From positions 1 to 30,522 of IMG/VR virus record IMGVR_UViG_3300005827_000106: a stretch of DNA of 30,522 nt. One strand, given 5' to 3'. Under the pieces are notes generated by a model. It worked only from the letters and a program-made list of their open reading frames with translations, was not told the origin of the DNA and searched no databases. The position numbers were made by a program, and so were the translations under genes. The DNA comes from a virus. This document shows, in pieces, positions 1-30,522 of this stretch (the first letter of the stretch is position 1; each line of letters opens with the position of its first letter).

Positions 1-114
1 GCCTGCCTTGACCGGCTCTACATGGTGAGCGATGACTCCGAAAGCCTGGGGTTCATTGAGTCCTGCAAGCCCGTGATTGCCCAAGCCGAAGCCGCCCTCA
101 ACATCGAACCGTAA
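1..114 (+). CDS. C-terminal fragment of an unidentified phage protein
   Basis: An open frame runs in from the left edge and stops with TAA at 112-114, giving the last 37 residues of a protein (ending in NIEP). The fragment has no motif I can assign. It reads in the same direction as the next four genes and is followed after 17 bases by a well-placed ribosome-binding site, so it is probably the end of a real early-region gene and not a chance frame. Its start lies outside the window. Confidence 0.5.
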   Translation, partial: ACLDRLYMVSDDSESLGFIESCKPVIAQAEAALNIEP

Positions 115-131
115 TGTCCACTGGAGGACAC

Positions 132-293
132 ATGGAATACCGACTCCTGAAGCGCAACGAAATCATCCAGGCAACGGACGAACTCCTGCGGGATGACTGT
201 CAGACCTGGGAACCCTTCACGGTGATGAGCCAGTGGGCAATCGGGACGAGGTTCGACCCCGCCACCAATGTCCCGGTTCGCCGCCCCCTCTAA
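132..293 (+). CDS. small conserved phage protein of unknown function (53 aa)
   Basis: ATG at 132 is preceded by GGAGGA at 123-128, a strong ribosome-binding site. The 53-residue product begins MEYRLLKRNEIIQ, is acidic in the middle, has W27 and W35, and ends VPVRRPL. This layout (a YRLLK start with an EIIQ stretch, then conserved tryptophans and a C-terminal VPVRR) is one I associate with small accessory proteins in many tailed phages. No function is known to me. It lies between a partial gene and another orphan, all on the + strand leading toward the integrase. The gene is too short for routine ORF cut-offs. Confidence 0.7.
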   Translation: MEYRLLKRNEIIQATDELLRDDCQTWEPFTVMSQWAIGTRFDPATNVPVRRPL

Positions 294-332
294 CTCCTGT
301 CCATCCTCTTACCCCATCCATAGGAGCCAGCC

Positions 333-782
333 ATGGGCTGCGACATCCACTCATACGCCGAACGCAAGGCAGCCACGGGACGGTATGAAATCGTTCCTAA
401 CCTTTTCCCGTTCGACTCCCGCAACTACGGCACCTTCGGGTTCCTCGCCAACGTGCGGAACTACTCCGAGGTGCCGCCCATCGCCCCGCGCCGGGGGTTC
501 CCCGAAGATGCCAGCCCCGAGGCTACCGCCGACTACGAATCCTGGAGCAGCGATGCCCACAGCCCTTCCTGGCTGACCGTCAAGGAGTTGAGCGAGTTCA
601 ACTATGACGCCGAGATGGAGGACCGCCGCTGCACCCGCAACGGAAACGGGGGAAGCACCTGTGAACCCGGCGAGGGGCAGAAGATGACCTACCGGGAGTT
701 CTTCGGAGAATGGTTCTTCAAAGACCTCCAAGCACTCCAGGACGCTGGGGCTGATCGCATCGTGTTCTGGTTCGATAACTGA
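333..782 (+). CDS. conserved phage protein with MGCDIH N-terminus, function unknown
   Basis: This is a 149-residue protein starting at ATG 333 with AGGAG at 322-326. It begins MGCDIHSYAE and contains GTFGFLANVRNYSEVPPIAPRR at about residues 31-52, ending with an acidic/aromatic tail that includes IVFWFDN. Proteins with the MGCDIH start and the FLANVRNYS block occur widely in phages and some plasmids; I know of no assigned activity. The conserved C3, D4 and H6 could bind metal, which is inference only. An overlapping frame at 268-576 is rejected because it lacks a ribosome-binding site and has poor composition. The gene sits in the + strand unit that ends with the integrase. Confidence 0.75.
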   Translation: MGCDIHSYAERKAATGRYEIVPNLFPFDSRNYGTFGFLANVRNYSEVPPIAPRRGFPEDASPEATADYESWSSDAHSPSWLTVKELSEFNYDAEMEDRRCTRNGNGGSTCEPGEGQKMTYREFFGEWFFKDLQALQDAGADRIVFWFDN

Positions 783-804
783 GCCTGTCCAGGAGCCCCA
801 CCCC

Positions 805-1041
805 GTGATCCTCACCCAGCAGAAGTTGATCGAGCAGCTGCGGGCCCACGACATCCACGTCGGGCCCCAGACGATCCATGCCTGGGTGAGGGCAGGGGCC
901 CCGACCAAGCCCGGCTGGAAGAAGCCCCGGTTCATCCTGGCCCAGGTGCTGGCCTGGCTGGAGGCCGTGGGGCAAGTGGATCCGCTGGAGCTGGAGGTCC
1001 GGGATAGACTGTTTCACAAGAGCCTCAAGAGGACCGGATGA
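805..1041 (+). CDS. winged-helix DNA-binding protein, probable excisionase
   Basis: GTG start at 805 with AGGAG at 791-795. The 78-residue product has an AlpA/MerR-like winged-helix layout: a helix-turn-helix at about residues 5-28 (KLIEQLRAHDIHVGPQTIHAWVR), a GAP turn, a basic wing (KPGWKKPRF), then FILAQVLAWLEA. Its stop overlaps the integrase start by four bases (ATGA at 1038-1041), so the two are probably co-translated. Small winged-helix proteins next to a tyrosine integrase usually act as recombination directionality factors, bending the attachment DNA to favour excision. It could instead be a local repressor; the coupling to the integrase favours excisionase. Confidence 0.65.
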   Translation: MILTQQKLIEQLRAHDIHVGPQTIHAWVRAGAPTKPGWKKPRFILAQVLAWLEAVGQVDPLELEVRDRLFHKSLKRTG

Positions 1042-2045
1042 CACGCTGGCTGTTCAAGCGGGGCAAGTTCTACTGGTACCGCTTCAGCATCGGCGGGATC
1101 GAGTTCACCGGCAGCACGAAGGCCACCGACAAGGCCACCGCCATCACCATCGCCGAGATCGTGCGACGGGACACCGTCCTGGGTGGTCACGGCGTCCGGA
1201 AGGCCCCGACGCTTGGCGCGGTGGCTGCTGAGTGGCTGGGGAGCCGCGGCAAGTCCGCCAGCCCCTCGCACCGCCGCGCAGCTCGGCAGAGCCTGGAGGC
1301 CCTGGGGACGCTCACGAAGCTCCCCCTAGACCGCCTCACCACCCCGACCATCCAGTCCTGGCAGGCGGGTCACCTCCAGGACCACAGCCCGGCCAGCACG
1401 AACCTCGTCCTGCGCTACCTGAAGTTGTGGGTGCGCTGGGCCCTGGGCCAGAAGCTGATCCGGGAGATGCCCTACACTGTGAAGCCCACCAAGCAGCAGC
1501 AGCGGCCCCGCCCGGTGGTGGAGGACGTGGCTGGGTTCCTGGCCAAGGTGGACACGGGCGTCAGGAACCACCAGGTGCCCGCGGCCGTCCGCTTCGCCCT
1601 CATGCTGGGTGTCCGGGAGGGCGAGGTGCTTCAGGCCCGCTGGGAGTGGCTGCGCGACGGGGCCTACACCGTGGCGGGGAAGACCAAGTCCTCGAAGATT
1701 CGCACCATTCCCGTTCCCGAGGCGCTGCGGGTGTCCCTCATGCAGATGCTGGCGGCCAAGGAGTATGGCCCCTCCCGGGTGCCAGACCTCGGCCTGATCT
1801 TCCCCGGCACGGGCGGTAAGCCCCACAAGCAGGGCTGGCTGCGTCAGGCGCTCAAGCGGGGCGGCATCGACGGTCTGGGCATGCACCGGTTGCGGGCCAC
1901 GTTCATCACCCTGCACCTGCGAGCTGGAGCCCCGAATAAGGAGGTCCAGGACATGGCCGGGCATGAGGACATCCGGACGACCATGCTCTACACGGAGAGC
2001 AGCCAGGACGTGAAGCGGAAGCAGCAGGACAAATTGTGGGCTTGA
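1038..2045 (+). CDS. int: tyrosine-recombinase integrase
   Basis: This 335-residue phage integrase would catalyse site-specific recombination between attP and a tRNA-Thr gene in the host. An N-terminal arm-binding-like segment (about 1-50) is followed by a core-binding domain (about 55-150) and the catalytic domain (about 160-335). Catalytic residues are visible: R193 (GVREGE), a lysine in the beta-hairpin KTKSSK at 215-220, H283 and R286 in HRLR, H309 in GHEDIRTT, and the nucleophile Y318 in MLYTE. The length is normal for the family and the protein looks intact. It ends 76 bases before the tRNA-derived core and is read toward it, the usual arrangement for a phage that integrates into a tRNA 3' end. 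Its start overlaps the stop of the excisionase candidate. Confidence 0.95.
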   Translation: MTRWLFKRGKFYWYRFSIGGIEFTGSTKATDKATAITIAEIVRRDTVLGGHGVRKAPTLGAVAAEWLGSRGKSASPSHRRAARQSLEALGTLTKLPLDRLTTPTIQSWQAGHLQDHSPASTNLVLRYLKLWVRWALGQKLIREMPYTVKPTKQQQRPRPVVEDVAGFLAKVDTGVRNHQVPAAVRFALMLGVREGEVLQARWEWLRDGAYTVAGKTKSSKIRTIPVPEALRVSLMQMLAAKEYGPSRVPDLGLIFPGTGGKPHKQGWLRQALKRGGIDGLGMHRLRATFITLHLRAGAPNKEVQDMAGHEDIRTTMLYTESSQDVKRKQQDKLWA

Positions 2046-2121
2046 TACAAAAAGCGCTACAAGCGAATCCTGAATCCGCGTGAACCCGCACCGTTACTGA
2101 CTCCATACGGTCCACCCCAAC

Positions 2122-2170
2122 GATTCGTAATCAGCAGGTCGCAGGTTCGAATCCTGTAGTTGGCTCCACA
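2122..2170 (+). other. attachment core (attP): 3' part of a tRNA-Thr(CGT) gene
   Basis: Positions 2124-2130 form an anticodon loop with anticodon CGT at 2126-2128. TCAGC (2131-2135) is the 3' anticodon stem, 2136-2140 a variable loop, 2141-2157 a T arm with loop TTCGAAT, 2158-2164 the acceptor 3' strand, T2165 the discriminator and CCA 2166-2168. Upstream, the sequence stops pairing two bases into the 5' anticodon stem and there is no D arm, so this is not a complete tRNA. Phages that integrate in tRNA genes carry exactly such a 3' copy to restore the gene. Phage genes lie on both sides, so I read it as attP and not attL or attR. The minimal core may extend into the terminator. Confidence 0.85.
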
Positions 2171-2173
2171 ATA

Positions 2174-2202
2174 AAGCCCCTAGGTTCATTACCTGGGGGC
2201 TT
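2174..2202. terminator. bidirectional rho-independent terminator
   Basis: A 12-bp stem (2174-2185 with 2191-2202, one mismatch, AAGCCCC/GGGGGCTT at the base) closes a 5-base loop TCATT. The + strand side continues CTTGTTG; the - strand side continues TTTATT. It lies between the integrase, read rightward, and the end of the long leftward late operon at 2296, so it can stop both convergent units. As it follows the tRNA CCA end directly, it may have been captured from the host tRNA gene. Confidence 0.75.
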
Positions 2203-2220
2203 CTTGTTGCTAGGTGTCAG

Positions 2221-2259
2221 GGTGCAGATTTGGCGAAAATTGCACGGATTTGCACCGTT
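2221..2259. repeat. candidate integrase arm-type sites
   Basis: TTGCAC occurs as direct repeats at 2240-2245 and 2250-2255, exactly 10 bp apart, with an inverted relative GTGCAG at 2222-2227. The 8-mer GCACCGTT at 2252-2259 is also found on the other side of the core at 2088-2095. GAATCC is repeated at 2065-2070 and 2072-2077. Short repeats on both flanks of a core are what integrase arm-binding and excisionase sites look like. The assignment is inference. Together with the core and the terminator, this accounts for the 250-bp non-coding stretch at 2046-2295. Confidence 0.45.
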
Positions 2260-2295
2260 TTTGGAGGTTTGGGCGTTACAAATTCTGATACAGCC

Positions 2296-3111
2296 TCACC
2301 GGACCCCCATACACCCGAAGCTTACCGAGAACTGAGCACCGTCCTGGCTCGGGTTGAACGGCCCATTGCTGTCTGTGCCAGTCCACGCCAGGGTGGCTCC
2401 ACTGACTGGGGCCGGTGTGACCGTCACCGTGGTTCCAGCGGAACTGTAGTCCGTGTTCGAGGTTGTGCCTGCACCTGGGTTGGGAATGTAGGTGGTGGGA
2501 GTAGACCCCAGCTCTTCTTGGGCGTAAGCCAGCAGGAAGTCACCGGTCACCGCGTGGCTCACGTTCCCATACTGCCCCACCCGCATGGACTCAGCCACAC
2601 CACCCGCCACCCGGGAGAGCGAGGCGATACGCACCCAGTTGACGTCCACGACGGTGGTGTTGATTGACACCCCGGCGATGTTGACCGTCAGGGGCTGCGG
2701 AGCCCCAGTGTTGGACTTCGCCCAGACGGAAGAGATGTAGGTGGAGGCCGCTACCGTGGTCGCGACCCCTGAAAGGAAGCTGGTGTCGCCAGCCGTCGTC
2801 CCGGCCCCTTGGTTGAACTGGACCCGGCTGGCGGCTCCCGCCGTGCCGTCTGGGCCTGGGGCGAAGGCGGCGGTGATTACTGGGATTGCTCCAGTTCCAG
2901 CTGAAGATTTTCCCCACGATGCGAAGGTGTTGGAGATCTGTATGATGTTGGTCCGTGGGGTCGTGGAGAGCGGCAGGGTGCCCTGCCAATCCGTCTGGGT
3001 TAGGGCAGATACCGCGGGGGCCCCCGCCACGTCCCCCGATGGGTCCATGAGCGTGAAGACCGTCTGGACGCCGTTGCCAATGGCGAATTGGAAGTTGTTA
3101 ACGGCGCCCAT
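2296..3111 (-). CDS. virion surface/tail-associated protein, beta-rich, function unknown
   Basis: A 271-residue protein rich in Thr, Ser, Ala, Gly and Val, and low in Lys, as is typical of beta-structured phage fibres. The middle (about residues 90-200) reads like a carbohydrate-binding jelly roll: TYISSVWAKSN, then WVRIASLSRV and YIPNPGAGTT. The N-terminus (NNFQFAIGNGVQTVFTLMDPSG) resembles the small capping domain at the start of some fibre proteins. AGGAG fused to the previous stop codon precedes ATG 3109-3111. It is the last gene of the late operon, downstream of the tailspike, a place where phages often keep accessory adhesins. It could be a capsid or tail decoration with sugar binding; no catalytic motif is visible. 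Confidence 0.65.
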   Translation of the reverse strand: MGAVNNFQFAIGNGVQTVFTLMDPSGDVAGAPAVSALTQTDWQGTLPLSTTPRTNIIQISNTFASWGKSSAGTGAIPVITAAFAPGPDGTAGAASRVQFNQGAGTTAGDTSFLSGVATTVAASTYISSVWAKSNTGAPQPLTVNIAGVSINTTVVDVNWVRIASLSRVAGGVAESMRVGQYGNVSHAVTGDFLLAYAQEELGSTPTTYIPNPGAGTTSNTDYSSAGTTVTVTPAPVSGATLAWTGTDSNGPFNPSQDGAQFSVSFGCMGVR

Positions 3112-3119
3112 GGAGGCTC

Positions 3120-3428
3120 CTAGGTGTTCGCGATGACGGCGACCTTGAAGGACTGGCCCTGAGGAATGCTGAAATACTCGGTGGCATTGGCCGCCAGGCG
3201 CCGGGTGGTGGTGGTTGCCGTGGGGTTCGTGCCGAACTCGATGGAGCAGATCGCATCGCAGTGAATTCGGACGAAGGTCGTCTTGGCGTTGAAGGCCGAC
3301 GACTGAACGCTGCCTCCCCCGATGGCCACGGTCTGGTTGGCGATGGGGGGTTCCAGGCTCATCGGCATGGTGAGATGCCGGTCATCCTGGCCCTGCTGGG
3401 TGAGTTCGGTGATGTAAAGAACTGCCAT
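3120..3428 (-). CDS. small beta-rich virion-type protein, function unknown
   Basis: 102 residues with alternating polar/hydrophobic strands and a Thr-rich turn (NPTATTTT, about 68-75), ending in a YFSIPQGQSFKVAVIAN strand pair. The composition matches small phage structural proteins that add to capsids or tails. The ribosome-binding site GGAGG lies just before ATG 3426-3428, and the preceding gene's TAG falls between them. Its own TAG overlaps the AGGAG of the downstream fibre-like gene, so the two are tightly linked. I do not recognise a named family. Confidence 0.6.
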   Translation of the reverse strand: MAVLYITELTQQGQDDRHLTMPMSLEPPIANQTVAIGGGSVQSSAFNAKTTFVRIHCDAICSIEFGTNPTATTTTRRLAANATEYFSIPQGQSFKVAVIANT

Positions 3429-3430
3429 GA

Positions 3431-3718
3431 CTACCTCCGGCGCTGAACGTCAGCGATCTTGTTGACGGTTGCTTTGATTTCCTTAATGTCGTCGCGCATC
3501 TCAGCGCGATCACGAACAGCCACCTGCTCCACTGCCTGGGCGTGGTCGATGATTCCCTTATCAGAGAGTTTGAGCAGTTTCACCTCACCTTCGTTCACCG
3601 TCTGACGGCGGTCGTTTAGAATGAGCGCCCCAGTGAGGGTGAAGGCCAGGCCAATGATGGCGAGGATCGACGGGATGTTGATGGTGAACTCAGCGGACCA
3701 CTTGCGTCTCTCTGGCAT
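3431..3718 (-). CDS. small membrane-anchored coiled-coil protein (possible second holin-like protein)
   Basis: The best start is ATG 3716-3718, preceded by GGGGAGGA at good spacing, giving 95 residues. A longer frame reaches 3784 or 3817, but those starts have weaker signals. One transmembrane segment (about 14-35, IPSILAIIGLAFTLTGALIL) is followed by a charged helical tail with heptad character (KLLKLSDKG to RDRAEMRDDIKEIKATVNKIAD). The N-terminus carries PERRK before the membrane segment. This layout resembles class III holin-like and other small phage membrane proteins. It sits between tailspike and minor structural genes, far from the main lysis cassette. A holin, antiholin or superinfection-exclusion role is possible, and none is shown. 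Confidence 0.65.
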   Translation of the reverse strand: MPERRKWSAEFTINIPSILAIIGLAFTLTGALILNDRRQTVNEGEVKLLKLSDKGIIDHAQAVEQVAVRDRAEMRDDIKEIKATVNKIADVQRRR

Positions 3719-3786
3719 AAGGCAGTCCTCCCCGTCCGCAACGGGACAAGCTTTAGGTGGGCGTTGATGGTCACGAAGGGTCATGG

Positions 3787-5727
3787 CTACGCTCGGCTCC
3801 CGCCCGTCACGAACCAAGCGCTTGCGATGGGGAAGTAGGTCAGCTCAACGCAGCCGTACTGAGCGAAAGTGATATCCAAGGACCCCCCAATGAAGATGCG
3901 GTTCCCCGTCGCTGATACAACGTCGTGTGAGATGGTCATAACGAAGGCCGTGTAGTTCAAGATGGTGATCTTCCGGCCTGCGGGGCTCGTAGGCGGTACC
4001 AAGCCAGTGATGCTGAAGTCCGCAGTGGGACCCGTCACATAGAGGTTGCTGCCCGTGACCGGAAGCGCCACGTCGCTGTTAACGCCGTTCACCATGGCGA
4101 GCGCCACCTGAGGGCTGCGGGGGACGTTGACCACCAGCTCGGTGAGCGTCTCGATCTTGCCCGTGGTGGTTTCAAGGAAGGTATTGGAGCCAGTGGTGAG
4201 CGAGAGCGCGCTCGAGGCATTGGCCAAAAGGTTCCCGCGGATGATGTTGAAGTCCGAGTTGGCACCTTCGGCAATGGCCCTAACCTGCTTGGGCGCTACT
4301 GCCGTGTCCGAGACCAGGTTGCCCTCGAATAAGCAGTAGGTCGTGTTGTCGAAGTCGATGCCTCCAGAGAAGCCGTCACCGCTTCGGTTCGAGCGCATGA
4401 TCGTGTTGCAGGTCACTGCCACGTTTTTGTTCCCGGCCCCATCTCCGATGGTCAACAGGATCCCGCGGGTCGCGGAGTCACTGATCGAATTCCCAGTGAT
4501 CACGCCGTCTTCAAGATCCGATGCGGTGATGCCACTTCGATCAGTCGATCCAGTACAGGTGTTCCCTTCTACGGAAAATGAACGCAAGTTAACCAATTCG
4601 ATGTTTGTGTAGCAGTTACCCACTGTGTTCTGCGAGATGACCATTCCCGACTGCACACCGCTGGCCGCCAGGGTCCCGATGTAGAGGCCTCCCAGCAGGC
4701 ACCCGGATACGGCGTTCTGGGTGATGCTGACGCCCGAGATGGCTCCTCCATTGGCCTGGTATGTGGTGATGCCCTTGCGTTGCGCCCCGGTCACCCGGTT
4801 GTGAGCAACGGATCCTTCCTTGGTTGGGGCACCCGCTCCAAGACTGACGATCTGGATGCTGTGGTTGTCGCTGATCCCAACCACGCCGTTGGCATCCAGG
4901 ACATTGCCCAGGATGCCGAATCCAACCTGGCCCTCCCACCAGATGCCGGAATAGTAGGTGTCGTGGATGTAGTTCCGAGTCACCACGTTCCGGGATCCGC
5001 CCGTCAACTTGACGCCGAAGGCCTTCGAGCCATTCCCCTTGTTGCCATCCAGTTCGAACCCAGTGATCAGAATGTCATCGCCAGGGCCGTAGAAAATGCC
5101 GTTGTTGTAGCCAAGGTCCACGCCCCCCTTGACGACGATCCGGCAGCCGTTCCCGAGGTAGGTGGACCCGGTGTAGGCCAGCAGGCCAGCGCTGATGGTG
5201 TAGGTCACCCCGTTGGTGAATTCCAGGGTTCCCCCCTTGGCTGCCAGCATCGCCGCCTGCACCACGGAGGTGTCGTCTGGCGTGTTCCCGGGGCCGAAGT
5301 CCGCCACGTTGATGGTGTCGGCGTTCTTGCTGTGCTGGGTCCGCGCAATGCTGTCGGTGGCGACCAGTTTGACCCCTACCAGTGCATCTCCAAGCAGGGG
5401 GTCCGTGGTATTCGAGAAGTCGTTCAGCAACCCAGAATTTTCCGACGGCGACGAGAAGACCAGCAGGCCCTTCTTGTTCTTCACCATGATCGAGTAATCG
5501 GTGTTGGTGAAGATCTTCGCGGGGGTCCCATTCTGGGCTGGGTAGCCGCTGAGGGTGCGGATCGGCTGCGCCGCGGGGATGGTCATGGCCTGGTCCAAGA
5601 ACACCGCAATGGGGTTCGACTGGGGATCCGTGTTCGCGGTCCCGATGTAGATGAAACCCGCATCCAGCGCGGTTCCGTCGGTGTCGGTGAAGAACCCGTA
5701 GGGATTGAGGACCTCGTTGCTGGGCAT
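3787..5727 (-). CDS. tailspike with P22-type head-binding domain and beta-helix
   Basis: 646 residues. Residues 1-95 match the P22 gp9 head-binding domain: GFIYIGTANTDPQSNPI at 24-40, then AQPIRTLSGYPAQNG and the strand DYSIMVKNKKGLLVF at 78-91. Residues about 140-500 form a right-handed parallel beta-helix with many NxI/GNxI turns (NVVTRNYIHDTYYSGIWWEG and similar rungs). This is the fold of pectate lyases and receptor-cleaving tailspikes. The C-terminal ~120 residues form a separate beta domain likely to aid trimerisation. The protein should attach to the tail hub and bind or cleave surface polysaccharide. The catalytic residues cannot be picked from sequence alone. GGGGAG precedes the start and overlaps the end of the upstream ejection gene. 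Confidence 0.9.
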   Translation of the reverse strand: MPSNEVLNPYGFFTDTDGTALDAGFIYIGTANTDPQSNPIAVFLDQAMTIPAAQPIRTLSGYPAQNGTPAKIFTNTDYSIMVKNKKGLLVFSSPSENSGLLNDFSNTTDPLLGDALVGVKLVATDSIARTQHSKNADTINVADFGPGNTPDDTSVVQAAMLAAKGGTLEFTNGVTYTISAGLLAYTGSTYLGNGCRIVVKGGVDLGYNNGIFYGPGDDILITGFELDGNKGNGSKAFGVKLTGGSRNVVTRNYIHDTYYSGIWWEGQVGFGILGNVLDANGVVGISDNHSIQIVSLGAGAPTKEGSVAHNRVTGAQRKGITTYQANGGAISGVSITQNAVSGCLLGGLYIGTLAASGVQSGMVISQNTVGNCYTNIELVNLRSFSVEGNTCTGSTDRSGITASDLEDGVITGNSISDSATRGILLTIGDGAGNKNVAVTCNTIMRSNRSGDGFSGGIDFDNTTYCLFEGNLVSDTAVAPKQVRAIAEGANSDFNIIRGNLLANASSALSLTTGSNTFLETTTGKIETLTELVVNVPRSPQVALAMVNGVNSDVALPVTGSNLYVTGPTADFSITGLVPPTSPAGRKITILNYTAFVMTISHDVVSATGNRIFIGGSLDITFAQYGCVELTYFPIASAWFVTGGSRA

Positions 5728-5728
5728 G

Positions 5729-7783
5729 TTACTGCTCCCCTTCGGTGGTGGGTTGGTCCTGAGGTGTGCCCAGGGAGAGTAGGCGCTTGAATATGGCCCC
5801 TTCTTCTGCGCTGCCGGGCTTCACGGTGGGCAGCTTCATCAGCAGGTTGCGCATGGGTGCGGATTCATAGGCCCGGGCGAGGCCCCCGATGGTCGCGGCG
5901 CCGGCAGTGGCACCCATGGGGCCGCCCAAGGTCTTGCTGAGCAGATCAGCCGCCAGGATGGGGACCGCATGCATGCCGTTCTGGGGCACGTTGGAAGCCA
6001 CAGAGGCCCGCTTGGTCAGATCCAGTGCCCGGACGAGCCCCTGCAGCCGCTGCTCGTCAGCCCCCTTGAAGAACACCCCTACCGGAGCCCCCAGGCGCTT
6101 GACCTCGGAGACGAACTTGACTGGGCTGAGGTTGTCAACCCCGCCAGACTTCTCCAGGGCCTTGCTGAGCACCGCTATGCGGGCATTGGCCTGGCCCTGC
6201 GCGGTAAGTCCACTGTTGAGGGCGGCCACATCACTCGGCTTCTGGCTGAAGAGCATCTTCTGAACGACTTCGGGGGTCTGCTCGCCACGCTGCAGGACGC
6301 CACGGAGGGTGTCGTTCTCGAGCTCGCCAGCCATCTGGGATAGCCGCTTGTTGGCCACCATCCACCTGTTGTAATCAGGCTTCCCGCCATTGGTCAGGAT
6401 GTAGTCGCCGATGTCTTCCTTGAGCGGCTTGTAGATGGCGCTCAAGGCCTTCTCGCCGATCCCCTTAACCGCGGTGAGCTCGGGGGCCTTGAACGCCTCC
6501 CCGATCTGCTTCCGGAGCGTCTCGATATTCCCCAGGTCCTGCCCCTGGATGGCCTGGCGCCAGTCGGCAAGCCGGGCGATGACCGGGTTGACCGAATCCG
6601 TCCTCAGGGCCGTGAGTTTGGCGATCTGGTTATCGATCTCGGCCACGGTCCGGTCCGTGGTGACGGCGCCGGCCTGCGAGATCTTCGACACTACACCGGA
6701 CTTCATGCCCGAATACTTCGTCAGGTCCGCGCTACGCTTAGCCAGCAGATCCGCCATGACGTTGTCAGAGGCCTGGGCCAGGTCGCCCGCACCGTATTCG
6801 GTCAGCAGGTCCCTGACCGCCTGAACTCGGGTGGCCTGCTGAGCCTTCCGGGTCACACCGGTCCCGATGAACGGGATCTTCTCGCCGGCCGCCTGCAGCC
6901 ACTTCGAGGCGAAGGTGGTGGGCGGGAGCACGTCGGAGGTCATGGGCTTGATGCCCAGGCCCTCAGCCTCCTGGACGGCGGTGTCCAGCGCGTAGGCGTT
7001 CTTCAGGGTGCGGGGCTGGGCTGCGATGCCTCCCAGCAGGCCCCCGGTGATGCCCGCCACGGTCTGGCCGGTGGGCCCGAAGCCCATCTCTTTGGCGGTT
7101 GCGGATGAGACACCAGTCCCGGCAGCGCCAACCACCTGCTGGGCAGGATTCTGGGCGAGGAGGTTCCCCGCTGCCTGGCGGATGGTGGGGGTTGGGTTCA
7201 CCACGGGCGCCGTGGGGGATTGGAGAGCCTTGCCCATCTGGACCGTGCCCAGGCCAGCGCCGGCGGCCTCCGCCCCAGCCTGGACGATGCGCTCAGCACC
7301 CGTGCGCGGGCGGTAGACGCCCAACTTGTCCATGAGGAGGTTCAAGCCATCGGACGGGGACAACTGATGATGCTTCGGGTCCACGCCCAGGTGGTCCAGT
7401 AGGCTGTTGATGCCGTGGGCTAGAGGATCGAGCATCTTGGCGGCCGCCACGACAGCGGGCCCCTCGGGACCGACAGCCAGCGAAGCAGCATAGGGTGCCA
7501 AGCCACGAGTCGCTGCGCCAACCAAGCCGGCCGCCGTTGTCTCGGGCTTCGCGGCGTCGGGCGCCGGCTGCTGAGCCACAGAAGCAGGAAGAGGAGCACC
7601 CGGGTTGTGCGATGGCAGCATCTGGGGCGTGACCTCGTGGGAGGCCATCATCTGGGGCGCCGGGGCCCCGCCACCAGCACGAGCCGCGGCAACCCGGTCC
7701 TTCACCTGCTGGGAGTTCGGATCCACATCGTCAGGGATGCCCCTGATCGTGATTCCGTCCTTGGTGACCACATCGTAGGGCAT
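5729..7783 (-). CDS. large internal virion/ejection protein (gp16-like position)
   Basis: 684 residues, rich in Ala and Gly and mostly helical. The N-terminus (YDVVTKDGITIRGIPDDVDPNSQQVKDRV) resembles the short 'DGxxIxxIPDDVxPxS' start found in many large phage internal proteins. Residues about 85-115 and 160-260 are small-residue-rich with membrane-active character (GLVGAATRGLAPYAASLAVG). The C-terminal half has long helices with Asp/Glu/Lys heptads. It is the third of three consecutive genes just before the tailspike, the place of P22 gp16 among gp7-gp20-gp16, so it probably leaves the capsid with the DNA and helps form a conduit. No lysozyme or protease motif is evident. Function rests on position and composition. 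Confidence 0.7.
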   Translation of the reverse strand: MPYDVVTKDGITIRGIPDDVDPNSQQVKDRVAAARAGGGAPAPQMMASHEVTPQMLPSHNPGAPLPASVAQQPAPDAAKPETTAAGLVGAATRGLAPYAASLAVGPEGPAVVAAAKMLDPLAHGINSLLDHLGVDPKHHQLSPSDGLNLLMDKLGVYRPRTGAERIVQAGAEAAGAGLGTVQMGKALQSPTAPVVNPTPTIRQAAGNLLAQNPAQQVVGAAGTGVSSATAKEMGFGPTGQTVAGITGGLLGGIAAQPRTLKNAYALDTAVQEAEGLGIKPMTSDVLPPTTFASKWLQAAGEKIPFIGTGVTRKAQQATRVQAVRDLLTEYGAGDLAQASDNVMADLLAKRSADLTKYSGMKSGVVSKISQAGAVTTDRTVAEIDNQIAKLTALRTDSVNPVIARLADWRQAIQGQDLGNIETLRKQIGEAFKAPELTAVKGIGEKALSAIYKPLKEDIGDYILTNGGKPDYNRWMVANKRLSQMAGELENDTLRGVLQRGEQTPEVVQKMLFSQKPSDVAALNSGLTAQGQANARIAVLSKALEKSGGVDNLSPVKFVSEVKRLGAPVGVFFKGADEQRLQGLVRALDLTKRASVASNVPQNGMHAVPILAADLLSKTLGGPMGATAGAATIGGLARAYESAPMRNLLMKLPTVKPGSAEEGAIFKRLLSLGTPQDQPTTEGEQ

Positions 7784-7787
7784 TGGG

Positions 7788-9344
7788 TCACCAGTCCACG
7801 GTGACGGTGCGGGTCTTGGGGGTATCCCCGGGCGCCGTGTAGGTGGGGAGCCCCGGGTTTCCGCCGCTCTCCTCGTAGCGCTTCAGCCACTTGGCCGCGC
7901 CGGGGATGGGCTTCTTGGTCCATTCCTCGATGGACTTGAGGGTGTTGTAGGCGTCCTCGGTCAACTGGGGAGGAGGCGGTGCAGCATTGGGCGAGAGCCC
8001 CTTGAAGGCCTTCAGATACTGGGCCTCGTTCTGGTTAAGTTTGGTGAGCAGCATGCTGCTGAAGGCCACCAGGTTCGCCTTGCGCTCAGGGATCGGACGG
8101 AACGGGTTGATCCGATCCTTCCAGCCTTCCCGCTCACCCACGCTGCCGGCGCCGGGGACGTAGGCCTTGGCCATCTCGGGCCCGATGCCTTCCACAAGAT
8201 CCTGGACTTCCTGCAAGTCGGGGTTGCCGCCCGGGCCTTGCTCCTTGAGCTTCCCGCCGACCCAGTTCAGGCCCTTCATCCCCATGTCGGGCATCCTCTT
8301 GAAGACGTCCTTGAGGTGCCCCAGGTGGCCCATCACGGTCATGATCGAGTTGTTGCTCTGCCCGATCTTGCCGGTGTCGGCTTCCTTCTGAGCGTTCTGC
8401 CGAAGGGCGAAGGTGCCCTGGTTCAGGGACGGGTCCATGGCCCGAGCCTTGACGATGGCGGGGCCCAGGATCTCGTCCTTGAGTTCGCGGGCGGTGGGCC
8501 ACTTCCCGCGGCCTTGGACGAAGGCGAGCGCCGCCTGGTGGATGGCTGTCTCCCTGTCCACACCGGCCGCCTGGTTGGCGCCGCCGATCTGCACGAGTGG
8601 CGTCTTGGGGGCCGGGAGGGCGCCCTCCAGTTTCACCGGCTGCCCATCGGGGCCCTGCGCGAAGACCGCAGGCTTCCCGGTCTTGGGGTCGATCCCCTCG
8701 TGCCAGCCCTTGGGCCCAGTCGCAGGCTTCTCTGCCAGGAGCTTCGCTGTCTCGGCCTCGGTCTTGGCCAGTTCAGCAGGAGCCTTCTGAATCTTCACGA
8801 AGTTCTCGGCGTATTTCTCGGGGCCGAGGACGCTGGCGAGGATGATCCCCATGGAGGTGTTGACCGACCGTGGATCCGTCTGGATGACCTTGATCATGTT
8901 CTCGGTGCGGGCGGCGTCCTGGGGCTTGCCTGAGTTCTTCTGCGCCTCGGCCTGCTGCTGAAGAACCTGGACTGCTGCATCGGCGTTCCCAGCGTTCAGG
9001 GCGGCATGGACGGGAAGCATCTGGTCCAGCGCGGCCTTCCGCTGCTGCTCCCCTAGCTGTTCCTGGCTGATCTTGAAGTCCTTGGCCAGGGAGGGGTATT
9101 TGATCGACAGCTTGAGCAGGGTCTGCGGGTCAGGGTTCTCAGCGGCAGCACCCAGTTCGAGCTGCATGGCCGCCTGCTGCTCGGCCTTCATCTTCTCGAT
9201 CTTGCTCTTCAGTAGATCGTCAGAGATGGCCATGCCTTCCTTGATGCCGCCGAAGACCGTGGCCGACATGTCCCCGGCCGCCGTAGGCTGCACCGCGTAG
9301 TTGTGAGGCGTTTCATTGCCGCCGAAGATCCCACCGTTTGGCAT
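7788..9344 (-). CDS. DNA ejection/transfer protein (gp20-like)
   Basis: 518 residues. Residues about 35-190 are alpha-helical with Gln/Ala-rich heptads (LGEQQRKAALDQMLPVHAAL, NAGNADAAVQVLQQQAEAQ, then MGIILASVLGPEKYAENF). This is the pattern of P22/Sf6-type DNA transfer proteins. A Pro/Gly/Lys linker follows (about 205-250, PKTGKPAVFAQGPDGQPVK), then a helical C-terminal half with an amphipathic segment GMKGLNWVGGKL. The ATG shares one base with the stop of the upstream gp7-like gene (TGATG at 9342-9346), so they are co-translated. It probably sits inside the capsid and enters the host during infection. The assignment combines synteny with family-like sequence. Confidence 0.75.
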   Translation of the reverse strand: MPNGGIFGGNETPHNYAVQPTAAGDMSATVFGGIKEGMAISDDLLKSKIEKMKAEQQAAMQLELGAAAENPDPQTLLKLSIKYPSLAKDFKISQEQLGEQQRKAALDQMLPVHAALNAGNADAAVQVLQQQAEAQKNSGKPQDAARTENMIKVIQTDPRSVNTSMGIILASVLGPEKYAENFVKIQKAPAELAKTEAETAKLLAEKPATGPKGWHEGIDPKTGKPAVFAQGPDGQPVKLEGALPAPKTPLVQIGGANQAAGVDRETAIHQAALAFVQGRGKWPTARELKDEILGPAIVKARAMDPSLNQGTFALRQNAQKEADTGKIGQSNNSIMTVMGHLGHLKDVFKRMPDMGMKGLNWVGGKLKEQGPGGNPDLQEVQDLVEGIGPEMAKAYVPGAGSVGEREGWKDRINPFRPIPERKANLVAFSSMLLTKLNQNEAQYLKAFKGLSPNAAPPPPQLTEDAYNTLKSIEEWTKKPIPGAAKWLKRYEESGGNPGLPTYTAPGDTPKTRTVTVDW

Positions 9345-9994
9345 CAGAACATCCCATTCGCTTTGCCATAGCCGCCATAGGCCTTGCTCATGGCCCCGAA
9401 GACGCTATTGGTCAGGTTGGCATTCGCTTGTCCATTGGCCAGAATCCCGCCGGCCTGCGCGGTTCCGATGTTTCCCATGAGGTTCGCCACGTTGGTCCCG
9501 GTCTGAAGCCCCGCCGAGGCCTGGCCCGCCGCGGCAGCCTGGCCAATCTGGACCTGCTGACCTAGACGACCATACTGCTGGTCAATGAGCTGGCTGAGCA
9601 GTTGGGGGCGGAATGTGGCCAGAGCCCCCTGGGTGTTCCCGCCCCGTAGACCGCCCGTAGCTGAGGCGTTCTGAAGGATGGAGTTCTCGCCCTGCTGGGT
9701 GAGCGCGGTGAACTGGGGTGATCCCTGTAGGGCGTCGATGGCCTTCTGCTGGGCCTCCGGTCCGTTGGTCCCCAGGAGATCCTGCTGGGCCGATACCGCG
9801 CTGGTCCCAGCGTCCACGAAGGGCTTCAACAGATCCTTGATCTGCATGAACTGGTTGTGCTGCTCCTCGATGCCGGACTGAGCAGCGGCCTGCTGGGCGC
9901 CAGCGGCTCCCTTGGCTGCCTGCTTCGCCTGATTCGAGGCCACCATGCCACCGACCACGGTGATGGCGGCCGCGCCTACAAACCCCCACGTCAT
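9344..9994 (-). CDS. DNA transfer protein (gp7-like family)
   Basis: 216 residues. A hydrophobic N-terminus (WGFVGAAAITVVGGMVASNQ, about 3-22) precedes an Ala/Gln helix. The central block is a widely conserved phage signature: LLKPFVDAGTSAV, then SPQFTALTQQGENSILQNAS, ATGGLRGGNTQ, and Ala/Gly/Gln-rich helices to the end. Such proteins are usually annotated as DNA transfer proteins in P22-like and related podophages, are packed in the virion and are ejected with the DNA. It begins with a four-base ATGA overlap with the upstream cupin-like gene and ends in a one-base overlap with the gp20-like gene. Its small size and place as first of the three ejection genes match P22 gp7. Confidence 0.85.
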   Translation of the reverse strand: MTWGFVGAAAITVVGGMVASNQAKQAAKGAAGAQQAAAQSGIEEQHNQFMQIKDLLKPFVDAGTSAVSAQQDLLGTNGPEAQQKAIDALQGSPQFTALTQQGENSILQNASATGGLRGGNTQGALATFRPQLLSQLIDQQYGRLGQQVQIGQAAAAGQASAGLQTGTNVANLMGNIGTAQAGGILANGQANANLTNSVFGAMSKAYGGYGKANGMF

Positions 9995-10509
9995 AGCAGC
10001 TCCTTCGGAGTGGGCTCACACCCGAGCACGTTCGGCGTCACCACGCGGCTCTCGATCAGCGCCATGTCCTGGGTGTTGTCCAGGTTCAGGTGGGCCGAGA
10101 AGAACACCACGTGGGTGGTCGCGTAGAGGAGCGGCTTCACGCCACCCTTCACAACGGTCATGCATGGCCCCGTCATGGTCCTCATGCCGTCCTCGGTGAG
10201 GAAGGTGACAGTCCCCTGGGCCACGATGAGCCCATCGTCCTGAGCGTGGATCTTGCCAGTCAGGAAGGTCTCGGCCTCCATCTCGAACTTCCGGAAGTAG
10301 AGACCCGGCACGAACATGTGCTCCGCGGGGATCAGGTCGATCGGACCGAGCTGGGCCATGAGGCTTTCGGCCTGGTAGATCGCCCGACGCACCTTGTCCG
10401 GATCGTGCTCCACAGCCCCGAATCCGGCCTCTCCTACTCGGTGCGTGATCATGCCGCCTCCACCACGTGGGTGAGCGGCCGGCAGCTCATGATTCTCGAC
10501 CTGATTCAT
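9991..10509 (-). CDS. cupin-like conserved phage protein, probable minor virion component
   Basis: ATG 10507-10509 has AGGAT six bases upstream, giving 172 residues; a longer frame to 10692 only overlaps the upstream gene. After a Gly-rich stretch (PRGGGG) and a helix come beta strands with the order IPAEHMFVPGLYFRKF, TGKIHAQDDGLIVAQG, VTFLTEDGM, VVKGGVKPLLYATTHVVFFSAH. The motif TGKIH...G...V...G-K-LLYA-T-VVF-SAH is one I associate with a cupin-like family found beside phage ejection genes. The conserved His residues could bind metal. It sits between fibre-like genes and the gp7-like gene, so a capsid or tail role is likely. The function is not known to me. Confidence 0.65.
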   Translation of the reverse strand: MNQVENHELPAAHPRGGGGMITHRVGEAGFGAVEHDPDKVRRAIYQAESLMAQLGPIDLIPAEHMFVPGLYFRKFEMEAETFLTGKIHAQDDGLIVAQGTVTFLTEDGMRTMTGPCMTVVKGGVKPLLYATTHVVFFSAHLNLDNTQDMALIESRVVTPNVLGCEPTPKELL

Positions 10510-10516
10510 TGTAATC

Positions 10517-10855
10517 CTATTCGACCTGGGCGTAAGCCCCGTTGACGGTGATTGCGGAATTTGCATCGGATTTAATCTGGAGAGTTCCTGCTGTTTGGAG
10601 GGTCTGGCCCTGGGCCTCAAAACAGTCGTAGGTGTCTCCAGCCGCCACAGTCCTAGCACTGATGAGGATGTTGCCCGCCGTGGGACCTCCACCAGAGGGG
10701 ACGAGATACACCGTGACGGTCTGTGCCACGCCCGTGGAATTTGTGAAGGTCAGCTTCTTGATGACCGCTGAACTGTTCGCCGGTACCGTGAGATAGGCCA
10801 CTGGCGATGTGGTCAACTGGGCGGGGGTGATGGTCTTCGTGGTGACGGTGGCCAT
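10517..10855 (-). CDS. small beta-sandwich virion protein, function unknown
   Basis: 112 residues, Thr/Val/Ala-rich, with beta-sandwich rhythm: AYLTVPANSSAVIKKLTF, then TNSTGVAQTVTVYLVPSGG and AGTLQIKSDANSAITVNGAY. This arrangement (a 'PANSSAVIKKLTFTN' strand pair and a final SAITVNG strand) is common in small phage tail or head accessory proteins. Its start is preceded by GGGAG, fused to the TAG of the upstream gene. Its own GAATAG overlaps the ribosome-binding site of the next gene. It belongs to the group of adhesin-like genes between the gp10-like hub and the ejection genes. A decoration or fibre-tip role is a guess. Confidence 0.65.
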   Translation of the reverse strand: MATVTTKTITPAQLTTSPVAYLTVPANSSAVIKKLTFTNSTGVAQTVTVYLVPSGGGPTAGNILISARTVAAGDTYDCFEAQGQTLQTAGTLQIKSDANSAITVNGAYAQVE

Positions 10856-10864
10856 GGGTGCTCC

Positions 10865-12316
10865 CTATTCGTGGTAGAGGTTGGGCGAGATGACCCACTG
10901 GAGGACTTCCGTTGCCGTAGCAGTGCCGGAAAGGATCTTGGCGACCACCTGGACGTATTCGCCGGGGTTGATGACCAGCGGGGCCTCGAAGTCGAACTGG
11001 ATGCCCTGGGCAGCACCCCCGGCCACCGTTCCGATGGGCAGGCTGATCACACCGACGGGCTGGATGCGACGCGCCTTGGCGGTGTTGGTGGCGAATGAGG
11101 CAGAGTCGGCAGTGACCGTGCCCAGGGACAACTGAGTGCCGCCCCAGGCCAGGGCAACGGCGAAGGTACTGGGCGTAGTCGCTACCGCCACAACAGAGTT
11201 CACCAGATCAACCTTGATGCCCCGGATCTTCATGGTGCGCGGGGTCTGGTTCACACCACCGGCAGGGTTCAGCCAGCTTGCGACGATCACATCCGTAGCC
11301 GAGGTCGCGGGAGCGTTCATCTGGAAGATGCCGCCCAGGAAGGCACCGAGAGCCGCAGTGGTGTTCGTGGCCGCAGCTGCAGCAGGAAGCGCACCATTGG
11401 CCCACTGGACCTGGGAGGAACCCATCGTGCCACCGTTGAGCCCCTGCATCCCCAAGCCGCAGGAGGCCATCTGGTTTGCCCAAGTCATCTGGCTGGAGAT
11501 GTCCATCAGGGTGACCGTGACATCGCCCATCTTGATGATCGTGTTGGGGCTGGAGGCGACCACGCCGGAGTTGTATTTCATGATGTAGATCGGCAGGGCG
11601 GTGGTCACGAACGGCTGGCCCTGAGGGCCCGGGATCACCTGCTCACCCAGCAGGATGTCGTCCAGCCAGTATTCGATCTCCCGCTCACCGACCACGATGA
11701 CAAACTTGTGGTTGGTGTTCGTCCCGAGGCTGGCGATGGAGGTGGTCAAGTCCTGCTTCACGGCGGTGCCGCTGTTGTAGCGGATCACACCGAACAGCCC
11801 AGCCGAGGTCATCTCGAACCAGACACCGTCCACTGGGTCTGTGCCAGCGCCGGGGATTCCCAGGCCGCACTGGAAGGTCTCGTTGGTGATCATCGCACGG
11901 TCAATTTGGAAGGTGAACTCAAGAGCAAGCGGAGCGGTCCCGATCAGGGGGAAGTAGCGCCAGGACTGGAGCGCGGCGTAGTTGCCCGACACCGTGCTGG
12001 TGCCGGCGGCATTCACATTGAGGAACCCCGCCGACTGGGTCATGGTCATCGTGGTGAAGGTGTGCTTCCACAGACCCGTGTTCTGAGCGGTGGCGTTGAA
12101 GGTATCGGTGAACATCACCGTGTCGGTGCCGGTCCTGAGGCGAAAGTCCTGACTGACCTCTGCCGACTTCAGGTAGGGGCTACCGGTGTGGGTGCCGTCA
12201 TCGTTCTCGTTGAACACGCGGACCCCACCCGTGTAGTCCGGGTCCTGAGACAGGGCAACTTTGACGTTCCCGCCAAGATCCAGGTTGGGTGCGCCTACGG
12301 CGACATCGAGAGGCAT
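10865..12316 (-). CDS. large beta-rich virion/fibre protein, function unknown
   Basis: 483 residues, very rich in Thr, Ala, Gly, Val and Asn. The N-terminus (PNLDLGGNVKVALS) and early segment FRLRTGTDTVMFTDTFNAT are followed by a lectin-like jelly roll (about 65-260: LALEFTFQIDRAMITNETF, GVWFEMTSAGLFGVIRYNSG, HKFVIVVGEREIEYWLDD). A second beta domain covers about 290-483. The middle resembles concanavalin/laminin-G-like sugar-binding modules in strand order only. The ribosome-binding site GGAG abuts the upstream TAA. It lies in the position of the P22 gp26/gp14 segment but resembles neither. I infer a surface-exposed virion protein that binds the host envelope. Confidence 0.65.
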   Translation of the reverse strand: MPLDVAVGAPNLDLGGNVKVALSQDPDYTGGVRVFNENDDGTHTGSPYLKSAEVSQDFRLRTGTDTVMFTDTFNATAQNTGLWKHTFTTMTMTQSAGFLNVNAAGTSTVSGNYAALQSWRYFPLIGTAPLALEFTFQIDRAMITNETFQCGLGIPGAGTDPVDGVWFEMTSAGLFGVIRYNSGTAVKQDLTTSIASLGTNTNHKFVIVVGEREIEYWLDDILLGEQVIPGPQGQPFVTTALPIYIMKYNSGVVASSPNTIIKMGDVTVTLMDISSQMTWANQMASCGLGMQGLNGGTMGSSQVQWANGALPAAAAATNTTAALGAFLGGIFQMNAPATSATDVIVASWLNPAGGVNQTPRTMKIRGIKVDLVNSVVAVATTPSTFAVALAWGGTQLSLGTVTADSASFATNTAKARRIQPVGVISLPIGTVAGGAAQGIQFDFEAPLVINPGEYVQVVAKILSGTATATEVLQWVISPNLYHE

Positions 12317-12325
12317 GATTGCTCC

Positions 12326-13981
12326 TTAAATCCAGGCCCAGTTGAGCGTGAAGGTTCCTTGCATCTTGTGGATGGAACGCCCGTAGATCGTGAACCCAGT
12401 CGCGGCGACGATAGACCCGGGCACGAATGACGCGAACTCTGGGAGGTAGGCATGGTCCGATTCGGTGTGGTCCGCGCTGGTGGTCCTCGTGACCCACACG
12501 CGGACATGGCTGCCGGCCAAGATCCCTGCCTGGCCAATCACCGCCACGGACGCCTCGTTCGACCCTGGATAGGCCCCGAAGTCGATGGTGGCTGTCCCGA
12601 AGGTCTCAGCGACACCTGGCCCACCGCCTGGAGAAGCCCATGTGCCGTCATCCCGCAGGAACAGCGCCCCGGTCCCAGCCGAGGCGGGGACAAGGCCCTC
12701 TGTAGACCCGGCGAAGGCAGGCGCGACGATGGGGTCAGCACCCGTCCCGGTCCCGGTCAATGGCGCGGTGACGGAAACGGTGGACAGGAACGTCCCAGCA
12801 GGGGACACGATGGAAGAAACGCGGGTCCCAGTGATCTTCTCTACAGATGTGATGGTCCAGCCCCCACCCTGATACCGGATGATGACCTTTCCGATCACCA
12901 CGAACTCAGTGAAGAGGGTGGCCAATTGGCCTAGATTCAGGCTCCCGAATGTGGCGCTCTGTTGGCTGGCCAATGACCCGTTGCTCTGCCCCTGGACCCA
13001 CAGATACCGGTAGGCTTGAGACCCAGCGTCAGCGGAGGCCGGGACAGCCACAAGCCACACGGACATGTAGCTATTGTTGGCCATGAGGGTCTGGACCCAG
13101 TTGGGGGTCACAAACTCATTCCAGTAGGGGTTGGCGCCAGACACCGGGACGAAATCAGCGGCGGCGGTCGCGAAGGTGCTGGCCCCAGTGGATGTCAGGT
13201 AGATCTGGGTATACGGGCCGTCGTCCGGTAGGGCCGGGACGGTGGTGTGGATGTCCTCATCATGGACGGAGGCGGGGGAGACGGCCGGCCTGCGGTCTGC
13301 GGCGGTGGTCGATGCCAGGGCATACCCGGACATGTCCCCGCCCGTCTCCAGGTAGGTCCCGATGGTCCGGTGGAACTCCTCGTGGGCATGCCAGTCCATC
13401 ATCCCGTGAGTCTCACGGATGGCGAACTTGTCAGATGCCCCGTAGTTCACAAAGGCGATCATCAACTGGTCGAAGGTCCAGGATGTGTTCTGCCAGACGA
13501 AATTGGCCCCGTCATAGAGCAGGAACCAAGGCCCGTTGGTGTTCGGGTGCGGGTCGCTGACCCAACCCGGGACGAGCCCGCGGACCACCGTCCCCTGCCA
13601 GTAGGCAGAGAAGGAGCCGGTGAGCGTCACGGTCCTCGCCCCAGAGTCGTAGGTCACTACGATGGCCTCAGGGTCTGAGAAGCCAGTCGTTTCCTTGGTG
13701 ATAGTGTTCGGCGGCTGGGGCTGGTAGCCCTGGGCCTTGGTCCACGCTTTGGAATTGCCTGGGTACTCGGTTTCCAGCGCCTCCATCTGCGCCGTGATCC
13801 TGGCGAGGGTGGCTTCGATCGTTGCCGAGGACGCCACAGGGATGTCGGCGTAGGTGTCCCCCCCGCCCACTGCCTGGACGTCGTCCACCACACTGAACAG
13901 CTTCTCGAATTGCTTGATCGACTCGGCGTCGTTCAGGAACGAGGCAAGCTGGGCGCGGGAGAGTTTCAGCCTCTGGACCAT
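12326..13981 (-). CDS. tail fibre/needle-region protein
   Basis: The start is ATG 13979-13981, right after the gp10-like stop (TGAGATG), giving 551 residues; the frame open to 14050 lies inside the upstream gene. The helical N-terminus (VQRLKLSRAQLASFLNDAES, IKQFEKLFSVVDDV, then a coil ITAQMEALETEYPG) looks like a virion anchor with a trimeric coiled coil. Further on, GLVPASAGTGALFLRDDGTW (about 445-465) is a repeat motif typical of phage fibres. The C-terminal 80 residues are beta-rich and aromatic, ending in NWAWI. It occupies the place of the P22 tail needle gene, after gp10. A needle or short fibre role is plausible but unproven. Confidence 0.7.
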   Translation of the reverse strand: MVQRLKLSRAQLASFLNDAESIKQFEKLFSVVDDVQAVGGGDTYADIPVASSATIEATLARITAQMEALETEYPGNSKAWTKAQGYQPQPPNTITKETTGFSDPEAIVVTYDSGARTVTLTGSFSAYWQGTVVRGLVPGWVSDPHPNTNGPWFLLYDGANFVWQNTSWTFDQLMIAFVNYGASDKFAIRETHGMMDWHAHEEFHRTIGTYLETGGDMSGYALASTTAADRRPAVSPASVHDEDIHTTVPALPDDGPYTQIYLTSTGASTFATAAADFVPVSGANPYWNEFVTPNWVQTLMANNSYMSVWLVAVPASADAGSQAYRYLWVQGQSNGSLASQQSATFGSLNLGQLATLFTEFVVIGKVIIRYQGGGWTITSVEKITGTRVSSIVSPAGTFLSTVSVTAPLTGTGTGADPIVAPAFAGSTEGLVPASAGTGALFLRDDGTWASPGGGPGVAETFGTATIDFGAYPGSNEASVAVIGQAGILAGSHVRVWVTRTTSADHTESDHAYLPEFASFVPGSIVAATGFTIYGRSIHKMQGTFTLNWAWI

Positions 13982-13982
13982 C

Positions 13983-15392
13983 TCAGACCGCCAGCGGTTC
14001 GAGCCGCGCTTCGAGCCGGATGAACGAGAGCCTGGCCGTGCTGTCCCCACGGAACCGCTGGACCCGCCAGTTCTGCATCACTCCCTGACGGCGCCAGACC
14101 AGCCTCTTATTGCGGTCCCCACGCTTCCCGCAGGAAATATACCGATCCTGGCTCCAGACCTCGCCATCAAGGGAATACGACGTGCTGATCTGTGGGTCAT
14201 CCCCCAAGGCGATCCGGCCAGGCAGCGCCACGAGCTCAAGCTCATTGAAGATTGCGCCCATGCCGCCGTTGTAGACGATGAGCGTCCCGAACTCCCAGCG
14301 GACCTTCTCCCCCCAGTGAGAGCCGACGTCCTGGGTCATGTAACCCACCGCGGCTGACTTCGGGTCAGTCACGAGCCACTGGTTGTAGCACCAGACGAAG
14401 TTCCGAGCGCGATACTGGGCGAAGCCCACCACGGAGGTCGTATGGGTGAACCACACCGGGCCACCCACGGTCTCACCCACGGCCCCGTCGAAGACCAGCG
14501 TCCTATCCGGAAGGTGGACCAGCAGGAAGTGGTTGTTCCGATCAACGCGGGACTCGAGCAGGACGCCAGCCAGCTCCTCCTCGGTGAAGGTGGCCAGGAT
14601 GGTGTCCACCTCCTGGGTGCTGATCTTCGTGACAGTGGCATTGACCCCAACGTAGACACCCGGGGGCTCATTCCGGCCCCCGCCCACGAAGGCCACGGAC
14701 TCCATGTAGACGCAGCAGGCATGAGTCCCGACTGCACCCTTCTGGATCTGAGCCCCCTCGATCCTTTGGAACGGGAAGAACGACCCGCCCACGTTGTCGA
14801 AGACCTCGATGGTGTAGCGGTTGACGGCATAGACTTCATTCCGGATCTTCTTGAGGGCCACGACTGGGTCTGGGTCGGCTTCCGAGGACCCATATTTAAG
14901 GGGATTAACGCTGAACGGGTCGGTCAACTCCGTGACGACCAGGTTGGTGCCGTCCGTGGTCATGAAGTAGCCATCGACCCAGACCACATCCACCACCGTG
15001 CCCAGGTCGCTGTCGGTCACCTGGAGGAGCTGCGCCCCATTCCAGTAGTAGAGGCCTCCCCCGGCCGCAATGGCGAGGAGGTCAAAGCTGTAGGTCATGG
15101 AAACCTGATCGGACCCAGGCAGGCCGATGGTGCTTAGCACGGAAGTGTTCCCTGTCGGCCCAACTCCGACTAGATTCCCACCCATCACGCGGTAGCATCG
15201 GCCGTTCCAGTTGATCCCCCCACGGCCGATGCCGGGCCCGGTCCCGTTCTGCGCGATCCCATCACCAGGGCGCAGATACCCCTGGCTGATCCCGCTGTCC
15301 TTGGGGACCGGGACCAGGTTGACGGGATACGACGACCGGAGCTCGGGGCCGTTGTCGGTGTAGATCCCGCTGAGAATGGGGATTTGAGACAT
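13983..15392 (-). CDS. P22 gp10-like tail hub / packaged-DNA stabilisation protein
   Basis: 469 residues, close to P22 gp10 (472). In P22 this protein forms the hexameric hub under the portal and gp4, closes the filled head and carries the tailspikes. The match is visible in the N-terminus (PVNLVPVPKDSGISQGYLRPGDG, about 23-45), in the repeated beta-propeller-like blades, and in the block NEVYAVNRYTIEVFDNVG followed by FPFQRIEGAQIQKGAVG (about 190-225). Its length and place after gp4 (with one fibre gene between) support the call. It is coupled to the following gene by TGAGATG. It appears intact. Confidence 0.88.
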   Translation of the reverse strand: MSQIPILSGIYTDNGPELRSSYPVNLVPVPKDSGISQGYLRPGDGIAQNGTGPGIGRGGINWNGRCYRVMGGNLVGVGPTGNTSVLSTIGLPGSDQVSMTYSFDLLAIAAGGGLYYWNGAQLLQVTDSDLGTVVDVVWVDGYFMTTDGTNLVVTELTDPFSVNPLKYGSSEADPDPVVALKKIRNEVYAVNRYTIEVFDNVGGSFFPFQRIEGAQIQKGAVGTHACCVYMESVAFVGGGRNEPPGVYVGVNATVTKISTQEVDTILATFTEEELAGVLLESRVDRNNHFLLVHLPDRTLVFDGAVGETVGGPVWFTHTTSVVGFAQYRARNFVWCYNQWLVTDPKSAAVGYMTQDVGSHWGEKVRWEFGTLIVYNGGMGAIFNELELVALPGRIALGDDPQISTSYSLDGEVWSQDRYISCGKRGDRNKRLVWRRQGVMQNWRVQRFRGDSTARLSFIRLEARLEPLAV

Positions 15393-15395
15393 GGG

Positions 15396-16598
15396 CTACC
15401 CGATCCGCCAGGCCGCGCCGTCTGAGAAGACCGGCACAGTGTTGGCGCCGCCACCCACGACTGCGGCTCCGATTCCGGCGGTCAGGGTCTGAGTGGCGTT
15501 GTTCACCGTGGCCCTGGCACCGGCTCCAGCGGTAGCAGCTGCGGGGAGCGAGGCCACGGCCACAGCGGAGACTTTGCTAAAGCTGGATAGGACGACGGAC
15601 GTGCCCGTTGCGGCTCCAAGGACCGGCGTGGTCATGGTGGGGTTGGTCAGGATGGGCGTCACAAGGGTGGGCGACGTTGCGAAGACGGCGGATCCAGTGC
15701 CTGTCTCATCGGTCACGAGCGCGAGCAGGTTGGCGCTGGATGGGGTCGTCAGGAAGGTGGCAGCCCCAGCAGCCAGACCGGAAATCCCCGTCGAAACCGG
15801 GAGGCCTGTGCAGTTGGTGAGCGTCCCCGAGGCGGGAGTCCCGAGCACCGGAGCGGTCATGATGGGCGCCGTGAGGGTCTTGTTTGTGAGGGTCTTGGCC
15901 CCCGTGAGTGTGTCCACCTCCACGTTGTTGCTCTTGAGGACGCCGGCCCCCTTGGGAATCAGATTGATCGAGATATCCGTGTCGTTGCCGGTGGCCGACA
16001 AGGACGGCGAACCGCCTGTGGCCGCATTGGTCAGGGTCAGTTCGTTGACGGCTGCCCCCGTGGCCACCACCTTCAGCAGCTCGTTGGAGTTCGCGTCGTT
16101 GATCCCCGCCGTCAGGACGATGTTGGCGAAGGTGGAGGTGAAGTTCTGGCTCTGGCAGTACCAGGTGGACTGGAGCTTGTTGAATCGGAGCTGGAAGAAC
16201 CCGCCAACCCCGAGGGTCGTGGGGGCTCCGACCATGGTCGACCCGTTCCCGGCCACAGTAAGCGCCGTAATGGCCTGGCTGGAACTGACGATGATCGACT
16301 GGCCGTCATAGCAGTCTGCCGTGGCCGGCAGCGTGATGGTCCCAGCCGCGAAAGGCCCTGTGGGGTTCAGGATCAACCAGACATTGGTCGTCTGTGCGCC
16401 CATCAGGTAGTTGAACCCGCTGTTGGTGGGGGCGTTGATGAGCGTGGTGAACTCCGGAGACGCGAAGTTCGCCTCGATGAAGTCCAAGAGGACCGACAGC
16501 GATGCCTTCCGGCTGTCGGCGTTGGCGTCGGACCACACCACCAGCTTGTCGCCAGCGGACAGGGACGAAACGGTGGATAGCTGGTTGATGGTGGTCAT
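15396..16598 (-). CDS. head/tail fibre-like repeat protein
   Basis: 400 residues, low in charge, rich in Thr, Ala, Val, Leu and Gly. The N-terminus [20 protein letters not shown] is a common anchor sequence in phage fibres and tail-tip proteins. Residues about 225-320 carry repeats ([52 protein letters not shown]) like the '[14 protein letters not shown]' repeats of many phage fibres and capsid fibres. The C-terminus ends [15 protein letters not shown] precedes ATG 16596-16598 and overlaps the upstream TAG. It lies between gp4-like and gp10-like genes, which are adjacent in P22, so it is an insertion of an adhesin into the neck module. Confidence 0.75.
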
Positions 16599-16606
16599 GG
16601 AACCGC

Positions 16607-17086
16607 CTATTCGAAGGTGAGGGCGCTGTCGGTGCCAGCGTCGAGGGGGTCAGTGGGGGTTGGCAGGAAGGTCCCACCGGTTCGGCGCGGCTTGTTGCCG
16701 GCCCCCGCGGGCGTCGTGTGCGGGAACTGCATCTCAGGCGGGAAGCAGGCCCGGGCCAGCAGGGTGTTGTAGGCAGCCTTGGCGGTGGTCTTGGTCTCAA
16801 CTGGGACGGTCTTCCCGATTGACGGCGCGATCCGGATGCCCAGGTTGGTGATGATCGCCTCGTAGGCGCTGTCGGGCACCTGGGAGGGCTCGTCCAGGTC
16901 GTTGTCGTCGGGGCTGCCGGGGATCGGGTAGGACAGGCGGATCCCCTTGGCGTTCCACTCGGCCATCATGGCGTCCAGGCGCCGCATCGCGCTTTCGAGG
17001 TCCTCCGGCGAGAGGTCGAAGGCGTAAGAGGCGATGCCCAGCTCCTCGTAGGCACCCTCCACGAATTGGCGCTTCGAGTAGCCCAT
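16607..17086 (-). CDS. P22 gp4-like tail accessory factor / head-completion protein
   Basis: 159 residues (P22 gp4 has 166). P22 gp4 binds under the portal and starts tail assembly. Matching features are [20 protein letters not shown] at the N-terminus, the block [21 protein letters not shown] (about 33-53), then [22 protein letters not shown] and [10 protein letters not shown]22 has the same order of LG-AS, L-AMMAEW--GI, DDxxxP and NL--RIAP. The C-terminal third is Pro/Gly/Thr-rich and probably extended. AGGAGG precedes its ATG, with the upstream gene's TGA between them. Confidence 0.88.
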
Positions 17087-17087
17087 G

Positions 17088-17402
17088 TCAGGCCTCCTGG
17101 TTCAGGGCGGCTTCGATGCGCTCGGCCAGCTTCTTGTCCCCAATGCGGGGGCTGAACTCAATCCCGAGCTCGGTGGCCTTGGCCTCGAGTTCCTCACGGG
17201 TGGGCGGGGCCTCGTCGGCATCAGCCTCGTGGGCCTCGGGAGAGGTCAGAGGGGCCTCCGTTGCCGTGGCCTCGGTCGCCTCGCCAACGGTGCTGAACCA
17301 ACCACTTCCCAGGGCCTGCTCGTACTCAGCCAGGGACTTGACCAGTTTGTTGCTCTCGCCGGGCCGGAAGACCCAGCGCGGGAAGTCCTTTTCGGTTAGC
17401 AC
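17088..17402 (-). CDS. small phage protein with HeH/LEM-like C-terminal domain
   Basis: GTG start at 17400-17402 with GGGGGGAAG immediately before it; 104 residues. The N-terminus (TEKDFPRWVFRPGESNKLV) and EQALGSGWFS resemble short head-region proteins found in many phages. The middle is acidic and Ala/Glu-rich (about 40-66). The C-terminus, TREELEAKATELGIEFSPR followed by GDKKLAERIEAALNQ, fits a helix-extension-helix (HeH/LEM-like) domain, which in other proteins binds DNA or protein. The start lies seven bases inside the Lys-rich gene upstream. A head-assembly or DNA-end role is inference. Confidence 0.7.
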   Translation of the reverse strand: MLTEKDFPRWVFRPGESNKLVKSLAEYEQALGSGWFSTVGEATEATATEAPLTSPEAHEADADEAPPTREELEAKATELGIEFSPRIGDKKLAERIEAALNQEA

Positions 17403-17491
17403 TTCTTCCCCCCGCCCTTCATGCCGCCCTTCGCTGCAGGCTTGGCCTTGGGGGTCTTCTTGGGTGCCTTGCTCTTGCTGGACTTGGCCAT
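17396..17491 (-). CDS. 31-residue lysine-rich basic protein
   Basis: ATG 17489-17491 has AAGGAG at ideal spacing, and the frame ends with TAA at 17396-17398. The product is 31 residues, with about eleven lysines plus Ala, Pro, Gly and Ser, no acidic residue, and a C-terminal GGGKKC. It is too short for common ORF cut-offs. Short lysine-rich tails of this kind bind DNA or RNA. The gene follows the UUCG hairpin and shares seven bases with the next GTG start. It could coat DNA in the head or form an assembly linker through its terminal Cys. Alternatively it may be a leader peptide that couples translation. Confidence 0.65.
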   Translation of the reverse strand: MAKSSKSKAPKKTPKAKPAAKGGMKGGGKKC

Positions 17492-17518
17492 GACGTTCTC
17501 CTTGGTTCGGTTGAGTGA

Positions 17519-17542
17519 GGGGAGGGACCGAAGCCCCTCCCC
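17519..17542 (-). terminator. UUCG-tetraloop hairpin (attenuator or mRNA-end stabiliser)
   Basis: Read on the - strand, 17542-17533 pairs with 17528-17519 through ten base pairs (one G-U), closing a C-UUCG-G tetraloop. It sits 12 bases after the stop of the putative decoration gene and about 27 bases before the next start. The downstream sequence (TCACTCAACC) has no U-run, so it is not a textbook terminator. A partial terminator, a transcription attenuator or a 3'-end protector that lets head genes be expressed more than neck genes are the options. Confidence 0.6.
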
Positions 17543-17554
17543 ATGTGTTCAGGT

Positions 17555-18160
17555 CTAGCTGAGCCGGTAGGTGATGAAGGTGTTCGCGGCCGTCTTCACG
17601 GTCCGGAAGTGACCGGAGGTGAGGGTGGCCACCGTTCCGGAGCCCACGATGGTGTGGCCCGCGGCGGCGGTGACGGTGAAGGCGTTGGCACCGGTTGCGA
17701 TGGCTGACCAGTCGAAGCTATCGCCGATGGCCAGGTCGAAAGCGGCATCAGAGACAGTGCCGGTGTCGAGGGTGGCGGTCACAGCGGCAGCCGTGGTGGA
17801 AGTGACGATCCCGCCGCCGATGAGGGCGGAGGTCAGGGCGCCCGTGGCGTTGAGGGTCAGCGGGGTGGGCTGGTTCTTGACCTGCAGGAAGTCCTTGGCC
17901 TTGGGCGAGACACCCTTGGCCCAGTACACGAGGCCCGCACCGGCTTCCACGATGATCGTGGCGCCGTTGGCGTAGGGACCGAAGACCGTCTGACCCGCGA
18001 TGACGGTGCCCAGCAGCGCAGCACCCACGGGGAAGTTCGGGCTGTTGGGGTTGAGGTTCTTCTGGTAGACCTTGGCGTCCTGCGCCGTGGAAACGGCCAG
18101 GGAGCCGGCGGCCGCGACCACGATCTCGGCGCTGCCATTGGCGTAGATGATTCCGGACAT
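17555..18160 (-). CDS. putative head decoration protein
   Basis: 201 residues, rich in Ala, Gly, Thr and Val, low in charge. Two parts are visible: residues 1-105 (SGIIYANGSAEIVVAAAGSL, then YQKNLNPNSPNFPVGAALLG and TVFGPYANGATIIVEAG) and residues 106-201 (VTATLDTGTVSDAAFDLAIG, DSFDWSAIATGANAFTVTAA, then TSGHFRTVKTAANTFITYRL). The second part is a beta module I have seen in phage capsid surface proteins. Its place directly after the coat gene, with AAGGAT before the ATG, fits decoration. It could be another head-stabilising protein. Strong hairpins on both sides suggest it is made in large amounts together with coat. Confidence 0.65.
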   Translation of the reverse strand: MSGIIYANGSAEIVVAAAGSLAVSTAQDAKVYQKNLNPNSPNFPVGAALLGTVIAGQTVFGPYANGATIIVEAGAGLVYWAKGVSPKAKDFLQVKNQPTPLTLNATGALTSALIGGGIVTSTTAAAVTATLDTGTVSDAAFDLAIGDSFDWSAIATGANAFTVTAAAGHTIVGSGTVATLTSGHFRTVKTAANTFITYRLS

Positions 18161-18196
18161 GATTGATCCTTTCGTTGGGTTTCAGGGAGGGTAGAA

Positions 18197-18227
18197 GCGA
18201 GAGGCCACCAGGCGGGCAGCCTCTCGC
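18197..18227 (-). terminator. hairpin after the coat gene
   Basis: A perfect 9-bp inverted repeat, GCGAGAGGC (18197-18205) with GCCTCTCGC (18219-18227), encloses a 13-base loop. It begins eight bases after the coat stop codon on the - strand. There is no U-run after it, only TTCTACCC, so it probably protects the coat message or reduces read-through and is not a full stop. Confidence 0.5.
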
Positions 18228-18234
18228 GAATCGA

Positions 18235-19509
18235 CTAGGTCTGGCTGAAGAGCATGATTCCGCTCATCTCAGGCTGCTTGTTGACCACGCCGAACATGGT
18301 GTCGAGGCGGTACTTGGTCTTCATGGTGTTGATGTCGTACTGCTTCTGCAGCACGAGCTCGATGCCCTGGTCGGTGCTGGCCTTCATGACGGCGGCGCCA
18401 GCGTCGGTGGGCACGGCATACCGGCCCGGGAGGATTTCGAGGGCGTCCTTCTGCCAGAAGCAGTTCACAGGCGCGGCCACGGTGTTCAGGAACACGAGGG
18501 CCGAGTTGCCGGCCTTGGTGTTGATGACGCAGTTCTGGTAGGCCAGCTCCTGGTCGGTGAGGCCCTGGCCAGTGATCATGGGCGGGGTGATGACCATCGT
18601 GGTGCCAGAGACCACCGAGACGACTCGGAAGGTCTTGAGCTGGCCGGTGTCGCCCTTGGTGATGTGGTGGACAGCGTTGAGGGTGGCGACCGTGAAAGCG
18701 TCACCAGCCACAACGTTCGCGGTGGAGCTGACCGTGATGGTCTGGAAGCGGTTGTCGACGTTGGCAGTCTCACCCGTGGTCGCGACACTGACCGACTTCG
18801 GGGTGTAGTAGTTGCCACCGGCGTCCAGGGTGGACATCGTGATGCCAGCGCCACCAGCGGCGGCCTGGAGGCGGTTCGCGTAGTCCAGCTTGTAGGTGTC
18901 GAAGCTGGCGACCATGCCGACGAAGGCACGCTCGTAGGCCTTCTCAGACTTCTGGTTCCCGAAGGAGCGGGTGGCCACGGCGAGGTTGGACGCCATGCCG
19001 TTGTAGTCCCGGGTGCTGAGGGCCAGGTAGCGGTCGAACTGCTGGACACCCTGCTCGTTCATGATCGCTTCGCACTGGGCCACGTCATCGAAGCCCGCGG
19101 CGGCGGTGGTGCGCTTGACGACCAGGCTGCCCTGGGCAGAGGCCACGTTCATCAGGGCCACGTTGATGTCGGAGGCCAGCTTCTGCTTCGCGGCCTCACC
19201 GAGACGGCCTTCCTTCAGGCTGTCGCGGAGCTCCGTGGCGGACAGGATCCAGGGGCTCGAGCGGTTGAAGCCGATGGTGGCGGGCACGGACAGCTGCATG
19301 CTGTCGTTGAAGTTCGTGGTCTGGTCCGTCCCGGAGAAGGACTGGGCCACGAAGGGCTGCGGGCGCCAGATGATGTTGGCGCTGCGCTCCATCTCGGTGG
19401 AGTTGGTGTTGTAGACGCTGACGTTGCGGGAGAGTACGAGAGCGTCCTGGAAGCCTTCGAGGATGCTCTCGAAAGCTACCCGCTCTTCCTTGGAAAATGC
19501 ATTGCTCAT
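18235..19509 (-). CDS. P22 gp5-like major coat protein
   Basis: 424 residues (P22 coat 430). It should form the icosahedral shell in an HK97-type fold with an inserted I-domain. P22-like blocks are STEMERSANIIWRPQP (P22 has MQRSSNTIWMP), ELRDSLKEGR, ASDINVALMNVASAQGSLVV, ETANVDNRFQTITVSSTANV (the I-domain region; P22 has KVNVDNRFATVTLSATTGM), VVSGTTMVITPPMI and NCFWQKDALEILPG. This correspondence over the whole length makes the call secure. The start ATG 19507-19509 has AAGGAA fused to the upstream TAA. The gene lies directly after scaffold, and a hairpin follows it. Confidence 0.92.
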   Translation of the reverse strand: MSNAFSKEERVAFESILEGFQDALVLSRNVSVYNTNSTEMERSANIIWRPQPFVAQSFSGTDQTTNFNDSMQLSVPATIGFNRSSPWILSATELRDSLKEGRLGEAAKQKLASDINVALMNVASAQGSLVVKRTTAAAGFDDVAQCEAIMNEQGVQQFDRYLALSTRDYNGMASNLAVATRSFGNQKSEKAYERAFVGMVASFDTYKLDYANRLQAAAGGAGITMSTLDAGGNYYTPKSVSVATTGETANVDNRFQTITVSSTANVVAGDAFTVATLNAVHHITKGDTGQLKTFRVVSVVSGTTMVITPPMITGQGLTDQELAYQNCVINTKAGNSALVFLNTVAAPVNCFWQKDALEILPGRYAVPTDAGAAVMKASTDQGIELVLQKQYDINTMKTKYRLDTMFGVVNKQPEMSGIMLFSQT

Positions 19510-19518
19510 GTTGGTTCC

Positions 19519-20373
19519 TTATCGGGTGGTTTTGGCGTCGCGCTGCTGCTGCTTGTACTGGTGGACCTTGGTGAAGTCCCCAGTCTTCGCGGCCTCTTCG
19601 CGCAGCCGGTCGAGGGTTGAGTCCACGGCCCCGGAGACGCCGCGGGCAGCGGCAATCCTTTCCTCGGGCGGTGGCGGGGCGGATTTCTTGCTGACTTTCA
19701 ACTGGGCCTCCAGCTTGGCGACGGCGAACGTGAACTTGACGGCGTCCGTGATGCTGGCCAGCTTCTGGGCCTGCTCCGGGTTCTTGCCGAGGGCGTAGAC
19801 CACCAGGGCGGGGTTCTCGGCCCCCTGGACGATGATTCCCTGCTGCGTGACGCTGAAGATGGTCTTCGCCTCGGCCTCAGCCTCATCGAAGTCCTTGAGC
19901 CTCAGGTCTGTCTTGGCCTTCACGTAGCTGTCGAGCTTGGCCTGCCACTCAGCCGCGGCCTTGGCCTCAGCGTCCTGGAGTCCCTTGACGTGCTCGTCGT
20001 GCTGGCGCTTCTTGTCGTGCCACTGGTCGAGGGTGGTGGCGAAGAGCTCCTCGTCGTAGTCGCAACTGGCAAGGGTGGGCTTCTCTGGCAGACCAGCAGG
20101 TTTGGGCTCCGCGGTCAGGGCCTTGAGCTTGTCCTCCAGCTCCTTGTTCTTGCGCACCTCTTCACGGTGCTTCTTGCGGAGCTCACGCACCCACTCGGGT
20201 GCCTTCTGCTCCTCCTCAACGGCGGGGTCCGGGGTTGCCGGGTCGCCGATCGTGACTACCAGCTCGCTTCCCTCGGTCTCCTGCTCAGCGGCTCCACCTT
20301 CGGCGTTCTCGTCGGTGGCCACGCCCTCAAGAATCTCGGGTTCGGCTGGGTCGTTCGTGGTGATGACGGTCAT
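19519..20373 (-). CDS. scaffolding protein
   Basis: 284 residues (P22 gp8 has 303), very rich in Glu, Ala and Lys. An acidic disordered N-terminus (1-60) is followed by a long helical/coiled region (about 60-180, with ELRKKHREEVRKNKELEDKL) and a basic helical C-terminus (RLREEAAKTGDFTKVHQYKQ, then QQRDAKTTR). In P22 the basic C-terminal helices bind coat. The block ALGKNPEQAQKLASITDAVK also appears in P22-type scaffolds. It directs procapsid assembly and leaves before packaging. It overlaps the portal stop by four bases (20370-20373). Confidence 0.85.
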   Translation of the reverse strand: MTVITTNDPAEPEILEGVATDENAEGGAAEQETEGSELVVTIGDPATPDPAVEEEQKAPEWVRELRKKHREEVRKNKELEDKLKALTAEPKPAGLPEKPTLASCDYDEELFATTLDQWHDKKRQHDEHVKGLQDAEAKAAAEWQAKLDSYVKAKTDLRLKDFDEAEAEAKTIFSVTQQGIIVQGAENPALVVYALGKNPEQAQKLASITDAVKFTFAVAKLEAQLKVSKKSAPPPPEERIAAARGVSGAVDSTLDRLREEAAKTGDFTKVHQYKQQQRDAKTTR

Positions 20374-22490
20374 TGGGGCATTCCTGTCTGCTCGGGCGAG
20401 GGGGCGGCCGCCTGGTCTCCGCTTGGTGCTGGTTCTTCTGCGATCTGGCCCACGGCCTTGCCCAGCTGCTGGGCAACCGCCAGCGCGTGGTTCTGAGCGT
20501 CGATGCTCAGGGTGGACATGACCTTTTCGGTGTCAGCCTTCACCTTCTCGGTGTCGGCGACGATCTTGACGGTGTCGGCCTTGGCCTTGGTCGCCTTGGC
20601 CTCCTCGTTGGCGGCCATGCTGTTCATGAGCTGCGTCTGGGGGTCAGGCGGGGCAGTGGCGGCCGCGGCTGCCAGCATCTTCTGCTCGTCCTCGGTGGGC
20701 TTCACCACGCCCATCTTCACGAGCTTCATCCGGAAGTAGTCGCGCACGTCCCCGACGCCTTCGCCTTCCATGTTCATCATGATCATGGACTGCAGCACCT
20801 GCTGGGTCTCGGGGTCCTGGGTCAGGGCCATGACGTTCGTCAGGTTCCGGACGATGGTCTCCCGCTTGCTCATCGAGGAGGGGCCAACCTCCACAGCCAC
20901 GTCCATCGAGGCGTCTGAGACGTCGTTGGTGATCTTCAGTTCGCCGGTCTCAGGGTCCAGGATCGGCTTGGCCATCTCCACGGACCCGGCCTCCCCGCGG
21001 TCCCCGATGGTCTTCATCTTCCGGCCCTCTTCGCCGCCGGGGTAGATGTCCTTGGCCATGCTGAGCCAGATCTCGCCAGACCGGCGGATCGCCTTGGCCA
21101 TGTTGCTGATGTAGATGAAGGCCTGCATGTCCAGGCGGGTCTGAACCAACTCAATGGCCTTCCCGCTGATGTTGGAGACCATCTTGTCGGCGCCCTGAGG
21201 GTTCCCGAGGATCTCCTGCATGTCCTGCTCGGTGAGCTGCAGCAGGGCGGCCATGGCCGGCGGGATCTCTGGGGCCTTCGTGTAGGCCATGGGCCCGGCG
21301 GGGAGTTCGTTCCCGTTGGGGTCCGTCATGGGGTTCAGGAGCAGGTAGGGGTAATTCTTCAGGTTGTCGTCGGCCCACATCAGCTGGTGCCCGCTGATCT
21401 GCTGAGGGGTCAGGATCGGCTTGGAGACGCTGGACAGGGCGCTGATCTCGCCCAACTTGCTCAGCTGCATGTTCTTCAGCCGCTGGGGGTCCTTGGCCAG
21501 GCGCACGTGGCCCATGCACCGCTCGATGCCGTCCACGAACCAGCGCTTGCCGAACATGGGCACGACCGGAATGCACTTCCCGGCGATGCGGCCGCAGTCC
21601 TCGAGGACCTTCCCGCCGCTCATGATGTATTTGTGGACCTTCTTGGTCTTGAGCTTCTTCTCGGAGATCCGCACCCACCCGGTGGCCAGCAGCTGGGGCT
21701 CGATGTCCTCGTCCTCGTCCAATTCGCTGGCGAGATAGACGTCCTCATCCCCGGTGAGGCTCTTGAACGTGATCGCCACGTCCTTGACCTCTTCGATCCG
21801 GTAGTACTCGGCCAGGTTGACCACGTCGGGGGTGACCCAGTCGAACTGGCCACCCGAGAGGTCAGCCTTCGGCCAGCTGGCGGGGTCGTCCTTGTATTCC
21901 TCCTTGTAGGCCGGAACGGTCATGGAGGACAGCACAAAGCAGTGCTTGGCGTCGGCCTTGTCCTGTCGCTTGGCATCCAGGTCGAAGAACACACAGGAGT
22001 CGGCGTCGTAGATCGGTTCGAACCGGATCCGCTGCCTCGGGTCTTCGGGGTCCTCGTCGTTCTCGTAGGTCGCCCGCAGCCGCCAGGCCCCGATGCCACC
22101 GCCCACACCTTCCTCGAAGGCGTTGTCGTAGGCCTCCTCAGCAGCGCTGTCCTGCTCGTCGGCCCGGTAAAGGCCCACGCAGGTGTCGGCCAGGCCCGTG
22201 TCCTCAGCCCCGTCCTTGGGGATGAAGGAGACATCGATCCGGTTGTTCCGGTATTCGTTGAAGATCCGGATCACGGCCAGGTGGACCTTGTTGACTTCGA
22301 ACTTCGGCTTGTTCTCGAACTGCTCGCCCAGGTTGCCTTCCCACTGGGCCCCGGCGATGGAGTAGAACCGGCGGTCCTCCAGGCACTGCTGGCGCTCCTC
22401 GCGGACAGCGGTCTGGATCTCGTTGAACTGGCGCAGGGCCGTCTCGTGGACCGCCTTCAGCCGTTCTTCCTTCGTGGGTCGGGACATCAT
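20370..22490 (-). CDS. P22 gp1-like portal protein
   Basis: 706 residues from ATG 22488-22490 (P22 portal 725); ATG 22485-22487 or GTG 22496 are alternatives, and AGGTGG is spaced best for 22487. The dodecameric portal is the packaging vertex and the seat of the tail. P22-type segments include REERQQCLEDRRFYSIAGAQWEG, NKVHLAVIRIFNEYRNNRI, a GG-containing turn GVGGGIGAWRL, IRFEPIYDADSCVFFDLDAK, CIPVVPMFGKR and GNPQGADKMVSNISGKAIEL. The C-terminal ~90 residues are helical and Ala/Gln/Lys-rich, like the P22 barrel. Its start overlaps the TerL stop (ATGA) and its end overlaps scaffold. Confidence 0.9.
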   Translation of the reverse strand: MMSRPTKEERLKAVHETALRQFNEIQTAVREERQQCLEDRRFYSIAGAQWEGNLGEQFENKPKFEVNKVHLAVIRIFNEYRNNRIDVSFIPKDGAEDTGLADTCVGLYRADEQDSAAEEAYDNAFEEGVGGGIGAWRLRATYENDEDPEDPRQRIRFEPIYDADSCVFFDLDAKRQDKADAKHCFVLSSMTVPAYKEEYKDDPASWPKADLSGGQFDWVTPDVVNLAEYYRIEEVKDVAITFKSLTGDEDVYLASELDEDEDIEPQLLATGWVRISEKKLKTKKVHKYIMSGGKVLEDCGRIAGKCIPVVPMFGKRWFVDGIERCMGHVRLAKDPQRLKNMQLSKLGEISALSSVSKPILTPQQISGHQLMWADDNLKNYPYLLLNPMTDPNGNELPAGPMAYTKAPEIPPAMAALLQLTEQDMQEILGNPQGADKMVSNISGKAIELVQTRLDMQAFIYISNMAKAIRRSGEIWLSMAKDIYPGGEEGRKMKTIGDRGEAGSVEMAKPILDPETGELKITNDVSDASMDVAVEVGPSSMSKRETIVRNLTNVMALTQDPETQQVLQSMIMMNMEGEGVGDVRDYFRMKLVKMGVVKPTEDEQKMLAAAAATAPPDPQTQLMNSMAANEEAKATKAKADTVKIVADTEKVKADTEKVMSTLSIDAQNHALAVAQQLGKAVGQIAEEPAPSGDQAAAPSPEQTGMPQ

Positions 22491-23812
22491 GACCACCTGT
22501 TCATAACGGGCAGAGGAACGGCCTGCTTCTCGGTCTTCTTGGGCAGCACGATCCCGCCGAACAACTCAGCCAGGACCCAGATCCAGGCGTCCGCGCGGTT
22601 CGGGGACTTGCCACCGAGGTAGCCACTGGTTGAGAAGGCGGTGAGCTCGTCCTCCAGCTCGTGGAAGTCGCCGACGTGGCGGATCTTCCCCTGCTCGTAG
22701 AGGGCGCTGAAGGGCTCAGCCCGGACAGCCTTGGAGCGGGTAGCGCTCACGGATCGGTAGGGGGTGCGAGACCGGGCGGTCTGGATGGTCGCCTTGACCA
22801 TGGCCCCTCCGTAGTTCTCCTCGCCCACGACCACGTCCGCCTGGTGTCGGTCGAAGGCCTGCGTGGCGACCCGGGCCCAGGTGGCGGGGCCAGCCTTGAC
22901 CGTGCAGTCCTCCAGCAGGTAGGCGTTCCCGTCTGTTCCCAGGCCGCCGACGCAGATCCCGATGGCGTCGTTGTCCGGGGAGTCCCCGTCAGCTCCGGAG
23001 GGGTCCACGCCAACCACGACCCGCACGAAGTCGGGCAGCTTGCCGTCCGTCACCCGCCACTTGTCGAAGTCCTCGTCGTGGAACAGGGCGTTCGGGGTGG
23101 CGTCAGCGAACTCACCCTTGAGGAACCGCTTCTGCAGCCGCGCGGACAGGCCAAGCAGCGTGTCCAGGTAGTCCTTGCTGATGTTCTCGGTGTTGTCCTC
23201 TGGGTTGATCTGGAAGAATGTGTAGTCGTCCGGGTTCGGCAGGGGCTTCTTGGTCTCGGTGTCCCGCTTCTCCACGAAGAGTGAGTAGGTCCAGTGGGCC
23301 TTGGAGGGCGGGTTCTCGTCGTAATACATCCGCGGCTGCAGCCTGACCGGCGGCCGGCCCTGGATGATCTGGTCCACCTGCTGGGCCAGGCGGGTCACGG
23401 CCAGGTCCCGGGAGCCTCGGGGGATCTGGGAGGCCTCGTTCAGGTAGATGGTGCAGAACTCCATGCCCAGGATCTTCTCGGTGCGCTCCTTGTCATCCAG
23501 GCCGCCAAACCAGATCTGGCTCCCGTTGTCGAACTCGGCGAACCAGTCGGACTTGTCCATCCGGAACGTCACGCCGGGGAAGGCGAGTTTCATCACCTTG
23601 GGGAAGGTGTCCAGGACGACCGAGGCCTTCACCGCGTTGAACCGGAAGCGGAGGATGGCGTGGCGGCTCATGGGGGCCTTCAGCGCCCGCATGACCACGT
23701 TGCGCACCAGGAGGAACGTCTTTCCAGACCGGGAGCCCCCGAACAGCATGATGTGCGTTGCAGGGCCTGCGAGAACGGCTTGAGCCTCCGTCTGGCGCGG
23801 GGTCAGTTTCAT
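22487..23812 (-). CDS. terL: terminase large subunit (packaging ATPase/nuclease)
   Basis: 441 residues. The ATPase domain has Walker A GGSRSGKT (25-32), Walker B CTIYLNEA (120-127, with catalytic E126) and a coupling motif around DENPPS (165-170). The RNase H-like nuclease has D270 in GVDPSG, E331 in GEENYGG and D408 in SPNRADAWIW, the three expected acidic metal ligands. It pumps DNA into the procapsid through the portal and cuts the concatemer. The start ATG overlaps the TerS stop by four bases, and its own TGA overlaps the portal ATG. All catalytic positions seem present. P22-like phages cut by headful, but the packaging type cannot be read from this sequence. Confidence 0.95.
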   Translation of the reverse strand: MKLTPRQTEAQAVLAGPATHIMLFGGSRSGKTFLLVRNVVMRALKAPMSRHAILRFRFNAVKASVVLDTFPKVMKLAFPGVTFRMDKSDWFAEFDNGSQIWFGGLDDKERTEKILGMEFCTIYLNEASQIPRGSRDLAVTRLAQQVDQIIQGRPPVRLQPRMYYDENPPSKAHWTYSLFVEKRDTETKKPLPNPDDYTFFQINPEDNTENISKDYLDTLLGLSARLQKRFLKGEFADATPNALFHDEDFDKWRVTDGKLPDFVRVVVGVDPSGADGDSPDNDAIGICVGGLGTDGNAYLLEDCTVKAGPATWARVATQAFDRHQADVVVGEENYGGAMVKATIQTARSRTPYRSVSATRSKAVRAEPFSALYEQGKIRHVGDFHELEDELTAFSTSGYLGGKSPNRADAWIWVLAELFGGIVLPKKTEKQAVPLPVMNRWS

Positions 23813-24297
23813 AGGCGCTCGTCCACGCCAGAGGCGACCACGGTCACGGTGCCGCTGTGCTCAACCTTGTCGGTGAACATCTTCAGGTGCTTCCCGAGCA
23901 ACTCCTGGGCCCTCAGGGCGCCTTGCGCGTCGAACTGGAACACCTGGGCCAGGATCTCCTCGCCCGTTTCGGGGTCCGTGATCTCCTGGGTGAGCCGCTT
24001 CCGGTCCCTGCCCTTGCCGATCATCACCGGGTCGCGCTGTAGGCACCGTTGGCCAATCTCGATGATGTTCTTGAGCACGGTGTCGGACGTGATCTCGACC
24101 CGCTTCCGTCGTTCATCCATGGCCGCCTGGATAGCAGACGCCAGCACAGTATTCCTCAGTAGTTTTGAAGCGTTGACCTCAACGGTCCGGCCCTTCCCTG
24201 CATAGCCAGCACGACGGTAGGCGGCCGATGCGTTCAGGTCGATCAGGTATTCCCTAACGAAGGCGGCCTGCTTGGGGGTCAGGGGCTTGCTGCTCAC
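23809..24297 (-). CDS. terS: terminase small subunit
   Basis: 162 residues from GTG 24295-24297. The N-terminus is the classic Terminase_2-type helix-turn-helix: LTPKQAAFVREYLIDLNASA, AAYRRAGYAGKG, then NASKLLRNTVLASAIQ. This domain recognises the packaging site. The central helices (DERRKRVEITSDTVLKNIIE) fit the oligomerisation coil, and the C-terminus carries FDAQGALRAQELLGKHLKMF, a motif common in this family. It overlaps the previous gene by GTGA and TerL by ATGA. It recruits TerL to phage DNA; the pac site would probably lie in or near this gene, though none is recognised. Confidence 0.9.
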   Translation of the reverse strand: MSSKPLTPKQAAFVREYLIDLNASAAYRRAGYAGKGRTVEVNASKLLRNTVLASAIQAAMDERRKRVEITSDTVLKNIIEIGQRCLQRDPVMIGKGRDRKRLTQEITDPETGEEILAQVFQFDAQGALRAQELLGKHLKMFTDKVEHSGTVTVVASGVDERL

Positions 24298-24647
24298 CGA
24301 GGCCCCCCGGGATTCTTCATGGCCTCAAGGAGATCCTTCAGGCTCTTGGCGCCGGATCCGGTGAGGGTGATGGCCGGGTCGGTCTTCTCGTAGGGGCAGT
24401 CATCGTGCGGGCAGGCATCGGAAGCGCGACGAAGGCGCAGGGCCTCCAGGTCGCTCTTGTGCTGAATTTGCGTCACGAACTTGTCGGACAGGCTGGTGAT
24501 GCTCTCCCTCAACCCCTCTACCGACTCCTGGAGCTTGTCGATGTGGTCGAACCACTTCTTGGCAGCGAATCCAATCACAGCCAGCAGGGTCAGGAACATG
24601 GCCCCGAAGAAACTGATGATGATGGAGGACATCAGAGCAACACTCAC
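24294..24647 (-). CDS. membrane-anchored coiled-coil protein of the lysis cassette, holin/accessory type
   Basis: GTG 24645-24647, with GGGAG six bases upstream and a GTGA overlap with the preceding stop, gives 117 residues; an open frame to 24803 lies inside that gene. One N-terminal transmembrane segment (about 6-28, MSSIIISFFGAMFLTLLAVIG) is followed by a basic turn and a coiled coil (FDHIDKLQESVEGLRESITS). A CPHDDCP cluster follows at 79-85 (C79, H81, C84), and then a short C-terminal helix. It lies between the spanin-like gene and TerS. It could be a class III holin, an antiholin or a membrane tether. The Cys/His cluster is unusual for a holin. Confidence 0.7.
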   Translation of the reverse strand: MSVALMSSIIISFFGAMFLTLLAVIGFAAKKWFDHIDKLQESVEGLRESITSLSDKFVTQIQHKSDLEALRLRRASDACPHDDCPYEKTDPAITLTGSGAKSLKDLLEAMKNPGGPR

Positions 24648-25255
24648 TGGAGTCTCCCGGCGACATAGCCGAGGGCAGACCCAACGGCAAAACCCTCGAT
24701 GCGACCGCGCCACTTGGAGGTGGTCACGGCCTGCTTCCATGCACGGGTGGCTTCCGCCTGAGCCATGGCTTGGCGTTCCCGCGCCTCGGCCGTAGCCTTC
24801 CATTCGTTCCGTGAAACAACGAGGGCCGCTATTTCAGCCTTCTGGCCTTCGATAAAATAGGCCTGGGCCTGAATGACCTCAGCGTCCTTGGTGATTACCG
24901 CGTCGCGCTCGGCTATCCCAGCCTTAAGAACTTCCAGAGGTTCGTCCCCAAGAACGGGACCGGGGTCACCTTGTCCGGGCTTTTGGTTGGCGGCCAGTTT
25001 TCGAAGGAGCGCATTACGCTCCGCAATGACCCGATCCAGATCCTGCTTTTGACGGTCCACCTTGGCCTTAAGGTCTGCCGCCAGTGCGTCCGATGTCTGG
25101 GCCTGGGCCTGATGGGCATTCGCTTCCCCCTGGTGGATCGCGGATTGGGTCTCGGCCTGGGTGCCCTGCCTCTGCCGGCACGAGTCCGCCCCGATGAGCG
25201 ACACCAGAACCGCCAAGATGGCGCACAGTCCGTAGGCCGCATATCGGGGGGTCAC
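24644..25255 (-). CDS. Rz-like inner-membrane spanin candidate
   Basis: GTG 25253-25255 overlaps the TGA of the upstream holin-like gene, giving 203 residues. The frame open to 25549 is antisense-like and lacks a start signal. An N-terminal membrane anchor (RYAAYGLCAILAVLVSLIGA, about 4-23) precedes C26 and a long periplasmic coiled coil rich in Ala, Gln, Glu and Lys (about 30-165, with DLKAKVDRQKQDLDRVIAER). The end is GFAVGSALGYVAGRLQ. Size and layout match i-spanins of Gram-negative phages, which fuse inner and outer membranes after holin and endolysin act. No nested Rz1 lipoprotein was seen, so it may act alone or be a different membrane coil protein. Confidence 0.65.
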   Translation of the reverse strand: MTPRYAAYGLCAILAVLVSLIGADSCRQRQGTQAETQSAIHQGEANAHQAQAQTSDALAADLKAKVDRQKQDLDRVIAERNALLRKLAANQKPGQGDPGPVLGDEPLEVLKAGIAERDAVITKDAEVIQAQAYFIEGQKAEIAALVVSRNEWKATAEARERQAMAQAEATRAWKQAVTTSKWRGRIEGFAVGSALGYVAGRLQ

Positions 25256-25530
25256 TTGGCGCCCCCACTGGTCGATTCGCTTCCCGGCGCAACTCCAGCG
25301 GGGGCAGGTGAGGCCGAGGCCTCTACGGACTTGCCGGTCTTGTAGACCCAGCCAATGAGACCGCCCAGCGCCAGGCAGACCGTGCTGATCTCTCCCGCCA
25401 CCGCACGGCCACGGAAGGCCGCCACAGACAGAATCAGGAGCGCAAGGCACAGAGAGACGCAGGCGAGAATAGCTACCAGGGCATGGGTGCGCTCGTTGCC
25501 CTTGTTCAGGAGGCGCAGGCCGAGGTTCAT
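25252..25530 (-). CDS. putative holin (two transmembrane segments)
   Basis: 92 residues from ATG 25528-25530, coupled by ATGA to the upstream gene. Two hydrophobic segments are clear: residues about 18-39 (ALVAILACVSLCLALLILSV) and about 47-63 (ISTVCLALGGLIGWVYK). A basic N-terminus (NLGLRLLNKGNERTH) precedes the first, and a low-complexity Ala/Ser/Pro/Gly tail follows the second. Two segments with short size is the class II holin pattern. Holins time lysis by making holes in the inner membrane. Its place between a peptidoglycan-active candidate and an Rz-like gene supports this. Small membrane proteins have little sequence signature, so the call rests on topology and context. Confidence 0.65.
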   Translation of the reverse strand: MNLGLRLLNKGNERTHALVAILACVSLCLALLILSVAAFRGRAVAGEISTVCLALGGLIGWVYKTGKSVEASASPAPAGVAPGSESTSGGAK

Positions 25531-25964
25531 CCCGCCACCTGCGGGGCATCCTGGATCGTCAGCCAGACCTTCTCACCCTTGTCCAGGGCCTCCTGGACCA
25601 TCTGGAACAGCTGCGGCAGCATGACCGAGCCGCCACGGATCCGGTCAGGTGTGACTACCACGGAGCCCACCAGGATGCAGCCCAAGGTGTCATCGGCATC
25701 GTTGCCGCTGTGGATCCGAATGCCCGTGAAGAAGGGGACACCCTCCACGAGCAGCATCTTCTTCTGGAACTTCACGCTCCAGGTGATGTCCACGGGGTAG
25801 CGGCCAGCAGGGATCGCGGTCTTCCCGTAGATCTTGCCCTCGCCATGCTCGCCTAGGTCCCGAACGGGATCCTCGAGCGTGTGGCAGAACGGGCGGCCGT
25901 CAACGTCAAGATTCCCCAGCGTGGCCAGGGCGCTCGACTGTTGACGGGTGAGGGACAGTTCCAA
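25527..25964 (-). CDS. DUF5675-like protein, candidate peptidoglycan-active lysis enzyme
   Basis: 145 residues from TTG 25962-25964; no other start exists in frame back to the previous stop. The DUF5675-type plan is visible: strands ATLGNLDVDGRPFCHTLEDP (12-33), GKTAIPAGRYPVDITWSVKF (48-67), VEGVPFFTGIRIHSGNDADD (73-92) and TLGCILVGS (93-101). H85, T93 and C96 in the IHSGN...TLGC block recall the H...[S/T]xGC active site of L,D-transpeptidase (YkuD) folds, although the spacing is shorter. It is first in a chain followed by holin-like and Rz-like genes, the usual place of an endolysin, and no other endolysin is visible. Activity on peptidoglycan is inference. The TTG start and weak ribosome-binding site suggest restrained translation. 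Confidence 0.7.
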   Translation of the reverse strand: MELSLTRQQSSALATLGNLDVDGRPFCHTLEDPVRDLGEHGEGKIYGKTAIPAGRYPVDITWSVKFQKKMLLVEGVPFFTGIRIHSGNDADDTLGCILVGSVVVTPDRIRGGSVMLPQLFQMVQEALDKGEKVWLTIQDAPQVAG

Positions 25965-26101
25965 ACAGGCACCAAGGGCAGGGGGCTCTTGGTTAGGTGG
26001 GTCTGCACGGTGCGCATCCCTTGGCTCTGGTTTGGCTCCCCCTGCTCTTCAAGACTCATGTGGGGCTGTTATGGGGTCACTAGTAGACAGCTGGAAAACC
26101 T
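25965..26101 (-). promoter_or_regulatory. late-operon control region: promoter candidate and structured leader
   Basis: This 137-bp gap is the only sizeable one in the - strand operon and follows a Mor-like activator gene. A poor -35-like TTTCCA (26097-26092) and -10-like CATAAC (26073-26068), 18 bp apart, could be an activator-dependent promoter; an inverted repeat GCTGT/ACAGC (26091-26087 and 26069-26065) brackets the spacer. In the leader, GCAGGGGG (26045-26038) pairs with CCCCCTGC (25985-25978), and CCAAGGG (26024-26018) with CCCTTGG (25978-25972), in crossing order, ending eight bases before the TTG start. Confidence 0.45.
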
Positions 26102-26419
26102 TTACCCCGCTTGGTTTTTCCAGAAGTAGACCGTGCTCAGCGCCACGCCGTGACGTCGTGCCACGTCCTTCATGTCCCCGGACGGGTCCTCCCGCACGGC
26201 CTGCCGCCTCTCCCGGCGCTCGGTCTTCCTCCGGAGCCCCATCAACTCGGGGTGCCAGATCTGCTTCCCGCCAGTGATTTCGGCCAGGCCCTCGATGATC
26301 TCATCTGAGGCGCCCAGGCTGCGGAGGATTTGGTAGACATCGCCGACCACGTCTCCGGCCCTGCGGCTACGTTCGGAGGCTGACGCGTTTGCGGTGGCGT
26401 TCAAAAGTGGACAGTTCAT
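26102..26419 (-). CDS. Mor/C-family transcription activator candidate for late genes
   Basis: 105 residues from ATG 26417-26419 with AAGGAG upstream; it overlaps the NinB stop by four bases. Residues 30-52 (QILRSLGASDEIIEGLAEIT, then GGKQ) resemble the dimerisation region of Mor, where a helix runs into a GG turn. Then IWHPELMGLRRKTERRERRQ parallels the basic segment of Mor. Residues 82-103 (DMKDVARRHGVALSTVYFWK) form a helix-turn-helix like Mor's LA-KYGLS---VY motif. Mu Mor and C activate middle and late promoters that lack a good -35. Lying immediately before the late-operon gap is the place a late activator would occupy. An ordinary HTH regulator remains possible. Confidence 0.65.
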   Translation of the reverse strand: MNCPLLNATANASASERSRRAGDVVGDVYQILRSLGASDEIIEGLAEITGGKQIWHPELMGLRRKTERRERRQAVREDPSGDMKDVARRHGVALSTVYFWKNQAG

Positions 26420-26868
26420 GCGGCGCTCCTTAGAAATTCCTCGCACTCATCCGCGGCACGGGGCGGGAGTTCCATTCCACGCTCGAGCGTCTCTGCGAGG
26501 ACATAGGTCAGAAAGTCCCTGAAGTCGCGCTTGCCCATGGTGCTGGTCCTGAAGCCCAGGGGGATCAGTTCTCCGTCCAGGCCGATGGCAAAGTCAGGGC
26601 GCTTCCCATGGTTCTTCCGGAACCCAGCCAGGAGGATCGTTTTCCAGGTCTCGCGCGGCGCCTTGCCCTCACGCCCGTTGATGACCAAGGTCTGGTTCTT
26701 CTCCCAGAGCATGAGCAGAGGCCAGAGCAGGCGGTTCTGTTCCTGGGACCTGGTTTCTTCCTGGATGGTGACCACATACCCATCAGGGGCTGTCTTGATC
26801 GCTTCCCAGCAGTTCCGCCTGGCGGGATGGGGAAGAGGTTGGAGGATGTAGGGGCCGAAGTCGCTCAT
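26416..26868 (-). CDS. ninB: NinB-like recombination protein
   Basis: 150 residues from ATG 26866-26868, preceded by GGGGAGG; the frame to 26937 lies in the upstream gene. NinB signatures are the early Arg/Trp helix (RRNCWEAIKTAPDGYVVTIQ), ETRSQEQNRLLWPLLMLW (38-55), and RETWKTILLAGF. The conserved TRSxEQNxxLW motif is a hallmark of lambda NinB (Orf), which binds single-stranded DNA and can stand in for RecFOR in loading RecA. It has a four-base ATGA overlap at each end, with the HNH gene and with the Mor-like gene. NinB next to an HNH protein parallels the lambda nin region. Confidence 0.85.
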   Translation of the reverse strand: MSDFGPYILQPLPHPARRNCWEAIKTAPDGYVVTIQEETRSQEQNRLLWPLLMLWEKNQTLVINGREGKAPRETWKTILLAGFRKNHGKRPDFAIGLDGELIPLGFRTSTMGKRDFRDFLTYVLAETLERGMELPPRAADECEEFLRSAA

Positions 26869-27233
26869 GCCGCCTCCCCGCCCTTGAGCCGTTCCAGGGT
26901 TAGGTCCAGCAGTCTTCGTTCCGACCCATAAAGCCATTTGAACGTGGCGGGCGCAAGGTGGAAGGAACTGAACCCGGTGCGATGGTGGAAAGAACAGAGC
27001 GGGATGGCCTCGTGATCCCCCGCCTTCTGGCCCATGCCTACCCCGTCTCGAATGTGGTGAGCTTCGGTCGGGGTTGTTTGTGCCAGGTTGTTCAGCTCGC
27101 AGGCGATGCAGGGCAGGCTGCGGACACGGGCGAGGTGCGCGGGGTCTTCCACCCGCCCCGCCTTGATCCGTGGCGCTGGGGTGCCTTTCCGGCGGGGCGT
27201 GGCCCTCTTGGGGTTGATCCTGGTCCGCTTCAT
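26865..27233 (-). CDS. HNH-type nuclease, Ref-like
   Basis: 122 residues from ATG 27231-27233 with AGGCGG upstream. A very basic N-terminus (KRTRINPKRATPRRKGTPAP) probably binds DNA. A zinc site CIAC (42-45) is followed by EAHHIRDGVGMGQKAGDHEA (58-76) and PLCSFHHRTGFSSFH (78-92). The combination C-x2-C ... HH-x-R/x-G-x-G-x-K ... D-x4-P-L-C-x2-HH matches the HNH fold of the phage P1 Ref (RecA-dependent nuclease) group and related phage proteins. It could help recombination at D-loops together with NinB. Both ends use four-base overlaps. RecA dependence cannot be seen in sequence. Confidence 0.8.
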   Translation of the reverse strand: MKRTRINPKRATPRRKGTPAPRIKAGRVEDPAHLARVRSLPCIACELNNLAQTTPTEAHHIRDGVGMGQKAGDHEAIPLCSFHHRTGFSSFHLAPATFKWLYGSERRLLDLTLERLKGGEAA

Positions 27234-27550
27234 GCGACCGCCTTCAGGGCTTCCTGGATCCACATCAAGGCCAGTCCCGAATGGATCTGCTTGGTGTCCA
27301 CCGGGAAGACCTTCCAGCCGGCCAGCTGGGCGATAACCGTCTTCGCGCAGTCCCGGTTGATGCCCATGCCAGTGGAATGCCCTGACCTGTCCTTGGCGAA
27401 TGTCCCGCCCTGGACCTCGATCAACAGGGAGGCCGAGGGCACGGCGAAGTCAAATCGGAGTTTCCGGCCTGGGATCGCCTCGAACTCTTCCACGAAGATG
27501 ATCCCCGCCGCCTTCATCTGCCATGCAAGGGTGGCCTGTAGGTTGCTCAT
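27230..27550 (-). CDS. small PD-(D/E)XK-type nuclease
   Basis: 106 residues from ATG 27548-27550. A nuclease core is visible: helix ATLAWQMKAAGI, then GRKLRFDFAVPSASLLIEVQ with D34 and the E45-x-Q47 motif (strand-turn-strand, the PD-(D/E)xK pattern with Q for K). SGHSTGMGINRDCAKTVIAQ follows, then AGWKVFPV. Many phages carry a similar protein with IEVxGG ... GxH ... D..K ... GW.V in the replication module. The role could be junction resolution or a Vsr-like/homing nicking activity. It belongs to the overlapping chain leading to NinB. Confidence 0.75.
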   Translation of the reverse strand: MSNLQATLAWQMKAAGIIFVEEFEAIPGRKLRFDFAVPSASLLIEVQGGTFAKDRSGHSTGMGINRDCAKTVIAQLAGWKVFPVDTKQIHSGLALMWIQEALKAVA

Positions 27551-27828
27551 AGGCTCACCCCCGGGCGGTGCCCATGCGCCTGGACCGTGTCATGGGTGGC
27601 AAGCGCCTTGGCCCTGCCTTCAGAGACTCCACTCACGACCATGATCGAAAACCGCTCATCCAGGAGGTGGTCCCAGTCGGCCCGGGTCAGTTGTGGTTCC
27701 AACCTAGATTGAGGTTCCTTCCTGGTACAGGCAGAGGCAGAAGCAGAGGCAGAAGCAGGACCGGCCACCAGTGGCACCAAATTGCCACCAGTGGCAAAAG
27801 TGGCAGAAGGTTGCAATGTGTTACTCAT
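27547..27828 (-). CDS. unknown small protein with Ala-Ser repeats overlying origin-like repeats
   Basis: 93 residues from ATG 27826-27828, preceded by GGGGTGG inside the upstream gene, which it overlaps by eight bases. Residues about 24-34 are an (Ala-Ser) run, encoded by tandem GCAGAR hexamers on the other strand. The C-terminal half (LTRADWDHLLDERFSIMVVS) is helical, then becomes basic (ATHDTVQAHGHRPGV). I do not recognise a family. The DNA under residues about 8-33 is rich in direct and inverted repeats, so the gene may mainly carry a cis site, as lambda O and P22 gene 18 do for their origins. It ends in an ATGA overlap with the nuclease gene. Confidence 0.5.
   Translation of the reverse strand: MSNTLQPSATFATGGNLVPLVAGPASASASASACTRKEPQSRLEPQLTRADWDHLLDERFSIMVVSGVSEGRAKALATHDTVQAHGHRPGVSL
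27731..27805. repeat. origin-like repeat cluster (tandem hexamers plus palindromes)
   Basis: Five tandem hexamers GCAG(A/G)R run from 27731 to 27760 (equally, a 12-bp unit repeated twice). Next to them GCCACCAGTGGCA occurs at 27764-27776 and again at 27784-27796, exactly 20 bp apart. Each is a near-perfect palindrome GCCAC-CA-GTGGC; the second extends to TTGCCAC/GTGGCAA (27782-27797). A third half-site GTGGCA is at 27800-27805. This is the architecture of iterons for a replication initiator or of an operator. It lies just downstream of an initiator-like gene. Confidence 0.55.
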
Positions 27829-28198
27829 CGTTACCACCCCGCTTCCCTGCGCGGCGGTTCCGCTCGTACTCAGCCCGGCTTCCGTCCTTGGCCTGGCAGC
27901 GTTCCCGATAGGCGGCATAGTTCAAGATTCGCCAGCCGCCAGTGACCACCTCCACCCGGCGCCCATCGTTATCGGGTGTCCGGCTGTATGGATCCGGAGC
28001 AGTCAGGCGCTCAATGGCGTGTTCCATCTCCGGGATCGTTACCCGCGAGACGTGAGCGAACCCAGGGATAGAACCCTCCACGTACCCATTGGCATCCGTG
28101 AGGGCCAGCATGGCGAACCAAACCCGCAGGGTCTTGTCGTCCTCACACCACACGGAGCTGGTGACGATGGAACTGAAGAGTTTCGAGTAGCCGGCCAT
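27821..28198 (-). CDS. replication-initiator-like winged-helix protein
   Basis: 125 residues from ATG 28196-28198, inside TGATG with the primase stop and preceded by GAGGTGG. The sequence SKLFSSIVTSSVWCEDDKTL, then RVWFAMLALTDANGYVEGSI, PGFAHVSRVTIPEMEHAIER and GGWRILNYAAYRER is a phage type I know from replication modules, resembling the winged-helix part of DnaD/lambda O-like initiators. 'VWFxMLALxDxxGxVxGSxPGLAxxAxV' is the family core. The C-terminal 25 residues are highly charged (RAEYERNRRAGKRGGNDE) and may recruit partners. It probably binds the nearby repeats, which is inference. No ATPase motif is present, so it is not a helicase loader of the DnaC type. Confidence 0.75.
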   Translation of the reverse strand: MAGYSKLFSSIVTSSVWCEDDKTLRVWFAMLALTDANGYVEGSIPGFAHVSRVTIPEMEHAIERLTAPDPYSRTPDNDGRRVEVVTGGWRILNYAAYRERCQAKDGSRAEYERNRRAGKRGGNDE

Positions 28199-29121
28199 CA
28201 ACCCACCTCTTTCAACTGCGCATCAGCCCAGTCCGTCCCGACCATGGGGGGGATCAGCACGTCCACCTGCAAACCCTGCCGGACCAGGCGGTGGGCCAGG
28301 GTGTAGGCAGCGTCCTGCCCGGTGAAGTTCGAATCGTTGTCCCCGAAGACCGCCACGGACTTGACGCCAGCGGGTGGCTCCCAGGTCTTCATGCCGTTGG
28401 CGTTCAGGGCGCTCCAAACGGGCAGGGAGAAGAGCTTCGAGCTGCAGATGGCCGTCTCTATGCCCTCGGCCACGCCCAATCGCTCCTGGACCCCTCCCAG
28501 GCGTACCTGGGCGCATTCCCCGAGTACCATCCGGACTGGATCCACGGCTGCCTTCCGGCCCTCGGGTGTCAGGTAGGTCCGGTGGATCCCGACCGCCTTC
28601 CCTTCGTTGGGGCGCAGCAGCGCCAGCATGGCGGGATGGTTCTGCCCGTCCATCGTGTGCCTCAGTTCCGGGTGGAAGCGCAGATCCTCGAGCACTGCCG
28701 AGGGATCACCGCAGCGCCGCTCCAGGTAGAGCCACACTGGATCGCCTGGCTGCACGGGCTTCGCGTCCGTCCAGAGCTTGATCAGGATCCGGCGCTTGTC
28801 GTCCTCGGTGCGCTGGGCCTTCTGCTGGGTCACATGCACCGTACCCAGGATGGAATCCACCCAGGCCGCGGCCTTCTCGAAGGGCTTCAGGTTCTTGAAC
28901 TCCATGAGCAGTTTGAATCCCGACCCGGGCCCGCACTGGCTGCAGTAGTAGGTCCCGTCCCCCTCCAGGTCATCGAACCGGAAGCGGTCCTTCCCGTCCC
29001 GGCAGAGTGGGCAGGGCCCGTGCTCGTTCTTCAGGTAGGACTCATCCAGTCCGGCCTGCAGTAGGATGCCCCGCCACTTGCCGCGGGCGGCGTCCCTGGT
29101 CTTCTCCATGGTGACGCTCAT
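28198..29121 (-). CDS. TOPRIM DNA primase
   Basis: 307 residues from ATG 29119-29121, four-base overlap with the helicase stop; the frame open to 29466 lies within the helicase gene. A zinc-binding domain has CPLC (C37, C40) and CSQC (C60, C63) around RFRFDDLEGDGTYYC. A linker leads to a TOPRIM domain with LGVAEGIETA (E219), FGDNDSN (D261, D263) and GTDWADAQL. This is the plan of phage primases of the P4-alpha/T7 gp4 group that lack a helicase half. It makes RNA primers for phage DNA synthesis; a separate SF2 helicase is encoded just upstream. The predicted metal-binding acidic residues are all present. Confidence 0.9.
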   Translation of the reverse strand: MSVTMEKTRDAARGKWRGILLQAGLDESYLKNEHGPCPLCRDGKDRFRFDDLEGDGTYYCSQCGPGSGFKLLMEFKNLKPFEKAAAWVDSILGTVHVTQQKAQRTEDDKRRILIKLWTDAKPVQPGDPVWLYLERRCGDPSAVLEDLRFHPELRHTMDGQNHPAMLALLRPNEGKAVGIHRTYLTPEGRKAAVDPVRMVLGECAQVRLGGVQERLGVAEGIETAICSSKLFSLPVWSALNANGMKTWEPPAGVKSVAVFGDNDSNFTGQDAAYTLAHRLVRQGLQVDVLIPPMVGTDWADAQLKEVG

Positions 29122-30522
29122 GAGGCCCTCCGGTTGTGGAAGGCGATCTGAAGGGACTTGATCTTGCCGACCACGTGGCGGGTGGGCTCGACCACAGGGG
29201 CCGTATCCACCTTGAACTCGTGCGGAGGCCATGCCCCGGTCATCTCGCGGTAGAGGTGCGCAGCGCGGCCCTGCTGCTTCTCGGGTGCGCTGTGGGTGCG
29301 GGCGTAGGTCGCCAACTGGGCCCAGAGGTGGGCGGCGTCCGGCGCCAGCTTCTTCCCGTTGAGGGTGATTTCCTGCATCTCGCCCGGCAGGTGCTGAACC
29401 AGGCTCTGGGGCGCGGGCTCGTACCCACACCGAACACAGCGCTTGCCCATGGGGGTGTAGGCGCACTTGGGACAGGCCTTGGGCTCCTTCTCCTCATCCT
29501 GGCGGACCGCCTTGTCCAGCTTCTCGCCGTCGTCCAGCTTGTCCAGGCCGTTGAAGAAGATCTCGGAGTAGTCGTCAGCGAAGCGAATGATGTTCCCCGA
29601 GAAGTCGAGGAGGATGCACTCGGTCTTCCCGGTCTCAGGTGAGCTCCGGAGTCCCCGCCCCCACATCTGAATGGCGGTGCTGAGGCTCTTGCGGAGCGGC
29701 CGGCAGTCACAGACGCACCCCACGTCCGGAACGTCGAAGCCCTTGGCCAGGGCCTCCACGCTCACCAGCACCCGCAGGTAGCTGTCTGGCTTGCGGTAGT
29801 CGTCCAGCAGGGCCTTGCGCTCGTCTTCCTTGGTCTCGCAGGTGAACATGGCCGCGGGGATTCCTGCCTCGTTGAATTGCTTGGCAATCTCGGCACAGTG
29901 GTTGATCGTGGCTCCAAAGACGATGGTCTTGAGGCCCAGGGCCAGGCGGTTCCACTCGGAGACCACATCGCCCACGAGGACCAGTTCCCGCTCCTCGGCC
30001 GCCCGGTCCGTCCACTCCCCGCCGGAGGTCTCCGCCCCGCTCATGTCCGGGCGCCTGCAGCTGAAGACCCGCATGGGGACCAGCACACCCGAATCCGTGA
30101 GGCTGGCCATGGTGGCGGCGTTCACGAGGTTGGTGAAGATTCGGCCCAGGCCAGCGCTGAACGGCGTGGCGCTGAGGCCCACCACCATCGCCTTGCAGTC
30201 GGCGGACGTGACGAAGTCCACCCAGCTTTTGTACTGGGTGTGGCACTCGTCCACGATCAGCACGTCCACCTCGGGCCAGCCTCGGCGCATCAGGGTTTGC
30301 AAGCTGGCGATCTGGAATTGCTTCCGCAGGTCCAGCCGCGGGTGGTCCGCCATGATGATCGAGTGGTTCCCCAGTCCGTAGCGCGTGGCCGTCTCGCTGG
30401 TCTGCAGAATCAGGGTCCGGCGGTCGCAAAGGAACATGGCCCGCTTGCCCTTCTTGATGGCCTCGGAGATCACGCGCATTCCCAGGAAGGTCTTCCCGGC
30501 GCCGGTGGCGGCCATGATGCAC
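29118..30522 (-). CDS. SF2 DEAD/DEAH-like helicase (N-terminus beyond the window)
   Basis: At least 465 residues are visible, and the frame continues past the right edge (an upstream CI precedes the first visible Met), so the true start is not in the window. Motif I is ATGAGKT right at the edge, motif II IVDECH, motif III LSATPF, then CCGF-type helicase-C motifs including VSVEALAKGFDVPDV and motif VI IQMWGRGLR. A zinc-ribbon-like CPKC...CVRC follows at about residues 351-371. This family (ResIII/UvrB-like phage helicases) opens DNA for replication or recombination. It leads the overlapping chain of replication genes. The lost N-terminus is probably short, since motif I usually lies within the first 40-50 residues. 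Confidence 0.9.
   Translation of the reverse strand, partial: CIMAATGAGKTFLGMRVISEAIKKGKRAMFLCDRRTLILQTSETATRYGLGNHSIIMADHPRLDLRKQFQIASLQTLMRRGWPEVDVLIVDECHTQYKSWVDFVTSADCKAMVVGLSATPFSAGLGRIFTNLVNAATMASLTDSGVLVPMRVFSCRRPDMSGAETSGGEWTDRAAEERELVLVGDVVSEWNRLALGLKTIVFGATINHCAEIAKQFNEAGIPAAMFTCETKEDERKALLDDYRKPDSYLRVLVSVEALAKGFDVPDVGCVCDCRPLRKSLSTAIQMWGRGLRSSPETGKTECILLDFSGNIIRFADDYSEIFFNGLDKLDDGEKLDKAVRQDEEKEPKACPKCAYTPMGKRCVRCGYEPAPQSLVQHLPGEMQEITLNGKKLAPDAAHLWAQLATYARTHSAPEKQQGRAAHLYREMTGAWPPHEFKVDTAPVVEPTRHVVGKIKSLQIAFHNRRAS

Follow-up and report, generated by a model that had tools for sequence, protein, structure and literature searches.

DUF5675 proteins of predicted L,D-transpeptidase-like shape, a rarely studied enzyme type with which unrelated phages probably lyse their hosts

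We propose, at a probability of roughly 70%, that the DUF5675 protein of a P22-like podovirus is the endolysin of this phage: a cysteine peptidase that has the L,D-transpeptidase (YkuD-like) fold and is used as a hydrolase. Judging from the predicted shape of this protein, unrelated phages probably lyse their hosts with a rarely studied enzyme type. The proposal draws on the position and conservation of a lysis cassette, the search for other wall enzymes in the same and related genomes, invariant residues and a structure prediction, and the neighbourhoods of DUF5675 genes in other phages.

Results

A candidate lysis cassette in the P22 position

The window, by which we mean the whole stretch of DNA analysed, is the entire IMG/VR virus record IMGVR_UViG_3300005827_000106 (30,522 bp) and was handled as linear. 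Among its P22-like podovirus genes are those for portal, scaffold, coat, head-tail adaptor and ejection proteins and for a tailspike that carries a P22 head-binding domain. A helicase-like ORF with a Walker-A-like motif (29118-30521, minus strand) runs past the end of the record, which is therefore a fragment. A 335-aa ORF on the opposite strand to the late genes (1038-2045, plus strand) resembles a tyrosine integrase by eye, which suggests a temperate phage.

Four coupled genes had been described directly before TerS, and all four ORFs were found there on the minus strand, from 25964 to 24294 (Table 1). Every junction of the cassette is a 4-base overlap, ATGA between the DUF5675 and holin-like genes and GTGA at the other three, that with TerS included. 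The preliminary description had also singled out the placement before the terminase; it is an ordinary one, shared by the holin-endolysin-Rz genes of P22 and lambda. The P22 order is ninB ... 13 (holin), 19 (endolysin), 15 (Rz), Rz1 ... 3 (TerS), lambda carries S-R-Rz-Rz1 at the same genome end, and the window runs from a NinB-like gene through the cassette to TerS, TerL and portal. Because the DUF5675 gene occupies the slot of the P22 lysozyme, this position supports a role in lysis, which would be the role of P22 gene 19 and lambda R, likewise found with holin and Rz before the terminase. The product of P22 gene 19 is a GH24 lysozyme and that of lambda R a transglycosylase. The order within the window differs from both, with the enzyme first and the holin second.

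Table 1 Cassette genes and landmarks of the window, with DUF5675 genes of microviruses
Feature	Coordinates	Strand	Evidence
DUF5675 protein, candidate endolysin, 145 aa, TTG start	25527..25964	(-)	PF18925, E 1.1e-26
Two-TM holin-like protein, 92 aa	25252..25530	(-)	hydropathy only
Rz-like protein, i-spanin candidate, 203 aa, start GTG 25255	24644..25255	(-)	N-terminal TM, then long helical/coiled-coil stretch
TM-coiled-coil protein with CPHDDCPYEK, 117 aa from GTG 24647 or 112 aa from ATG 24632	24294..24647	(-)	hydropathy
TerS, terminase small subunit, downstream landmark	23809..24297	(-)	phrog_51, E 2e-36
TerL, terminase large subunit, downstream landmark	22487..23812	(-)	64.6% identity to G003 TerL
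NinB/Orf-like gene upstream of cassette, as in P22	26416..26937	(-)	phrog_72, E 1.6e-18
DUF5675 genes of microviruses L030, L031 and L032 (positions in those genomes)	4839-5252; 3955-4380; 4705-5085		two scored, both over Pfam cut-off

The holin and Rz of the window are candidates identified by topology alone. The holin-like protein has two hydrophobic segments, with hydropathy peaks at residues 18-21 and 44, and reaches the cut-off of no Pfam or PHROGs family (weak matches to MgtC, DUF6234 and phrog_1142). The Rz-like protein has a TM segment at residues 5-26, followed by a charged, alanine-rich, helical-looking stretch in which a coiled coil was judged by look, and the TM-coiled-coil protein has its TM segment at residues 1-27; no Pfam or PHROGs family was above cut-off for either. 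No Rz1-type lipoprotein came out of a lipobox scan that covered 24201-25400 in all three minus-strand frames.

Conservation and mobility of the cassette

Eight IMG/VR records carry a gene 60-99% identical to the DUF5675 gene of the window, and because relatives at such identities retain this gene, and most of them its neighbours too, a chance arrangement is excluded. The order DUF5675, small TM gene, Rz-like gene is kept in the relatives G001, G002, G003 and L002, and Rz-like proteins of 38-58% identity follow DUF5675 in the same order in five relatives. The TM-coiled-coil protein is 77% identical in G001, where its CPHDDCPYEK Cys/His motif is kept, and its Cys cluster is kept in part in L002. 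In G001, G002 and L002, the DUF5675 protein is 85-99% identical to that of the window, yet the small TM gene next to it is unlike; the exchange of unlike holins around a retained enzyme is usual in lysis cassettes.

The arrangement differs in G003 (IMGVR_UViG_3300043431_000178), a P22-like genome of 39,614 bp whose TerL matches the Pfam families Terminase_3, Terminase_6N and Terminase_6C. Here the DUF5675-holin-Rz block lies between TerL and portal and not before TerS, so the block has moved as a unit. This genome is taken as complete, because an exact 127-bp direct repeat stands at both ends (1-127 and 39488-39614).

DUF5675 as the only recognisable lysis enzyme

The earlier claim that the window has no other recognisable wall enzyme held for lysis enzymes and failed in one respect: residues 241-397 of a 684-aa DNA-ejection protein (5729-7783, minus strand) match phrog_29864, labelled 'transglycosylase' (E 1.6e-10). 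Pfam SLT has no match in this protein, which would be an entry protein and not an endolysin. A standard endolysin was likewise found neither in the window, itself a fragment, nor in G003, where a Pfam scan of 97 ORFs of at least 80 aa returned DUF5675 as the only wall-enzyme family.

The search was extended to tailed phages with DUF5675, up to 14 records that range from podoviruses to crAss001 and T4-like phages. Phage_lysozyme (GH24), Amidase_2, M15_3 and M15_4 were over cut-off in none of them, and SLT was over cut-off in three, in frames of 413-1139 aa. A search for GH19 gave no signal, not even in its controls, and so carries no information. The fully annotated 130-kb genome of Vibrio phage VPALA lists a baseplate tail lysozyme and has no annotated endolysin. 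As a control, TerL relatives were surveyed: DUF5675 was near TerL in 0 of 77 loci, and among 21 longer records GH24 was present in two, DUF5675 (far from TerL) in one, both in none and neither in most. With neither found in most of these records, the control lends weak support to replacement.

These surveys bear on the reading that the DUF5675 protein assists lysis or modifies the wall, for instance against superinfection, while an unrecognised protein is the true endolysin. Room for such a protein exists, as the helicase-like ORF running off the end marks the window as a fragment, many G003 proteins belong to no family and in the Thiohalocapsa phage discussed below a C93 cysteine peptidase is encoded close to the cassette. 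We nevertheless consider this reading improbable, given that no further lytic enzyme is recognisable in G003, which has terminal repeats, and that several unrelated DUF5675 phages have none of the common endolysin families.

Family membership and predicted active site

The window protein belongs to DUF5675 (PF18925) at 93.4 bits, against a curated Pfam cut-off of 26.7 (E 1.1e-26), and falls into phrog_1501, listed by PHROGs with function unknown, as is the family by Pfam. The block IHSGN...TLGC (H85, T93, C96) had been likened to an L,D-transpeptidase active site. The block is invariant in close relatives, and H85, G87, G95 and C96 do not vary across 67 diverse members of the family; T93 is nearly invariant (T or S), giving a [T/S]xGC nucleophile. 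We predict H85 and C96 to be the catalytic residues. A further stretch, IPxGxY, is kept in the family besides this block.

The canonical L,D-transpeptidase motif HXX14-17(S/T)HGCh is absent; the window protein has H85-x10-C96 with TLGC and thus a shorter loop. The distance from His to Cys is 11 in the window protein, 17 in Pgp2 and 8 in DpaA, a YkuD enzyme of solved structure whose loop is short too (IHGDCVSIGC) and whose SPEGFY(SV) stretch resembles IPxGxY. The YkuD family PF03734 has no match in the window protein and matches 3 of 67 relatives weakly (best E 0.019). The Tlde1 family PF10908 likewise has no match in the window protein, and two further DUF5675 members reach 13-14 bits against its cut-off of 30.1. 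This family, Tlde1_dom, is the one that, besides DUF5675 itself, has weak matches in the largest number of DUF5675 members, and its matches are colinear over the His-Cys block.

A predicted YkuD-like fold

An AlphaFold2 model of the DUF5675 protein, made with 67 relatives, has a pLDDT of 95.2 and a pTM of 0.89. When Foldseek's PDB candidates were re-aligned with VIA-align, each of rows 1-21 was a YkuD-fold enzyme, either an L,D-transpeptidase or an L,D-carboxypeptidase, with Z of 7.6-9.9 over 96-115 aligned residues, against 4.5 for the next, unrelated row. Among these, Pgp2 scored 9.9, DpaA 9.1, Tlde1a 9.0, Csd6 8.6, Bacillus subtilis YkuD 8.3 and LdtMt2 about 8. The predicted fold is shared with Pgp2, Csd6, DpaA and B. 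subtilis YkuD over residues 1-142, together with the His and the [S/T]xGC nucleophile; the window protein differs from these enzymes in having no PF03734 match and no signal peptide and in being encoded in a phage lysis locus.

Plain Foldseek against the PDB gave no significant match for the model, nor did PDB sequences yield anything relevant to the protein in phmmer or profile searches. Profile comparison by hhalign with shallow alignments, of DpaA by itself or of four YkuD sequences, was not significant and no better than controls, so homology between DUF5675 and YkuD rests on structure and motif. Because the sequence-profile link is weak, we place the protein in a YkuD-like fold, outside PF03734 and PF10908.

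The same data bring in the main rival to the endolysin reading, namely that the protein is a peptidoglycan editor like the type VI secretion system (T6SS) effector Tlde1, which would trim or exchange D-Ala4, block crosslinking and lyse the cell indirectly through wall failure. Tlde1a reportedly acts both as an L,D-carboxypeptidase and as an exchange enzyme and kills cells by making them swell (PMC9638812). It is among the top structural matches, Tlde1 is a stand-alone compact enzyme too, and 18 of the 67 family members match Tlde1_dom weakly (best E 0.003), in colinear fashion at the His-Cys block. These matches are all below the Pfam cut-off, however, and Tlde1 differs in having the canonical motif and T6SS delivery. 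Furthermore, timed holin-released lysis usually needs fast cutting of the wall, whereas editing of the Tlde1 type depends on ongoing wall growth. We thus regard this reading as unlikely, though it is the foremost of the alternatives.

DUF5675 neighbourhoods in other phages

A link between DUF5675 genes and lysis genes was borne out beyond the relatives of the window. Across 53 non-redundant IMG/VR loci, TM segments were found in 35 of 73 small same-strand neighbours of DUF5675 (48%), compared with 24 of 177 (14%) further away (p 2.2e-8). Members of three Pfam holin families and of one PHROG holin family are among the neighbours. The downstream gene in L008 was considered as a GTA-type holin, for which Pfam gave no support.

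The closest precedent lies in crAss-like phages, in which GenBank names the DUF5675 homologue 'L,D-carboxypeptidase/transpeptidase' and its neighbours 'lysis regulatory protein' and 'lysis regulatory protein/holin'. The homologue in crAss001, gp30, is of the DUF5675 family (about 36% identity), has the same His-Cys block and stands beside lysis-annotated genes; gp27 of this phage has, by inspection, an N-terminal TM segment and a coiled coil. The two phages differ in that crAss001 is a 100-kb phage of a Bacteroides host whose holin and spanin-like proteins have no sequence relationship to those of the window. According to the crAss001 paper, three genes have lytic functions (PMC6235969). In a Thiohalocapsa phage, an N-terminal-TM coil gene, a lipobox gene (LTAC) and a C-terminal-TM gene precede a DUF5675 gene annotated 'peptidoglycan hydrolase' in GenBank.

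In T4-like Pseudomonas and Vibrio phages (three examined: L028, L029 and L036), the DUF5675 gene directly follows portal and precedes the prohead core genes, with no clear lysis cassette. This arrangement would suit a protein of virion assembly or entry whose lysis-gene neighbours elsewhere are coincidental, as would the large proteins (868-1251 aa) of jumbo and other phages that contain the domain and could be virion lysins. We hold such a role to be highly improbable, as the clade of the window, crAss001 and the Thiohalocapsa phage all have DUF5675 together with TM or coiled-coil genes, and small TM genes adjoin DUF5675 significantly above expectation.

The large proteins with a DUF5675-like domain include the BFVD entries A0A8S5VTR0 (868 aa) and A0A1L7N1E2 (Ralstonia phage RP31, 1251 aa), in both of which the domain is possibly part of a virion-borne wall enzyme. 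Complete ssDNA microvirus genomes of 5.5-7 kb also carry DUF5675 genes, annotated hypothetical (Table 1), and possibly these encode endolysins of ssDNA phages. M15 peptidases of other microviruses have been proposed as endolysins (PMC3394797). In L023 (MW202455.1), a DUF5675 gene at 5001-5450 has no annotation of any kind in the GenBank record.

Discussion

The proposed course of lysis begins late in infection, when the four overlapping genes of the cassette would, as their overlaps suggest, be translated together. Because it has neither a signal peptide nor a TM segment, the DUF5675 enzyme would gather in the cytoplasm; it would then cross the inner membrane through lesions for which the two-TM protein would be responsible. 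In the periplasm, His85 would activate Cys96 for an attack on the carbonyl of the meso-DAP L-centre (position 3), at the bond to D-Ala4; water would then resolve the acyl-enzyme. By the chemistry of the fold family, cleavage would hit the donor stem in 4-3 crosslinks and possibly in those of the 3-3 type, and the Rz-like protein may help to disrupt the outer membrane. Counting against this scheme, the known YkuD enzymes act mainly in trimming or building crosslinks, and an enzyme with L,D-carboxypeptidase activity alone would not cause lysis. More tentatively, and at somewhat less than even odds, DUF5675 proteins at large would be widespread stand-alone L,D-endopeptidase endolysins that cut mDAP-D-Ala, in P22-like podoviruses, crAss-like phages, T4-like vibriophages and microviruses.

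The preliminary description had put the protein forward as a possible endolysin of an uncharacterised type. This stands in so far as we found in the papers searched no biochemical test of crAss001 gp30 or of the window protein, nor an experimental test of any other DUF5675 protein; it does not stand for annotation, as the L,D-peptidase and lysis labels were already in GenBank for crAss-like phages. The functional hint therefore predates our analysis, in GenBank since crAss001 and in the knowledge of YkuD domains as rare phage lytic proteins. The PhaLP database, with 10 YkuD entries (PMC8310338), provides a precedent for the fold among phage lytic proteins, although these entries stem from PF10908, cd16913 and PF03734 and not from DUF5675. 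Our analysis adds the structural test, the standing of the candidate as the sole enzyme of a relative that has terminal repeats, a statistical link to membrane-protein neighbours and the spread to microviruses.

The family recurs in very different phages even though Pfam and PHROGs assign it no function. If the endolysin reading is true, many seemingly endolysin-less phages would possess one, a wall-building fold would be seen cutting the wall in lysis, and direct tests of lysis in crAss-like phages, which is largely uncharacterised, would become possible. DUF5675 may also yield enzymes of new cutting specificity.
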